From assembly GCA_947503785.1 (NCBI GenBank), contig CANNFB010000007.1, positions 50,175 through 114,174 of the forward strand: a DNA stretch of 64,000 bases, given 5' to 3'. Under the pieces are notes generated by a model, which saw nothing but the letters and a program-made list of their open reading frames with translations, made no database searches and had not been told where the DNA came from. Both the position numbers and the translations under genes were made by a program. This document shows positions 1 through 64,000 of the stretch, piece by piece; position 1 is the stretch's first letter, and every line of letters begins with the position of its first letter. This DNA comes from an uncultured Campylobacterales bacterium. Lineage in GTDB: Bacteria; Campylobacterota; Campylobacteria; Campylobacterales; Arcobacteraceae.

Positions 1-1
1 A

Positions 2-187
2 GAAAAGTATGATGATACTTATATTCAAGAAAAAGGTTATAGAAGAGATGCTGTTGTTTATCCTAAAGATATAAGTGTACAGTATGATAAAAATACCAGT
101 AAGTGTAAAGTTAAATTTACATTGCCAAAAGGCTCGTATGCTACAGTTCTAATTGAAAATATTGCTAATAGAAACCTAAGAGCTTAG
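2..187 (+). CDS. truD: tRNA pseudouridine synthase D, C-terminal fragment
   Basis: This is the 3' end of a gene that begins before the window; about 61 residues are visible, ending ENIANRNLRA. The tail RRDAVVYP followed by LPKGSYATVLIEN matches the conserved end of TruD, the enzyme that makes pseudouridine 13 in tRNA(Glu). The catalytic part is outside the window. The stop codon lies inside a long hairpin shared with the convergent thioredoxin gene. Confidence is moderate because only the last residues can be seen. Confidence 0.75.
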   Translation, partial: EKYDDTYIQEKGYRRDAVVYPKDISVQYDKNTSKCKVKFTLPKGSYATVLIENIANRNLRA

Positions 188-196
188 GTTTCTATT
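167..196. terminator. bidirectional hairpin between truD and thioredoxin
   Basis: A perfect inverted repeat: AATAGAAACCTAAG, two bases (AG), then CTTAGGTTTCTATT. It covers the stop codons of both convergent genes. A T-rich run follows only weakly on either side, so it is either a two-way terminator or a 3' end stabiliser. Confidence 0.6.
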
Positions 197-569
197 TAGT
201 AGAAGTGTTTGTAAAATATTCTTTTTCATATTTTTTTAGTTGTTCAACACTTCGAACTCCTAGTTGTTTACCAACAATTTGTCCATTTTCTAGATAAATT
301 AAAGTAGGAACACCTTTAATTTGAAATTGTGCTGCAAGAAGTTCTTGTTCTTGAATATCTAGTTTATAAATTTCTACGTTATCTTGTTTGCTTGTATTAT
401 ATTTTGTCAAGTTTTTACCTAAAACCTTACAAGACCCTCACCAAGTAGCATAAAAATCAATAATTACATTTTTGTTTTTAATTTTATCTTCAATATTTTC
501 AAGAGTTAAATGTTCAAATGCAAATAACGATGAAAAACTTAAAAAGAAAATTACAAGTAATTTTTTCAT
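192..569 (-). CDS. periplasmic selenocysteine thioredoxin (in-frame UGA)
   Basis: Read from the ATG at 569 with UGA (438-440) as selenocysteine, this is a 125-residue secreted thioredoxin. Residues 1-17 form a signal peptide (MKKLLVIFFLSFSSLFA). The active site is W43-U44-G45-S46-C47-K48, so the first redox residue of the usual WCxxC is encoded by UGA and the second cysteine is kept. The thioredoxin cis-proline motif GVPT and a normal C-terminus follow in the same frame. The start has a good site (AAGGATTAATAAAATG). A SECIS-like hairpin lies directly after the UGA. A plain gene caller would truncate this to 72 residues starting at a TTG. A pseudogene is the alternative, but the single stop sits exactly at the redox residue and is followed by the right RNA fold. 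Confidence 0.88.
404..432 (-). promoter_or_regulatory. bacterial SECIS-like hairpin
   Basis: On the minus strand the 5' arm TTGTAAGGTTTT (432-421) pairs with AAAACTTGACAA (415-404), with one A/G mismatch and one G-U pair. The apical loop is AGGTA (420-416). The loop GGU starts 18 nt after the UGA at 438-440, so it is the seventh codon after the UGA. From memory this is the same spacing as in E. coli fdhF. Such a loop recruits SelB with Sec-tRNA. Confidence 0.85.
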
Positions 570-596
570 TTTATTAATCCTTTATAAATTTTAGAA

Positions 597-602
597 AGTA
601 TA
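597..602 (-). promoter_or_regulatory. possible -10 box for the selenothioredoxin
   Basis: TATACT on the minus strand, 28 bases upstream of the ATG at 569. A convincing -35 is not obvious. It lies on the thioredoxin side of the 19-bp palindrome at 649-667. Confidence 0.35.
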
Positions 603-648
603 GTTTTTCTATGTGTAGTCTTTGTTAAGAAAAGATAAACAATTTAAA

Positions 649-667
649 TAAGACAAATTTTATCTTA
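649..667. promoter_or_regulatory. 19-bp palindromic operator between thioredoxin and selO
   Basis: TAAGACA-AATTT-TATCTTA, an inverted repeat with one mismatched pair, flanked by AAA and TTT. It sits between two divergent genes, so one bound protein could affect both. The same pattern occurs before sufB (twice) and nifS. The regulator is not in the window; an Rrf2/IscR-like Fe-S sensor is my guess. Confidence 0.6.
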
Positions 668-731
668 TTTTATAAATAGTTTTGATATCTTATTTTTTAC
701 AAATTATATATTTTATTAAAAGAGAAAAATT

Positions 732-2186
732 ATGAAATTAAATGACTTAAAAGTTGATATGGATTATTTCCATATAGATGAAAAATTATATCAAAAACTA
801 AACCCAACACCTTTGAAAAATCCAAAATTAGTATCTTTCAATAAAAAAGCCTGTGATTTAATAGATTTAGATTATGGTGAATGTGAAACACAAGAATTTT
901 TAGATCTTTTAAATGGTGTTAAAACTTTAGAAAATTCACAAAGCTATTCTATGGTTTATGCAGGTCATCAGTTTGGATATTTTGTTCCACAATTAGGTGA
1001 TGGACGTGCTATAAACTTAGGAAAGGTAAAGTCATGGCATTTACAAACAAAAGGCTCAGGACTTACTAAATACTCAAGACAAGGGGATGGAAGGGCAGTG
1101 CTTCGTTCTTCCATTAGAGAATATATTATGAGTGAAGCTATGCATGCTTTAGATATTCCAAGTACAAGAGCTCTAGCTATTATTGACTCAGATACCTTTG
1201 CTCATAGAGAATGGGAAAAAGAGTCTTGTTCTGTTGTGATGAGAATGTCACCTTCTTGGGTAAGAATAGGTACTTTCGAGTTTTTTGCAAATACAGAGAA
1301 CTCAAAAGAAAATACAACAAAACTTGCAGATTATGTAATAGAACAAAATTATGCACATTTAAAAGATGAAAAAAACAAGTATGAAAAAATGTTTTATTCT
1401 TTAGTTGATAAAACAGCTTCAATGCTCGCACGTTGGCAAGTATATGGATTTATGCATGGTGTTATGAATACTGATAACTTCTCAATGGCAGGTGTTACTA
1501 TTGATTATGGTCCCTTTGCTTTTATGGATTATTTTGACAAAAACTGTATTTGTAATCATACAGATGGGGAAGGGCGATATTCGTATAATAATCAGCCATA
1601 CGTAGCTAGATGGAATTTGAGTGTATTAGCTAATGCCTTAAGAGAAATATGTGATGAAGATAAACTTCTTGAATATTTGAAAACATTTCTTCCTCAGCAT
1701 GAAAATGTATACTTAGAACTAATAAATCAAAGACTTGGACTGCTTGCGAATAAAAGTGGAAATAGAAATCTTGATTTAATCTTAGAACTTTTAGGAGCAT
1801 TAGAAACTTCTAAAATGGATTACAATGTATTCTTTCACAGATTAACATCTTTAAAATCTTTTAATGATTTATCTTCAATTACTAACTTTTGTGTATTTAG
1901 AGAGCCTTTAGAAAAATGGTTTGATTCATATAGAAAAGTTTGTGAAAAAGAAGAAAGTAGTTTTGAGCAAAGACATGAAATAATGAAAATAGTAAACCCT
2001 AAATATATAATCAAAAACTATATGCTTCAAGAAGCAATTGAGTTAGCTCATACGGGAGATTATTCACTAGTAAATGATTTATTTGAAATTGCACAAAATC
2101 CGTTTGATGAACATAAAAAATATGATAGATACTCAAATCCTACACCAATGGAATTTGCAAATATAAAACTTTCTTGTTCTTCTTAA
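732..2186 (+). CDS. selO: protein adenylyltransferase SelO (YdiU family)
   Basis: A 484-residue member of the SelO/YdiU pseudokinase family, which transfers AMP from ATP to hydroxyl side chains and responds to oxidative stress in E. coli and mitochondria. Family signatures are clear: QLGDGRAINLG (87-97), the Lys region QTKGSG (105-110), RSSIREY (125-131), then MNTDNFS (245-251) and TIDYGP (256-261), which carry the metal-binding Asn/Asp and DYG motif. It ends KLSCSS, so the C-terminal position that is Sec in animal SelO is Cys here. It is divergent from the selenothioredoxin with a shared operator between them, and it is followed by a convergent terminator. Confidence 0.93.
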   Translation: MKLNDLKVDMDYFHIDEKLYQKLNPTPLKNPKLVSFNKKACDLIDLDYGECETQEFLDLLNGVKTLENSQSYSMVYAGHQFGYFVPQLGDGRAINLGKVKSWHLQTKGSGLTKYSRQGDGRAVLRSSIREYIMSEAMHALDIPSTRALAIIDSDTFAHREWEKESCSVVMRMSPSWVRIGTFEFFANTENSKENTTKLADYVIEQNYAHLKDEKNKYEKMFYSLVDKTASMLARWQVYGFMHGVMNTDNFSMAGVTIDYGPFAFMDYFDKNCICNHTDGEGRYSYNNQPYVARWNLSVLANALREICDEDKLLEYLKTFLPQHENVYLELINQRLGLLANKSGNRNLDLILELLGALETSKMDYNVFFHRLTSLKSFNDLSSITNFCVFREPLEKWFDSYRKVCEKEESSFEQRHEIMKIVNPKYIIKNYMLQEAIELAHTGDYSLVNDLFEIAQNPFDEHKKYDRYSNPTPMEFANIKLSCSS

Positions 2187-2189
2187 TCT

Positions 2190-2221
2190 AAGAGGAATAA
2201 GTCTGTGGAGCTATTCCTCTT
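2190..2221. terminator. convergent terminator between selO and yceI
   Basis: Ten-base arms AAGAGGAATA and TATTCCTCTT with a 12-base loop, placed just after the selO stop and before the yceI stop on the other strand. Confidence 0.65.
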
Positions 2222-2239
2222 GATTGATTATTTTATGGA

Positions 2240-2788
2240 CTACTTATATGGAATAGTAAATTCTATATTTACATCAGAAAATGATTTATTTCCATGAAAA
2301 CTTGCGCATTTTTTAGCAAAAGCCATAAATGAATTTTTCATACCAAAATCTAAGATTTCAATACTTCCCTTTGCTACAATCTTTGAATCTTCTATATCGT
2401 AAGACATTGAAACTTCTTTTGAAACTTCATTCATAGTTACATTTAAAACCATTTTTTTATTTTCAACATCAATACTTTTAATACTTCCTTTTATTACCTC
2501 AGAAGTTGCTAATGAAAATAGTGTGCTAGTAATATTTTTATCTCTAAATGGATTTTTAGAATCAAAAGAAGCGGTCTTGATTTCTACTTTTGCACTTGTT
2601 AAGAATTTTGATAAATCATCATTCTTTTCAATACTTAAGTTGATGTCTTTAAATGTTCCAGAAACAGGAGCTTTCTTTTCAGTTTTAAATCCAGTCCATT
2701 TAACACCTAAGTCACCATTTACCTCATACGCATTTAAATTTATACCTAATGCTAATGCTAAAATTGAGCTTAATAATATCTTTTTCAT
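2240..2788 (-). CDS. YceI family periplasmic protein
   Basis: A 182-residue secreted protein of the YceI family, a lipocalin-like barrel that binds long isoprenoid or fatty chains in known members. The signal peptide is MKKILLSSILALALGINLNA. It is followed by family features: YEVNGDLGVKWTGFK, KAPVSGTFKD, then FDSKNPFRDKN, and a C-terminal SFSDVNIEFTIPYK. I chose the ATG at 2788, seven bases after AAGGA, over a TTG two codons upstream that would sit on the ribosome site. It is divergent from the tetR-RND operon, and the paired operators upstream may control it too. Confidence 0.85.
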   Translation of the reverse strand: MKKILLSSILALALGINLNAYEVNGDLGVKWTGFKTEKKAPVSGTFKDINLSIEKNDDLSKFLTSAKVEIKTASFDSKNPFRDKNITSTLFSLATSEVIKGSIKSIDVENKKMVLNVTMNEVSKEVSMSYDIEDSKIVAKGSIEILDFGMKNSFMAFAKKCASFHGNKSFSDVNIEFTIPYK

Positions 2789-2853
2789 TTCCAATCCTTT
2801 TTGTTGTTTATATAAATGTACATGAATATTATTTAATTGTTACTTATTTCTAC

Positions 2854-2868
2854 TTGACCAGTGGTCAA
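2854..2868. promoter_or_regulatory. TetR operator 1 (perfect palindrome)
   Basis: TTGACCA-G-TGGTCAA, a perfect 15-bp inverted repeat between yceI and tetR. A related copy lies 54 bp downstream. This is typical of an autoregulated TetR/AcrR repressor next to its efflux operon. Confidence 0.75.
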
Positions 2869-2907
2869 TTTAAAATTATATTAAGAGTTTTGAAGCTATA
2901 ATTTTAA

Positions 2908-2922
2908 ATGACCAATAGTCAG
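2908..2922. promoter_or_regulatory. TetR operator 2 (imperfect copy)
   Basis: ATGACCA-A-TAGTCAG, matching operator 1 in both half-site cores (GACCA and GTCA). It lies 22 bp before the tetR start, where a bound repressor would block the operon promoter. Confidence 0.65.
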
Positions 2923-2944
2923 TTAAAATAAAAAAGGAAATTTT

Positions 2945-3559
2945 TTGCCAAGAATTGTTGATAAAGAACAAAAAAGAAAAGATATTGCACTTTCATGTAG
3001 TGACTTGATTTATGATGTTGGTATTAAGAAACTAACTGTAGCACAAGTAGCAAAAACTGCAGGAATTGGAAAAGGTACTATTTATCAGTATTTTGAAAAT
3101 AAAGAAGATATTATTTTTGAAATTATAAATATACATATTGAGGAATATCATAATAATTTTTTAAAATCTATAAAAGGTGTAAAATCAACAAGAGAGAAAG
3201 TTTTTTATTTTTTTAATTTTGTAATTGATGAAAGTGAAGAAAATCAAAAACATTTTAATGGATATAAAGAGTATTTATCAATTGTTTTATCAAATAGTGA
3301 TGAAAAAATGGTTGCTTTTAATAATACATGTAATGTATTTTTTCAAAATCAGTTAAAGAAAGTAATTCAAGATGGAATAAATGAGGGTGATTTAATGCCT
3401 AATGCTATTGATTTTTGTGTGCCTTTATTGATTTTTGAAAAAGGTCTTTTACTAAGAAAAATGACGGAGTTTGAGTTTCATCCAAAAGATGTATGTTTAG
3501 ACTTTATAAATAATTTATTTGATTTAATAGAAATAAAAAAGGAAAAAAAGAATGTATAA
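2945..3559 (+). CDS. TetR/AcrR family repressor of the RND pump
   Basis: A 204-residue TetR-type regulator. The N-terminal helix-turn-helix covers about residues 28-52 (LTVAQVAKTAGIGKGTIYQY), with the ligand domain after it. The start is TTG: AAGGA precedes it at a good distance, no ATG fits, and MPRIVDKEQK is a normal beginning. It overlaps the pump adaptor gene by 8 bp, so it is the first gene of the efflux operon. It probably represses its own operon through the two palindromes just upstream. The inducer is unknown. Confidence 0.88.
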   Translation: MPRIVDKEQKRKDIALSCSDLIYDVGIKKLTVAQVAKTAGIGKGTIYQYFENKEDIIFEIINIHIEEYHNNFLKSIKGVKSTREKVFYFFNFVIDESEENQKHFNGYKEYLSIVLSNSDEKMVAFNNTCNVFFQNQLKKVIQDGINEGDLMPNAIDFCVPLLIFEKGLLLRKMTEFEFHPKDVCLDFINNLFDLIEIKKEKKNV

Positions 3560-4619
3560 AAAAATTGTTATAAGTTTTGCTCTGTTTTTAGCAACACTTA
3601 CAAATATAAACGCAGCGAAAACTGCTTTAGTTAATACTGATGTAATAAAAACTTCAGAGGTAAATCCCTTACAAGAGTTTGTTGGAACTGTATCATTTGA
3701 CAAAAAATCTAAAATTGCTAGTCAAAGTTCAGGAGTTGCAAAAAAGATAAGTTTTGAAGTGGGAAAGAAAGTTAAAAAAGGAGAGGTTTTAGTATCTATT
3801 GATTCAGATATTTTAAATGCACAAATTAAAGCAGCTGCATCATCAGTTAATATGTATAGTGCACAACTTAAAAATACAAAGAAAAATTATTTAAGATATA
3901 AAGCCTTAGTTGCAAAAAAATCTATAGCTCAAAAAGTTTTTGATGATTCAAAGTTAGCTTACGATGTAGCAAATTCAAGTTTGATTTCATCTCAAGCAAA
4001 ATTAAATGAGCTTAAAATTCAAAAGTCAAAAAAAGTAATTAAAGCTCCATTTTCTGGTGTAATTGTAGAAAAAAATATAAATATTGATGAGTGGTTAAAT
4101 ACAGGTTCACAAGTTGCAACTATTGTAAATACACAAGAAGTGCAAATAATATTTAATTTACCACTTAGTTTTATAGATGGTTTAAACACAGGTGATATGT
4201 ATGATGTAAATATTTCAGGAAAAATTGTAAAAGCTAAGTTATATGCAGCAATTCCAAGTGGAGATACATTAACAAGAACTTTCCCTGTTAGATTTAAAGC
4301 AAATGTAGGAGATATGTTTATTTATGATGGTGCACAAGCAAAAGTTGGTTTTGCAAAAAATGCAAAAACACAAGCTTTAGTAATTAATAGAGATGCTGTA
4401 ATAAATAGATTTAATATGGATGTAGTATTTGCCGTTGTTGAAAATAAAGCTGTTATGATTCCTGTTCAAATTATAGGTTTTGTAGGAACAAATGCTGCCA
4501 TTGCTGGAAAAGGTTTAGTTGAAGGCATGGATATTGTTGTTAAAGGAAATGAGAGAGTTTTTCCTAAAATGGATGTAAAAATTCTAAATAAACCAGAAAT
4601 AAATGAAAAAGAGAAATAG
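3552..4619 (+). CDS. RND efflux periplasmic adaptor (membrane fusion protein)
   Basis: A 355-residue adaptor that links the inner-membrane pump to the outer-membrane channel. The signal peptide (residues 1-21) ends TNINA-AK. The barrel and lipoyl parts are visible: GVAKKISFEVGKKVKKGEVLVSID, about residues 61-84, then a helical hairpin from about 85 to 155, then KAPFSGVIVEKNIN, the second lipoyl half. There is no lipobox, so it is a soluble or membrane-associated periplasmic protein rather than a lipoprotein. It sits between tetR and the pump gene, 8 bp from the latter. Confidence 0.9.
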   Translation: MYKKIVISFALFLATLTNINAAKTALVNTDVIKTSEVNPLQEFVGTVSFDKKSKIASQSSGVAKKISFEVGKKVKKGEVLVSIDSDILNAQIKAAASSVNMYSAQLKNTKKNYLRYKALVAKKSIAQKVFDDSKLAYDVANSSLISSQAKLNELKIQKSKKVIKAPFSGVIVEKNINIDEWLNTGSQVATIVNTQEVQIIFNLPLSFIDGLNTGDMYDVNISGKIVKAKLYAAIPSGDTLTRTFPVRFKANVGDMFIYDGAQAKVGFAKNAKTQALVINRDAVINRFNMDVVFAVVENKAVMIPVQIIGFVGTNAAIAGKGLVEGMDIVVKGNERVFPKMDVKILNKPEINEKEK

Positions 4620-4627
4620 GATAAATA

Positions 4628-7600
4628 ATGGATTTAATTAAATTTTCAATTAAAAACCCTGTAACTATTATAGTTTCAGTTTTAATTGTGGTTTTATTTG
4701 GTTTTATATCTTTAGATAAATTACCATACCAATTAACACCAAGTGTTAGTAAACCAGAAATTAAAATTACAACTGTGTGGCCAGGTGCTACTCCTTTAGA
4801 AATTGAACGGGAGATTATAGAAGATCAAGAAGATGCACTAAAGAGTTTAAATAATTTAATAGAGTATGAGTCATCTTCACAAGATAATATGGGTTCAATT
4901 ACTTTAACTTTTTCTTTAGGTACTGATATTAGAGCAGCACTACAAGATGTTTCAAATAAGTTAAATGAAGTAAGTAATTATCCATCAGAAGCTGAAGAAC
5001 CAATAATTGAAACAGCAAGTGCTAGTCCTATTATTTGGATGATGCTTCAAACACAAGAAGAAAATAAAAGACATATTGATGAATATAAAACATTCTTTGA
5101 TGATGAAATTGTTCCTGCTATAAAAAGAGTTTCTGGAGTTTCTGGAACTATGACAGCTGGTGGAAGAAAACAAGAGATGCAAATCAATTTAGATTTAAAT
5201 AAATTAGCATCATTTAATCTTACAATTCCTCAAGTTACAAGTATTTTACGAAGTGAGAATATAAATGTATCCGCTGGGGTTCAGAATATGGGTAGACGTT
5301 CTTATAGAATTAGAACAGTTCATAAGTTTGCAACTGCGCAAGATATTAAAGATATTATTCTTATTTCAAATAGAGAACAAAGAGTAACATTAGGTGATGT
5401 TGCAAATGTAGACTTTGGATACCAAACTGCTAAATCAGTTGCTATGTTCTTAGGTAAAGATGGTATTTTCCTAGGTGTGCAACCAACAGCAAATGCTAAT
5501 GCTGTTAAGCTTACTAATGATGTAGAAAAAATTGTAAATGAACTAAATGCAGGTGTACTAGAAAAACAAAAACTTAAAATGATATGGATCTACGATGAAA
5601 GAGGTTATATTGTTGGTTCTGTTGATTTAGTACAGCAAAATATTATAATTGGTGGAATTTTAGCCATATTTATGCTTATTCTATTTTTAAGAGCTATTTC
5701 TCCAACAGCGGTTGTATCTATTGCAATTCCTATTTCAGTAATTGGTACATTTATTGTTCTTTCAGTAATGGAAAGAAGTTTAAATACTATCTCACTTGCA
5801 GGTATTTCCTTTGCAGTAGGTATGTTAGTTGATAGTGCTATTGTTGTATTAGAAAATATTGATAGACATAGAAAAGAGGGAATGAGTATTCCTGATGCTG
5901 CATATAAAGGTGCTAGTGAAGTTTGGGGTGCGTTAATTGCATCTGCTTCTACGACTATGGCAGTATTCTTACCAATCATTTTCTTAGAAGATGAAGCAGG
6001 TCAACTATTTAAAGATATTGCAATTGCTGTTGTATCTTCTGTATCATTTTCATTATTTGTATCAATTGCAGTTATTCCAATGTTATGGAAAAAATTTGCA
6101 AGTATGTCAGGTAAAGAAGTGAAAAGTGAAAGTGCATTAACAAGATTTGGTAATAAAATTGTAGATTTCTTTATGAGTTTTGTACATTGGTCTTTAAAAT
6201 CTGTACTTACAAAATTAGTTACAATTTTTACATTAGGAATTTTATCGGCTTCAACAATTTATTTATTATTCCCAAAATTAGACTATTTACCACAAGGTAA
6301 TAAAAACTTAATTTTTAATATTTTAATTACACCTCCAGGTTTATCATATCAAGAAAGATATGATATGGGTTCTTATTTAATGAAGAAAATTGAACCAAAT
6401 ATTAATAAGGATGTTGATGGAGTTCCTGGCCTGAACAGAGCTTTTTATGTTTCATTTGGTGATTTTAACCTTTTTGGTGGAACTTCAATGCATGAAAGTA
6501 GAGCAAAAGAATTAATTCCTTTCTTTAGACCTATTGTAAACTCTATGCCATCTATTTTTGGGGTATCACTTCAATCAGGTGTATTTGAAAATGGAATAGG
6601 TGAGGGTAAGACAGTAGATATTGATATAAGTGGTGAAAAGATTGAAGATATTGCTGGAGTTGGAATGCAGTTATTCATGGCTTCACAAGGAGCTATTAAA
6701 GGTGCACAGGTGAGACCAGTACCTTCAATTGAGTTACTTTATCCCGAAGTTAGAATAAAACCAAATCAAGATGCTCTAAAAGCACTTGGTATGAGTTCAC
6801 TTGATTTAGGAAATACTATTGATGTATTAATGAGTGGAAGAAAAATCTCAGACTTTGAACAAGATGGTAAAAAGAAAATTGACTTAGTATTAAAAGCTAA
6901 TGATGAACAAATTCAAACACCTGAAGATATTATGGCCACTCAAATTGCTTTACCTAATTCTTCATTGTTACCAATCTCATCATTAGCTACAGCTGAGAAT
7001 TTTACTGGTATTTCTGAGATTAGACACCTTGCTGGTAAAAGAACGATTACTCTGCAAGTTACACCACCTGAAAATATGACTATTCAAGAAACGATGGTTA
7101 TTTTACAAGGTACGATTAAAGGTATGAAAGATGGAGGATCTATATCTAAAGATGTAGATATAGGAATTTCTGGAACTGCTGATAAACTAACACAAACAAT
7201 TGATATGTTAAGTTTAAATTTTATTTTAGCACTTATAATTATTTACTTACTAATGTCAGCATTATTTGGTAACTTTTTATATCCTATTGTTATTATGTTT
7301 ACAGTACCTCTTGCTACTGCTGGTGGGTTTATTGGACTTGCTTTAACAAATGCATTTATAGCTCCTCAGCCATTGGATGTATTAACAATGCTAGGTTTTA
7401 TTATTCTAGTTGGTATTGTTGTTAATAATGCAATTTTAATTGTACACCAAAGTCAGAACCTTATTAAAAATGAAGGTTATGATCATAAAAAAGCAGTTAT
7501 TGAAGCTACAAGAACAAGAATTAGACCTATTTATATGTCTTCATTAACTTCAATCTTTGGTATGTTGCCTCTTGTATTACTTCCAGGTCCTGGAAGTGAG

Positions 7601-7756
7601 TTCTATAGAGGTTTAGGTTCAGTAATTACAGGTGGTCTTGCACTTTCAACTGTATTTACTATTTTTGTAACGCCAGCACTTTTAATGTTCTTTATAAAAT
7701 TAGAACATAGAATGGCTGGAAAAGTAAAAGAACCAGCTGATGTTAGTAAAGCCTAG
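4628..7756 (+). CDS. RND multidrug efflux permease (HAE1-like)
   Basis: A 1042-residue inner-membrane pump of the AcrB type, with two repeats of six membrane helices and two large periplasmic loops. TM1 is near residues 10-28. The TM4 motif reads GMLVDSAIVVLENI (398-411): D402 matches the first proton-relay Asp of AcrB, but the second is Ser403. In TM10, GIVVNNAILIV (929-939) has Asn933 where AcrB has the relay Lys. These changes are usual in some HAE1 subgroups, so the pump should still use protons. The substrate cannot be read from sequence. It forms a full tripartite operon with the adaptor and TolC-like genes. Confidence 0.93.
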   Translation: MDLIKFSIKNPVTIIVSVLIVVLFGFISLDKLPYQLTPSVSKPEIKITTVWPGATPLEIEREIIEDQEDALKSLNNLIEYESSSQDNMGSITLTFSLGTDIRAALQDVSNKLNEVSNYPSEAEEPIIETASASPIIWMMLQTQEENKRHIDEYKTFFDDEIVPAIKRVSGVSGTMTAGGRKQEMQINLDLNKLASFNLTIPQVTSILRSENINVSAGVQNMGRRSYRIRTVHKFATAQDIKDIILISNREQRVTLGDVANVDFGYQTAKSVAMFLGKDGIFLGVQPTANANAVKLTNDVEKIVNELNAGVLEKQKLKMIWIYDERGYIVGSVDLVQQNIIIGGILAIFMLILFLRAISPTAVVSIAIPISVIGTFIVLSVMERSLNTISLAGISFAVGMLVDSAIVVLENIDRHRKEGMSIPDAAYKGASEVWGALIASASTTMAVFLPIIFLEDEAGQLFKDIAIAVVSSVSFSLFVSIAVIPMLWKKFASMSGKEVKSESALTRFGNKIVDFFMSFVHWSLKSVLTKLVTIFTLGILSASTIYLLFPKLDYLPQGNKNLIFNILITPPGLSYQERYDMGSYLMKKIEPNINKDVDGVPGLNRAFYVSFGDFNLFGGTSMHESRAKELIPFFRPIVNSMPSIFGVSLQSGVFENGIGEGKTVDIDISGEKIEDIAGVGMQLFMASQGAIKGAQVRPVPSIELLYPEVRIKPNQDALKALGMSSLDLGNTIDVLMSGRKISDFEQDGKKKIDLVLKANDEQIQTPEDIMATQIALPNSSLLPISSLATAENFTGISEIRHLAGKRTITLQVTPPENMTIQETMVILQGTIKGMKDGGSISKDVDIGISGTADKLTQTIDMLSLNFILALIIIYLLMSALFGNFLYPIVIMFTVPLATAGGFIGLALTNAFIAPQPLDVLTMLGFIILVGIVVNNAILIVHQSQNLIKNEGYDHKKAVIEATRTRIRPIYMSSLTSIFGMLPLVLLPGPGSEFYRGLGSVITGGLALSTVFTIFVTPALLMFFIKLEHRMAGKVKEPADVSKA

Positions 7757-7765
7757 GAGAGATTA

Positions 7766-9004
7766 ATGAAAAATATAAAAACAAAACTAATTCTAAGTAT
7801 GTTAGCAGCTTCAATTTTAGCTGTTAATGTAAATGCTTTAAATTTATCTCAAGCTGTTGATATAGCTTTAAAAAACAATCATGAAGTTCAAGCTAAGAAC
7901 TTCGATTATTTAGAAGCAGTTGAAAATGTAAAGCTAAATAATTCAGATCTTTTACCAAAAATTGGTTTAGGTTTTGTATATAATAATAGAGATGAAGTGA
8001 ACGTAAGTCAAGTAGATACAGATGCTGCTTTTAAAGCTGAGGTTTCTTACAACTTATTTAATGGTTTTAAAAACATATCAGATAGAAATTCATCAAGATT
8101 TTTATCTCAAAGCTCACAATATTCATTAACTGCTTTAAAACAAGATATTATTTTAAATACTAAAACAGCATATATAAATTATCTTGATAAAGAAAATGCA
8201 CTTGAAACTTATAATAGTGCTTATAATCTTTTTCAAGAACAGTATATTGATTCAAAAAATAGATATGATCAAGGCTTAATTGCTAAAAATGACTTATTAC
8301 AAGTTCAAGTAAATATGTCATCTGCTAAGCAAAATGTTGCAAAAGCAAAAGGTGATTTAAAAACAGCAAAAAACATTTTATCAAATATTTTAGGTGGAAT
8401 GGATTTATCTTCAGAAAATATTGAAAAATTAAATAATACTACTCTAAAAGCTTCTGATTATAATGTAAAATTATTAGATAATAGAAGTGAAATTCAAGCT
8501 TTAAATATGAATTTAGAAGCTATTAAAGAACAGAAAAAATCTATAAAAAGTTCTTTTTATCCAAAAGTAGATGCTTCTGTTTCTCATAATCAATATTTTG
8601 AAGACATAAGTGATTATAAAGATCAAAATATAGCAACTTTAAGTGCATCATGGAATTTATATAATGGTGGTTTTGATGAAACTAAAGGTAATATTTACAG
8701 AACTAGATATTTAAAAGCAAAAACGCAAGTAGAGAAAACAAAACTTGATATTAAACTTCAATATGAAAATGCAATTTCAAATTTAGAAGTAGCAATTGAA
8801 AACTTTACAACAGCTAGTTTATCACTAACACAAGCAGAAGAAAATTATCAAATAGTTAAAAATAGATTTGATGAAGGTGTTTCTACAAGTACTGATTTAA
8901 CTGATGCTAACTATTTATTAACTCAAGCAAAACAAGGTTTAAATAGAGCCTATTTTGATAAGTTTCTAGCAGTTTCTACACTTGATAGAATATTTGAAAA
9001 ATAA
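7766..9004 (+). CDS. TolC-family outer-membrane efflux channel
   Basis: A 412-residue outer-membrane factor. The signal peptide is MKNIKTKLILSMLAASILAVNVNA. It is followed by LNLSQAVDIALKNN, the standard N-terminus of the family, and the two-fold repeat typical of TolC, with coiled-coil helices such as the one around LTQAEENYQIVKNRFDEGV near the end. It is the last gene of the tetR operon (9 bp after the pump), and a strong hairpin follows. Confidence 0.9.
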   Translation: MKNIKTKLILSMLAASILAVNVNALNLSQAVDIALKNNHEVQAKNFDYLEAVENVKLNNSDLLPKIGLGFVYNNRDEVNVSQVDTDAAFKAEVSYNLFNGFKNISDRNSSRFLSQSSQYSLTALKQDIILNTKTAYINYLDKENALETYNSAYNLFQEQYIDSKNRYDQGLIAKNDLLQVQVNMSSAKQNVAKAKGDLKTAKNILSNILGGMDLSSENIEKLNNTTLKASDYNVKLLDNRSEIQALNMNLEAIKEQKKSIKSSFYPKVDASVSHNQYFEDISDYKDQNIATLSASWNLYNGGFDETKGNIYRTRYLKAKTQVEKTKLDIKLQYENAISNLEVAIENFTTASLSLTQAEENYQIVKNRFDEGVSTSTDLTDANYLLTQAKQGLNRAYFDKFLAVSTLDRIFEK

Positions 9005-9017
9005 GAATTCTTCTCTT

Positions 9018-9050
9018 AGATAAGTTTTTATTTTATATAAAAACTTATCT
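9018..9050 (+). terminator. hairpin ending the RND operon
   Basis: A perfect 14-bp stem (AGATAAGTTTTTAT / ATAAAAACTTATCT) with a 5-base loop, 14 bases after the TolC stop. There is no T run after it on the plus strand. Confidence 0.6.
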
Positions 9051-9156
9051 ACTTAAAACACTTAACCTAGCTATTAATTTATTTCCAATACACTTCGCAC
9101 TTATTATAAAATTAATATACGTAAAAAGAATAATTTTTATGTAATAAAGGAAGCAG

Positions 9157-10482
9157 ATGAATTCTGTAATAATTGCAGTTATGGTTATGGTAATACTATC
9201 ACTTGTGAGAGTAAATATTGTAATTGCATTAATAATTGGTGCAATAGTAGGTGGATTAAGTGGTGGACTTGGTTTAATTGAAACAATAGAAGCTTTTAAC
9301 AAAGGTTTAGGAAATGGTGCAACGATTGCCTTATCTTATGCTATGTTAGGAACATTTGCAGTTGCAATTTCAAAATCTGGAATTACTGATTTATTATCAA
9401 ATATGATTATAAAAAGAGTAAATTCAAATGCTTCTGCAATGCAGTTTATATATATAAAATACATGTTATTGACACTTGTATTATTTGCTGCTATTTCTTC
9501 TCAAAACTTAGTACCTGTTCATATTGCATTTATTCCTATTTTAATTCCTCCTTTACTTCACTCAATGGCTCAATTACAACTTGATAGAAGAGTTATTGCT
9601 TGTGTAATTACTTTTGGTTTAGTTGGAACTTATATGTTACTACCTGTTGGTTTTGGTGGGATTTTCCTAAATGAAATTTTATTAAAAAACTTGATTAATA
9701 GTGGAATAGAAGCTAATTCTTCTCAGCTACCTCTTGCTATGGCACTTCCTGTATTTGGAATGTTTTTAGGTTTATTAACAGCAATTTTTTTCACATATAG
9801 AAAAAAAAGAGTTTATGATGTAAGTAAAATACTTGAAGTTGAAGCCAAAAAAAAAGATATAAAACCTTTTTATATTTTTATTGCTTTACTTTCAATAATA
9901 ACTGCACTTGGTTTACAGTTATATACAAACTCTATTATTATAGGTTCTTTAGCTGGTTTTATTATCTTTATTGTTGCAGGAGTGATAAAATCTAATGAAA
10001 CACAAGATTTCTTCACAAGAGGCCTTAAGATGATGGGAATGATAGGTTTTATTATGATTGCTGCAAATGGTTTTGCAAGTGTTATAAATAGTACAGGTGG
10101 AGTTGAAACATTGGTTGCTTCAATTGTTAATATTATTGGAGATAATAAATCACTTGCAGCTTTACTTATGTTGGTAGTTGGTTTATTTACTACTATGGGA
10201 ATAGGTTCATCTTTTTCAACTATACCAATTATTGCAGCTATTTATGCACCTTTATGCTTATCCTTAGATTTTTCAGTAATGGCAACGATTACTTTAATAG
10301 GTACATCAGCAGCACTAGGTGATGCAGGAAGTCCAGCATCAGATAGTACACTTGGGCCCACTTCTGGACTTAATGTAGATGGACAACATGATCATATTTG
10401 GGATTCCGTAGTACCAACTTTTATTCATTATAATATACCTCTAATTATTTTTGGATGGTTTACATCTGTTTATATTTTTTAA
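9157..10482 (+). CDS. Na+/H+ antiporter family (YuiF/NhaC-like) membrane protein
   Basis: A 441-residue polytopic membrane protein. The N-terminus is [23 protein letters not shown], and the second half has the conserved [19 protein letters not shown] (about residues 388-406). These are hallmarks of the Na+/H+ antiporter family that includes B. subtilis YuiF. Members have been proposed to move protons against sodium or an amino acid such as histidine, so the substrate is open. It has its own AAAGGA ribosome site and stands alone between the efflux operon and a DMT transporter. Confidence 0.8.
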
Positions 10483-10532
10483 TATAAACAGATTTTAGAA
10501 AAAGCTAATTCTTTTATGCTATATTATTTCTT

Positions 10533-11396
10533 ATGATTACACTAAATAAAGAAATTACAAAACTATTAACTTTTACTATTTTAGCATTACTTTTTTTAGC
10601 TTTAAACTCTATTTTTTGTAAAGCTGCACTTGTAAATAATTATATTGATGCCTACTCTTTTACCTTTCTTAGACTTTTTTTTGGAGCACTTACTTTAGTT
10701 TCAATTTATTATTATAAAAATAAAAGAATTACTATATTGCTAAAAACAAATTGGATTACTTCTTTTATGCTTTTTATATATGCTATTTGCTTTTCGTATG
10801 CATATATTAGTTTAGATGCAGGATTAGGAACTCTATTGTTGTTTGGTGTTGTTCAAATTACTATGCTTATCTCTTCTTTATTTTTAAAAGAGAAAATTAG
10901 CTTACAAAAAGTTTTTGGAATGCTAATAGCTTTTTTAGGTTTAGTATATTTACTTTATCCCAAAGAGAGTTTTCACTTATCATATATACATATTATTTGG
11001 ATGATTTTTTCAGGTATTGCTTGGGCTTTTTATTCAATATTAGGAAAAAAATCTAAAGATGCAATAGCAAATACTATGGATAACTTTATAAAAGCTACTT
11101 TTTTTGCAATAATCTTTTATTTAGTTTTTAATTTAAATGATTTAAATATTTCTTCAAATGGAGCTTTTCTAGCTTTTTTTTCTGGAAGTTTAACATCTGC
11201 TATTGGGTATGTAATTTGGTATAAAGTATTACCTCAAATGCAAATTATAACAGCTTCAGTAATTCAACTATTTGTTCCTATTTTATCTATTGTATTTAGT
11301 GTGATTTTCCTAAATGAGCTTTTTACTTTTGATTTAGCACTTGCAACAATTATTATATCAATTGGGATTTTGCTATCTGTATTATCAAGGGAATAA
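10533..11396 (+). CDS. DMT superfamily (EamA) transporter
   Basis: A 287-residue integral membrane protein with about ten hydrophobic helices in two EamA-type repeats: residues 12-138 with SFTFLRLFFGALTL, and 148-284 with GSLTSAIGYVIWYKVLP and SVIQLFVPILSIVFSVIFLNE. The family exports or imports small metabolites such as amino acids; no substrate can be named. Its stop lies within the hairpin shared with the convergent small gene. Confidence 0.85.
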   Translation: MITLNKEITKLLTFTILALLFLALNSIFCKAALVNNYIDAYSFTFLRLFFGALTLVSIYYYKNKRITILLKTNWITSFMLFIYAICFSYAYISLDAGLGTLLLFGVVQITMLISSLFLKEKISLQKVFGMLIAFLGLVYLLYPKESFHLSYIHIIWMIFSGIAWAFYSILGKKSKDAIANTMDNFIKATFFAIIFYLVFNLNDLNISSNGAFLAFFSGSLTSAIGYVIWYKVLPQMQIITASVIQLFVPILSIVFSVIFLNELFTFDLALATIIISIGILLSVLSRE

Positions 11397-11414
11397 ATAT
11401 AGTTATTTATTCCC
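11389..11414. terminator. convergent terminator (DMT transporter / small protein)
   Basis: Arms GGGAATAAAT and ATTTATTCCC with a 6-base loop. The stop codons of both flanking genes fall inside the hairpin. Confidence 0.65.
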
Positions 11415-11651
11415 ACTATTATTAATTCCTTTGAAAGAATCTGCCCATTTTAACTTAGCAGGTTGTTCACTACCATCTGGCTTAGAATTTCCCGAATATA
11501 AAGCACTAAATCCGTTAGTGCTTTTTTTTGGTTTAGGAGTTGTTTTCATTGATATATAGGCATATACAGCTATTATAATTAATATTGTGTAAATTACTGT
11601 TTTCTTAATGTTACTCATTTTAGGTTTTGCAGATTGATTTATTGTTTTCAT
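11403..11651 (-). CDS. small single-pass membrane protein, unknown
   Basis: An 82-residue protein I do not recognise. Residues 1-16 are polar and residues 17-34 form one membrane helix (KTVIYTILIIIAVYAYIS). A Pro/Lys segment (TTPKPKKS) follows, then a polar tail with Trp and Gly. It lies 50 bp after the last suf gene on the same strand. An AT-rich TATAAT-like element in that gap could give it its own promoter, so membership of the suf operon is uncertain. The ribosome site is weak; an internal ATG at MSNIKK is a possible later start. Confidence 0.55.
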   Translation of the reverse strand: MKTINQSAKPKMSNIKKTVIYTILIIIAVYAYISMKTTPKPKKSTNGFSALYSGNSKPDGSEQPAKLKWADSFKGINNSGNK

Positions 11652-11701
11652 TTCGAAATTCTTACATAATTCATATTAATTTAATATTATAAGAGTTTTT
11701 A

Positions 11702-12046
11702 TTATATAACTGCCCCTGAAGCTGCCATAATTTCTTTTCCTTCTTCACTAACCATATCATTTGTCCATCTTGGTTTAAATGTTATATGAACCTTTGTTTC
11801 ATTAATTTCTTCAACTGCTTGAGTTACTAGTCTAACCTGTTCCATTAGTGAACCTGCAACTGGACAAGCAGGACTTGTTAGAGTCATATAAATAACACAG
11901 TATAAACCTGCATCTCTTTGCTCAAAGTTTATTTCGTATATTAATCCTAAATCATAAAGGTTTACAGGAATTTCAGGATCAAATACATTCTTTAAATTTT
12001 CTATTACTTTTTCTCTTATTTCTTCAAAATCATTACTACTTGACAT
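11702..12046 (-). CDS. sufT: SufT-like Fe-S assembly factor (DUF59/MIP18)
   Basis: A 114-residue MIP18/DUF59 protein that helps mature Fe-S proteins. The signature DPEIPVNLYDLGLIYEI is at residues 23-39. The conserved cysteine is C61 in SPACPVAGSL. It is the last clear gene of the suf operon, 9 bp after sufE, with AAGGATTAAAATG at its start. The assignment is strengthened by position. Confidence 0.87.
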   Translation of the reverse strand: MSSSNDFEEIREKVIENLKNVFDPEIPVNLYDLGLIYEINFEQRDAGLYCVIYMTLTSPACPVAGSLMEQVRLVTQAVEEINETKVHITFKPRWTNDMVSEEGKEIMAASGAVI

Positions 12047-12055
12047 TTTAATCCT

Positions 12056-12463
12056 TTACGCTTTTAGTGCATACTCTTTAATTTTTTTAATCATTCCAAT
12101 AACTCCACTTTGTCTATTTGGTGTTATTATCTCACTTAAATTTAGTTCATGAACTATATCCATATCAATTTCTTGTAATTCTTCAATTGTAGAATCAGAA
12201 AATATTTGTAAAATCATATAAACTAAACCTTTTACAATTATCGCATCAGACGTTCCTTTAAAGATAAGTCTATTATCAACTTGTTCACATATTAACCAAA
12301 CTTGTGAAGTACAACCATGTACTAAGTTTACAGGAGTTTGATACTTTTCATCTAAAGACTCTAGCTTTTTTCCTAAGTCAATAATATATTCATATTTTTG
12401 TAATTCATCTTCAAAAAATTCTAAATCTTCTTTTATATCTGCTACTTTTTTTTCAATACTCAT
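12056..12463 (-). CDS. sufE: SufE-like sulfur acceptor
   Basis: A 135-residue SufE-family protein that takes persulfide sulfur from SufS and passes it to the SufBCD scaffold. The acceptor is C51 in VHGCTSQVW, the family motif. The length and the C-terminal MIKKIKEYA helix fit. It lies 13 bp after sufS in the operon. Confidence 0.9.
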   Translation of the reverse strand: MSIEKKVADIKEDLEFFEDELQKYEYIIDLGKKLESLDEKYQTPVNLVHGCTSQVWLICEQVDNRLIFKGTSDAIIVKGLVYMILQIFSDSTIEELQEIDMDIVHELNLSEIITPNRQSGVIGMIKKIKEYALKA

Positions 12464-12476
12464 TTTTAATCCTATT

Positions 12477-13661
12477 TTAATTCTCTAACATATTTAAAGC
12501 TCTTTTTAATGCAATAATTAATTTATCTACATCACCATAATCATTATAAAAGCTAATTGATACTCGTATAGTACCTTTAATATTAAGACTTTTCATAATA
12601 GGTTGAGCACAGTGATGCCCAACTCTTAGTGCTATTTTCATTTTGTCAACTAAAATACCAACATCATCATGAATAAGTCCTTTAAAGTTAAAACTTCTAC
12701 TTCCAATTGAATCGCTTATATCATTATAGAATATGATGTTTGGAAGTTTTTCTAACTCTTCATTTAAGTAGTTGAAAACATCTTTTTCTATTAATTCAAT
12801 ATTTTCATAGCCAACATGATTTAAGTACTCTAATGCTTGTCCAAATCCAATTATTCCTGCTATATTTTGTGTTCCTGCTTCAAACTTATAAGGTGCATCT
12901 AAAAGTGTTGAACTATTAAAATCAACTTGATCAATAGTTGCTCCTCCTGTTTGATAAACATTTACATCTTTTAAATATTTTTCTTTTATATAAATAGCTC
13001 CAACGCCTGTTGGTGCAAATGTTTTATGACCTGAAATAGCAAAAAAGTCAACATCAAGTTCTTGCATATCAACTCTCATGTGAGCTAAACTTTGAGCTCC
13101 ATCAATCATCACAACAGCTTCATATTTATGAGCTAGTGCAATAATTTCTTTAATATCATGTATTTTTCCAAAAGCATTTGATATATGTGTAATACTTACA
13201 AAAGATTTTGGATTTTCTTTTAATAATTCTTCAAAATTTTCCATATCAAAATCAAGATTTTTATTGTACTTTACAACTTCAAGTCCATTTCCTAAACTTC
13301 TTCCTTGCATATGCCAAGGAACTATATTAGAGTGATGTTCTAGTGAAGATATAATTACTGTTTTAAAATCTTTTGCATAAGAGTTTGCAATAAAATTAAT
13401 AGACTCTGTCACACCTTTTGTAAATATTATCTCTTCTTTATTTTTTGCATTTATAAACTCTTTTAATGTTTTTCTCGCATTTTCAAATTTTTGTGTTGCT
13501 TTATTTGCATCACCAAAATTACTTCTATGTGTATTTGCACAATATTTTTCATAATACTCAACTTGCGAAGCAACTACTGTTTTTGGTTTTTGAGTAGTTG
13601 CTGCATTGTCTAAATATACTATGTCAGAGTTTTCAAAATATGTAAAATCTTTTTTAAACAT
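12477..13661 (-). CDS. sufS: cysteine desulfurase SufS
   Basis: A 394-residue PLP enzyme that removes sulfur from cysteine for Fe-S assembly. YLDNAATTQKP is at residues 16-26, the PLP lysine is K213 in ISGHKTFAPTG, and the catalytic cysteine is C351 in GHHCAQP (group II, SufS type). I chose the ATG at 13661, six bases after AAGGA, instead of the ATG five codons upstream, which lies on the ribosome site. It overlaps the end of sufD by 8 bp. A second desulfurase (nifS) is at 18877. Confidence 0.93.
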   Translation of the reverse strand: MFKKDFTYFENSDIVYLDNAATTQKPKTVVASQVEYYEKYCANTHRSNFGDANKATQKFENARKTLKEFINAKNKEEIIFTKGVTESINFIANSYAKDFKTVIISSLEHHSNIVPWHMQGRSLGNGLEVVKYNKNLDFDMENFEELLKENPKSFVSITHISNAFGKIHDIKEIIALAHKYEAVVMIDGAQSLAHMRVDMQELDVDFFAISGHKTFAPTGVGAIYIKEKYLKDVNVYQTGGATIDQVDFNSSTLLDAPYKFEAGTQNIAGIIGFGQALEYLNHVGYENIELIEKDVFNYLNEELEKLPNIIFYNDISDSIGSRSFNFKGLIHDDVGILVDKMKIALRVGHHCAQPIMKSLNIKGTIRVSISFYNDYGDVDKLIIALKRALNMLEN

Positions 13662-14688
13662 AGTTTTTCCTTTCATATGAATCTATAAATTCTTTAATTA
13701 ATTCATCTTCAATATTATCATATATTTTACTTTCGAAAGCTTTTAAAAGTATCTCATATGCTAGGTCTTTATTTATTCCACGTGATTGTAAGTATAATAA
13801 TTGGTCTTTATCTAAAGTTCCTGTTGTTGCGCCATGACTAGCCTCAAGTTCATCTATTAAAATTTCTAAATGTGGTTGAGCATAAATTGTTGCATCATTT
13901 GAAAGTAAAATAGTATTAGAATTTTGAAATGCTTTTGTGTAAAGTGCATGTTCATTTACTCTTGATAAGGCTTTAAAAACAGTACGAGAATGATCTTTTA
14001 GTGAATGTTTAAAGTTTATATTACTTATAGAACTCTCACCATTATGTACTGTATTTATTACATTTGCTGTATTTGCTGAATCTTTAGATTTAACTAATGA
14101 ATTTAACTCATAATCACAATTTTTATTGTCTAAAATATTTACGGTATTATTAATAATTACACCATTACCATACTCAAAATTTGTAACCTTACACTTTGAA
14201 TTGTCTTTTTGATCAATATCTAAATTAAAAAGTAAATAGTTTACATCATTTATATCTTGAATCTTTGCATACTCAAAATTTGCATTTTCATCTACTTCAA
14301 AAGATCTATTTACACTATATGCACTATTAGTTGAAGTATTAGTAAAGACTTCAATAACAGATGCTTTAACATTTTCTTTTATTTCTATTTTTAAAGAGTT
14401 TGTAAAAAATGTTTCATCTTCTTTAATTTTATGAATCAAACAAATTGGCTCTGGAATATTAGAGTTTATTGTTAAAATTACTTGTTTATTATCTATATTT
14501 TTTGTTATTTCAAATAATGAATTTGCATATTCTTTTGTATCTTTTCTAACTTCCAATCCCATAATATCAAAGTTATAGTTTTGAGTTTCTTTAAAATCGT
14601 ATGAAAATAGTTCTGCAAAATTTACTTTTATAAACTCTTCATCTTTTTTAGTAGGTAGAACTAACCCTTCAATATCATTTAGTCTCAT
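13654..14688 (-). CDS. sufD: Fe-S scaffold protein SufD
   Basis: A 344-residue SufD-type protein, shorter and more divergent than SufB, which pairs with SufB and SufC as the scaffold. The N-terminal part is poorly conserved. The C-terminal part has the family run AIYAQPHLEILIDELEASHGATTG with the conserved His, and LQSRGINKDLAYEILLKAF. It overlaps sufC by 14 bp and sufS by 8 bp, which suggests coupled translation. Confidence 0.9.
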   Translation of the reverse strand: MRLNDIEGLVLPTKKDEEFIKVNFAELFSYDFKETQNYNFDIMGLEVRKDTKEYANSLFEITKNIDNKQVILTINSNIPEPICLIHKIKEDETFFTNSLKIEIKENVKASVIEVFTNTSTNSAYSVNRSFEVDENANFEYAKIQDINDVNYLLFNLDIDQKDNSKCKVTNFEYGNGVIINNTVNILDNKNCDYELNSLVKSKDSANTANVINTVHNGESSISNINFKHSLKDHSRTVFKALSRVNEHALYTKAFQNSNTILLSNDATIYAQPHLEILIDELEASHGATTGTLDKDQLLYLQSRGINKDLAYEILLKAFESKIYDNIEDELIKEFIDSYERKNYV

Positions 14689-15430
14689 CTTTAATTCCTA
14701 TTCCCTCATAGCCTTTTTCATCTAGCTCTAAAGCAAGAGTATAATCTCCTGTTTTTACAATTTTTCCGTCATTTAAAATATGAACAAAATCAGGTTTAAT
14801 TAATTCTAATAATCTATCATAGTGTGTAATCATAAGAACAGATTTTTTTCCATCTAACATTGCATTTACTACATTTGCAACTGTTTTAATAGCATCTACA
14901 TCAAGACCTGAATCTATTTCATCTAACATAATTAAATCTGGGTCTAAAAGTAGTAATTGAATTAATTCATTTCTCTTTTTCTCACCACCAGAAAAACCTT
15001 CATTTAAATCTCTTTGTAGAAGTTTTTTATCAAGGTTATATTTAGATGTTTGCTCTTTAATAAGCTTTAAAAAATCCATTGTATCTATTTCATCTTCGCC
15101 TGCATATTTTCTTTTTTCATTTATTGCTGTTTTTAGAAAATAGCTATTATTAACACCTGGAACTTCAATAGGGTTTTGAAAGCTCATAAAAATGCCTTCG
15201 TTTGCGCGTTCTGCTACATCTAAATCCAATAGGTCTTTCTTTTTATATGTAATAGAACCTTCTGTTACAGTACAGTCATAATGAGCACTTAATGTTTTTA
15301 CTAAAGTTGATTTACCAGCTCCATTAATTCCCATTAAGGCATGAACTTCACCTTCTTTAATATTTAAGTTTAAACCTTTTAAAATCTCTTTATCATTTAT
15401 ATTTACTTTTAAATCTTTAATTTCTAACAT
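14675..15430 (-). CDS. sufC: Fe-S assembly ATPase SufC
   Basis: A 251-residue ABC-type ATPase of the SufBCD complex. Walker A is GINGAGKST (34-42), the signature is FSGGEKKR, and Walker B is LIMLDEIDSGLD. These are the standard SufC forms, including GGEKKRNE in place of the usual GGQ. It is soluble, with no transporter partner nearby, and sits between sufB and sufD. Confidence 0.95.
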   Translation of the reverse strand: MLEIKDLKVNINDKEILKGLNLNIKEGEVHALMGINGAGKSTLVKTLSAHYDCTVTEGSITYKKKDLLDLDVAERANEGIFMSFQNPIEVPGVNNSYFLKTAINEKRKYAGEDEIDTMDFLKLIKEQTSKYNLDKKLLQRDLNEGFSGGEKKRNELIQLLLLDPDLIMLDEIDSGLDVDAIKTVANVVNAMLDGKKSVLMITHYDRLLELIKPDFVHILNDGKIVKTGDYTLALELDEKGYEGIGIKDETK

Positions 15431-15451
15431 AATTTTTGTTTGCTGGTTAAA

Positions 15452-16897
15452 TTAACCAACGCTCCCTTCTAATGATATATTTAATAATTCTTTTGCTTCT
15501 GCTGCAAATTCCATTGGTAACTCTTTTAATACTTCTTTACAAAAACCATTTACAATCATTGAAATTGCATTTTCTTCACTAATACCTCTTTGAGATATAT
15601 AAAAAAGTTGTTCATCTGAAATCTTTGAAGTTGTTGCTTCATGTTCAATAATTGCATCCATATTTCTAACTTCATGATATGGATAAGTATGTGCGTTTGC
15701 AGTATTTCCAATCAGAAGTGAATCACATTCTGAAATATTTCTTGCACCTGTTGCATTTTTTCCAACTCTCACTAAACCTCTATATGCATTTACTCCATGC
15801 ATTGCAGAAATACCTTTTGAAATAATTGTTGATTTAGTATTTTTGCCTAAATGAACCATTTTAGTTCCAGTATCTGCTTGCTGTGATTTTGAAGAAATTG
15901 CTACTGAATAAAATTCACCAACACTGTCATCACCTATTAAAATACATGATGGATATTTCCATGTTAACGAAGAACCCGTTTCAACTTGTGTCCAAGATAT
16001 TTTCGAGCTCTTCCCAATACAGGATCCTCTTTTTGTTACAAAGTTTAAAATTCCACCTTTTCCATCTTTATCACCTGGATACCAGTTTTGAATAGTAGAA
16101 TATTTTATTTGTGCATTATCAAGTACTACTAGTTCAACAACTGCTGCATGAAGTTGTCTTTCATCTCTTGATGGTGCTGAACAGCCTTCATTATATGATA
16201 CATAAGAGTTTTCATCACATATAATAATTGTTCTCTCAAATTGTCCAGTATCTAAAGCATTAATTCTAAAGTAAGTTGATAACTCCATTGGACATATTGT
16301 ATTTGGTGGAACGTAAACAAAGGAACCATCTGTAAATACAGCCGAGTTTAAACAGGCAAAATAGTTATCAGTTACAGGTACAACAGATGCCAAATACTTT
16401 TTAAGTAAATCTGGGAATCTATTTGCAGCTTCTGATACAGAACAAAATATAATTCCTAATTCTTCTAACTCTGCTTGATAAGTTGTCTTAACTGAAACAG
16501 AATCAAATACAGCATCAACAGCAACAGTTTTGACACCTGCTAATTGTTTTTGTTCTTCTAAAGGAATTCCTAATTTTTCATAAGTTTTTAATATTTCTGG
16601 ATCTACTTCATCTAAAGAATCCAAAGCTTTCTTTGGAGCTGAGAAATATGCAATATCTTGATAATCGATTTTTGGATATTTTAAATTTGCCCAAGAAGGT
16701 TCTTCCATCTTTAGCCATTTTTCATAAGCTTTAAGCCTAAAGTCTAGTAGCCAAGAAGGTTCTTCTTTTTTAGCAGATATTGCTTTTATAACGTTTTCAT
16801 TTAATCCTTTAGGAAAAGTATCACTTTGTACTAAAGTTTCAAATCCTAATTTATATTCACTATTAATAACGTCATGAATGTGTTTATTATCACTCAT
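15452..16897 (-). CDS. sufB: Fe-S scaffold protein SufB
   Basis: A 481-residue SufB, the main scaffold on which the cluster is built. Typical segments are present: [58 protein letters not shown], and near the end [22 protein letters not shown] chose the ATG at 16897 ([10 protein letters not shown]), six bases after GGAG, rather than the ATG four codons upstream. It is the first gene of sufBCDSE-sufT. Two 19-bp palindromes lie 32-108 bases upstream, one of them nearly on the promoter. Confidence 0.95.
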
Positions 16898-16928
16898 AAT
16901 TGACTCCATAATTATTCAAATTTTTAAA

Positions 16929-16947
16929 TAAGACAATATTTGTCCTA
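16929..16947. promoter_or_regulatory. 19-bp palindromic operator, suf site 1
   Basis: TAAGACA-ATATT-TGTCCTA, 32 bases upstream of the sufB ATG on the minus strand. It belongs to the same motif family as the sites at 649, 16987 and 18773. Confidence 0.65.
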
Positions 16948-16986
16948 ATTGAAATATAACAGTAATTGAATTAAAAAAAACTTAAA

Positions 16987-17005
16987 TAGGACATTAATTG
17001 TCCTA
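16987..17005. promoter_or_regulatory. 19-bp palindromic operator, suf site 2
   Basis: TAGGACA-TTAAT-TGTCCTA with perfect 7-base arms, extended by AAA and TTT on the flanks. It is the best match to the motif in the window. Its start is 58 bp from that of suf site 1, and it lies between sufB and the end of the ABC permease gene. Confidence 0.7.
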
Positions 17006-17031
17006 TTTGTAAAAAATATGTATAAAAAAGA

Positions 17032-17823
17032 CTATTTTATACCTTTCTCTAGTCTATTAGTATAGTAAGAAATAGGGTACGTTAAGAGCAAATATCCAAT
17101 AGCAAGAGGTATATAACTCTCTAATGTTGAGTATGTAATTGCATCAACTTCTTGAGCATTCATAGTAAACTCAGAAATTGCAATAATAGATAATAAAGAG
17201 GAGTCTTTAATGATAGAAGCAAATTGACCTGTAAGTGAAGGGAGCATTCTTTTAAAGGCTTGAGGAAAAATTATATATCTATATGTTTGATATTTTGACA
17301 TTCCTAAACTAATACTTGTTTCATACTGCTCTTTATCAATTGACTGTAAAGCTGCACGTATTATTTCAGAAACATAAGCTCCTGAAAAAATTGCAAGTAT
17401 AAAAGTTCCAACTATATATCTATTATCAAAGCCTAAGTTATTTGCAAAAACATAGAAAAATATTAAAATTTGAACAAGTAAAGGTGTTCCTCTAATAATT
17501 TCAATATAAAATCTTGCAAAAAATCTTAAAATAATAAGCTTAGAATTTTGAGCATAAGTAAAAAATAATCCAATTATAAAGCTTAGTATTAAAGCAAAAA
17601 AAGAAATAGTGATAGTCATTATAAAACCATTTATAAACTTTTGTTTGTATTCGTAAACATGTTCCCAGTTAAAGTCATAAGAGATATTTGCAAACATAAA
17701 ATATACAGGAGTAATTACAAGTATACTTAAGAAGATAAAATTGAAAATGTAAACTCCCCAAGGAAGGGAGTCTTTGTTTTTATAAGTTAATTCATTTATA
17801 AATAAGTTTTTTATTTTAAAGAT
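17032..17823 (-). CDS. polar amino-acid ABC transporter permease (probable ATC start)
   Basis: A His/Glu-type ABC permease. Membrane helices and the EAA-loop segment (EQYETSISLGMSKYQTYRYIIFPQAFKRMLPSL) place it in the HisM/GlnP family. The first ATG is at 17697 and has no ribosome site. The frame is open and protein-like back to just after the stop of the binding-protein gene, reading MFKIKNLFINELTYKNKDSL and then an extra membrane helix. AGGA at 17834-17831, overlapping that stop, is 7 nt before an in-frame ATC (17823), giving 263 residues. No ATG, GTG or TTG exists in the extension. No ATPase gene is adjacent, so that subunit must be encoded elsewhere. Confidence 0.8.
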   Translation of the reverse strand: MFKIKNLFINELTYKNKDSLPWGVYIFNFIFLSILVITPVYFMFANISYDFNWEHVYEYKQKFINGFIMTITISFFALILSFIIGLFFTYAQNSKLIILRFFARFYIEIIRGTPLLVQILIFFYVFANNLGFDNRYIVGTFILAIFSGAYVSEIIRAALQSIDKEQYETSISLGMSKYQTYRYIIFPQAFKRMLPSLTGQFASIIKDSSLLSIIAISEFTMNAQEVDAITYSTLESYIPLAIGYLLLTYPISYYTNRLEKGIK

Positions 17824-17832
17824 AGGGATTTC

Positions 17833-18627
17833 CTAGAAGAAAAAAGGTATTTTTAATTCATCAAATGTAGCTTTTGCTTCAGTTAAATGTGTTTTTGCAA
17901 ATTTAGCAAATGTTCCATCAGCTTTAGCTTTTTTAATAAATTCATCAACTTTTTTCTTTAACTCAACATCTTTTTTATTTAATGCAACACCCCAGTATTC
18001 AAAATCTTTTTGAAAAGATTTTAAAATTGCAACTGTTGTATCTTTATGTTGTACATGATTTTTATAAATTGTTAATTGGTCATAAAGAAAACCATCTACT
18101 TTTCCTTGAACTACTTCAAGAACACAAGCATTTTCTTTATCAAATACTAAAATATCTGCATTTTTAAAATTCTTACTTACATAAACATGTCCAGTTGAAC
18201 CTTTTTTAACTGCAACTTTTTTACCTTTTTTATCTAAATCTTCAATACTTAAAACACCAGAATCTTTATTTGCTAAAATTGCAAGTGAAGATTGTGCATA
18301 AGGAATTGAAAAATTAATAGATCTTTGTCTTTCTTTTGTAATTGTCATTGAAGAAATAATTAAATCAATTCTTCCAGTTTTTAAAGATGGGATTAATCCA
18401 CTCCATGCAGTATTTTCAATAATCACTTCTCTTCCTAAGTGCTTTCCAAGTGCTTTTGCAAAGTCAACAGATACACCTTGAGGTACACCATCTTTATCAC
18501 TCATCTCAAATGGAGGGTAGGCTAACTCCATACCAACTGTTAAAACTTTCTTGTCTTCTTTTGTTTGGGCTGCAAGTAAAGATATCGATGTAAATGTAAG
18601 CATTAATGCTAATAATATTTTTTTCAT
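17833..18627 (-). CDS. amino-acid ABC transporter substrate-binding protein
   Basis: A 264-residue periplasmic binding protein (family 3). The signal peptide is about residues 1-20 (MKKILLALMLTFTSISLLAA). The mature part has LTVGMELAYPPFEMSD, GVSVDFAKALGKHLGR, SLKTGRIDLIISSMTIT and TKERQRSINFS, all typical of polar amino-acid binders. The tail after AKTHLTEAK is longer than usual. It is the first gene of a two-gene unit with the permease; the permease ribosome site overlaps its stop codon. Confidence 0.88.
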   Translation of the reverse strand: MKKILLALMLTFTSISLLAAQTKEDKKVLTVGMELAYPPFEMSDKDGVPQGVSVDFAKALGKHLGREVIIENTAWSGLIPSLKTGRIDLIISSMTITKERQRSINFSIPYAQSSLAILANKDSGVLSIEDLDKKGKKVAVKKGSTGHVYVSKNFKNADILVFDKENACVLEVVQGKVDGFLYDQLTIYKNHVQHKDTTVAILKSFQKDFEYWGVALNKKDVELKKKVDEFIKKAKADGTFAKFAKTHLTEAKATFDELKIPFFF

Positions 18628-18751
18628 TATAAACCTTTTGTAATTTTTTTATTATTATTCCCATACTAAACTTAACATTACTTTATTATCCGTCTAGATA
18701 TTTATTAAAATTCCACTATAATATTGCGAAAATTTGTGATAAATTTTATAA

Positions 18752-18771
18752 TTAAGAATCTAGAATCTTAA
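18752..18771. promoter_or_regulatory. second palindrome upstream of nifS
   Basis: TTAAGA-A-TCTAGA-A-TCTTAA, a 20-bp inverted repeat that directly abuts the 19-bp motif at 18773. It may be another operator or part of a composite site. The 18628-18876 gap otherwise holds only promoter-like AT-rich DNA. Confidence 0.4.
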
Positions 18772-18772
18772 T

Positions 18773-18791
18773 TAAGACAATTTTTATCCTG
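18773..18791. promoter_or_regulatory. 19-bp palindromic operator before nifSU
   Basis: TAAGACA-ATTTT-TATCCTG, matching the suf and selO sites with two changes in the right arm. It lies 85 bases upstream of the nifS start. Confidence 0.55.
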
Positions 18792-18873
18792 TTTATACTA
18801 AAATACAAAAATTAATTAAGAAAAATGTATTTAAAAGTAAAAAATAGAAAATATTAAACTAATAGGAATATAG

Positions 18874-20076
<1,203 letters not shown>

Positions 20077-20107
20077 AAAAATAGAAGAATAATAAAAGGA
20101 AAATGAT

Positions 20108-21088
20108 ATGGCAAAAAATGATTTAATTAGTGGATCAATTTGGGATGAGTATTCAAATCAAGTTGTAAATAGAATGAATAACCCTCAACACCAAGGTGAA
20201 ATTACAGAAGAAAGAGCTAAAGAATTAGGAACAAAATTAATTGTTGCTGACTTTGGTGCTGAGTCATGTGGCGATGCTGTAAGATTGTACTGGGCAGTAA
20301 ATGAAGAAACTGATGAGATTGTTGAATCTAAATTCAAATCTTTTGGTTGTGGTACTGCAATTGCATCTTCTGATGTTATGGCTGAATTATGTGTTGGTAA
20401 AACTGTTGATGATGCTGTTAAGATTACAAATATTGATGTTGAAAAAGCATTAAGAGATAATCCAGATACTCCAGCTGTTCCACCTCAAAAAATGCACTGT
20501 TCTGTTATGGCTTATGATGTTATTAAAAAAGCAGCATCTGAGTACAAGGGTGTTGATATGGAATCTTTTGAAACTGAAATTATTGTTTGTGAATGTGCAA
20601 GAGTAAGTTTAGGAACAATTCAAGAAGTTATCAAAATCAATGACTTAAAAACAGTTGAGCAAATTACTGATTATACAAAAGCAGGTGCTTTTTGTAAGTC
20701 ATGTATCAAGCCAGGTGGTCATGAAGAAATGGATTACTATTTAGTTGATATTTTAGCTGATACAAGAGCTGAAATGGAAGAAGCTAAAATGAAAACAGCA
20801 GCAGATGCTAGCGAAGCTGGAGAATTAACATTTGATAAAATGACTTTAGTTCAAAGAATTAAAATGATCGATTCAGTATTAGATGAAGATATTAGACCAA
20901 TGTTAGTAATGGATGGTGGAAACATGGAAATTATTGATATTAAAGAAAATATTCCTCATTATGATTTATATATCAGATACTTGGGTTCATGTTCAGGATG
21001 TTCGTCTGGGTCTACTGGAACTTTATATGCAATCGAATCAGTATTACAACAAAAAATTGATGAAAACTTAAGAGTTTTACCAATTTAA
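20108..21088 (+). CDS. nifU: Fe-S scaffold NifU (three-domain)
   Basis: A 326-residue full-length NifU. An IscU-like domain carries scaffold cysteines C54, C81 and C131. A central Bfd-like [2Fe-2S] region has C161-x-C163 and C196-x2-C199. A C-terminal Nfu domain has C295-S-G-C298. It accepts sulfur from NifS and builds clusters for transfer. It is the last gene of the operon, followed by a clear terminator. The same cell also has SUF, encoded 4 kb away on the other strand. Confidence 0.94.
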   Translation: MAKNDLISGSIWDEYSNQVVNRMNNPQHQGEITEERAKELGTKLIVADFGAESCGDAVRLYWAVNEETDEIVESKFKSFGCGTAIASSDVMAELCVGKTVDDAVKITNIDVEKALRDNPDTPAVPPQKMHCSVMAYDVIKKAASEYKGVDMESFETEIIVCECARVSLGTIQEVIKINDLKTVEQITDYTKAGAFCKSCIKPGGHEEMDYYLVDILADTRAEMEEAKMKTAADASEAGELTFDKMTLVQRIKMIDSVLDEDIRPMLVMDGGNMEIIDIKENIPHYDLYIRYLGSCSGCSSGSTGTLYAIESVLQQKIDENLRVLPI

Positions 21089-21119
21089 TAGATACAAATA
21101 ATTATTCATAATTATTACA

Positions 21120-21151
21120 AAAGGCTTATTCTTAGGAATGAGCCTTTTTTT
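21120..21151 (+). terminator. rho-independent terminator after nifSU
   Basis: Stem AAAGGCTTATTC / GAATGAGCCTTT with a 4-base loop and one G-U pair, followed by a T run. Confidence 0.9.
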
Positions 21152-21236
21152 ATGTCTAATACTTTCTACTTAGCTTATAAACAATAATTTCACAATTATA
21201 TTATAAATTTTCATATATAAGAAAAAAGGATAAAAG

Positions 21237-21509
21237 ATGAAAAAGATTATTTTAGGAACATTAGTATTAGGTGTAGCTGCATTTGCAGCTGTTAATTTAG
21301 CATCTTGTAAAGGCTGTCATGGTCAAAACTTTGAAAAGAAAGCTTTAGGAAAATCTAAAATTGTATCTGAAATGACAAAACAAGAAGTTAGTGATGCAAT
21401 GGTTGGATATAAAAATGGTACATACGGTGGACCAATGAAAGGCCTAATGAAAGGTCAATCTGCAAAGTATACTGAAGAAGAATTAAGAAGTACAGGACTT
21501 GGTAAATAG
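21237..21509 (+). CDS. small monoheme c-type cytochrome
   Basis: A 90-residue exported cytochrome c. A hydrophobic N-terminal signal leads almost directly into the heme site C24-K-G-C27-H28. A likely axial methionine is in YGGPMKGLMKGQ (M67 or M71). It should carry electrons in the periplasm. The hydrophobic segment runs so close to the CxxCH that it could remain as an anchor. It is a monocistronic gene with its own AAAAAGGA site and its own terminator. Confidence 0.88.
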   Translation: MKKIILGTLVLGVAAFAAVNLASCKGCHGQNFEKKALGKSKIVSEMTKQEVSDAMVGYKNGTYGGPMKGLMKGQSAKYTEEELRSTGLGK

Positions 21510-21513
21510 ATTT

Positions 21514-21543
21514 AAAAAGGTGTTTTTTGACACCTTTTTTTAT
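21514..21543 (+). terminator. rho-independent terminator after the cytochrome gene
   Basis: AAAAAGGTGT, a T-rich loop, then ACACCTTTTTTT, five bases after the stop codon. Confidence 0.9.
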
Positions 21544-21584
21544 AATTTCATTAACTTATAAGTTATTGTTTACTACATTTACTT

Positions 21585-22568
21585 ATGACAAATATAAAAC
21601 CTACTAGAAAATTCATCCCTGCTTACGGTTTAAAAAATAGACACCTACAAACTATATATTCATCTTTTTTTAGAAAAGACATAAAACTTGATTATGAAAT
21701 CGAAGAATTTACTTTAAAAGATGAAGATTTTATTGAGTGTTATTGGTTAAAAAAAGAAAAAGCTGATACAAATATTTATGTAATTTTTCATGGATTAGAA
21801 GGCTCTTATTCATCTCCTTATATAAAAGGAATCATGAAAGCATTGTCCGATAAAAACCAAGCTGTAGTGCTTGTACATTTTAGATCATGTGGAAAGAAGG
21901 ATAATCTAAAAGCAAAAACTTATCATAGTGGAGATACAAGTGATGCTATTGAGTATTTAAAATACTTACATAAAAAGTATGAAAATGCAAATATTTTAAC
22001 TATTGGATATTCTGTTGGTGCAAATATGTTGCTTAAACTTTTAGGTAAGGATTTTGTTGATAATTTTATACAAAAATCAATTTGTGTAAGTCCTCCACTT
22101 GATTTAAGTATTTGTGCTAAAGTTCTTAATTCTGGATTTGCAAAATTTTATCAAATACATTTACTAAAACTTTTGAAAGAAACTCTACTTAAAAAATATG
22201 AAAGACATGATTATAAAAAGCTAATAGGATTAGATAGAATAAGAGTTGATAAAATATCAACTATTAAAGAGTTTGATGATTTATATACTTCTAAAATCAA
22301 TGAGTTTAAATCTGCTGAAAATTATTATAAACTTAATTCATCAAAACAATTTTTAAAAAATATTAAAACAAAAACCTTAGTTATTCATTCTCTTGATGAC
22401 CCTTTTATGAATAATGATATTCTTCCTTCAAAAGAACAGATATCACAAAATTGTACATTTGAAATATATGAAAATGGTGGGCACTTAGGTTTTATAGAAG
22501 GAAGTATTTTTAAGCCTGAATATATGCTAGAAAAAAGAATTATGGAATACTTTGATGAATATTATTAA
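21585..22568 (+). CDS. alpha/beta hydrolase, YheT family
   Basis: A 327-residue alpha/beta-fold hydrolase. The family N-terminus FIPAYGLKNRHLQTIYSS is present, as are the oxyanion region FHGLEGS (68-74), the nucleophile S143 in GYSVGAN, an acid in HSLDDPF (D271/D272) and H300 in GGHLGF. YheT proteins act as esterases or lipases on unknown substrates. No lipid genes are adjacent. It is a stand-alone gene. Confidence 0.85.
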   Translation: MTNIKPTRKFIPAYGLKNRHLQTIYSSFFRKDIKLDYEIEEFTLKDEDFIECYWLKKEKADTNIYVIFHGLEGSYSSPYIKGIMKALSDKNQAVVLVHFRSCGKKDNLKAKTYHSGDTSDAIEYLKYLHKKYENANILTIGYSVGANMLLKLLGKDFVDNFIQKSICVSPPLDLSICAKVLNSGFAKFYQIHLLKLLKETLLKKYERHDYKKLIGLDRIRVDKISTIKEFDDLYTSKINEFKSAENYYKLNSSKQFLKNIKTKTLVIHSLDDPFMNNDILPSKEQISQNCTFEIYENGGHLGFIEGSIFKPEYMLEKRIMEYFDEYY

Positions 22569-22631
22569 AAATGTAACTTATTTTAGTTAGGATGTCGTTT
22601 ATTAAAATATATATTTAAAATAAGGCTAGAC

Positions 22632-23870
22632 ATGAGTGTAAAAAAAATAGTTTTTCCTATATCTTCGTTGTTCTTCGCAATTGGATTTTTAGCTATCGGT
22701 TATGGAATGATTTTAACTTTTATTGGGATTTATTTAAAAGAATTAGAAGTTAGCAATTCTGTAATTGGTATTATTAATGCTTCCTTTTTTTTAGGAGCAG
22801 TTTTATCTTCGATTTTTAGTCAAAAAATTATATCTAGTGTTGGACATATTAGAAGTTTTGCTGCATTTGCAGCTCTTATGGTAATCACTTTTTTATTACA
22901 TGCAGTTTTTTTTAATGAAGTATTATGGGCTATTTTAAGATTAATTTCTGGTTTTTCTTTCTATGCTCTTTTAATCATACTAGAAAGCTGGTTAAATGAA
23001 AAAAGTTCTGAAGAAAGTAGAGGAAAAATATTAGCTATTTATACAATTATATTCTATTTGGCAACTGCTATTGGACAACTATTTTTAAATATTGATGAAC
23101 ATTTTAAACAATTCATTTTTACAATTGGCTCTGCTCTTGTTTTATTTTCAGTGATTTTTATCTCTCTAACAAAAATTAAAGAACCTGTTTTAACGCCTTT
23201 TGATAAATTCAGTTTTCCAAAAATATTTTCAATAGTTCCACTTGCTACGGTTACAAGTTTTATTAGTGGTTTTTTAGTTGGTGGTTTTTTTACAATGCTT
23301 CCTGTTTATATTCTAATGCAAAGTGATTCTGTTGAACTAGTATCAAAATTCATGTTAATTTCAATTTTAGGTGGATTGATTTCTCAATGGCCTGTGGGAA
23401 TACTTTCTGATAGATTTGGTAGAAGAAAACTTATATCTATTGTTTCTTTTATTAGTGCTTTAACATCATTACTTTTTGTTGTATATGCAAATGAAGAATT
23501 ATATTTACTTATTCTTGGATTTTCTTTAGGATTAACTATATTCACTTTATATCCTTTAGCTGTAGCACGTGCAAATGATATTGTTGATGAAAATAAAGAT
23601 ATTGTTGAGATTAGTAGAACTTTACTTTTTACTTATGGAATTGGCTCTTTTCTTTCTCCTTTATTAATAGGACTGGGACTTAGTTTAACTCCTAATTTCT
23701 TATTTATATGCTTCTTTGTTTTATGCTTAGTTTTAAGTATCTATGCATTAACACAAGAAAGAGTAAAAGATAAAGATTTAAGTGTGTTTGTAAATATACC
23801 TATTACTTCAGGAGCTGAATTACCAGAATTAGATCCACGGCAAGATGAAGAGCATACTCATACAAATTAA
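22632..23870 (+). CDS. MFS transporter (YcaD-like)
   Basis: A 412-residue, 12-helix major facilitator protein. It has the inter-domain signature GILSDRFGRRKLIS and an N-terminal half with ESWLNEKSSEESRGKILAIYT, which is characteristic of the YcaD-like group of putative drug or metabolite exporters. The hydrophilic C-terminal tail is rich in Asp, Glu and His (DPRQDEEHTHTN). The substrate is unknown. It ends at a convergent terminator. Confidence 0.85.
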   Translation: MSVKKIVFPISSLFFAIGFLAIGYGMILTFIGIYLKELEVSNSVIGIINASFFLGAVLSSIFSQKIISSVGHIRSFAAFAALMVITFLLHAVFFNEVLWAILRLISGFSFYALLIILESWLNEKSSEESRGKILAIYTIIFYLATAIGQLFLNIDEHFKQFIFTIGSALVLFSVIFISLTKIKEPVLTPFDKFSFPKIFSIVPLATVTSFISGFLVGGFFTMLPVYILMQSDSVELVSKFMLISILGGLISQWPVGILSDRFGRRKLISIVSFISALTSLLFVVYANEELYLLILGFSLGLTIFTLYPLAVARANDIVDENKDIVEISRTLLFTYGIGSFLSPLLIGLGLSLTPNFLFICFFVLCLVLSIYALTQERVKDKDLSVFVNIPITSGAELPELDPRQDEEHTHTN

Positions 23871-23872
23871 TG

Positions 23873-23895
23873 AAGATTCTATGGATTAGAATCTT
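23873..23895. terminator. convergent terminator (MFS / YdhR-like)
   Basis: Nine-base arms AAGATTCTA and TAGAATCTT with a 5-base loop between the two stop codons. Confidence 0.65.
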
Positions 23896-23897
23896 TA

Positions 23898-24200
23898 CTA
23901 ATAAGTTGCTTTACAAATTGCACTTAATTCTTCATTTATTTTAAAGATTTTTGATCTAATATTTGTAAACCCAAAAGATTCTAATCTTTTTGTATGTTTT
24001 TCTAAATATCTATTTGCATCATTTATATTATCAAATACATAAATTCCACCAGCTTCTTTTGTCTCTTCATTTTCAGTCCATGTCTTAGATACCAAACCCT
24101 CTTCTTTTGATATATTTTCTGCTAAATCTTTCATAGCTTCAAAGAATTCATTATTAAAAGGTCCAGTGAAGGGGAAGTCTATTTGTAAAAGGTATTTCAT
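23898..24200 (-). CDS. YdhR-like monooxygenase-fold protein
   Basis: A 100-residue dimeric alpha/beta-barrel protein like E. coli YdhR, annotated as a putative monooxygenase. Matches include LLQIDFPFTGPFN, LVSKTWTENEETKEAGGIYVFD and YLEKHTKRLESFGF. The family has no proven reaction. It is monocistronic with a clear GGAG-type site. Confidence 0.8.
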   Translation of the reverse strand: MKYLLQIDFPFTGPFNNEFFEAMKDLAENISKEEGLVSKTWTENEETKEAGGIYVFDNINDANRYLEKHTKRLESFGFTNIRSKIFKINEELSAICKATY

Positions 24201-24274
24201 ATTATACTCCTAAATATTTTGTTTATAAAATTATAGACTAATAATAAAATTTGTCAACTAGATTTACAATATTG

Positions 24275-25018
24275 TTATGTTTTTATTCCTTCAAAAAATT
24301 CACTCATATAAGTTCTGTATATTAAAGGAATTAGGTTTTGTTGAAGTTTAAGATTAATTCTTTCTTCTATGGTAACACCTTTAAAAAAGCTTTTCCAAAG
24401 CTTTTGGAACTTTTGTTCATTTTCTGAGGGAGTGGGTTCCTCAAAGTCTGCTACTTCTTGAAATGAAAAATCCTCACCTATTTTTACAAAAGCAAGTTTT
24501 CTATTTATATCATGGATTATAAAATTTTGATTATTGAATCTTTTTAAAAAATGCTTTGCTAAAAAGTAAAGAGTATTAAATTTACACTCTAGTTTTGCGT
24601 ATAAACTATTATCTTCTAACTCTTCGAATCTTACAAAGGCATACATTTTATGTACATTTTTAAATAACTCTTTTTCAAGATTATTTAGATGAAAAACGCA
24701 AGAGTTGTTGATATTTAAAAGCTGTTTATTATCTTTAAATCCTAATATAATATATTCTAATAAAGCCATTTCAAAATCTTTTGAATCACACATAAAGATA
24801 TTCATTATTCTTTGAACTATCTCTTTTGAAAATTTTGATTTGATAGCTTTTAAAACTTTTGTATATTTTTCTTTATTTGTTTGAATATGTATTATTTCTT
24901 CAAAAATAATTTCATTAGGTAATTCTTTATAAATATTTGTAGGTTTTAATTTTTTATAATAAACATCATAAATCAAAGATAAAAAACCTTCAAAACTTGC
25001 ATCATAAACTAAAATCAT
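24275..25018 (-). CDS. DUF4130 (TIGR03915) DNA metabolism protein
   Basis: A 247-residue protein of the TIGR03915/DUF4130 family, which occurs beside a radical SAM partner and is thought to act in DNA repair or modification. Recognisable parts are LVYDASFEGFLSLIYDVY (3-20), the central VHKMYAFVRFEE and RKLAFVKIGEDF, and the C-terminal LWKSFFKGVTIEERINLKLQQNLIP. Its start overlaps the radical SAM gene by 4 bp, so the two are translated together. The biochemical role is unknown. Confidence 0.85.
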   Translation of the reverse strand: MILVYDASFEGFLSLIYDVYYKKLKPTNIYKELPNEIIFEEIIHIQTNKEKYTKVLKAIKSKFSKEIVQRIMNIFMCDSKDFEMALLEYIILGFKDNKQLLNINNSCVFHLNNLEKELFKNVHKMYAFVRFEELEDNSLYAKLECKFNTLYFLAKHFLKRFNNQNFIIHDINRKLAFVKIGEDFSFQEVADFEEPTPSENEQKFQKLWKSFFKGVTIEERINLKLQQNLIPLIYRTYMSEFFEGIKT

Positions 25019-26250
25019 AATTCACCAGTTACTGCACTTACATCAAATAATGATGGCTGTATTATCTTTTTTGCTTCGGGTTTTATTAGTGCAGTTTTAA
25101 TTGTATCTCGATAAAAAGGAACTTGCTTTTGAAACTCTTTATCACAAGTTATAAAATACATTGCTTTTTTTATTGAGATTTTTAATTTTTTTAAATCATT
25201 AAATGTTAATCTTTTAAATCTTCTTGCTTTTAGTATTTTAAATACCCCTCTAGCTCCAATTCCAGGAATTCTTAAAAGCTCTTCTTTTGAAGCTGTATTT
25301 ATTTCCATGGGGAAGTACTTTAGATTATTTATTGCCCAAAAAGCTTTTGGGTCTAAATCTTCATCTAGATTTGGAAACTCATCTGTAACAATTTCATCCC
25401 AAGAAAAATCATAAAATCTAAGTAACCAATCAGCTTGATAAAGTCTATGCTCTCTTAACATAGGTGGCTTTGTAATAATCGAGGGAAGATTTTTATCGTC
25501 ATTTACAGGAATATAAGCACTATAGTAAACTCTTTTTAATAATGCTTTGTCATAAAGTGCCGAGCTTAGTTTTAAAATATCTCTATCACTTTCTGGAGTT
25601 GCTCCTATTATTAATTGAGTACTCATACCTATTGGCTTTTGGTTTTTTTCTAAACTTAAATCTCTTGCAAATTTTAAAGGTTGTAGTACTTTTTCTTTTG
25701 TTTTATTAGGGGCAAGTAGTTTTAGGGATTTATCACTTGGAAGTTCAATATTTGAGCTTACTCTATTTGCAAGTTTTACTATTTGTTCAACTAACTCCAT
25801 GCTACTTCCAGGTATTAGTTTTACATGAATGTAGCCATTAAACTTATACTCATGTCTTAAAATCTTTAAAGCTTTTAAAATCAAAGTCATAGTATGATCT
25901 TCTGTTTTTACAATTCCTGAGCTTAAGAAAAGCCCTTCTATATAATTTCTTTTATAAAAATTTATTGTTATATCGGCAAGTTCTCTTGGTGTAAATACAG
26001 CTCTTGGAATATCATTTGATACACGGTTTATACAATAAGCACAGTCATATATGCAAATATTTGTAAGAAGTACTTTTAGTAATGAAACACATCTTCCATC
26101 AGGTGTAAAACTGTGACAAATGCCACTTGTATGAGTGTCTCCTATCTCACCTTTTTTATAACTAGATTGAACTCCACTTGATGAACAAGAGACATCATAT
26201 TTTGCGCTATTACTAAGTATTTCCATTTTTTCATATATATCTGTTTTCAT
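25015..26250 (-). CDS. putative DNA modification/repair radical SAM protein (TIGR03916)
   Basis: A 411-residue radical SAM enzyme. The [4Fe-4S] motif is C66-x3-C70-x2-C73 in CIYDCAYC. A helix-hairpin-helix DNA-binding motif lies near the C-terminus (INTASKEELLRIPGIGARGVFKIL). This domain order is that of TIGR03916. Additional cysteines and histidines near the N-terminus (C22, C45, C54) may bind another metal. It is the middle gene of a minus-strand cluster, after the photolyase-like gene and before its DUF4130 partner. Confidence 0.88.
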   Translation of the reverse strand: MKTDIYEKMEILSNSAKYDVSCSSSGVQSSYKKGEIGDTHTSGICHSFTPDGRCVSLLKVLLTNICIYDCAYCINRVSNDIPRAVFTPRELADITINFYKRNYIEGLFLSSGIVKTEDHTMTLILKALKILRHEYKFNGYIHVKLIPGSSMELVEQIVKLANRVSSNIELPSDKSLKLLAPNKTKEKVLQPLKFARDLSLEKNQKPIGMSTQLIIGATPESDRDILKLSSALYDKALLKRVYYSAYIPVNDDKNLPSIITKPPMLREHRLYQADWLLRFYDFSWDEIVTDEFPNLDEDLDPKAFWAINNLKYFPMEINTASKEELLRIPGIGARGVFKILKARRFKRLTFNDLKKLKISIKKAMYFITCDKEFQKQVPFYRDTIKTALIKPEAKKIIQPSLFDVSAVTGEL

Positions 26251-26292
26251 ATTGTATTTTAGTAAAAATTATTGCTATTGTTTAAAAACATA

Positions 26293-27690
26293 TCAATTTG
26301 CAATAAAAAGATTTTTAGTAAATTCATTAGCTATTTTTAAATGTTCTTGTATCTTTTCTTCATCCATTTTATTTAGAAGAGCTATTTGCATTTTCATTCG
26401 TGGATTTTGTGCAAATTTATTTGAATGTTTATATAAAAATTTCCAATATAAAGCATCAACTATTTTACTCCATTCTTCACTTTTTTTATAATCACTCATT
26501 TTTATAATATAGTTAGAACTACTAATATATGGCTTTGTTGTAATACTTCCACCATCACTAAATCCACTCATACCATAAACATTTCCAATCATTACCCAAT
26601 CATAAGCATCAATATAATATTTCATAAAAAACTCATAAACACTATTTGGCTTTATTTCTAATAATAAAAATAGGTTTCCAAGTATCATAAGTCTTTCAAT
26701 ATGATGGCTATAAGCACTTTGATTTAATTTTTTTATACAATCATCTAAAGGTGTAATTCCACTTTTTCCATCAAGTATTTTAAGTGGAATTTCATTTTTA
26801 AATTCAAAAAAGTTAGAGTTTCTAAGCTTTACACCATCGTTTTGATAAATCTTTAGCATAAACTCTCTCCAACCAATTATTTGTCTTATAAAACCTTCTT
26901 TTGCATTGTATGGAGCATTTGCATTTACTATTTTCTTTATTAAGTCATTTAAATCAATTAGCCCTATATTTAGTGAACTTGAAATATTAGAATGAAATAA
27001 AAAATATTCTTTATCTTCTTTTGTAATAGCATCTTGATAATTGCCAAAATTTTCAAATTTATCATTTATAAAATATTCTAATTGAATAGTTGCTTCATCA
27101 AAAGTTGTAGGATAGTAAAAATCATCATTTACAACGCCTACTGTTTTAAATTTTTTACAATAATCTTTTGCTTCTTTTACATATTTATTATCAAAGCTAA
27201 AAGTTGCAGGTATTTTTATATTTTTTGGAAGTTTCTTTCTATTTTCACTATCAAAACTATATTTTCCATTAAGTGGTTTATCATTTTCCATAAAAATATT
27301 TAACTCATTTCTTCTATTTTTATAAAAGTTATGCATCAATTTATTTGAATCATTTGGGTTAATAAAATTTGGATTCTTTAGTGTTGTGATATTAGAAAAG
27401 TTTTTATAGACTTTCTTTTCTAAATAATCATCAAATAGTTCATAAATATAAATCTCTTCATCTTTGTAATCTTTTAGATAAGATTCATTTTCAAAATACT
27501 CAACTTTAATATTATGTGTTTTTAAATATTCTTTATAAAACTTCATACTAGCTCTATGTAGGACAATTTTTTGAATATGAAAGTCATATTGAGTAAAAAA
27601 TAGTGGCTCTTCTATTAAAAGAACTTTTGAATTTTTTAGCTTGTGGATATTTTTAAAAAGTTGGTTTGGATATATTATAAATATTCTCAT
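26293..27690 (-). CDS. photolyase/cryptochrome of the DPRP (FeS-BCP) family lacking Fe-S cysteines
   Basis: A 465-residue protein related to PhrB-type (6-4) photolyases, which repair UV damage with light and FAD. Family segments include IIYPNQLF, LHRASMKFY, EGFIRQIIGWREF, AYSHHIERLMILGN, DAYDWVMIGNVYGMSGFSDGG and TTKPYISSSNYIIKMSDY. Family members I recall carry four cysteines for a [4Fe-4S] cluster: one in the GMxC segment and three after MSDY. Here the first position is Pro314. The segment after MSDY (398-401) reads KKSEEWSKIVDALYW, with no cysteine and a shortened loop. It is likely a cluster-free relative. It heads a cluster with two DNA-repair-like genes. Confidence 0.87.
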   Translation of the reverse strand: MRIFIIYPNQLFKNIHKLKNSKVLLIEEPLFFTQYDFHIQKIVLHRASMKFYKEYLKTHNIKVEYFENESYLKDYKDEEIYIYELFDDYLEKKVYKNFSNITTLKNPNFINPNDSNKLMHNFYKNRRNELNIFMENDKPLNGKYSFDSENRKKLPKNIKIPATFSFDNKYVKEAKDYCKKFKTVGVVNDDFYYPTTFDEATIQLEYFINDKFENFGNYQDAITKEDKEYFLFHSNISSSLNIGLIDLNDLIKKIVNANAPYNAKEGFIRQIIGWREFMLKIYQNDGVKLRNSNFFEFKNEIPLKILDGKSGITPLDDCIKKLNQSAYSHHIERLMILGNLFLLLEIKPNSVYEFFMKYYIDAYDWVMIGNVYGMSGFSDGGSITTKPYISSSNYIIKMSDYKKSEEWSKIVDALYWKFLYKHSNKFAQNPRMKMQIALLNKMDEEKIQEHLKIANEFTKNLFIAN

Positions 27691-27804
27691 AAGTGTATTT
27701 TATGATTTTAAGAAGTTGTTTTGTAGGAGTAATTTGTATTTTAATAATAAATTATATAAAAAAAAGAAAGAAAACTTATTTTCTTATTATTTAAAGATGC
27801 GATA

Positions 27805-27818
27805 TTGATTGTTATCAA
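27805..27818 (+). promoter_or_regulatory. FNR/CRP-family box before hemerythrin
   Basis: TTGAT-TGTT-ATCAA, a perfect match to the FNR-type consensus. Its centre is about 32 bp upstream of the centre of a TATAAT at 27841, close to the -41.5 spacing of an activator site. It suggests oxygen- or NO-responsive control of the two genes after it. Confidence 0.8.
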
Positions 27819-27840
27819 TTCATCTAATCCTTATTTTTAA

Positions 27841-27846
27841 TATAAT
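27841..27846 (+). promoter_or_regulatory. -10 box of the hemerythrin operon
   Basis: A consensus TATAAT, 27 bases before the hemerythrin ATG and properly spaced from the FNR-type box; there is no good -35, as expected for an activated promoter. Confidence 0.65.
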
Positions 27847-27872
27847 GTAAAAAATTAAAATAAGGCATTATA

Positions 27873-28307
27873 ATGGAAACAATATCATCATTTTTAACAC
27901 AAGATCATAGAGCTTGTGACGAAGAGTTTGCAAGTATGGAAAATGCAGTGGCATCAGAAGATTGGATTGATGCTAATACTAAATTGATCAAGTTTACTCG
28001 TGATTTATTACATCACTTTGACATGGAAGAAAAAGTAATGTTTCCTGCTTTTGAAGCTAAAACAGGTATGACTCAAGGCCCAACTGCAATGATGAGAATG
28101 GAACACGATCAAATGAGAGGTCTTTTAGAAGATTTAAAAACTGATGTAAATGCAACAAATAAAAATCATTTCTTTGGTGTTAGCGAAAGTTTGATGATGT
28201 TAATACAACAGCATAATATGAAAGAAGAGCAAATGCTATATGCGATGGCTGATAGTCATTTAAGTGATATTGTAAGTGATGTTGTTGAAAATATGAAAGC
28301 AATATAG
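27873..28307 (+). CDS. hemerythrin HHE domain protein
   Basis: A 144-residue four-helix hemerythrin-like protein with likely di-iron ligands H12, H48, E52, H78, H114 and E118 (QDHRACDEE, HHFDMEEKVMFP, MEHDQM and QQHNMKEEQMLY). It has no signal peptide, so it is cytoplasmic. Such proteins bind oxygen or NO, or repair di-iron and Fe-S centres. It lies 6 bp before a polytopic membrane protein gene, behind an FNR-type box, which points to low-oxygen or nitrosative conditions. Confidence 0.87.
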   Translation: METISSFLTQDHRACDEEFASMENAVASEDWIDANTKLIKFTRDLLHHFDMEEKVMFPAFEAKTGMTQGPTAMMRMEHDQMRGLLEDLKTDVNATNKNHFFGVSESLMMLIQQHNMKEEQMLYAMADSHLSDIVSDVVENMKAI

Positions 28308-28313
28308 CTATTT

Positions 28314-29582
28314 ATGTTCAATCAAGGTCTAAGTTTAGAACAAGCACCTCCTCTTGGTGTACCTATAAAATTCTTTTTAAGTGCTCCTATTTTTGGAGTG
28401 CTTTTAGGACTTCTTTTTCTTTTTACTCCTTTTTTGGAAGTTTCAAATCAATACTCATCTTCTGCAATTGCAGCAGTTCATTTATTTACCTTAGGTATTT
28501 TAACTATGATTATCTTTGGAGCAATGCAACAAATGATGCCAGTACTAGCTGGATCTGTAATAAAAAAACCACTTTTGTTTGGAAATTTAGTTCATACTAG
28601 TTTAGTTTTGGGTACTTTAGGCTTATCTACTTCTTTTATTTTTGATATAAAAATATTTTTACATGTTGGCGTACTTTTTTTATCAATTGCTTTTTTAGTA
28701 TTTTTTATAATTACTATAAAACTACTTTTTAAAGTTGAGTTTCTAACATCAACTGTAAAAGCTATGAGACTATTTTCTGTTTCAGGATTGCTTACCTTTT
28801 TTCTAGGATTATTTCTCACAGTTTCACACATGAGCGGAAATATAGGAGATAACTATACTATTTTTGTAAACTCTCATATCTTATTTGGACTTTTTGGTTT
28901 TGCAGCTTTACTTATAATGGGAGTTTCTTTTCAAGTGATTCCTATGTTTTATGTAGCAAAAGATTTTCCAAAAGTTATACAAAATAAAATTCCATTACTT
29001 ATCTTTTCTCTTTTATTTGTAAGTTTCTTCTTTTTATTATTTGAAATAAACTTTTTTGTTTTAAAGCTATTGTTTGTTAGTATCTTTATCACTTACTCAT
29101 ATTTTGGATTGAAGTCTTTAAATAATAGAAAAAGACCTGTTTTTGATATTACTTTATGGTATTGGAAACTTTCCCTTACTATGTTTATCTTATCTATGAT
29201 TTTATGGCTCTTTGATATCTTTGAATCAAATTTTATTTTGGCAATTATATTTGCTTTTGGATTTTTATATTCATTATTACAAGGAATGGTTTATAAAATT
29301 ATTCCATTTTTAGCATGGTTTCATTTAAGCTCAAAAGGTTACTTTTCAATTCCTACAATAAGAGAGTTTATTGAAGAAGAAAATATAAGATATCACTTCT
29401 TTTTTCATGTATCTTCTGTAATATTTTTTGTTTTAAGCTATTTTATTAATCCTTTAATTTATCTAGCTTCAATTCTTTTTATTATTTCAAATATTATGTT
29501 TTTTATAAACTGTTTAATTGGGGTAAAAAAATACTCAAAAATAGCAAAAACTGATCCCATGGATATGTCTGCTTTTAAATAA
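28314..29582 (+). CDS. polytopic membrane protein, NnrS/heme-copper-oxidase-like
   Basis: A 422-residue protein with about 12 membrane helices. Conserved-looking histidines sit in or near helices: IAAVHLFTLGILTMIIFGAMQQMMPVL, NLVHTSLVLG, VSHMSGN, NSHILFGLFGFAALLIMGVSFQVIPMFY and LAWFHLSSKG. The pattern resembles proteins distantly related to heme-copper oxidase subunit I and NnrS that accompany denitrification genes. I cannot assign a reaction. It is co-transcribed with the hemerythrin gene. Confidence 0.7.
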   Translation: MFNQGLSLEQAPPLGVPIKFFLSAPIFGVLLGLLFLFTPFLEVSNQYSSSAIAAVHLFTLGILTMIIFGAMQQMMPVLAGSVIKKPLLFGNLVHTSLVLGTLGLSTSFIFDIKIFLHVGVLFLSIAFLVFFIITIKLLFKVEFLTSTVKAMRLFSVSGLLTFFLGLFLTVSHMSGNIGDNYTIFVNSHILFGLFGFAALLIMGVSFQVIPMFYVAKDFPKVIQNKIPLLIFSLLFVSFFFLLFEINFFVLKLLFVSIFITYSYFGLKSLNNRKRPVFDITLWYWKLSLTMFILSMILWLFDIFESNFILAIIFAFGFLYSLLQGMVYKIIPFLAWFHLSSKGYFSIPTIREFIEEENIRYHFFFHVSSVIFFVLSYFINPLIYLASILFIISNIMFFINCLIGVKKYSKIAKTDPMDMSAFK

Positions 29583-29637
29583 TATCACTTATGTTATAAT
29601 ACGCAAAATTCAAGCTTATTACAACATAGGAAGATAG

Positions 29638-31029
29638 ATGTCAAATCAAAATAATCAAATATTAAAAAATACAAATGCACAAATTCTAGATGAATTCAAT
29701 GCTTCAATTATGTTCGATAAAGAACTTTATTCGCAAGATATAAAAGGTTCAATTGCTCATTCACAAATGTTATGTGAACAAGGTGTTTTAACAACGGCTG
29801 AGCAAAAAGCAATTGAAGATGGATTATTACAAGTAAAAGAAGAAATTGAATCAGGAAAATTTGAATTCTCACTTGCTTATGAAGATATTCATATGGCAGT
29901 TGAAAATAGACTTACTGAAATCATAGGTGAGCCTGGAAAGAAACTACATACAGCAAGAAGTAGAAACGACCAAGTTGCAACTGATTTTAGATTGTATGTA
30001 CAAGAAAAATCACTTAATATCAAAGAGTTATTAAAACAATTAGTTGAAACTTTTGTAAATGTTGCAGCAAATCATACTGAAACTTTAATTCCAGGAATGA
30101 CTCACTTGCAACACGCCCAACCACTTAACTTTGGGTATCATTTACTAGCTTATGCAAATATGTTTAAAAGAGATTTAGAACGATTTGAAAGCTCATATGA
30201 AAGAAATAATTATTCACCATTAGGCTCAGCCGCACTTGCAGGAACTCCACATAATATAAATAGACAAAGTACATCTGATAAACTAGGCTTTACTGCACCA
30301 ACTGCACATGCTATGGATACAGTATCAGATAGAGATTTTGCTTTAGAGATTTTATTTAATATCTCAACTTCAATGATGCATATATCTAGAATCTCAGAAG
30401 AATTAGTAACTTGGTCATCTTATGAATTTCAGTTTGTTAGAATGAGTGATGAATATGCTACAACTTCTTCAATTATGCCACAAAAGAAAAATCCTGATGT
30501 TCCTGAATTACTTCGAGGAAAAACTGGACGTGTATATGGAAATTTAATCTCTTTATTTACAGTTATGAAAGGTTTACCATTAGCTTATAATAAAGATACT
30601 CAAGAAGATAAAGAGGGTGTTTTTGATTCTGTAAAAACTATTGAAATTTCATTAAAGATTTTAAATGAAGTTATTAAAACTATGATTGTAAATGTAGATA
30701 AAATGGAATATGCTTGTAAAATTGGACACTTAAGTGCTACAGATTTAGCAGATTTTTTAGTTCAAAAACAAAATATGGCTTTTAGAACGGCATATTATAT
30801 TACAAAAGATGTAGTGGAAAAAGCTAATAGTTTAAATAAAGATATTAGTGAATTAACTGTTGAAGAAATCAGAGAATCAAATGAAGAAATTAAAGACATA
30901 GATGAAGAAATTGTAATGTATTTAGATTTAAGAAACTCAATGAACGCGAGAACATCACTTGGTGGAACATCAACAATACAAACGCAAAAACAAATAGAAG
31001 ATTTTAAACAGTGGTTAGAAAAAAATTAA
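29638..31029 (+). CDS. argH: argininosuccinate lyase
   Basis: A 463-residue cytoplasmic enzyme that splits argininosuccinate to arginine and fumarate, the last step of arginine synthesis. Key segments are [36 protein letters not shown] and the signature [14 protein letters not shown] with the catalytic Ser loop. Full length is 463 residues, normal for the family. argC is 2.2 kb downstream on the same strand but is separated by opposite-strand genes. A terminator follows. Confidence 0.96.
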
Positions 31030-31037
31030 ATAAAAAA

Positions 31038-31068
31038 ACTAAACTAGAAGGTTTTCTTCTAGTTTAGT
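31038..31068. terminator. convergent terminator argH / cheV
   Basis: A 13-base stem ACTAAACTAGAAG / CTTCTAGTTTAGT with a 5-base loop, between the two stop codons. Confidence 0.75.
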
Positions 31069-31084
31069 GAAATAAGAAGATATA

Positions 31085-31990
31085 TTAAGTTAAGAATCTT
31101 TTAGTTAATTCAAATAAAGTAGGAATATCTGTTTTCCCTACAAAACCATCAACTCCAATTTGATCCATTTTCCCTTTTACTGCATCTGTTGTCATTGATG
31201 AGTTTACAATAACTGGAATATGTTCATATTTTGAGTTTCCTTTGATAAATGAAGCAACTTGATATCCATCAGTTCCAGGCATTTCAATATCTGTAATTAC
31301 CATACCAATTGAATCTGGATTAAGTTCTTCTAATCTTTTTATAAGAAGTGTACCATTTGTATATATTTCAAATTTTACTCCAGTCTTTTTAAAGAAACTG
31401 TTTAATACTTCTCTAGCAACTCCCGAATCTTCTGCCGCTAGGATTACTTTATCAGACTGTAGTTTATTCTCAACATATTTTTGAACATCATCTTCTCCAT
31501 CATCAGTCCAACCAATATCTCTTAATAACTGTTCTGCATTAAATACTGTACATAGTTCATCTTTTTGATGAACTTTTACGTAAGTTGTGTATGTAATTTT
31601 AGAATTTGTTTCTTCCGTATGTCTCAATTCATCAGTTGTTTTTTCAACAATATCAAGCATATCTTTTACTAAAAAGCCAATTTTTTTATGATTAAATTCA
31701 CAAAATATTACTAGCTTATATTCTTTAACTTCTAGTGCTTTACGTCCTAGCCATGCGTCTAAATTGATTAATGTAACAGGTTCACCTCTAATTGTAGCAA
31801 TTCCTGCAATTACATCAGAATCAGTAGGAGTATCATTTATTGCTACTTCTTCTGTAATAATAAAAGCTTTTACTTTTGCTATATTAATTGCGTAAATATT
31901 ATTGTGACCAGTGTAAAATACTGCTAACTGTTGAACATTTCTCAAGTGAGCTTGTGTCATTTGCTCAACACTACCACTAATTCCGCTCAT
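31085..31990 (-). CDS. cheV: chemotaxis coupling/response regulator CheV
   Basis: A 301-residue CheW-receiver fusion. The CheW domain is about residues 15-165 (VFYTGHNNIYAINIAKVKAFI, GIATIRGEPVTLINLDAWLG), linking receptors to CheA. The receiver domain is about 178-301 with phospho-acceptor D234 in VITDIEMPG and the conserved K286. CheV is common and often multiple in Campylobacterota, where it helps in adaptation. It is monocistronic, with no other che gene in the window. Confidence 0.93.
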   Translation of the reverse strand: MSGISGSVEQMTQAHLRNVQQLAVFYTGHNNIYAINIAKVKAFIITEEVAINDTPTDSDVIAGIATIRGEPVTLINLDAWLGRKALEVKEYKLVIFCEFNHKKIGFLVKDMLDIVEKTTDELRHTEETNSKITYTTYVKVHQKDELCTVFNAEQLLRDIGWTDDGEDDVQKYVENKLQSDKVILAAEDSGVAREVLNSFFKKTGVKFEIYTNGTLLIKRLEELNPDSIGMVITDIEMPGTDGYQVASFIKGNSKYEHIPVIVNSSMTTDAVKGKMDQIGVDGFVGKTDIPTLFELTKRFLT

Positions 31991-32053
31991 ATTAATCCTT
32001 TTTATTTCTCAAGTTATTTATTATATATCTTTTATTCTTTAAGTAACTTTAAG

Positions 32054-32704
32054 TTATTTTTTCATTTTAGCAATAATTTTTTGTATTGTTACAGAAGCCA
32101 TCATTAAACCGAATGAACCCGTAACTCCTTCGAAGCTTCCTTTCTCAATACACATAGGGTTTTCAGAAGAAAAAATTACTTTAAATTTTTTCTTAAAACC
32201 TTTTTGCTTTAATTCAGTTCGAATTTTTCTAATAAAAGGATCATTAAAAGTATCCCAAATTGATATATATTCAATTTTGCTAGGATCAATTCTTTTAGCT
32301 CCTCCACTTGTCGTAATCACTTTTTTATAATGTCTTTGAATTAAATGTACTTTTGGTTTGATATCATCAATTGCATCTAGAATATAATCATAAGATGAAA
32401 AATCAAATTCATCAATCCATTCTGGAGTTATTTTTTCATTAATTGCAATCACATCAGGATATTTTTCTTTTAAAGCATCAACTTTAACTCGTCCAATATT
32501 TCCAACACTTCCTAATTGTCTATTCATATTTGAATCTTCATAGGTGTCAAAATCAACAATTGTTATATTTTTAACTCCAGTATTATAAAGTGCATCTAAG
32601 GCAAAGCTTCCAACTCCACCAACACCCAATAATATCAGTTTTGTATCTTGAAATTGTGCAAATATTTCATCACCAAAAAGCTTTTTTGTTCTATCATATT
32701 TCAT
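32054..32704 (-). CDS. tcdA: tRNA threonylcarbamoyladenosine dehydratase-like (TcdA/ThiF family)
   Basis: A 216-residue E1-like (ThiF/MoeB) enzyme. The nucleotide-binding loop LLGVGGVGSFALDAL is near residues 25-39, then VDFDTYEDSNMNRQLG with the Asp/Arg that activate a carboxylate, DAIDDI, and TSGGAKRIDPSKIE. The last matches TcdA (CsdL), which cyclises t6A to ct6A in tRNA. It is shorter than E. coli TcdA at the C-terminus, as is usual in this phylum. It is divergent from greA. Confidence 0.85.
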   Translation of the reverse strand: MKYDRTKKLFGDEIFAQFQDTKLILLGVGGVGSFALDALYNTGVKNITIVDFDTYEDSNMNRQLGSVGNIGRVKVDALKEKYPDVIAINEKITPEWIDEFDFSSYDYILDAIDDIKPKVHLIQRHYKKVITTSGGAKRIDPSKIEYISIWDTFNDPFIRKIRTELKQKGFKKKFKVIFSSENPMCIEKGSFEGVTGSFGLMMASVTIQKIIAKMKK

Positions 32705-32764
32705 CTAAACTACTCTTTTAAAAATTTTCGCTATTATATCATAAATTAAAGATTGGAGATGTTG

Positions 32765-33250
32765 ATGGATAAAGAGCCCATGACAAATATCGGATACAAA
32801 AAAATTACAGGAGAATTAACTTTCCTAAAATTTGAAGAAAGACCTGAAACTGTAATTGCATTAGATGAAGCAAGACAGTTGGGAGATCTAAAAGAAAATG
32901 CTGAATACCATGCTGCAAAAGAAAAATTAGCAATAATTGATTCTCAAATAGCAGAACTTGGTGCAGTTATTTCTAAAGCTGTAATTATTGACCCATCAAC
33001 ACTTCCCCATTCAAGAGTAAGCTTTGGATCAACTATTGAGTTAGTTGATGTAAATACTGACGAAGAGTTTAAATACTCAATTGTTGGTGGAGTTGAATCA
33101 AATGCTGAAAAAGGATTAATTTCTTTTAATTCTCCATTAGCTAAGCAACTTCTTGGAAAAGAAGAGGGTGATGAAGTTAAAGCTACACTACCAGGTGGAA
33201 TGAAAACGTATGAACTTTTAAGTGTTGGATATGAGGAGCTTAAAATATAA
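32765..33250 (+). CDS. greA: transcription elongation factor GreA
   Basis: A 161-residue GreA, which rescues backtracked RNA polymerase by stimulating transcript cleavage. An N-terminal coiled coil carries the acidic tip (EARQLGDLKENAEYHAAKE) and is followed by an FKBP-like C-terminal domain (SFNSPLAKQLLGKEEGDEV). I chose the ATG at 32765 (MDKEPMTNIGY), six bases after GGAG; an upstream TTG would overlap this ribosome site. Its stop overlaps the argC start by one base. Confidence 0.95.
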   Translation: MDKEPMTNIGYKKITGELTFLKFEERPETVIALDEARQLGDLKENAEYHAAKEKLAIIDSQIAELGAVISKAVIIDPSTLPHSRVSFGSTIELVDVNTDEEFKYSIVGGVESNAEKGLISFNSPLAKQLLGKEEGDEVKATLPGGMKTYELLSVGYEELKI

Positions 33251-34254
33251 TGAATGTAGCAATTATTGGAGCTAGTGGTTACACTGGATTAGAACTAATA
33301 AAACTATTGTTAACTCATCCAAAATTTAATATTACTTATATTGCAAATTCTTCAGGTGAGCAGAATATACAAGATTTGCATCCTTCTTTAAAAGATGTTG
33401 TAAATATTGATGTCTCAAAAGCAGATGCTAAAGAAGTTGCAAAAGTTGCTGATTTAGCATTTTTAGCACTTCCACATAAAACATCTATGTTTTTTGCAAA
33501 AGAGTTACTTGAATTAGATGTTAAAGTAGTTGATTTATCAGCTGATTATAGACTTGAACTTGATACTTATGAAGAACATTATTGTCCTCATGAAGATAAA
33601 GAACATATAAATGATTCAGTATATGGATTACCTGAATATTATTCTGATGATATAAAAAACTCTAAACTAGTAGCAAACCCAGGGTGTTATCCAACTGCTT
33701 CATTATTAGCATTATTACCTTTTGTAGATTATATACAAGAAGGAACACCAATTTTTATTGATGCAAAATCTGGTGTTAGTGGTGCTGGAAAAAAATTAAG
33801 TGAAATTGCACATTTTGTTAACTTAAATGAGAATACACATGCTTATAATCCTTTTAAACATAGACATATGCCAGAAATTGAGGAAAAGATTAAATTAATA
33901 AAAAATAAAGAATTTCAAATAAATTTTGTTCCTCATTTACTTCCAGTAACTAGAGGGATGCTTGTTTCTGTATATGCAACATTAAAAGATGAAGTAGATG
34001 TAGAAGAAATTTTAGAAGATACTTATGCAAACAGTGAATTTGTAAGAGTTAGAAATACTCCTGTTGATTTAAAAATGGTTGCAGGTACAAATTTCTGTGA
34101 TGTTTTTGTTGCAAGAAATGGTAAAGCACTTTTTATTAATTCATCAATTGATAACCTATTAAGAGGAGCTTCTTCTCAAGCGGTTGTAAATGCAAATATT
34201 ATGTGTGGTTTTGAAGAAAATGAAGGTATACCAAAAATAGCCTATGTTCCTTAA
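33250..34254 (+). CDS. argC: N-acetyl-gamma-glutamyl-phosphate reductase
   Basis: A 334-residue NADPH enzyme of arginine synthesis that reduces N-acetylglutamyl phosphate. The cofactor loop is GASGYTGLELIKLL (7-20) and the catalytic cysteine is C146 in NPGCYPTAS. The start overlaps the greA stop (TAATG) and the end overlaps the next gene by 11 bp, so the genes are tightly coupled. With argH, two arginine steps are encoded in this region. Confidence 0.96.
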   Translation: MNVAIIGASGYTGLELIKLLLTHPKFNITYIANSSGEQNIQDLHPSLKDVVNIDVSKADAKEVAKVADLAFLALPHKTSMFFAKELLELDVKVVDLSADYRLELDTYEEHYCPHEDKEHINDSVYGLPEYYSDDIKNSKLVANPGCYPTASLLALLPFVDYIQEGTPIFIDAKSGVSGAGKKLSEIAHFVNLNENTHAYNPFKHRHMPEIEEKIKLIKNKEFQINFVPHLLPVTRGMLVSVYATLKDEVDVEEILEDTYANSEFVRVRNTPVDLKMVAGTNFCDVFVARNGKALFINSSIDNLLRGASSQAVVNANIMCGFEENEGIPKIAYVP

Positions 34255-34942
34255 TATTCAAGAAAATGCAATTTTTGTTGCAGACTCCCATTATAATTTA
34301 AATAATGGGCAGTTTTTAATTTTTTTAGAAAATTTAGCAAAAAACAAAATTGAAACAAAACAACTTATTTTAATGGGAGATAATTTTGATTTCCTATCAA
34401 GTGAAAGTAAGTATTTTATTAAACAAAATAAAACTGCAATAGAACTTTTAAATAAACTATCTAATAATATAGAAATAGTTTATTTAGAAGGGAATCATGA
34501 TTATAATTTACAAAAAATATTCCCAAATATAAAAGTTATAAAAAGAGAAAAACAACCGTTATTTGGAAAATATAAAGATAAGTCGATTGCACTTTCTCAT
34601 GGAGATAATTTTATTAATTGGCAATATGATTTATATTGTTCAATTATCAGAAACTCTATTTTATTGAAGTTTTTAAATATGATTGATTTTGGAAACTTCA
34701 TTTCAAAAAAAATTGAATCTTCACTTTTAGACAAAAATATATGTCATAAAATGAAAGATTTTAAAAGTTTAGTTAGTAGAAGAGTAAATAATTATAATAG
34801 TGATATAATTATTGAAGGACATTATCATCAAGGCTCAACTTTTGAGTTAAAAAACAAGAAATATATCAATATTCCTTCACTTTGTTGCGATAATAAATAT
34901 ATAAAATTAAATGATTATAAGTTTATAGGAGAAAATATATGA
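34244..34942 (+). CDS. metallophosphoesterase, LpxH-like
   Basis: A 232-residue calcineurin-type phosphoesterase. Metal motifs are D14-S-H16, GD46NFD, GN84H85D, H119 in SHGDN and GH193YH195. The order and size fit UDP-2,3-diacylglucosamine diphosphatase of lipid A synthesis, although the first motif is DSH rather than the usual DLH. Another phosphatase role is possible. It overlaps argC by 11 bp and the next gene by 4 bp. Confidence 0.75.
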   Translation: MFLNIQENAIFVADSHYNLNNGQFLIFLENLAKNKIETKQLILMGDNFDFLSSESKYFIKQNKTAIELLNKLSNNIEIVYLEGNHDYNLQKIFPNIKVIKREKQPLFGKYKDKSIALSHGDNFINWQYDLYCSIIRNSILLKFLNMIDFGNFISKKIESSLLDKNICHKMKDFKSLVSRRVNNYNSDIIIEGHYHQGSTFELKNKKYINIPSLCCDNKYIKLNDYKFIGENI

Positions 34943-35478
34943 GTACATTTTTAGTTGCGGTTATAATCATAATACTAATTATAGCTATCTCACTACTTGT
35001 GATTTTACTTAATATGAATAGTAAAAACAAAAATATAAAAAAAAGTTCTAATACTGACACTTATACTGCAAAAAAATTAATTGTTGAGAATATTCTTTTA
35101 CCAAAGAAAATTACTCAAATGGATAGCTTTTCATTATCTAAAGCTTCTAAACAAGTATTTGAATCTTTTAAAGCTTTGGATTATGCAAATAAACCTTCTT
35201 CAAAACTTGATAAAGTTGAGTGGCATACTTGGCAAGTATCACTAATAATTGCCATGATTAAAAATGAAAAATCTTTTTTTGTTCCAAATGATGACTCTTT
35301 ATTTCATAAAGTTATTTTAAATTCAAATGAAAATTCTATAGTTCAATCTACACAGAAGATCATTGACAAATATAATAACAATATAAATATAAATAAAAGT
35401 AGAGATGAATTGTCCTATGATATTTTCTGGTCAAGCAAAGAAGTCTCTATCCTTTTTTATTATATGTCAAAATATTAG
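34939..35478 (+). CDS. membrane-anchored protein, unknown
   Basis: A 179-residue protein I do not recognise. Residues 4-28 are one strong membrane helix (STFLVAVIIIILIIAISLLV), so most of the chain is on one side of the inner membrane. The rest is polar and Lys/Ser-rich with likely helices (EWHTWQVSLIIAMI). It overlaps the phosphoesterase gene by 4 bp and stands 42 bp before the binding lipoprotein, so it may belong with the sensory genes that follow. Confidence 0.7.
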   Translation: MSTFLVAVIIIILIIAISLLVILLNMNSKNKNIKKSSNTDTYTAKKLIVENILLPKKITQMDSFSLSKASKQVFESFKALDYANKPSSKLDKVEWHTWQVSLIIAMIKNEKSFFVPNDDSLFHKVILNSNENSIVQSTQKIIDKYNNNININKSRDELSYDIFWSSKEVSILFYYMSKY

Positions 35479-35520
35479 TGTATAATTATATATAAAAGAA
35501 AGAACAGTATAGGATAGCTT

Positions 35521-36606
35521 ATGATAAGAAATATTTTTATAATAATATTTATATGTATATTTTTTAATGCATGTTTTGATAAAAATGAAGAAGACGCTAT
35601 TAAAATTGGTGTTGTTTTAGGACTTACTGGTAAATACTCAGACCTAGGGTTATATGAAAAAAATGGAATTGTTTTAGCTTTTGATAAAATTAATTATCAA
35701 GTAAATAATAAGAAAATAGAACTAGTTTTTAAAGATGATAAGCAAGATGAAAAAATAAATAGACAAGTTATAAATGAACTTATAAAAGATAATGTTAAAT
35801 ATATTATTGGAAATGCAACAAGCTCAATGAGCATAATTTCTTTAGATATTGTATCAAAATATAAGGATGTTTTTCTAATTTCTCCAACAGCAAGTAGTAG
35901 TGTTTTTTCTAATAAAGATGATAACTTTTTTAGAGTTCAAACTGCAAATTCTCCAAAACATTTTGTTAATTTAATCACATTATTAAAAAAGAATAAGGCA
36001 AAGCATATTTATCTAATTGGAGATAAAAAAAACGAACCATACTTATATGATTATATACATCTTTTTGATGAAAATGATGATATGAAATATGAAGGAATAA
36101 TTGACTCTAATTTACCTTATCCAGAAATTTTAGAAAAAGTAGAAAATGCTGACTTTATAATACAAGTACAAAATAGTACAGATGCTGCTAATCTAATTCA
36201 ATATCTAAGAATTAATAAAAATAATGCAAAAATAATATCATCAGGATGGGCAAAAACTAACGAGTTTATAGAAAATGCTGGTAAATGGGCAGATGGTATT
36301 TATTTTATATCCTCTAATTATATTAATTATGAAAATAAAGATTATAAAGATTTTGAAAAAGATTTTTATAAGATTTATAAATATCAAGCAAATAGATCAA
36401 ATATACAAGGTTATCAAGCGGCACAAATAATTATAGAAGCTTTAAAAAATGGTAATATAAAAGTAGATGAAATAAAACAATTTATTATAAATAAAGAGAC
36501 ATTTAATATCGCTGGGGATGAAATATCATTTAATAAATATGGAGATATTAAAACTCCATATTATATTTTTAAAGTAATAAATAATAAATTTCAGAAAATC
36601 AAATAA
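35521..36606 (+). CDS. periplasmic ligand-binding lipoprotein (LivJ-type fold)
   Basis: A 361-residue type I periplasmic binding protein of the Leu/Ile/Val or ANF-receptor kind. The N-terminal signal ends in a lipobox, FFNAC (C18), so it is probably a lipoprotein. Next come IKIGVVLGLTGKYSDLGLYEKNGIVLAFDKIN, typical of amino-acid or amide binders, and FRVQTANSPKH. No ABC transporter genes are near. Instead, a Cache-domain histidine kinase starts 4 bp after it, so it probably presents ligand to that kinase. Confidence 0.8.
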   Translation: MIRNIFIIIFICIFFNACFDKNEEDAIKIGVVLGLTGKYSDLGLYEKNGIVLAFDKINYQVNNKKIELVFKDDKQDEKINRQVINELIKDNVKYIIGNATSSMSIISLDIVSKYKDVFLISPTASSSVFSNKDDNFFRVQTANSPKHFVNLITLLKKNKAKHIYLIGDKKNEPYLYDYIHLFDENDDMKYEGIIDSNLPYPEILEKVENADFIIQVQNSTDAANLIQYLRINKNNAKIISSGWAKTNEFIENAGKWADGIYFISSNYINYENKDYKDFEKDFYKIYKYQANRSNIQGYQAAQIIIEALKNGNIKVDEIKQFIINKETFNIAGDEISFNKYGDIKTPYYIFKVINNKFQKIK

Positions 36607-36610
36607 ATTT

Positions 36611-38428
36611 ATGAAAATGCAAACTAAGATTTTTAAGAAAGACTTATATAGAAAATTTTTATTATTTTCTATACTTCCCATTGTATTATTAAGCTTTTTT
36701 TTTGTTCTTTTGATAATAAAAGAAAAGCACGATTTGATTTTATCTGAACACTCTAATATAATAAAAAATATTCAATATAATATAAATAATTTTAATCAAG
36801 ATATAAAAAATATTCCAAACTTATTAAAAGGTGTAAAAAAAAATGATAAAAAGAAACTATTATCTGATATATTAAAGTATAAAAATTCGATTAATACTAT
36901 TATGATTTTAAATAAAAAAGGTATAATTAAGTATGTTTCTACAAAGATAGATAAAAAAGTATTTGCAGGATATGATTATTCTAAAACACTTCATTTTAAA
37001 GAATATATGAAAAAGAAAAAAGACTTTTTAAGTAATATTTATTTTTCAAATTTATCCGATTCATCTTTAATTTCTTATGTTTTTGAATTGAATAATCAAA
37101 TTTATATAATAGAATTAAATTTAGAATTTATTAATAAGTTGGTATCAAATCTTAATCCTTCCTCTCTTAGTGATATTAGTATTTCTATTATTGATAAAAA
37201 TGGTTTATATATTATAGATACTTCTAATAAATTAAATGTATTAAATAGAAATTCATTTTATACTACAAATTTATATAAAAATGATATAACAAAAAAATCA
37301 GAAAATACTCTTATAAAACATTTTAATAAAAATAGTGATAAATACAACTATGTCTCTTATAAAATATTTGAAGAATTATCTTGGATGATTGTTGTTAAAG
37401 AAAATAATAATGAGATTAATGAGTATATTTTTAATATTTCTTTATTTCTTTTACTAATTATATTTTTAGTAGCATTAGTTTCAATAATGAGTGCTAAAAA
37501 AATTGTAAACAGTCTTGTCTCTCCTCTTGAAGTATTGACTTTAAGTATTAATAAGTTTTCTAAAGATCATAGTTCTAAAATGGATGAAAATGTTCGAAGT
37601 AATTATAATATGTTCTCTACACTAATAAAAGACTTTAAATATATGCAAAATTCTATTATAGAAAACGAGAAATCTTTAAAACAACAAATAGTTGAAAATC
37701 AACAAAAAGATAAAATTTTAGGTGAACAATCAAAAATGGTAGCGATGGGTGAAATGATTGGCAATATTGCTCATCAATGGAGACAACCATTATCTCTAAT
37801 CTCTACAGCAGCTACTGGTATAATAATTGAAAAGAAATATAATATATTAAATGAAGATAGTCTTGTTGAAACTTGTACCGTTATTAATGAAAATGCGCAA
37901 TATTTATCAAGAACAATTGATGATTTTAGGAATTTTATTAAAGGTGATAGAACTAAAAGAACAGTTAATTTAAAGGAAGTTATTAACAGTTATTTGCATT
38001 TAGTAAATCCAAGTATTAAAAATAATGAAATAAGTTTAATTTTAGATTTAGAAGAAGATATTAAAATAAAGGTATATGAAAATGAACTGATACAATGTTT
38101 AATCAATATATATAATAATGCGAAAGATGCATTAAATGAAAAAGAGATTAAAAATAAATTTATATTCATCTCAACTTATATTGAAAATGATAAAACGATT
38201 ATAAAAATAAAAGATAATGCTCAAGGAATACCTCTTGAGATATTGCCACATATTTTTGAACCTTATTTTACTACAAAGCATAAATCTCAAGGAACTGGAC
38301 TTGGCCTTCATATGACATACAACTTAATTGTTGATGGAATGCAAGGGACAATTGTTGCTAGTAACGTCATTTATAAATATGAGAATATAGAATATAAAGG
38401 TACTGAATTTGTCATCACTTTAATATAA
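36611..38428 (+). CDS. sensor histidine kinase with periplasmic Cache-like domain
   Basis: A 605-residue membrane kinase. TM1 is about residues 14-33, a periplasmic double-Cache-like region about 34-275, TM2 about 276-297, then a linker and coiled coil. The H-box is AHQWRQPLSLIS (about 386-397), the N-box CLINIYNNAKDAL, and the ATP-lid FEPYFTTKHKSQGTGLGL. The H-box form is that common in Campylobacterota. No response regulator gene is next to it. It is coupled to the binding lipoprotein, so the two likely form one sensor. The ribosome site is weak. Confidence 0.87.
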   Translation: MKMQTKIFKKDLYRKFLLFSILPIVLLSFFFVLLIIKEKHDLILSEHSNIIKNIQYNINNFNQDIKNIPNLLKGVKKNDKKKLLSDILKYKNSINTIMILNKKGIIKYVSTKIDKKVFAGYDYSKTLHFKEYMKKKKDFLSNIYFSNLSDSSLISYVFELNNQIYIIELNLEFINKLVSNLNPSSLSDISISIIDKNGLYIIDTSNKLNVLNRNSFYTTNLYKNDITKKSENTLIKHFNKNSDKYNYVSYKIFEELSWMIVVKENNNEINEYIFNISLFLLLIIFLVALVSIMSAKKIVNSLVSPLEVLTLSINKFSKDHSSKMDENVRSNYNMFSTLIKDFKYMQNSIIENEKSLKQQIVENQQKDKILGEQSKMVAMGEMIGNIAHQWRQPLSLISTAATGIIIEKKYNILNEDSLVETCTVINENAQYLSRTIDDFRNFIKGDRTKRTVNLKEVINSYLHLVNPSIKNNEISLILDLEEDIKIKVYENELIQCLINIYNNAKDALNEKEIKNKFIFISTYIENDKTIIKIKDNAQGIPLEILPHIFEPYFTTKHKSQGTGLGLHMTYNLIVDGMQGTIVASNVIYKYENIEYKGTEFVITLI

Positions 38429-38513
38429 AGTTTAAGTTTAATATCTAAACCAACTCATAATAAAATCTTAGATACAATAATAAAAATATTACAAATACAA
38501 TAAGGATAAAGCA

Positions 38514-40487
38514 ATCGCAAAATTTGAAGTTATAAGTGACTATAGTCCAGCAGGAGATCAACCCCAAGCAATTAAAGCCTTAAGTGATTCAATTGATGCT
38601 GGAAACCAATATAATACATTATTAGGTGTTACTGGTTCTGGTAAAACATATACAATGGCTAAGGTTATTGAGAAAACTCAAAAGCCTACACTTATTATGA
38701 CTCATAATAAAACTTTAGCTGCTCAGTTATATTCTGAGTTTAAGCAGTTTTTCCCTAATAACCATGTTGAATACTTTATCTCTTACTATGATTATTATCA
38801 ACCTGAAGCATATATTCCTAGATCTGATTTATTTATTGAAAAAGATTCTTCTATAAATGAAGAGTTAGAAAGATTAAGACTAAGTACTACAGCTTCACTT
38901 TTATCTTTTGATGATGTTATTGTTATTGCCTCAGTATCTGCAAACTATGGTTTGGGAAATCCTGAAGAATACCAAGCTATGGTTCAAAGATTGGAAGTTG
39001 GCTTTGAATATTCTCAGCGGGAACTTTTACTAAAACTTGTAGAAATGGGATATAAAAGAAATGATAAGTTTTTTGACAGATCTGATTTTAGAGTTAATGG
39101 TGATGTTATTGATATTTATCCTGCTTATTATGAAGATGAATTTATTAGAGTTGAGTTCTTTGCTGATGAAGTTGAATCTATTACAAAACATGAGTACTTA
39201 ACAAACAATAAAACACAAGAGTTAAAAGAAGTGATTATTTACTCAGTTAATCCTTTTGTTGTATCAAATGATAAACTTTCAATTGCCGTAAAACAAATAG
39301 AAGAAGAACTTGATGAGAGACTTAAAAACTTAAAAGAAAATGATAAGTTAGTTGAATATCAAAGATTAAAGCAAAGAGTTGAATTTGATTTAGAGATGAT
39401 TGAAGGTACAGGAATGTGTAAGGGTATTGAAAACTATGCCCGACATTTAACTGGTCAAAAACCAGGCGAAACACCATACTCAATGATGAACTATTTTGAA
39501 CAAATAGGAAAAGATTTCCTTTTAATAGTTGATGAATCACATGTATCACTTCCTCAATTTAGAGGAATGCACGCAGCTGATAGATCTAGAAAAGAAGTAT
39601 TAGTTGATTATGGATTTAGACTTCCTAGTGCGCTTGACAATAGACCTTTAAAGTTTGATGAATTTATTAAAAAAGCTCCAAGTTTTCTTTTTGTAAGTGC
39701 AACACCCAATGAATTAGAATTAAACTTAAGCTCTGTGGTAGCAGAACAAGTAATACGTCCTACAGGATTACTTGAACCTGTAATTGAGATTATGGATTCA
39801 GAATATCAAGTTGAAAAGCTACACGATGAAATCAAAAGAGTAGTTGAAAAAAATGAAAGAGTATTAGTTACCGTTTTAACTAAAAAGATGGCAGAAGAGT
39901 TAGCCTCTTATTACAGTGATTTGGGTATTAAAGTTAAGTATATGCATAGTGAAATTGATGCAATACAAAGAAATCATATTATTAGACAGTTGCGACTTGG
40001 CGAGTTTGATGTACTTATTGGAATTAACCTTCTACGAGAAGGTTTAGATATACCTGAAGCTTCTCTAATAGCTATTTTAGATGCAGATAAAGAAGGATTC
40101 TTACGATCACGTACAGCACTTATTCAGACAATGGGTAGGGGTGCTAGAAATGAAAATGGAAGAGTGATTCTTTTTTCAAAAAGAATCACAGATTCAATGC
40201 AATTTGCAATAGATGAAACAAATAGAAGAAGAAAGATACAAGAAGCACATAATCTTGAACATGGAATAACTCCAAAATCAACTAAAAGAAAATTGGACGG
40301 AAGTTTAAAACTTGAAGAGTATGATGAGTTAGCTTGGAAAAAAGAAAAAGTTGAAAAAATGCCAGCAGCTGAGAGAAAGAAAATTTTAATAGAATTAAAT
40401 AAACAAATGAAAAAAGCCTCGCATGATTTAAACTTTGAAGAAGCAATTAGAATTAGAGACGAAATAGAAAAAATCAAAAAGATATAA
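38514..40487 (+). CDS. uvrB: excinuclease ABC subunit B, probable ATC start
   Basis: The damage-recognition helicase of nucleotide excision repair. Read from the ATC at 38514 it is 657 residues and begins [20 protein letters not shown], a perfect UvrB start. Walker A GVTGSGKT is at residues 38-45, before the first ATG (38655, residue 48). There is no in-frame ATG, GTG or TTG upstream, so an ATG start would delete the ATP site. AAGGA lies 7 nt before the ATC. Other marks are the beta-hairpin [12 protein letters not shown] and the C-terminal UVR motif. It is followed 10 bp later by nth. Confidence 0.92.
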
Positions 40488-40497
40488 AAGATAATAA

Positions 40498-41145
40498 ATG
40501 AAAAAAGCAACAAAAAAAGAAATAGAGATTTTAAAAGAAGCCTTTGTAGAAAAATATGCAGATGCTGTAACAGAGCTTGATTATAAAAATGATTATGAGT
40601 TATTAATAGCTATTATACTATCAGCTCAATGTACAGATAAAAGAGTAAACATAATTACTCCTGCATTATTTGAAAAGTATCCAAGTGTTTATGAACTAGC
40701 AGATGCTTCACTTGATGATGTAAAAGATTTATTGAAATCATGTTCATTTTTTAACAATAAATCAAAAAACATCATCAAAATGGCACAAACTGTAATTGAT
40801 TCCTATGATGGAGATATTCCACATATTCAAAAAGAGTTAATGAAACTAGCAGGTGTTGGAAACAAAACTGCAAATGTTTTTATGATTGAATTTGAGGGTG
40901 CAAATTTAATGGCAGTTGATACTCATGTATTTAGAGTTGCTCATAGATTGGGTTTAAGCGATGGTAAAACAGTTGAAATTACAGAAGCCGATTTAGTGAA
41001 AAAACTAAAAGGTCATGATTTACATATTTTTCATCAAGCAATGGTATTGTTTGGTAGATATATTTGTAAGGCTGTTAAACCTGATTGTGATAATTGTTTA
41101 TTTCCTCATGTATGTAAAACAAAGAAGAGTTTTAAACCTTCTTAG
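40498..41145 (+). CDS. nth: endonuclease III
   Basis: A 215-residue DNA glycosylase/AP lyase for oxidised pyrimidines. The helix-hairpin-helix is LAGVGNKTANV with catalytic K123, and D141 is in VDTHVFRV. The [4Fe-4S] site is C190-x6-C197-x2-C200-x5-C206. It is the second gene after uvrB, giving a small DNA-repair unit. The stop falls inside the hairpin that follows. Confidence 0.95.
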   Translation: MKKATKKEIEILKEAFVEKYADAVTELDYKNDYELLIAIILSAQCTDKRVNIITPALFEKYPSVYELADASLDDVKDLLKSCSFFNNKSKNIIKMAQTVIDSYDGDIPHIQKELMKLAGVGNKTANVFMIEFEGANLMAVDTHVFRVAHRLGLSDGKTVEITEADLVKKLKGHDLHIFHQAMVLFGRYICKAVKPDCDNCLFPHVCKTKKSFKPS

Positions 41146-41155
41146 GTTTAAAACT
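41128..41155. terminator. convergent terminator after nth
   Basis: Eleven-base arms AGTTTTAAACC and GGTTTAAAACT with a 6-base loop, spanning the nth stop and followed by a T-rich run. Confidence 0.75.
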
Positions 41156-41554
41156 TTATTTTAACTTACACTCTTCTTTATATTCTTTAATTACATATTC
41201 ATCTTCAACTAGTAAAACTTCCACATTTTTAGCTTCACATAAATACTCTTGATTAGCTTTTTTAATTATATAAATAAAATCATAAATAGATCTTGTGCTA
41301 CTTAAAACTTCAAAGTTTACTTGTGTTGAAGATAACTTTAAAATCTCTATGTTTTTTTCTTTTAAGTAGTTTTCTTTAAAAACATTTGGTAGTTTCTCTT
41401 CTTGTACTTTATTATTATAAACAATACCTGCTATTGCAAGTACTAATACTACAAAAAATATGATGATATCTTTTTTTGTAATTGATTTCTTGATCTTATA
41501 AACTATAAATGTTAATAGTCCTAATATAACTAATGAAGCTACTAATACTTGCAT
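41156..41554 (-). CDS. membrane protein with two N-terminal helices, unknown
   Basis: A 132-residue protein I do not recognise. Two membrane helices are clear, residues 2-20 (LVASLVILGLLTFIVYKIK) and 28-47 (DIIIFFVVLVLAIAGIVYN). A soluble tail of about 85 residues contains two cysteines (EYLCEAKNV and KEECKLK). It has a good AAAAAAGGATAAAA site and lies 2 bp after the 81-residue gene, so the two form an operon. Confidence 0.7.
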   Translation of the reverse strand: MQVLVASLVILGLLTFIVYKIKKSITKKDIIIFFVVLVLAIAGIVYNNKVQEEKLPNVFKENYLKEKNIEILKLSSTQVNFEVLSSTRSIYDFIYIIKKANQEYLCEAKNVEVLLVEDEYVIKEYKEECKLK

Positions 41555-41556
41555 TT

Positions 41557-41802
41557 TTATCCTTTTTTTAATTTGTTTTTATATGCAGCTCTTGAAAGAT
41601 ACTTACCAGTACTTGGACTAGAACACATAAATTCATCTTTTAAAATTTGTTGCTCTTTTACAAGCTTTTTTTCTTGTATTCTTGAGTTTATACTATTTGT
41701 TGGAGCTGATATATTTTTAATCATACCCGTTTTTAAATTATTTAAAATTGTTAATACTATATCAATGTTTTTATCATCAACATCTAAAACTATTTTACTC
41801 AA
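41557..41802 (-). CDS. small cytoplasmic protein, unknown
   Basis: An 81-residue charged protein. The start KIVLDVDDKNIDIVLTILNNLKTGMIKNI looks like a conserved small-protein family seen in Campylobacterota that is sometimes listed as antitoxin-like. A Lys-rich helix and KYLSRAAYKNKLKKG follow. No toxin-like partner is visible: the next gene is a membrane protein. The function is unknown. Confidence 0.65.
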   Translation of the reverse strand: MSKIVLDVDDKNIDIVLTILNNLKTGMIKNISAPTNSINSRIQEKKLVKEQQILKDEFMCSSPSTGKYLSRAAYKNKLKKG

Positions 41803-41924
41803 ATTTCTTCCTTTTTATTTTTATGATTATATCTCATGTATACAAAAAATGTCACATCACATAGACATATAAAAGTAAATAAATATCTTAAAATTCATAA
41901 GTTAACAGAAAATTAACAGCTCTT

Positions 41925-41937
41925 TGTAATAATTACA
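41925..41937. promoter_or_regulatory. palindrome before the TonB receptor gene
   Basis: TGTAAT-A-ATTACA, a perfect 13-bp inverted repeat 23 bases before the receptor ATG. It could be a Fur-type or other metal-responsive operator. The overlap with the expected promoter supports repression. Confidence 0.45.
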
Positions 41938-41960
41938 CAAAATTATTCCAAGGAAACTTT

Positions 41961-43922
41961 ATGAAAAGAATTATCTCTTTATCTCTTGTGTGTGCTAGTG
42001 TGGTTTTGCAAGCAAGCGAAACAAATGTTTTAGAACAAATTAGTATAGTTGATAAAGTAAATACAAAAATAGTAAAAGATGTAAGTAATGAACAGATTAA
42101 AAGTGCTGACTTAGCTGAGGCGCTTACCAAAAACATAGCATCTATTTCAATAGTAAGAAGAAGTGGAATTGCAAATGATATTATTTTGAGAGGGCAGAAG
42201 AAAGATAACATTAATATTTTAATAGACAATGCAAAAATATATGGAGCCTGTCCAAATAGAATGGATCCCGCAACTTCACATGTATTATCAAATAATATTG
42301 AAAGTGTAAAAGTAGTAGAGGGTCCTTATGATGTAGAAAACTTTGGAACATTAAGTGGAAATGTAATAGTAAAAACAAAACAGCCAAGTAAAGATGTAGT
42401 AGGTGAAATAAATCTAGGAGCTGGGAGTTTTGGATATAAGAAAGCTGGTGCAATGATTAGTGGTGGAACAGATAAGTTTAAACTACTGGTTTCCACGTCA
42501 GTAGAGAAAGGTGATCAATATGAAGATGGGAATGGAAATGACTTTTTGGAACAGCAAAAAGCAAGTGGTGTTCCAAGTACAAATCAATATTCACAAAGTG
42601 ATTTAGAAGCTTACGAGAAAAAAACACTTCTTACAAAAGCTGTTTATAATATTGATGACAGCTCTGAAATAAAACTATCATATACAGCAAACAGAAGTGA
42701 CAATGTTCTATATCCAAATACACCTATGGATGCAGATTATGATGATTCAAATATTTATACAGTAGGATATGTAAAAAGGGATTTAGGAAATTTATCAAAA
42801 GAATTAAGTTTAGATTATTATTACTCAAATGTTGATCATCCTATGAGTACAACACTTAGAAATAATGGTGCGATGAAAATGACAAATCACATGAAATCAT
42901 CAATATGGGGTGTGAAACTAAAAAATAGTATGGAAGTAGAAGATGCTTTAGTGACTATAGGATTAGATACAAGTGTTAGAAACTGGAGAGGTAAATATTA
43001 TAATACAGTTAATCCTTATATAAATGACTCAATAGCAAGTACAGATACGACAAACAAAGCAATATTTACAAAAGTAGAAAAGTCATTTGGTAAGTTGGAT
43101 TTAGAATTAGGTGCCAGATATGATTATACAAATATTGATACAATAGATAATACTAAAAAAGACAATAAATATACTGCATTAAGTGCAAATATTTTTGCTA
43201 TTTATAATACAGACGAAGGTACAAAGTATTTTGCAGGAATAGGTAAAGCATCAAGAGTTCCAGATGCTAGAGAATTATATTCTAAACAATCAAATGGAAT
43301 ATATACTGGAAATGATGATTTAGAAGATACTAAAAACTATGAAGCAGATATAGGTTTTGAAAAAACTATAGGTGATTTTAATATAAGAACAAAATTATTT
43401 TATTCAATGTTAAAAGATTATATTTATAATATAAATGGAACAGGATTTGAAAATGTAGATGCGAAAATTTATGGTTTAGATATTAGCGGGTTTTATTATT
43501 TAAATGATAATTTTTCATTTGATTATGGAATTGCATATCAAAGAGGTAAAAAAGATGATAACCTTACTGGACAAAATGATAAAGATTTAGCTGAGGTTCC
43601 ACCATTAAAAGCAAATATAGCTTTAAATTATGAAGTAGACAGTTCAAAAATTACAACAGAGGTAATTGCAGTTGATAGATGGGATGAATATGATAGTGCA
43701 AATGGAGAGCAAGAATTATCAGGATATGCTTTAGTAAATTTAAAATATAATAATAAACTAAATAAAAACTTTGGATTTACAGTAGGAGTTGATAATATAT
43801 TAGATAAAAGATACACATCAACAAATACTTATAATGATATAAAATATATAGGTTCTGGAGATACTGAATTATTAAATGATCCAGGTAGATATTTCTACGC
43901 AAACTTAAAATATAGCTTTTAA
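41961..43922 (+). CDS. TonB-dependent receptor, copper-receptor-like
   Basis: A 653-residue outer-membrane receptor. The signal peptide ends VVLQA-SE (about residue 18). The plug domain includes IILRGQKKDNINILID and VVEGPYDVENFG, and a 22-strand-type barrel ends in an aromatic residue (YANLKYSF). The plug segment GACPNRMDPATSHV (95-108) places C97 and M101 in the CxxxM pattern used by the OprC/NosA copper receptors. This makes copper import a reasonable guess; a siderophore receptor is the alternative. No TonB or permease gene is near. Confidence 0.82.
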   Translation: MKRIISLSLVCASVVLQASETNVLEQISIVDKVNTKIVKDVSNEQIKSADLAEALTKNIASISIVRRSGIANDIILRGQKKDNINILIDNAKIYGACPNRMDPATSHVLSNNIESVKVVEGPYDVENFGTLSGNVIVKTKQPSKDVVGEINLGAGSFGYKKAGAMISGGTDKFKLLVSTSVEKGDQYEDGNGNDFLEQQKASGVPSTNQYSQSDLEAYEKKTLLTKAVYNIDDSSEIKLSYTANRSDNVLYPNTPMDADYDDSNIYTVGYVKRDLGNLSKELSLDYYYSNVDHPMSTTLRNNGAMKMTNHMKSSIWGVKLKNSMEVEDALVTIGLDTSVRNWRGKYYNTVNPYINDSIASTDTTNKAIFTKVEKSFGKLDLELGARYDYTNIDTIDNTKKDNKYTALSANIFAIYNTDEGTKYFAGIGKASRVPDARELYSKQSNGIYTGNDDLEDTKNYEADIGFEKTIGDFNIRTKLFYSMLKDYIYNINGTGFENVDAKIYGLDISGFYYLNDNFSFDYGIAYQRGKKDDNLTGQNDKDLAEVPPLKANIALNYEVDSSKITTEVIAVDRWDEYDSANGEQELSGYALVNLKYNNKLNKNFGFTVGVDNILDKRYTSTNTYNDIKYIGSGDTELLNDPGRYFYANLKYSF

Positions 43923-43930
43923 GCTATATT
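43909..43930 (+). terminator. hairpin at the TonB receptor stop
   Basis: Ten-base arms AATATAGCTT and AAGCTATATT with a 2-base gap, spanning the stop codon. Only a loose T-rich run follows, so termination may be partial. Confidence 0.45.
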
Positions 43931-43969
43931 AATATATTATTTTACAATTATAATTAGTAGGAAAATAGT

Positions 43970-44791
43970 ATGCCAAATTACGATATAAAATGGAAATCAG
44001 AATATAATATTGATGATTTTAAAATTGATAAAGAACATCAAAACTTATTTATTATTGCGCAAAAAGCATTATCTCTTGTAAATAATAATTCTAAGAATGA
44101 TTTGGCAGAATTAAAAAAAATAATTTTTGAATTATTTACTTATGTTTCTGAGCATTTTTCTAATGAACAAGAGTATATGAAAAAAATCAATTACCCAGAA
44201 CTTGATAATCATATACTCTTACATAAAAATATAACATTAATGTTAAAAAATTTAATAGATAAATTTAACTCTTTGGAAATATCACAAATTAAAGAACGCA
44301 TATATAAATTTGTAAATGAATATTTTATAAATCACATAATACTTGAAGATAGAAAAATAAAACTTTTTACAATTCCCTTAGATGAACTTAGAAAAAACTT
44401 TGGGTGGAAAGATATTTATAGTGTTGATGATGAAAAAATTGATAAAGAACATAAAAAACTTTTTGATATTGCAAGAAGAGCTTTTGTATTTGTTGATGAA
44501 AAAGATAGAACAAAAAAAATAAGAACAATAGTAATTGAATTATATAATTATATGAAAGAACATTTCAAACATGAAGAAGATTATATGGAGAAAATATCTT
44601 ATCCTGAATTAAAAGAACAACAAGCTCTCCATGCTGAAATTATTGAATTATTGAATACTTTTGTAAAAAATATATTAAAAATGAATCCAATTTTAGTGGA
44701 AAAAGAAATAGCTAGATTAATTGATATTGTATTAGTCCAGCATATTATTCAAGAAGATAGAAAGATAATACATTATGTTAATAATATGTAA
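43970..44791 (+). CDS. double-domain bacteriohemerythrin
   Basis: A 273-residue protein made of two tandem bacteriohemerythrin domains, about residues 5-130 and 140-270. Each has IDKEHxxLF, HFxxEExYM, YPELxxHxxLH (one copy reads QQALHAE) and the last HxxxEDRKI. These give di-iron sites for oxygen or NO. There is no signal peptide. It lies 47 bp after the copper-receptor-like gene, with a GGA-type site, and may share its transcript through the weak hairpin. Confidence 0.88.
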   Translation: MPNYDIKWKSEYNIDDFKIDKEHQNLFIIAQKALSLVNNNSKNDLAELKKIIFELFTYVSEHFSNEQEYMKKINYPELDNHILLHKNITLMLKNLIDKFNSLEISQIKERIYKFVNEYFINHIILEDRKIKLFTIPLDELRKNFGWKDIYSVDDEKIDKEHKKLFDIARRAFVFVDEKDRTKKIRTIVIELYNYMKEHFKHEEDYMEKISYPELKEQQALHAEIIELLNTFVKNILKMNPILVEKEIARLIDIVLVQHIIQEDRKIIHYVNNM

Positions 44792-44793
44792 AT

Positions 44794-46020
44794 TTAATCA
44801 AAATCCATTCTAACTTGTGTTTGTCCTGTAGTTCCAAAATCATAGTCTATTTTAGTGGCAATCTCTTTAAAATCAATTCCTTGAATCTCTTTTAGACTTT
44901 TTAAAATTTCTTTTTTGCCATTGATTAATTCTTTAGATTTTATTCCATGTGAAATAGAAAGACTAGCTTCCACAAAAGCTGATAACTTATCGCATTGTTT
45001 TAGGGCTAGGCCATCTATTGCATTGTATTTATCTTGATTGTATTTTGATACATCTTCTACTACTTTGATTTTATCCTCGTAGATTTTATTTTCAAATTCT
45101 TCTTTTTTACCATCATAAAGTCCTAATATATATGAAAACTCATCATGTAATTCTTCTGGAATGTTTGGCAAAATATCATCTTCTATCTTTTCTAATTCAT
45201 ACTCAGCAATAATATTTGATAATTCATCAACACAGTATTTTACAGGTGTAATAATATCTCTAGTTAAAGCTTCAGGTAAGTCATGAAATAGGGCTGTAAA
45301 AAAGTTGTTCTGAATTCTTTTATCACAAGCATTTACATCAATTGAAAAAAAGTATCCGAAAATAGCAACTGTTAACATATGTCCTAAAACAGATGTTTCT
45401 GGGACTCTTGGCGTTTGTGCCCAACGTTTTTGAAATCTTAATCTTCCACTTAAATCAATAACTTTTGCAAGTTTTTTATTAAGTGCAATTTTTCGTACAC
45501 CTATTAGTTCATAATAATCTTCAATCTCTTCATCAACACTTTTTTTAACATCTTCAATATCAGTTAAAAACTGGCTTGTTTGGTAAACTATTGAAAATTC
45601 CCATTTTGTAGCTAGATACGAAGCTGCTTTTAGTATAAATCTTTCTTTTTTATATATTTGAGGATTTTCTAAATACTCTTGGAACTTTTGTAAAAAAGCT
45701 CCATTATCAATATCTTTAAGTGATGGTGATAATTTTGAGATAACCCACGTGTTTATTTCTTTTGATTTTTTTTGTAAGGCTTTCCTAAATACGTCAGGTC
45801 TTATATCTGTAACTACTACACGTCTTAAGAACTCAAAAATACCAGCTTCTATTAAATGCGTGTAGTTTACATCTTTTTCTAGTTTTGCAATAAAATATGC
45901 AATGATAAACTTATGAGCTTGTTTATCAAGCTCAACTAATTCTACCATTCGGGGATAATCATTCCATCTTTGAATTGAAGCAGATGAAAAGATAGAGTCA
46001 ATAATTTTAGAATTAATCAC
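44794..46020 (-). CDS. HD domain phosphohydrolase-like protein
   Basis: A 408-residue protein with an HD domain in the second half. Likely metal ligands are the histidine in SVLGHMLTVAIF and the HD pair in ALFHDLPEALTRDIITPVK; the pattern resembles YfbR-like nucleotidases. The first 190 residues are helical and unassigned. The start is GTG, six bases after AAGGA, and it overlaps the upstream 42-residue gene by 4 bp. The substrate is unknown. Confidence 0.8.
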   Translation of the reverse strand: MINSKIIDSIFSSASIQRWNDYPRMVELVELDKQAHKFIIAYFIAKLEKDVNYTHLIEAGIFEFLRRVVVTDIRPDVFRKALQKKSKEINTWVISKLSPSLKDIDNGAFLQKFQEYLENPQIYKKERFILKAASYLATKWEFSIVYQTSQFLTDIEDVKKSVDEEIEDYYELIGVRKIALNKKLAKVIDLSGRLRFQKRWAQTPRVPETSVLGHMLTVAIFGYFFSIDVNACDKRIQNNFFTALFHDLPEALTRDIITPVKYCVDELSNIIAEYELEKIEDDILPNIPEELHDEFSYILGLYDGKKEEFENKIYEDKIKVVEDVSKYNQDKYNAIDGLALKQCDKLSAFVEASLSISHGIKSKELINGKKEILKSLKEIQGIDFKEIATKIDYDFGTTGQTQVRMDFD

Positions 46021-46145
46021 TTCTTATCCTTTGGCTTTTTTTTATCTTCCTTATTATCATTAGAAAAAAACATCATTTTTTTCCCAAGAAGCACTAATGC
46101 TACGACAATAAACATCATTAAATATATTTGCCAAGGTTCTCTCAT
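46017..46145 (-). CDS. 42-residue single-pass membrane protein
   Basis: A very short gene with a clear ribosome site (AAGGATTATC before the ATG at 46145). The protein starts MREPWQIYLMMFIVVALVLL, giving one membrane helix (about residues 7-21), then a short hydrophobic stretch KKMMFF and a highly charged Lys/Asp tail. Its stop overlaps the GTG start of the HD protein by 4 bp, so translation is probably coupled. I do not recognise a family. Confidence 0.65.
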   Translation of the reverse strand: MREPWQIYLMMFIVVALVLLGKKMMFFSNDNKEDKKKPKDKK

Positions 46146-46172
46146 GATAATCCTTTGTTTTTATAAATAGTA

Positions 46173-46628
46173 TTAAACTCTACAGCTTCCAATTTTACTA
46201 ATAGCATTGATTTTTTCAACTCTACCTTCATGTCTTCCACCTGTAAATGAAGAATCATTCCATGAATCAATAATAGCTTCAACCATTCCAAATCCTGAAA
46301 CTCGCTCACCTAAACAGATAACATTTGCATCATTGTGTTCTCTTGCCATTTTAGCTGAGTATTCATTATGACAAAGTGCTGCTCTAATTCCATCGAATTT
46401 ATTAGCCGCCATACTCATTCCAATTCCAGAACCACAGATTAAAATACCTTTACTTCCTTCATCTTCTAAAACACTTTTACATACTTTAGATGCATAATCA
46501 GGATAATCAACTCTATCTTTTGTATTTGGTCCCAAATCTATTACTTCATGACCTCTTTTTTCAAATAGCTTTTTTACATAGGCTTTTATATCAATTCCTG
46601 CATGATCTGCACCAATATAATATTTCAT
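46173..46628 (-). CDS. rpiB: ribose-5-phosphate isomerase B
   Basis: A 151-residue sugar isomerase that interconverts ribose-5-phosphate and ribulose-5-phosphate in the pentose phosphate pathway. Features are IGADHAG with D8 and H9, the catalytic C65 in GILICGSGIGMS, and NDANVICLGERV near residues 98-109. It directly abuts lepB, with which it forms an operon with folD on the minus strand. Confidence 0.94.
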   Translation of the reverse strand: MKYYIGADHAGIDIKAYVKKLFEKRGHEVIDLGPNTKDRVDYPDYASKVCKSVLEDEGSKGILICGSGIGMSMAANKFDGIRAALCHNEYSAKMAREHNDANVICLGERVSGFGMVEAIIDSWNDSSFTGGRHEGRVEKINAISKIGSCRV

Positions 46629-47414
46629 TTAATATATTCCTTTTTCATGATCAAGTTCAATTTTTTTAGTATCCATCTTTTTTTCAATAGTATCAACTTG
46701 TTTTAACACTCTATCCCATCTAATTTCTTTATCTTTATCCCAAGAAAAATAGATAAGCCACGGAGTTCCAACTACATATTTATATGGAACTGTTCCCCAA
46801 AATCTTGAATCATTTGAATGATCTCTATTATCACCCATCATAAATATTTCATCATCTGGAATTAAAATAGGCATCATATTAAATAATTCTTGTGGATTTA
46901 ATCCATTATTAACTACAGTTGAATCATTATGAATTCCTGGATGCTCTTTTTTATATGGGTTTACTACCCATAATTTATCTCCAACTTTAATAATACTTTC
47001 TTTATCAAAGTTAGCTTTAACATATTCATTACCTTCTTTTGGATGAAGTAATAAGTTTTTATCTTTTAACGCAACAATATCACCACCAGTTGCAACGGCT
47101 CTTTTTACATAGTGAATTGCTTCATTTTTTGGATATCTAAAAACAACTATTTCACCACGTTTTGGTCTTGGTCCTTCGATTAAGTGCCCATTATCATTAA
47201 AATCTGGAAGCATTTTAACTTCTAACCAAGGAATTCTAGGAACTGGAATTCCGTAAGAGAATTTTTTAACAAAAAGCATATCCCCAATTAAAAGAGTATT
47301 TTTCATACTTCCGCTTGGAATTACAAAAGCTTGAGCTATAAATGACATAATAACAAGAACTATTACAATAGTACCAGTCCATGAAGAGGACCAGTTATAT
47401 AATTTTCTAAGCAT
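46629..47414 (-). CDS. lepB: signal peptidase I
   Basis: A 261-residue inner-membrane protease that removes signal peptides. One N-terminal helix is about residues 13-31, the catalytic serine is S36 in VIPSGSMKNTL, and the lysine is K104 in HYVKRAVATGGD. The box MMGDNRDHSNDSRFWG lies in the second half. It directly abuts folD upstream and rpiB downstream. Confidence 0.95.
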   Translation of the reverse strand: MLRKLYNWSSSWTGTIVIVLVIMSFIAQAFVIPSGSMKNTLLIGDMLFVKKFSYGIPVPRIPWLEVKMLPDFNDNGHLIEGPRPKRGEIVVFRYPKNEAIHYVKRAVATGGDIVALKDKNLLLHPKEGNEYVKANFDKESIIKVGDKLWVVNPYKKEHPGIHNDSTVVNNGLNPQELFNMMPILIPDDEIFMMGDNRDHSNDSRFWGTVPYKYVVGTPWLIYFSWDKDKEIRWDRVLKQVDTIEKKMDTKKIELDHEKGIY

Positions 47415-48275
47415 TTACTTACTTTCTCTAGTTTCTCTTAAATAAGCAGCTTTTACAGTATTTTTAAGAAGCATTGCAATAGTCATAGGTCCAACTCCAC
47501 CTGGAACTGGAGTGATAAATGAAGATTTTGTTTTACAGTCTTCAAAGTCTGCATCACCAGTTAGTTTTCCTGTATCAAGTCTATTGATACCTACATCAAT
47601 AACTATTGCACCTTCTTTAATCATATCAGCTTTTAATAAATGAGGAACACCAACTGCAATAATTACAATGTCAGCAGCTAATGTTTGTGCTTTTAAATCT
47701 TTAGTTCTTGAGTTACATACCGTAACAGTAGCTTTTGCATTGATTAAAAGTGAGGCCATTGGTTTTCCAACAATATCAGAACTTCCAATTACACAGGCAT
47801 TTTTCCCAACTACATCAATTCCATATTCTTCAAACATTCTCATTACCCCAAATGGAGTTGCGGGTAAAAAAGAATCCAGATTTGAAACCATTCTTCCAAC
47901 ATTATAAGGGTGGAAACCATCTACATCTTTTAAAGGATCTATTGCTTCTAATACTGTTGTTGTATCAATATGCTTTGGCAATGGTAATTGAACTAAAATA
48001 CCATCTAATGATGGGTTTTCATTCATTCTTTTGATTGTTTCAAGAAGTTCTTCTTGAGTAATAGTATCTGGCATTTCATGTACTACTGAATAAATGCCTG
48101 CATTTTTACAAGATTTTGCTTTACTTGATACGTATGTTGCACTTGCTGCATCACTTCCAACTAAAATAACAGCTAATCCTGGAGTTATACGCTTTTGTTT
48201 TATAAGTTCTTCAACTTCAACTTTTACTTCGTCTTTAATCTTATTAGATAATGCTTTTCCATCTAGTATTGTCAT
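47415..48275 (-). CDS. folD: bifunctional methylenetetrahydrofolate dehydrogenase/cyclohydrolase
   Basis: A 286-residue folate enzyme that oxidises and then hydrolyses methylene-THF to give formyl-THF. Catalytic Y48 and K52 lie in ATYVSSKAKSC, and the cofactor part includes GSSDIVGKPMASLL and the conserved end PVPGGVGPMTIAMLL. It is the first gene of folD-lepB-rpiB, with a gap of about 158 bp to the divergent rplY. Confidence 0.96.
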   Translation of the reverse strand: MTILDGKALSNKIKDEVKVEVEELIKQKRITPGLAVILVGSDAASATYVSSKAKSCKNAGIYSVVHEMPDTITQEELLETIKRMNENPSLDGILVQLPLPKHIDTTTVLEAIDPLKDVDGFHPYNVGRMVSNLDSFLPATPFGVMRMFEEYGIDVVGKNACVIGSSDIVGKPMASLLINAKATVTVCNSRTKDLKAQTLAADIVIIAVGVPHLLKADMIKEGAIVIDVGINRLDTGKLTGDADFEDCKTKSSFITPVPGGVGPMTIAMLLKNTVKAAYLRETRESK

Positions 48276-48433
48276 GGGATTTGAACCTTCTATTAATATG
48301 TTTTATAAGTAGAATATAATATCTAAATTACATTTACAAAAAGTTAAATTACAAATATCTTTTAGTATTAATATAAAATTTAGCAAAATTTAAATATAAT
48401 TGCGCCCTAAAATAAAAATACAAAAGGATCGTT

Positions 48434-48970
48434 ATGTTAGAGGGTATCGTTAGAGATAGTATGACAAAACAAGCAACTAAAACTTTAAGAAGAGATGGAT
48501 ATTTAATTGCAAATATTTATGGTAAAGGTTTAGAAAATATTTCTACTGCATTTAAAAACAATGAATTTATCAAGTTTTTAAGAAATAAAGAAACAATAGC
48601 ATTTGATGTTACTGTTGCAGGAACAGTTTACAAAGTAGTAGTACAAGAGTACCAAAAATGTCCGTTAACTTCAACTTTGTTACATGTTGATTTAATGGTT
48701 GCACAACCAGGAGTTATAGCATCTTATAAAATTCCAGTTGTTACTACAGGTTTAGCTATAGGTATTAAAAACAAAGGTCTTTTAATGGTTCACACTAAAA
48801 GAGTTCCAGTTAAATGTACAATTGAAAACTTACCAGAAAATATTACAATTGATGTAACTGACTTAGATGTTGGACACAATGTTTTAGTTAGAAACTTAAC
48901 TTTAGGTGATTCAGTTAAGTGTTTCTTAGATCCAAGAGTACCAGTTGTTGGTGTAATTAAAGCTAAGTAA
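48434..48970 (+). CDS. rplY: 50S ribosomal protein L25/CTC family
   Basis: A 178-residue L25 of the long (CTC) type. An N-terminal 5S rRNA-binding L25 domain covers about residues 1-92 ([20 protein letters not shown]), and a C-terminal TL5-like domain follows. It is the first gene of a plus-strand operon with pth and the LptF/G-type permease. A TATAAT-like element lies about 40 bp before the start, which has AAAAGGATCGTTATG. Confidence 0.93.
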
Positions 48971-48982
48971 TTTAACTTTATA

Positions 48983-49534
48983 ATGCATTTAATAATTGGT
49001 CTTGGAAATATTGGTGAAAAATATCAATTAACAAGACACAATGTAGGATTTATGGTTATCGATTCGATGACCAAAAATCTTACAGCTTCAAGTATAAACA
49101 AATCAAACTTTCAATCTACACTTTTAAAATCAGGTTATAATTTATTTTCAAAACCAACAACATATATGAATAATTCAGGTGAGGCAGTTGGCTCAATTAT
49201 GGATTATTATAAAATTACTCTTGACGATATTATTGTAATACATGATGATTTAGATCTACCATTTGGTACAGTTAAGTACAAAATAGGTGGAGGTCATGGT
49301 GGACATAATGGATTAAGATCTATTGATGCACATTGCGGAAAAGAGTATATTCGAGTTAGAATTGGAATTGGAAAACCTCAAAATAAAACTGATGTTGCAA
49401 ATTATGTATTAAGCAACTTTTCAAAAGAAGAATTGAATAAACTACAAGATATAATAACTCATACTATTAAAGCGATCGAAGCACTTAAAACTGAAGAGAT
49501 TGATCAGGTAAAATCCAAATTTACATTGAAGTAA
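48983..49534 (+). CDS. pth: peptidyl-tRNA hydrolase
   Basis: A 183-residue enzyme that frees tRNA from prematurely released peptides. Conserved residues are N9 in GLGN, the catalytic H19 in TRHNVGF, D88 in IHDDLDLPFG and GGGHGGHNGLRS. It lies 12 bp after rplY, an arrangement common in bacteria, and 1 bp before the next gene. Confidence 0.95.
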   Translation: MHLIIGLGNIGEKYQLTRHNVGFMVIDSMTKNLTASSINKSNFQSTLLKSGYNLFSKPTTYMNNSGEAVGSIMDYYKITLDDIIVIHDDLDLPFGTVKYKIGGGHGGHNGLRSIDAHCGKEYIRVRIGIGKPQNKTDVANYVLSNFSKEELNKLQDIITHTIKAIEALKTEEIDQVKSKFTLK

Positions 49535-49535
49535 A

Positions 49536-50603
49536 ATGAGCATATTAACACAATATATTTTAAAAAAATATTTACTAAATTTTGTCATCGTTCTAATTTC
49601 TTTAGAACTATTTTTTGTAGGAATCGATTTTTTACAAAACTTTAAAAAACTACCAGATTCTGCAAACTTACAACTTTTATATTTACTATACAATGGTTTT
49701 TTTACACTAACTTTAGCATTGCCTTTGTCTATTGTTTTTGGCTGGATAATTACACTTGTAATATTTATAAAAAATAATGAATTAGTAGCATTTAATGCTC
49801 TTGGAAGTCGAAGTAGAGATATATATTCACCAGTTGTTAAAATATCAATATTTTTGATTACTTTACTAATCTTATTACAACTTACTCCACTAGCATATTC
49901 TTATGAACAAAAAAGAAAAATTTTACATAATGAATATTTTACAAGTACAAAAGCAGATATTTTTTTAAAATATAATGATAATTATGTCTATTTCAAAAAA
50001 CTTTTGCCTTTAGAAAAAAAGGCAGAAGGTATACATATATACAAAGTAAAAGACAGAGATATTGTTCAATCTATTGTTGCAAAAAACGCATACTTCCAAA
50101 ATAATAAATGGTATGTAGTTGATGCAAAAATCATGGATAAACCTTCTAATATGAACTTGGAAACAACAAAGTTAGAAATAAGGTATGAAAAGTTTTTAAA
50201 TACATTAGAAGGATTTAAACCTAAAATTCTTGATAATGTATATGAATCAAAATCAAATTTTTCAGTTATAGATGCAATATCTGCATTAGTGCTACTATCT
50301 AATCAAGGTATAAATACAGACAAAATTAGAGGTGCCTTATATAACCAAGTAATTGTTTCTTTTTTTGTAATTCCTATTTTATTACTTGTTTTTGCTTATG
50401 CTTCATTAAATAGTAGGTTTTTTAACGTAGGAAAGTTTACATCTCTATCCATTTTTGGAACACTTATTGTTTGGGGTGTGTTTTTTATGCTTTTTAAGTT
50501 TACAAGTGGTGGTATAACAATACCAGAAATATCAATTTTATTGCCATTTATATTATGGATAGTTGGCTCTTTAATATTTTATAAAAAGAAAATAGATTCT
50601 TAA
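49536..50603 (+). CDS. LptF/LptG family lipopolysaccharide export permease
   Basis: A 355-residue YjgP/YjgQ-type permease of the Lpt system, which moves LPS from the inner membrane. There are three membrane helices at the N-terminal side (the first near residues 13-33, then LYLLYNGFFTLTLALPLSIVFGW and the segment near 95-115). A periplasmic jellyroll domain and three C-terminal helices follow. The N-terminus ILTQYILKKYLLNF is typical. I cannot decide between LptF and LptG from sequence alone. Confidence 0.85.
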   Translation: MSILTQYILKKYLLNFVIVLISLELFFVGIDFLQNFKKLPDSANLQLLYLLYNGFFTLTLALPLSIVFGWIITLVIFIKNNELVAFNALGSRSRDIYSPVVKISIFLITLLILLQLTPLAYSYEQKRKILHNEYFTSTKADIFLKYNDNYVYFKKLLPLEKKAEGIHIYKVKDRDIVQSIVAKNAYFQNNKWYVVDAKIMDKPSNMNLETTKLEIRYEKFLNTLEGFKPKILDNVYESKSNFSVIDAISALVLLSNQGINTDKIRGALYNQVIVSFFVIPILLLVFAYASLNSRFFNVGKFTSLSIFGTLIVWGVFFMLFKFTSGGITIPEISILLPFILWIVGSLIFYKKKIDS

Positions 50604-50615
50604 AAAGGTTAGTTT

Positions 50616-51062
50616 GTGAAATCTCATACTAAAGCATATGGCGTTGTTCCTTATTTAGTTAGTAAAAATGATATTAAAATATTATTATGCAAATCTGTTT
50701 TGAGTAAAGATAAATGGGGCTGTTTAAAAGGCATGAAAGAAAAAGATGAGAATCCTTATAAATGTGCGCAACGAGAACTATTTGAAGAAAGTAGTATAAA
50801 AGTTGAAATAGGGCTATTTGAAGATTACTTTGAACAAGTAAACCTAGAAAAAGATATTGGTGTTTGGTTGGTTAATGCTTCAAATATTGAAGGCTTAGAT
50901 GGAATGTTTTTTGAAGATAAATTAATGAGTAACTATTTATCTTGGGAAAATACAAAAGTTAAGTTTTTTTCTTTAGATAAATTACCAACTATAAGAAAAA
51001 AACAAATCAATCTAGTGAACGATCTTAAAGCTTTTTTAGAAAATAAAAAACTCTCTTCTTAA
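50616..51062 (+). CDS. NUDIX hydrolase
   Basis: A 148-residue NUDIX protein. The box starts at GMKEKDE, runs through CAQRELFEESS, and so has G-x5-E-x7-REUxEE, but the usual Gly near the end is Ser. It should cleave a nucleoside diphosphate compound; the substrate is unknown. The start is GTG with AAGG 7 nt before it. Its stop overlaps that of the convergent amidase gene. Confidence 0.85.
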   Translation: MKSHTKAYGVVPYLVSKNDIKILLCKSVLSKDKWGCLKGMKEKDENPYKCAQRELFEESSIKVEIGLFEDYFEQVNLEKDIGVWLVNASNIEGLDGMFFEDKLMSNYLSWENTKVKFFSLDKLPTIRKKQINLVNDLKAFLENKKLSS

Positions 51063-52807
51063 TCAAATCTTGCTTTCATTTGAAAGTATGTATCAATTCC
51101 GTTAGCCATACCTTCTGCAAGTAGTTTTTGATAGTCCCTTGTATATAAACGTCTACCTTCTTCTGGATGAGATATATATCCTACTTCTACTAAAATCGAA
51201 GCTTGTGGAGCATCTAAAAGCACCCAAAAAGGTCCTGGTCTTGAGCCTTTGTCTTTTACTTTATATTTTTTTCCTACAGATGCAAGCATTTCTCTTTGAA
51301 CGTCAATTGATAAAAGTCTTGAATGTGTAATTTTTGGAGCATTCAATGATGAAAGAAAAGCTTGAGTGCTAGAACTACTCATTTTTCTTATATCTGATTT
51401 ATTCTCTTTTGCGGCAACTCTTTTAGCTCTTTCTGTTTTTGCAGGACTTAAATAATACGTTTCAATACCACTTACTTTTGCAGCATTTTTTTTAGCCACA
51501 GAGTTCGCGTGAATTGAAATAAATACATCTGCATTTTTCTTTAAAGCTAGGTCTGTTCTTTTCCCAACTTTTATAAAAGTATCTTTATTTCTAGTAAGGT
51601 GAACTTTATGACCTCTTTGCTTTAGAATATTGTATAAATACTTTGCAACCTTAAGTGTTACAACTTTTTCATATCTTTTATTTGGTCCAACAGCACCTGG
51701 ATCGTGTGCACCATGTCCTGGATCTATTACAATAGTTTTACTTTGAAAATTTGGATAGGGTAAGGCTTTTGTTTTTTTACTACTTGATAATCCAGAGATT
51801 TTTATTGTTAATTTTCTTTTATTTAAAATATAATAAACTTTTAAATCTTTTTTATTAGAAATTCTAATTCTTGTTGTTTTACTATCTCTATTTGAAACAA
51901 TAATTTTATCTATTCCATCAATACTTAATTTTATAGGTTTTGTATATTTAAACTTTCCTTTTAAGTCAAAGATATCTTCATAATATCCATTGTTTTTATA
52001 TGCAATATATGATAAATTTTTTTTTGAAAATTTTTTATTAAACTCTATTTCTATTGAAGTGTTTTTTGTATTTATAGATCTTATTTCATTTTCAGTATCT
52101 ATATAATCATTAGATATTGTTGATATTGTTGTAATAGTTTTAGGCTTTACTTCTTTAACTATTTTTTCTGTTCTTATTTTAGAAAATGACTTTGATGTAT
52201 TTAAATTACGTATATTTATTATAAGCTGTTTATCTTTTATTGTATAAAAAGTCTTTAAATTCTTTTCATTTGCTAATACAATTCTTAATATTTTAGGCTT
52301 AAATTGGCCTATTGTGATTTTTTTAATATTATCAATTTTAAGCACAGTTGGTTGTGCATCTTTAAAATTACCATTTATATCAAATACATCTTTATGAATA
52401 TTTCCTTGATTTAATTCAAAAAATTTAATATGCTTTTTTGATATTTTATTATTAAAATTTACTATTATAGAATTTTTTTGAGTATAAACAGAATTAATAG
52501 AGTAGTTAGAATCACTAGAAATTTTTTTATTTGATGTTTCTTTTATTGATGTTTTTGTAGATTTATTTTCTCTTTTAAGTAGTATCTCTAGTTTCTTAAC
52601 ATCAGGAGTTGTGTTTTTATTTAATTTTTTTCCTAGAATAATAAGTTTTTTGAGTTCATTAATTTTTGATTGATTGTCTTTTCTTAAAACAGCTTTTAAG
52701 TAGCTCATTTTTGCCGAACGATATTCTTCTTTTAAATCCTCAGCACTTAGTGCTGAGATTGAAAAGATAAGGTAAAGAAATATAAGAATAAAAAATTTAT
52801 TAAAAAT
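51059..52807 (-). CDS. N-acetylmuramoyl-L-alanine amidase, probable ATT start
   Basis: A secreted cell-wall amidase. The catalytic amidase_3 domain fills about the last 220 residues, with zinc-site segments VIDPGHGAHDPG, FISIHANS and SILVEVGYISHP. The N-terminal half has two similar beta-rich repeats (HKDVFDINGNFKDAQPTVLKI and YEDIFDLKGKFKYTKPIKLSI), AMIN-like. The first ATG (52708) would remove the signal peptide. In frame upstream is MFNKFFILIFLYLIFSISAL, ending SAE. AAGGAG lies 7 nt before an ATT at 52807, giving 582 residues, and the site overlaps the end of the upstream gene. No ATG, GTG or TTG is available. Confidence 0.88.
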   Translation of the reverse strand: MFNKFFILIFLYLIFSISALSAEDLKEEYRSAKMSYLKAVLRKDNQSKINELKKLIILGKKLNKNTTPDVKKLEILLKRENKSTKTSIKETSNKKISSDSNYSINSVYTQKNSIIVNFNNKISKKHIKFFELNQGNIHKDVFDINGNFKDAQPTVLKIDNIKKITIGQFKPKILRIVLANEKNLKTFYTIKDKQLIINIRNLNTSKSFSKIRTEKIVKEVKPKTITTISTISNDYIDTENEIRSINTKNTSIEIEFNKKFSKKNLSYIAYKNNGYYEDIFDLKGKFKYTKPIKLSIDGIDKIIVSNRDSKTTRIRISNKKDLKVYYILNKRKLTIKISGLSSSKKTKALPYPNFQSKTIVIDPGHGAHDPGAVGPNKRYEKVVTLKVAKYLYNILKQRGHKVHLTRNKDTFIKVGKRTDLALKKNADVFISIHANSVAKKNAAKVSGIETYYLSPAKTERAKRVAAKENKSDIRKMSSSSTQAFLSSLNAPKITHSRLLSIDVQREMLASVGKKYKVKDKGSRPGPFWVLLDAPQASILVEVGYISHPEEGRRLYTRDYQKLLAEGMANGIDTYFQMKARFD

Positions 52808-52809
52808 TC

Positions 52810-53892
52810 TTATTCTCCTTGAGTTAATTTTTCGATTAGTTCTTTTACTGAAATAATTTTATTAATTCTATAACCATTAGCCCCTGTAAAGAATAGTCCA
52901 GTATCTTCATCACCATTATACGCAGCACCTAATCTATCCGCAATACAATATCCTACTGCTTTAGCCTCAACACCTCTGTTACAAGGAGCTACACAGTTAG
53001 AAATACATTGTACTTTTGGTGCTGTATTATTTTCCATAGAGAATTGTAAATTAGTTTTAACAGATCTAGCTGGTAATCCAACAGGAGATTTCCCTAATTT
53101 AATATCTTCTTCTTTCGCATTTAATAATACATTTTTTAAGTTTGGATGAGCATCACACTCGTAAGTAGCAATAAATCTTGTAGCCATTTGTACACCTGTA
53201 CAACCCATAGCAAGGAATTTATCTATATCTTTCTTATCCCAAACTCCACCAGCTGCAATAATAGGAATATCTTCTCCCCAATTTCTTGATTCTTCAATAA
53301 CTGGTCCAACTATATTTTCTAATTGGAATTCTTCTTTGAAACAATCTTCATATTTAAAACCTTGATGACCACCACTTAATGGACCTTCAACAATAATTGC
53401 ATCAGGAACTCTATTATATTTTTTCCATTTTTTACAAATTAGCTTTAATGCTCTTGCACTTGAAACAATTGGAACTAGTGCAACATCTGGATAATTTTGA
53501 GTAAATTCTGGCATATTTGTAGGAAGTCCAGCTCCTGTAATAATTATATTAATACCTGCTTCACAAGCATCTTTAACCATTCTTCCATAATCATTACATG
53601 CATGTAAAATATTACAAGCTAATGGTGCATCTCCACAAATTTTTCTTGCATTTGCAACTATCTCAAAAAATGATTCTCTAGAATAAAAGTTTAATGCATC
53701 TTTTGGCTTGTCTTTTCTCATTACAACGTTAACATCTTCGCTCTTATTTCTGTAATAGCCAGTACCAACTGAAGATATAACACCAAGAGCACCTTCTTTA
53801 GCAACATTACCAGCTAATTGATCCCAGCTTATTCCTACACCCATTCCACCTTGGATTATAGGGTGTTTTATTTCATATTTACCTATTTTCAA
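52810..53892 (-). CDS. NAD(P)H-dependent flavin oxidoreductase (nitronate monooxygenase/FabK-like)
   Basis: A 360-residue FMN enzyme of the 2-nitropropane dioxygenase family. Features are HPIIQGGMGVGISWDQLAG, GALGVISSVGTGY, EGPLSGGHQG, AAGGVWDKKDIDKFLAMGCTGVQMATRFI and a C-terminal segment with several cysteines (VQCISNCVAPCNRG). The family includes nitronate-detoxifying enzymes and FabK enoyl reductases; which one applies is not clear. It lies between tyrS and the amidase gene on one transcript. Confidence 0.82.
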   Translation of the reverse strand: MKIGKYEIKHPIIQGGMGVGISWDQLAGNVAKEGALGVISSVGTGYYRNKSEDVNVVMRKDKPKDALNFYSRESFFEIVANARKICGDAPLACNILHACNDYGRMVKDACEAGINIIITGAGLPTNMPEFTQNYPDVALVPIVSSARALKLICKKWKKYNRVPDAIIVEGPLSGGHQGFKYEDCFKEEFQLENIVGPVIEESRNWGEDIPIIAAGGVWDKKDIDKFLAMGCTGVQMATRFIATYECDAHPNLKNVLLNAKEEDIKLGKSPVGLPARSVKTNLQFSMENNTAPKVQCISNCVAPCNRGVEAKAVGYCIADRLGAAYNGDEDTGLFFTGANGYRINKIISVKELIEKLTQGE

Positions 53893-53902
53893 AATTAGCC
53901 CT

Positions 53903-55111
53903 TTATTTTATAATTATCTTAGCGAAATTCTTTTTACCTTTTTGTAAAATATACTCACCAATTTGTAAATTTAACTTCTCATCTACAACTTTTTCTTGAT
54001 TTATCTTTACTGCACCTGCTTTTACATCACGTCTAGCTTGAGATGTAGAGTTTACAAGTTTTGCATCAACTAATGCTTGGCAAAGCCAAATTTCACCTTC
54101 AAAAAGATATTCATCCATATCTGTAGGGATGTCTTTTTTTGCAAAAACTTTTTTAAATTCTGCTTTTGCTTCTTCACCTTTTCCATTACCATGATATCTA
54201 TCAACAATTTCCATTGCTAAAGAATCTTTTACATCTTTTGGATGAGAAGTTTTATTTTCTACTGCTATTTTTAGCTCTTCTATTTCTTTTAAAGATTTTG
54301 AAGATAAAAGCTCAAAATATTTCCACATTAATTCATCAGAAATTGAAAGTACTTTTCCAAACATATCAAAAGGTTCATCCGTAACACCAATATAGTTACC
54401 TAAGGATTTAGACATTTTTTGAATACCATCTAAACCTTCTAAAAGTGGAGTCATTATAACTGCTTGCTGCTTTCCAATATTATAAGCTTTTTGTATAGTT
54501 CTTCCCATAAGTAAGTTAAACTTTTGATCAGTTCCACCAGCTTCTATATCTGTTTTCATTGCAACTGAATCATATCCTTGAAGTAATGGATATATAAATT
54601 CACTTACTGCAATTGGAGTATTTGATTCATATCTTTTTGAAAAATCATCTCTTTCAATCATTCTAGCAACAGTTAAATTCGAAGCTAATGAAATTAATCC
54701 AGCAGTTCCTAATTCTTTTAACCACGTTGAATTAAACATTACTTCTGTTTTTGATTCGTCTAAAATTTTAAATACTTGTGTTTTGTATGTTTGTGCATTA
54801 TCTAATACATCTTGCTTACTTAAAACTTTTCTTGTTTCACTTTTTCCAGTAGGATCTCCAATAGTTGCAGTGAAATCTCCAATTAAAAATTGTATAATTC
54901 CTCCAAACTTTTGAAATAGTGCAAGTTTTTGAATTAAAACTGTATGTCCTAAATGTAAATCTGGTGCAGTTGGATCAAAACCTGCTTTAACATAAAAGTT
55001 TTCACCTGTTTCAAAATATCTTCTAATTAATTTTTCAATTGATTCTAAATCAATAATTTCAGATGTCCCTCTTTGAATTTCTTGTAATGCTTCTTTAACT
55101 TTTCTTTCCAT
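53903..55111 (-). CDS. tyrS: tyrosyl-tRNA synthetase
   Basis: A 402-residue class I synthetase that charges tRNA(Tyr). The HIGH-like HLGH lies in AGFDPTAPDLHLGHTVL, KMSKS is in IQKMSKSLGNYIG, and an S4 RNA-binding domain forms the C-terminus (SQARRDVKAGAVKINQEKV). I chose the ATG at 55111 (MERKVKEALQEIQRG), which matches other members. An upstream ATG at 55144 would add 11 Lys-rich residues and overlap the relA/spoT gene. The ribosome site for the chosen start is somewhat distant. Confidence 0.93.
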   Translation of the reverse strand: MERKVKEALQEIQRGTSEIIDLESIEKLIRRYFETGENFYVKAGFDPTAPDLHLGHTVLIQKLALFQKFGGIIQFLIGDFTATIGDPTGKSETRKVLSKQDVLDNAQTYKTQVFKILDESKTEVMFNSTWLKELGTAGLISLASNLTVARMIERDDFSKRYESNTPIAVSEFIYPLLQGYDSVAMKTDIEAGGTDQKFNLLMGRTIQKAYNIGKQQAVIMTPLLEGLDGIQKMSKSLGNYIGVTDEPFDMFGKVLSISDELMWKYFELLSSKSLKEIEELKIAVENKTSHPKDVKDSLAMEIVDRYHGNGKGEEAKAEFKKVFAKKDIPTDMDEYLFEGEIWLCQALVDAKLVNSTSQARRDVKAGAVKINQEKVVDEKLNLQIGEYILQKGKKNFAKIIIK

Positions 55112-55127
55112 TGACTTTTTAACCTTT

Positions 55128-57272
55128 TTACTTGTTATAGGCATCTTTTTTTGAAAAAAATTCTATAACCTTTACTTTTTTTTCTATAATTCTTCTTACT
55201 TCTTCAATATTAGATTTATTTATTTCAAATTCAATATCACAATATTGTCTATATGAATGCAGTTGCCTACCATATTCAACAGAAAGGATATACCCTTCAT
55301 ATTGTGACATATAAGTAAGAACTCTTGCTAGTTCACCTTTTGTGTTTGGCATACTAACTACCATCTTGTATTGGTACAATGTATCTTTTGTCCATTTACA
55401 AAATAGCATTTGATGTTTTGTTTTTATTTTATCATAGGCCTTGTCACACATTTTATGGTGAACAATGGCTTCATTTCCATTTCTAAATGCTACCATATCA
55501 TCACCAAACTTAGGGTGACAACAATGGTCAAATGATACAGAATTTATACTAAAATTCGAATATATTAGGATGTTATCAAATTTAAATTCTTTAACTTTAC
55601 TAGTTAAAATTTTAAATCTTGTCATAATTCCTTTATCTTTTATGATTTTTTTTTCAATAATTTGCTTTATATGTTTAAAATAATCAAGAATTTCAGAAAT
55701 TTTATGAGGAGTATCAATCTCATATTTTTTAGAAACTTCTACATTATACCTTGAAAAAACAGTATCAATTATATTGCGTCCATACATATCATCAATCTCT
55801 TTTTGTCTATGAGCACATAAAAGTTTGATTTGTTTTTTCGCTCTTGATGTTTGTACCATATCAACCCAAGAACATCTAGCAATAGGGATATCACCTGTTT
55901 CAATATTTACTATATCTGTACTTTTTAACTCTGTTAATAAAGGTTTTCTTATTTTATTTATAATACAAGAAGTTGCGTGTTTCCCAACATCTGAATGAAC
56001 TGCAAATGCAAAATCATATGCAGTTGAACCTAAAGGTAAATTATAAATTGCACCTTTTGGAGAGTATACAACTATTTCTTCTGTATATAAATCATCTTTT
56101 GTTTCTTGATAAAACTCTTCAACATTTTCATTAGAAAACTCTAGTGATTTTAACCAATTTAAATTTGTTGTTTGTTTAGCACCTGATTTGTATTTCCAAT
56201 GTGCAGCAATACCGAATTCTGCGACTTCATTCATTTCAAATGAACGTATTTGAATCTCATATATTTTAGAATTATAAAATACTGTAGTGTGTATCGTTTG
56301 GTAACCATTTTCTTTAGGAGTTGCAATATAGTCTTTAAATCTAGAAATTAAGGGCTTAAACTCAATATGAATTGAACCTAAGATTTTATAACAGTCAATA
56401 TCTTCATCAACTAAAATTCTAATAGCAAAAAGGTCAAGTACTTCATCTATTGAAATACCTTTTCTCTGCATTTTAAGATAAATAGAGTAGTGATGTTTAA
56501 TTCTACTGTAGATTTTGATTTTATCTAAGTCATATCCATTTTTTTCTAATAGTTTCTTAGTTGTGGATATAAAACTATTAAATGTAAGTTGCATTGCATG
56601 TTGTTCTTCTTTTAAGAAGTCATCAATTTTTTTATATTCTTTTGGATAAATATAATAAAAAGCTAAATCTTCTAATGCATTTTTAAGTGTAGAAATACCC
56701 AACCTATTTGCAATAGGAACATATACAACAAGTGTCTCTTCTGCTATTCTTTTTTGTTTGTTAGATGGTAAGGCATCAAGAGTAAGCATATTATGTAATC
56801 TATCACAGAGTTTAACTATTAAAACTCTCACATCATCAATTGATGCGATTAGCATCTTTCTAAATGTAAGTGCTGAAGAAATTAGTTTTGAGTCACTTGT
56901 CTCATCAGATGCAATAAATTCAGTTTCTCTTATCTCGACAATTTTTGTAAGACCATCAACCATATGAGCAACATCGCTACCCCATCTATTCTTAACATAA
57001 TCAAGTGAAAAGTTTGTATCTTCAACAACATCATGAAGTAGGGCAGTTGCTATTATTGATTCTTCATTTGAAAAGTGAGCTGTAATACTCGCTACTAGTA
57101 TAGGATGAACACAATAAGGCTCACCACTTTTTCTATACTGGCCTTCATGGGCTTCAATTATAAAGTCAATTAAATCTTTTAGTTTTGGAGTTATAGTAGT
57201 TTGAGCTTCAAGCTCTTTGATAGCGTCTTCAACATTGTTAATATGTTGAACTCTTTTAATAAATGGATCCAT
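55128..57272 (-). CDS. spoT: bifunctional (p)ppGpp synthetase/hydrolase
   Basis: A 714-residue RelA/SpoT (Rsh) enzyme of the stringent response. The HD hydrolase domain is intact (HPILVASITAHF, ALLHDVVEDT). The synthetase domain has YSRIKHHYSIYLKMQRK, RFKDYIATPKENGYQTIHTTV and EIQIR. TGS (about 380-440) and ACT (C-terminal) domains follow. Both activities should therefore be present. I chose the ATG at 57272 over a TTG five codons upstream that abuts a hairpin. It is in the pyrH-rpoZ-spoT-tyrS run. Confidence 0.94.
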   Translation of the reverse strand: MDPFIKRVQHINNVEDAIKELEAQTTITPKLKDLIDFIIEAHEGQYRKSGEPYCVHPILVASITAHFSNEESIIATALLHDVVEDTNFSLDYVKNRWGSDVAHMVDGLTKIVEIRETEFIASDETSDSKLISSALTFRKMLIASIDDVRVLIVKLCDRLHNMLTLDALPSNKQKRIAEETLVVYVPIANRLGISTLKNALEDLAFYYIYPKEYKKIDDFLKEEQHAMQLTFNSFISTTKKLLEKNGYDLDKIKIYSRIKHHYSIYLKMQRKGISIDEVLDLFAIRILVDEDIDCYKILGSIHIEFKPLISRFKDYIATPKENGYQTIHTTVFYNSKIYEIQIRSFEMNEVAEFGIAAHWKYKSGAKQTTNLNWLKSLEFSNENVEEFYQETKDDLYTEEIVVYSPKGAIYNLPLGSTAYDFAFAVHSDVGKHATSCIINKIRKPLLTELKSTDIVNIETGDIPIARCSWVDMVQTSRAKKQIKLLCAHRQKEIDDMYGRNIIDTVFSRYNVEVSKKYEIDTPHKISEILDYFKHIKQIIEKKIIKDKGIMTRFKILTSKVKEFKFDNILIYSNFSINSVSFDHCCHPKFGDDMVAFRNGNEAIVHHKMCDKAYDKIKTKHQMLFCKWTKDTLYQYKMVVSMPNTKGELARVLTYMSQYEGYILSVEYGRQLHSYRQYCDIEFEINKSNIEEVRRIIEKKVKVIEFFSKKDAYNK

Positions 57273-57287
57273 GTTAATACTAGACAA

Positions 57288-57312
57288 GTTATAAAAGCTA
57301 AGCTTTTATAAC
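57288..57312. other. hairpin between rpoZ and spoT
   Basis: Perfect 11-base arms GTTATAAAAGC and GCTTTTATAAC with a 3-base loop. It begins at the rpoZ stop and ends 15 bases before the spoT ATG, where the ribosome site should be. No T run follows on the minus strand, so attenuation, RNA processing or translational control are possible. Confidence 0.5.
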
Positions 57313-57527
57313 TATTCTTTGTCTACTAAACCTTCAATAACTAGTAAACCACTAGAAATTTCATCAATTGCAATATCCGTATATTTCATCTTTTGAGTAT
57401 TTTGCTCTAATAAAGGTTTTGCACCTTTACTTAATTCATCTGCTCTTTGACCAACAGCAATTGCTAAAATATATCTGTCATTATCTGTTTTCTTTAAAGC
57501 TTTTGATATTCTTTCTTCTAATCTCAT
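57312..57527 (-). CDS. rpoZ: RNA polymerase omega subunit
   Basis: A 71-residue omega subunit, which helps assemble RNA polymerase. It starts MRLEERISKALKK and has YILAIAVGQRADEL, matching the family. The ATG at 57527 follows AAGGAAATAAT; a longer upstream reading overlaps pyrH and this ribosome site. It lies between pyrH and spoT, the usual rpoZ-spoT order. Confidence 0.92.
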   Translation of the reverse strand: MRLEERISKALKKTDNDRYILAIAVGQRADELSKGAKPLLEQNTQKMKYTDIAIDEISSGLLVIEGLVDKE

Positions 57528-57547
57528 ATTATTTCCTTTTTTAAGTT

Positions 57548-58282
<735 letters not shown>

Positions 58283-58319
58283 TTATCTTATTTTTGTTTA
58301 ATTTCTAATTAATGTTAAA

Positions 58320-59387
58320 TTAACTAAGTGCCCATTCGTAAAATGGAATTACATTAATTTTTAAACTTGAGTGTTTAATTTTTTCATCATTTGAAACTGT
58401 AATGATATTTAACTCTTTAATTTCATATTCTTCCATAATTTTATATATTTTTTTTAGTGTAGCATTTACTAAAAAAGTATTGAAAAATGGTATTCCTACG
58501 ATGGCTAACTTTTTTGATTTTATATAAAAATCAATATTATCTAAATAGTAAATCTCTTTATATTTATCAACTAATTCCAAAAAAATCATATTTGCAAATT
58601 CATTTTTAAATTTTTTATTATGTGAGATTGCATTTAAAAATGAATGATTATATGAATATATTTTTTTTGTTGCTTTTTCTTGATTGTATTTTTGTAAAAA
58701 ATAGATTGTTTTATTATTTTCAAGATTTTTACAAGTTTCATAAAACTTATCTTTTGATATTTTAATCTTTGTTTTTAATATTGTATATAATTGATATAAA
58801 GATTTCTTTTCGTCAATATTTTCAAATAAAAGTTTTAATATTTCAAATTGAGTATCATTTAAGGCTTGTAGTTTTATTATTTCTTGAAGTCTTTGAACTT
58901 TTTTATGTTCATCTATATTTATAACTTCTGATAAATTACCATATTTAAAAAAACTATTAAAACTTTGTGTGATATTTTGATGCCTATGATCATGAAGTAA
59001 ATACTCTTCAAAATCCAAAGCACTAACTGTAATATTTTTAAATCTTCTTAAACTTTTTGGAATATTTGTTGAGATAATAATATTATCACAATAAGGTAAA
59101 TCAAACTCAAAAGAAAAGTTTTCTAAAACTAAAACTTTGATTTGATTTTGTCTTAAAAAAGTGTTCAAGTGAGTTGATACTTCATTTAAATCATTTCTAG
59201 GGTCTTTTAAGTCAATATAAATATAATCTTTTACTTTAAAATTTGATAGAAAATCATAAATAAGATAACTTTTCCCAGATTTACTTGCACCTGTGATAAT
59301 AGTTTTTGGATGTGTTATTCTTATTTTTCTTTCCATAAAATTTATTTTAGAAAAGTTTAACTCATAACAATTTTCAAGTGTTTTCAT
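58320..59387 (-). CDS. P-loop ATP-binding protein, unknown
   Basis: A 355-residue protein of the kind annotated as ATP-binding in Campylobacterota. Walker A is GASKSGKS (33-40, within KTIITGASKSGKSYLIYDF). A VLVLENFSF (about 84-92) could be Walker B-like, and an NIIISTN follows. Its layout recalls DUF4143-type AAA ATPases, but the C-terminal half is not clear to me. It directly precedes pyrH and follows pdxA on the same strand. The function is unknown. Confidence 0.7.
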   Translation of the reverse strand: MKTLENCYELNFSKINFMERKIRITHPKTIITGASKSGKSYLIYDFLSNFKVKDYIYIDLKDPRNDLNEVSTHLNTFLRQNQIKVLVLENFSFEFDLPYCDNIIISTNIPKSLRRFKNITVSALDFEEYLLHDHRHQNITQSFNSFFKYGNLSEVINIDEHKKVQRLQEIIKLQALNDTQFEILKLLFENIDEKKSLYQLYTILKTKIKISKDKFYETCKNLENNKTIYFLQKYNQEKATKKIYSYNHSFLNAISHNKKFKNEFANMIFLELVDKYKEIYYLDNIDFYIKSKKLAIVGIPFFNTFLVNATLKKIYKIMEEYEIKELNIITVSNDEKIKHSSLKINVIPFYEWALS

Positions 59388-59400
59388 AAGTTAGTAATTA

Positions 59401-60324
59401 TTATTTATTTTTTGCTAAAGATATGGCTTCTTTTATAGCATTTAGATAACTTTTTAAGTTGACTTTCTCATTTTTATAGGCAATATTAAATGCAGTTCCA
59501 TGATCAACTGATGTTCTAATAATTGGCAAATTTAAACTTACATTTATGCTTTCATCAAAATAAAGTGCTTTTAAAGGTGCTAATCCTTGGTCATGATACA
59601 TTGCTACAAAGTATGTGTATTTTTTTCTAGACATTGGTGAAAATGCAATATCAGGAACTAAAGGACCCGTAAATATTTTTTTATCAAGTATTTTATTTGC
59701 ATTTTTAATAGCTTTAAATATTTGGACTTCTTCATCCCCTAAAACGCCATTATCACTAGCATGTGGATTTAGTCCTAAAACACCAATATTACTTGATTTT
59801 ACACTTTTTTGAAAATCAATTAAAAATATAGTTAAAGCATCTTCAGTGATTTTCTTAGGAACTTTTTTTAAAGGAATATGTTCAGTAAACAAACCTACAA
59901 ACATTTTCTTACATCCAAGCATCATGATTGCATTTTTGCCAAAATAATCTCTTAGAACTTCTGTATGACCTTTGTATGATATTTTTGCTTTATTCCATGC
60001 TTCTTTATTAATAGGAAGTGTACAAATAGCATCAACTTCTTTTTTATCTGCAAGTTTAATAGCATCCATAAAAGAATCAAAGGAATATTTACCAGATTTT
60101 TTACTTACTATTCCAGCTTTTATTGTAAATTCGCCTTTTGTATTATAAGTTTTAAAACCTTCTGGAATTTCTACTTTTAATTCTTTGCAAGATAATTCAA
60201 GCATTTGTTTATTTATACAATAAATAGGTTTACAAATTTTTGAGATTTGAGTATGTGCTTTTAAAGCAATCTCGATTCCAATACCATTTAAGTCACCAAT
60301 ACTAATTGCTATTTTTGGTTTCAT
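59401..60324 (-). CDS. pdxA: 4-hydroxythreonine-4-phosphate dehydrogenase
   Basis: A 307-residue enzyme of vitamin B6 synthesis that works with PdxJ. It starts KIAISIGDLNGIGIEIALKA. The metal-binding histidines lie in YKGHTEVL, GLNPHASDNG and YHDQGLAPLK, and the end has NLPIIRTSVDHGTAFNIAY. It lies 10 bp after pdxJ, so the two B6 genes are coupled. Confidence 0.95.
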   Translation of the reverse strand: MKPKIAISIGDLNGIGIEIALKAHTQISKICKPIYCINKQMLELSCKELKVEIPEGFKTYNTKGEFTIKAGIVSKKSGKYSFDSFMDAIKLADKKEVDAICTLPINKEAWNKAKISYKGHTEVLRDYFGKNAIMMLGCKKMFVGLFTEHIPLKKVPKKITEDALTIFLIDFQKSVKSSNIGVLGLNPHASDNGVLGDEEVQIFKAIKNANKILDKKIFTGPLVPDIAFSPMSRKKYTYFVAMYHDQGLAPLKALYFDESINVSLNLPIIRTSVDHGTAFNIAYKNEKVNLKSYLNAIKEAISLAKNK

Positions 60325-60334
60325 TTTAAACCTT

Positions 60335-61111
60335 TTAGATTAATTTTTTCATATCAATAATTGCTTTTTCTAATCCTGTAAATACAGATCTTGCAATTAT
60401 ACTTTGACCGATATTTAACTCACTTATATGTTTTATTGATGAAATTAAGGTAACATTTTGATAGTTTAAACCATGACCTGCAGCTACTTTAATTTTTTGT
60501 TTTTTTGCAAATTTAGAAGCTTTTTTTAGCTCATTTATTGAATGTTTTAATCTCTTTTTTAACTCTGCTCTTGGAAGTTCTAACTCTTTAATTGTATGAT
60601 GAGTATTTCCAAGTTGTGAATTTAACATTGCATAAATATTTGCAAAAGATCCCGTATGAAGCTCACACCATTCTACATTTAAATGTGCTGATAGTTCTAC
60701 TACTTCTTTATTTGGATCAATAAATAAAGATACTTCTATTTCATTATCATGAAGTTGTTTAATTACATTTTGCAGTTTTTCAAAGTTGCCTTTTACATCC
60801 AATCCACCCTCAGTTGTTACTTCTTCTCTATTTTCAGGAACTAATGTAACCCGTGCTGGTTTCATATTACAAACAATATCAATAATATCGCTATTAATTG
60901 AACACTCTAAATTTACAGGAAGAGAAGATTGTTCACAAATGATTTTTGCATCATTATCATGAATATGTCTTCTATCTTCTCTTAAATGAATAGTAATCTG
61001 ATCAGCACCGCTTAGTTTACAAATACCTAAGGCATCAACTGGGCTAGGGTCATTTATCTTTCTAGCTTCTCTCAAAACTGCAATATGGTCTATATTTACG
61101 CCTAGTAACAA
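60335..61111 (-). CDS. pdxJ: pyridoxine 5'-phosphate synthase
   Basis: A 258-residue TIM-barrel enzyme that joins the PdxA product with deoxyxylulose phosphate to form pyridoxine phosphate. Family marks are LGVNIDHIAVLREAR at the start, GADQITIHLREDRRHI, LVPENREEVTTEGGLDV, ELHTGSFANIY and AAGHGLNYQNV. It sits upstream of pdxA and 29 bp after trpE. Confidence 0.96.
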   Translation of the reverse strand: MLLGVNIDHIAVLREARKINDPSPVDALGICKLSGADQITIHLREDRRHIHDNDAKIICEQSSLPVNLECSINSDIIDIVCNMKPARVTLVPENREEVTTEGGLDVKGNFEKLQNVIKQLHDNEIEVSLFIDPNKEVVELSAHLNVEWCELHTGSFANIYAMLNSQLGNTHHTIKELELPRAELKKRLKHSINELKKASKFAKKQKIKVAAGHGLNYQNVTLISSIKHISELNIGQSIIARSVFTGLEKAIIDMKKLI

Positions 61112-61140
61112 AATAAATCCTTTAGTGTTTAAAATTTAAA

Positions 61141-62550
61141 TTAAGCTAATTCTTTTAAAGTAGCAATATTAGCAGCTAATTTATTATGTACTTCTTCATA
61201 TTCACTTTGAGGAACAGAATCAGCAACAATTCCTGCACCTGCTTGAAAGATTACTGTATCTTCTGTTAGCATCGTAGTTCTAATTGTAATTGCAGAATCC
61301 ATATTTCCATTAAATCCAAAATATGCAATACTTCCTGAGTAGAAGTTTCTTTTTATTCCCTCAAATTCTGCTATTAATTCCATTGCTCTAATTTTTGGAG
61401 CTCCTGTCATAGTTCCTGCTGTAAATGTTGCAGCGAATAAATCAAACATGTCATATTTATCATCAATTATTGCTTCAACATCAGAAACAATATGCATAAC
61501 ATGTGAATATCTTTCAATTCTCATTAAATCAGTTACTTTTACAGTTCCAGGTTTTGCAACTCTTCCTACATCATTACGTCCTAGATCAACAAGCATTAAG
61601 TGTTCTGCTCTCTCTTTGGTATCATTTATAAGTTCAATTTCCATTTCAATATCTTTAGATAGTGTAGAACCTCTTTTTCTTGTACCTGCAATTGGCCGTA
61701 AAAGTAAGTGTCCATCTTCAAGTTTTATCATAACTTCTGGAGAACTTCCTGCAATTGAAAAGTTTTCAAATTCTAAAAAGAAAAGATATGGACTAGGATT
61801 TTTACTTCTTAATGATCTATAGAAACTAAAGTGGTCAACTTTTGCTTTCTGAATAAATCTATTAGACATTAAAATTTGGAAAACATCTCCTGATTTTATC
61901 ATCTCTTTAGATTTTGCAACCATTTCAAAGAATTTTTCTTTTGAGAAATTAAACTTACCTTCATCTAAAAGAACTGCTTTTTTGGGTGCTTTATATGAGT
62001 ATGGAGTATATAAAGATTGTTCAATCTTTTTTAATTCATCTTTTTTTGATTCAACTGATGTAATCATTATAAGTTTTGAAGTTTTGTGTGCAAATCCTAA
62101 AATAATATTAGGTCTGATTAAATCTAAATCAGGAATATTTAGTTGATCTATTAAGTTATTCATAGGTTCTTTTAGTTTTGGTTCAAACTCTTTACCAATG
62201 TCATATCCAATATTACCAATAAATCCATCAACTAAACCAATTCCAAGTTCTTTTGCTTTTGATTTGTACTCTTCTTTATCAAACTTTTTATAGTATTCTT
62301 GCAAGAATTTTAAAGGATTAGAATTAACTTCTCTAACAACCCCTTCTTCATTCTTATGAAAACATACGCCATTCTCATACCAAACTCGTTCTCGTACTCC
62401 AATTACTATAAAAGAGTAATTTCCATCGCTTGAATTAATAGTACTTTCAAAAAGAAAAGTTATTTCACTTTTGTATGATTCTTTTATTTTTTCATATATT
62501 GAAACTGGTGTAAATTGGTCTAAAAAAAGTTCTTTACTATAAAAATTCAT
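61141..62550 (-). CDS. trpE: anthranilate synthase component I
   Basis: A 469-residue chorismate-binding enzyme that makes anthranilate for tryptophan. The N-terminal FLFESTI (about 32-38) resembles the LLES feedback site of TrpE. The catalytic half has LLRPIAGTRKRG, DLGRNDVGRVAKPG, FAATFTAGTMTGAPKI and FQAGAGIVADSVPQSEYEE. PabB is the alternative, but the LLES-like motif and PIAGT favour TrpE. No trpG or other trp gene is adjacent. It lies 12 bp after the SPOR gene. Confidence 0.88.
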   Translation of the reverse strand: MNFYSKELFLDQFTPVSIYEKIKESYKSEITFLFESTINSSDGNYSFIVIGVRERVWYENGVCFHKNEEGVVREVNSNPLKFLQEYYKKFDKEEYKSKAKELGIGLVDGFIGNIGYDIGKEFEPKLKEPMNNLIDQLNIPDLDLIRPNIILGFAHKTSKLIMITSVESKKDELKKIEQSLYTPYSYKAPKKAVLLDEGKFNFSKEKFFEMVAKSKEMIKSGDVFQILMSNRFIQKAKVDHFSFYRSLRSKNPSPYLFFLEFENFSIAGSSPEVMIKLEDGHLLLRPIAGTRKRGSTLSKDIEMEIELINDTKERAEHLMLVDLGRNDVGRVAKPGTVKVTDLMRIERYSHVMHIVSDVEAIIDDKYDMFDLFAATFTAGTMTGAPKIRAMELIAEFEGIKRNFYSGSIAYFGFNGNMDSAITIRTTMLTEDTVIFQAGAGIVADSVPQSEYEEVHNKLAANIATLKELA

Positions 62551-62562
62551 ATATTCTCAACT

Positions 62563-63465
62563 TTAAAATTTAAGAATATAAGCACTTGATAAGTTAAGCT
62601 TTTTCTTAATGTTTTCTACATTATCACTAGCATTTGCTCTTGATGAATATGGGCCTATTAAAACTTTATTAAAAAGTTTTCCTTTTACTTCAACTTGATA
62701 AATTTTATATTTAAAATTTGCATTTTTAATTTTAGATATGTATGAATTTGAAGGTTTTTTAGAAAATGCACCAATTTGAACAAAATAACCTTTAGGTGCA
62801 CTACTTGAAATATTCTTTACCAAATCTTTAACAGATTGTTTAGGAGCTTTTTTTACAACTACTTTTTTTGGAGTTACCTTTTTTACTTCTTTTTTCTTAG
62901 GTTTTATTTCTGCCTCAATTTTTTTGATAGTTTCATCTAAAATATCATTTGTTGCTTGTTTTTCTTCTACTTGAAGAGATTCTTTTTTTACATTGATTGA
63001 ATTAATTTTTTCTTCTGAACTTATTTCTTCAGAATTTATTTGCTCTTTTTCAGTGTTTTTTTGAATTCTTTCATTCATTATTTTTTGAAAGTTTTCTTCG
63101 ATATTACTATCTTCATTTAATGTTTTTGTTTCAATTGGATTAGTTTTATTTGTTGTAAATGAATCTTCTTTTGAATCATCAGTTAAAAGGCGAATAACGA
63201 TAATTGTAAGTAAAAATAAAATTACAAGAATAAGACCTAATATTAGGTACTTCTTCTTATTACTTTCTTCATTAGAACTTGGATTATCAAGCATGATATT
63301 GCCAAGCTCTGTATCAATTGGTTCATTTACACTTTCATTACGAATAGTATTGTTTTCACCTATTGAAGTTTGAACTTCTTCTAATTCACTTAACTTTTGT
63401 TCTAATTCTTCACGTTCTTGTTGAAGTTGAACTTTTTTTATAAACTCTTCGCCTTTTATTTCCAT
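62563..63465 (-). CDS. SPOR-domain single-pass membrane protein
   Basis: A 300-residue protein. The N-terminal cytoplasmic part is acidic with a coiled coil about residues 12-32, a membrane helix covers about 73-93 (YLILGLILVILFLLTIIVI), and a long low-complexity Glu/Lys/Ser linker follows. The C-terminal SPOR domain is about 222-298 (GYFVQIGAFSKKPSNSYISKIK, LFNKVLIGPYSSRANA), which binds denuded septal peptidoglycan. It is probably a division or cell-envelope factor. It lies between glyA and trpE. Confidence 0.85.
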   Translation of the reverse strand: MEIKGEEFIKKVQLQQEREELEQKLSELEEVQTSIGENNTIRNESVNEPIDTELGNIMLDNPSSNEESNKKKYLILGLILVILFLLTIIVIRLLTDDSKEDSFTTNKTNPIETKTLNEDSNIEENFQKIMNERIQKNTEKEQINSEEISSEEKINSINVKKESLQVEEKQATNDILDETIKKIEAEIKPKKKEVKKVTPKKVVVKKAPKQSVKDLVKNISSSAPKGYFVQIGAFSKKPSNSYISKIKNANFKYKIYQVEVKGKLFNKVLIGPYSSRANASDNVENIKKKLNLSSAYILKF

Positions 63466-63497
63466 AACTGATCCTTATTGAATAAAAATTTTAATAA

Positions 63498-64000
63498 TTA
63501 GTAAGTAGATTGAGTATAAATCACAAAATCAGAAGCAAGCTCTTTTAACTCTGCTTTGATTGTTTTTTGAAGATCAGTATTTTCAATATCATCTAATACA
63601 TCACACATTTTATTTCCAATAATCTCAAACTCTTTTTCTTTCATTCCTCTAGCTGTTAAAGCAGGAGATCCTACTCTAATTCCAGAAGTTACAAATGGTG
63701 ATCTTGTTTCACCTGGTACTGTGTTTTTATTTACAGTAATACCAGCATTTCCTAAAGCTGCATCTGCTTCTTTTCCTGAGAATGGTTTATTTAAGAATGA
63801 TACTAATACAAGATGATTATCAGTTCCACTAGATACGATATCGTATCCTCTTGAAACTAGTACTTCTCCTAAAACTTTTGCATTAGCTTTTACTTGTTTT
63901 GCGTAGTCTTTCCATTCAGGTGCCAAGATTTCTTTAAAAGCAACTGCTTTACCAGCAATAACATGTACTAATGGTCCACCTTGTAATCCTGGGAAGATTG
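63498..64000 (-). CDS. glyA: serine hydroxymethyltransferase, C-terminal part
   Basis: The 3' part (about 167 residues) of GlyA, which interconverts serine and glycine with folate; the gene starts beyond the window end. The visible part begins [23 protein letters not shown], directly after the PLP-lysine region. It then has [14 protein letters not shown] and [34 protein letters not shown], all diagnostic. An internal TTG is not the start: the frame is open to the window edge. Confidence 0.93.

Follow-up and report, generated by a model that had tools for sequence, protein, structure and literature searches.

A probable selenocysteine thioredoxin with a predicted export signal in Arcobacteraceae and its proposed link to DsbD

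Introduction

Can a TGA codon inside a bacterial thioredoxin gene stand for selenocysteine (Sec), and what would a Sec thioredoxin do if it were exported? The question is raised by a locus of an uncultured marine bacterium of the Arcobacteraceae, found in a stretch of 64,000 nucleotides that is called here the window (assembly GCA_947503785.1, contig CANNFB010000007.1, positions 50,175 to 114,174). In the available text of the sources that treat them, Sec thioredoxins with a UxxC motif are an accepted selenoprotein family (PMC13188914, PMC9312934, PMC1794560); for Epsilonproteobacteria, a 2015 study gave a count of one Sec thioredoxin (PMC4607533, available part).

The gene, its reading frame and its database entries

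The gene occupies window positions 192–569 on the minus strand; the initial annotation had given no strand. Read with TGA as U, the frame runs from ATG through 125 codons to a TAA stop (569 down to 192), and its product begins with MKKLLVIFFLSFSSLFAFEHLTLENIEDKIKNKNVIIDFYATWUGSCK and ends in STK. The sole stop inside the frame is the TGA at 438–440 (minus strand), which is codon 44 and lies between W43 and GSCK, so that residue 44, at the first active-site position, is the predicted Sec. The predicted resolving cysteine of the UGSC motif, Cys47, is encoded by TGT at 429–431, and the two-residue redox motif of the protein is of the UxxC type. The proposal that one in-frame TGA joins the two halves of a thioredoxin as W-TGA-GSCK was borne out, 23 of 87 homologue rows having TGA at this very codon. 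Truncation under standard annotation had also been foreseen, and the sole listing under translation table 11 is indeed a 72-residue ORF with a TTG start (192–410, minus strand), which is without the active site. Fragments of 72 residues are found in databases as well, for example P0034 (NCBI name 'hypothetical protein') and P0032 ('thioredoxin 1').

Many database relatives (P0002–P0027) have Trp printed at the Sec position, probably through gene callers applying a TGA=Trp code to short contigs. For at least two of the resulting 'WW' patterns, P0012 and P0033, TGA was confirmed in the matching genome DNA (G095 and G062, respectively). The 'WW' of full-length relatives in general is probably TGA rendered as Trp, the metagenome relatives being judged from the protein alone. 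The thioredoxin gene and truD converge, and a perfect 14-bp inverted repeat at 167–196 overlaps the ends of both; it may be a terminator that they share.

Family, fold and predicted export signal

The read-through protein matches PF00085 (Thioredoxin) with 82.3 bits, against a Pfam cut-off of 23.5, and misses TIGR01068, the NCBIfam thioredoxin equivalog, with 88.9 against 96.8 bits. It is filed as a member of the thioredoxin family and not as this equivalog, because its score is below the curated cut-off. An AlphaFold2 model with C in place of U has the thioredoxin fold (pLDDT 89.4), and the structures closest to it are the thioredoxins of S. aureus (TMt 0.95), H. pylori, T. pallidum and E. 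coli. Cys47 and the loop proline P88 are invariant in a 28-row alignment, and residue 44 is encoded by TGA or a Cys codon in all 87 homologue rows.

Residues 1–17, MKKLLVIFFLSFSSLFA (519–569, minus strand), form a predicted export signal, recognised by its hydropathy pattern and with an inferred cleavage site. A signal-like N-terminus, by hydropathy only, is present in 23 of 23 TGA rows, and export of the Sec thioredoxin is predicted as likely.

Codon 44 among the relatives

The homologue set comprised 87 rows, 81 of them from 69 of the 104 family genomes (among the matches listed) and six from named loci. From the 104-genome search, only rows above about 88 bits entered the counts. The six named loci (L017–L022) were kept out of 80, the other 74 being more distant and left without a codon count, and a second copy at the G092 locus (L177) was likewise excluded. 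The proteins of 82 of the 87 rows are distinct. Codon 44 is TGA in 23 rows, TGT in 58 and TGC in 6, and each TGA row has exactly one stop, located at this codon. The TGA form occurs in 20 genomes of the family (among the matches listed for the 104 genomes searched). The number of independent TGA genes is taken as 22, because L017 (Poseidonibacter ostreae) apparently repeats genome G094 and L018 (P. lekithochrous) genome G093, besides the 82 distinct proteins; the genus group holding these two species also includes the window's genome.

Median dN/dS is 0.21 before the TGA and 0.25 after it (10 pairs of five genomes), and purifying selection acts on both sides of the codon. In an order-wide sample of 248 genomes (match threshold E 1e-25), matches turned up in 15 genomes beyond the family; 14 of these have a Cys codon and one (G315) has TGA followed by the hairpin described below (locus L207).

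A SECIS-like hairpin downstream of the TGA

Pair counts, RNAalifold and a synonymous-codon control all identify a SECIS-like hairpin at 404–432 (minus strand), just downstream of the TGA, that would act as SECIS element. Its 5-bp apical stem (411–425, minus strand) encloses the loop AGGUA (416–420), and AGGU lies 20 nt downstream from the U of UGA, at the same offset as in the fdhF SECIS of E. coli K-12, from which the hairpin differs in the letters and strength of its stem. RNAalifold on 18 distinct TGA segments returned the 5-bp apical stem with compensatory changes in three of its five pairs. In these segments 91.4% of the cells over 11 named pairs are paired, a value as high in none of 500 shuffles, and 18 cells are changed on both sides, a number that no shuffle (0/500) reached, nor did any reach the covariation score of the hairpin. 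Two further measures did not exceed the shuffles: of the 11 named pairs, 3 were changed on both sides, a count as high in 311 of 500, and the number of pair types was as high in all 500.

Since a stem of this kind might arise from coding constraint alone, the segments were compared with redraws of synonymous codons. All five apical pairs are present in 17 of the 18 distinct TGA segments versus 22.7% of redraws, and the mean folding energy is −6.64 versus −3.17 kcal/mol. For 57 Cys segments, excluding those with a fossil hairpin (see below), the corresponding values are 9/57 versus 7.4% and −2.52 versus −2.07 kcal/mol.

A hairpin model built from the 18 distinct TGA segments (R1) was run on 70 loci. 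It picked up the held-out TGA gene of another family (L207) with 43.6 bits (E 1.5e-8), and scored Cys rows at the homologous site with at most 22.8 bits, except for L097 and L018 (56.4 bits). R1 is regarded as specific to this thioredoxin family, because of five matches in the window's genome at E ≤ 10 the thioredoxin itself is the only one below E 1. It gave no match at the TGA of the same genome's own selD, in either the genome or the loci run; the selD TGA segment folds into a stem-loop with a register similar to that of the thioredoxin hairpin. A 26.5-bit R1 match in L022 was rejected as spurious, since it starts with TGC and its frame closes at once, and the four Rfam matches in window positions 1–3000 were all judged to be due to chance.

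Selenocysteine machinery and proposed decoding of the TGA

The window's genome (2.76 Mb in 54 contigs, 100% complete according to a completeness tool) has selA and selB adjacent to each other on contig C4, both above their profile cut-offs. A tRNA-Sec gene adjoins them (49 bits versus an Rfam cut-off of 47), which ARAGORN also calls tRNA-SeC, with anticodon tca. The selD gene, also above cut-off, is on contig C17 (1049–1969, minus strand; locus L190). With an in-frame TGA early in its gene (VQAAG-U-AAKMGP), SelD of this genome is itself probably a selenoprotein. Among the TGA genomes of the family, selA is present in 18 of 20 (among the matches listed) versus 51 of the 84 others (Fisher p 0.016, relatedness ignored); the two without it are G097 (86% complete) and G098 (88%). 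selB is present in 20 of 21 TGA genomes, one of which belongs to another family, and G097 alone has no match. tRNA-Sec is above cut-off in 11 of the 21, with weaker matches in the rest, some of them beside selA.

Sequence features that mark a bacterial selenoprotein are found together, namely a TGA aligned with Cys of relatives, a SECIS hairpin, known from its sequence, and selA, selB, selC and selD. The initial annotation had read the gene as a genuine selenoprotein, had named the absence of sel genes and uniform stops or frameshift decay in relatives as arguments against this, and had suggested a genome search and an alignment as checks. All four genes are in the genome; TGA aligns with Cys codons (64 of 87 rows are Cys); the dN/dS values of 0.21 and 0.25 are not those of decayed relatives; and together with the conserved SECIS-like hairpin these results support that reading. 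The TGA at 438–440 is very likely decoded as Sec.

Other accounts of the TGA fare poorly. A chance in-frame TGA was rejected in view of its recurrence in 23 of 87 rows, by the Cys codons in the rest and by a hairpin exceeding synonymous redraws. The 72 residues obtained by standard gene calling would suit a gene broken by a nonsense mutation, or one of which the short ORF is the sole product, but the same single stop recurs at the Cys position in 23 rows and in 20 family genomes (among the matches listed), dN/dS is about 0.2 on both sides of it and the hairpin covaries, which makes a broken gene very improbable. That the host reads TGA as Trp is hardly credible, in spite of the full-length 'WW' proteins in databases: TGA terminates 4 of 46 mechanically called window ORFs of at least 200 residues, ARAGORN assigns the TCA-anticodon tRNA near selA to tRNA-SeC, and the aligned residue is Cys in 64 rows.

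Probable gain and reversal of the TGA codon

A tree was built with residue 44 masked, leaving 119 columns. One fork of 27 rows holds all 23 TGA rows together with four Cys rows, and codon 44 requires four changes on the tree, for which a single gain with three reversals is the simplest account. With an SH-aLRT of 87 for this fork and 119 columns, a single origin of the TGA lineage is likely, not proved. Of the 64 Cys rows, 58 have Pro ahead of the second Cys; all 23 TGA rows have Ala or Ser there. The probable history is a single origin of the TGA lineage, out of a CPPC thioredoxin linked to dsbD, with loss of the proline in the active site and about three returns to Cys. From thioredoxin mutants, Sec should lower the redox potential and loss of the active-site Pro should raise it; since these effects are opposite, the gain of Sec and the loss of Pro may offset each other.

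In genome G093 the gene beside selO has TGT at codon 44, followed by the same hairpin as in its TGA orthologues. At L097 (1630–1671) and L018 (6130–6171) TGT replaces TGA with an intact SECIS-like hairpin behind it, likely a recent Sec-to-Cys reversion that left a 'fossil' SECIS.

Further copies were noticed in some genomes. At L177 (G092, contig C1) a second thioredoxin, of Cys type with the motif CDIC, forms a tandem with the Sec form and separates it from selO. Another paralogue group, with FYSQT/FYTIG motifs (L160, L161, L170, L173), has TGA in G092, G093 and G094 and TGT in G095, and in several cases lies near genes for FKBP-type isomerases.

Gene neighbourhoods

The divergent neighbour of the Sec thioredoxin gene encodes a SelO/YdiU protein adenylyltransferase (732–2186, plus strand; PF02696, 420 bits; NF000658, 500.5 bits), and this arrangement may reflect joint stress control through the promoter region between the two genes. 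The C-terminus of the SelO protein is LSCSS, whose Cys, third from last, occupies a position at which Sec is present in some SelO proteins (PMC3281104, available part). Among the 23 TGA rows, the divergent arrangement with selO is seen in eleven, two (G087 and G088) occupy the dsbD slot and ten are at neither place, so that 21 of 23, like the window's own gene, are not beside dsbD.

The Cys thioredoxin, on the other hand, is directly upstream of dsbD on the same strand in 56 of 64 Cys rows, and a divergent rhodanese gene was detected with 46 of these 56. Adjoining genes for rhodanese, thioredoxin and DsbD were observed in many Arcobacteraceae (L129, 2206–4892, and equivalent loci). The window's genome has dsbD at 88545–90311 of contig C8, within a conserved block, with no thioredoxin between rhodanese and dsbD, where relatives have one; no second thioredoxin row of this genome is among the matches listed, which reach E about 4e-19. 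Seven of the 20 TGA genomes (among the matches listed) retain a separate dsbD-linked Cys copy.

Proposed function

Gene order and the replacement of the Cys form are the grounds for proposing a periplasmic Sec thioredoxin that acts as reductant of client disulfides, with DsbD as the source of its electrons. SelB and tRNA-Sec would read the UGA at residue 44, and the N-terminus would direct the protein to the periplasm. There the selenolate of U44 would attack client disulfides, Cys47 would resolve the mixed selenylsulfide and DsbD would reduce the U44–Cys47 bond. DsbD is proposed as reductant because dsbD is the neighbour of the Cys homologues and also, in two genomes, of the TGA form; the assignment of DsbD to this role is somewhat favoured. 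On the whole, it is likely that the product of 192–569 is a thioredoxin of 125 residues bearing a predicted export signal, in which TGA44 is read as Sec by means of the SECIS-like hairpin and which is likely reduced by DsbD.

The protein might also be a true, exported Sec thioredoxin that has another electron donor than DsbD or serves some other purpose, such as a role in peroxide stress shared with SelO. The 11 TGA rows divergent to selO, the ten at neither place and the separate dsbD-linked Cys copy in 7 of 20 TGA genomes (among the matches listed) point in this direction, and SelO homologues are tied to oxidative stress (PMC3281104, available part). The TGA form in the dsbD slot of G087 and G088, and a dsbD without adjacent thioredoxin in the window's genome, speak for DsbD, and such a separate role is regarded as possible but rather unlikely. 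SelO is taken to be cytoplasmic, and a direct partnership of SelO and the Sec thioredoxin across the membrane is unlikely on that account. A periplasmic oxidant of the DsbA type would be suggested by the lost active-site proline and by the Arcobacter genomes of one review, in the available part of which DsbC and DsbD are present and classical DsbA and DsbB absent (PMC4460558). Family, fold and DsbD linkage are, however, those of reducing thioredoxins, making an oxidant improbable.

Relation to known systems

The bacterial Sec thioredoxin WP_010956703.1 (PF00085, UxxC) belongs to the same family and has Sec at the first active-site position, according to the available text (PMC13188914, PMC9312934). 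From this type the window's lineage is set apart by its probable ancestry in a dsbD-linked Cys thioredoxin and its motifs of the WU[GPYFSH][SA]C type, and may be so by its predicted export signal. The dsbD-linked Cys thioredoxin of Arcobacteraceae (WCPPC) is homologous to the window's protein over the full length and has the same signal-like N-terminus, but differs in its Cys codon, in the Pro ahead of the second Cys and, mostly, in lacking the SECIS hairpin. Epsilonproteobacterial selenoproteins have a SECIS with a 5/6-bp apical hairpin, a layout that the window's hairpin fits, and the Sec thioredoxin counted among them may be of the same family as the window's protein (PMC4607533, available part).

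TsoB (NF045694), a rhodanese/DsbD fusion-like selenoprotein, is matched weakly by the window's protein in its thioredoxin part (40.5 bits versus a cut-off of 805); its parts, rhodanese, thioredoxin and DsbD, are separate adjoining genes in Arcobacteraceae. The UGSC-containing selenoprotein (NF041046; PMC13188914, available part) shares the letters UGSC with the window's protein. Membership of the latter (P0001) in NF041046 was rejected, this family being absent from the 14 matched at E 0.001. In the available text of the open-licence PMC literature no exported Sec thioredoxin tied to DsbD, Arcobacter, Campylobacterota or the periplasm was recognised, and the main text of a study on SelO neighbourhoods (PMC10364804) does not contain the word 'thioredoxin'. 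Sec thioredoxins are thus known as a kind, and the exported, DsbD-derived and reverting lineage seems to be new.

Significance

Database entries for the gene consist of a 72-residue fragment or, seemingly, of a translation with a false Trp. Read with Sec, the locus may belong to a selenium-based periplasmic reducing line of Arcobacteraceae, in which DsbD would feed a secreted Sec thioredoxin replacing the dsbD-linked Cys form, whose Cys copy is gone in the window's genome. In this line the SECIS would lie inside the active-site helix, the active-site Pro has been removed and several reversals would have followed, one leaving an intact SECIS after TGT; the arguments for and against this picture as a whole are about evenly balanced. 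What a bacterial thioredoxin gains from selenium is a question that matched Sec and Cys homologues address. Close homologues of both kinds, each apparently exported, are found in related genomes and at times within a single one, and one tree carries both gain and reversal, so that such pairs would allow a test of what Sec costs and what it brings outside the cytoplasm.
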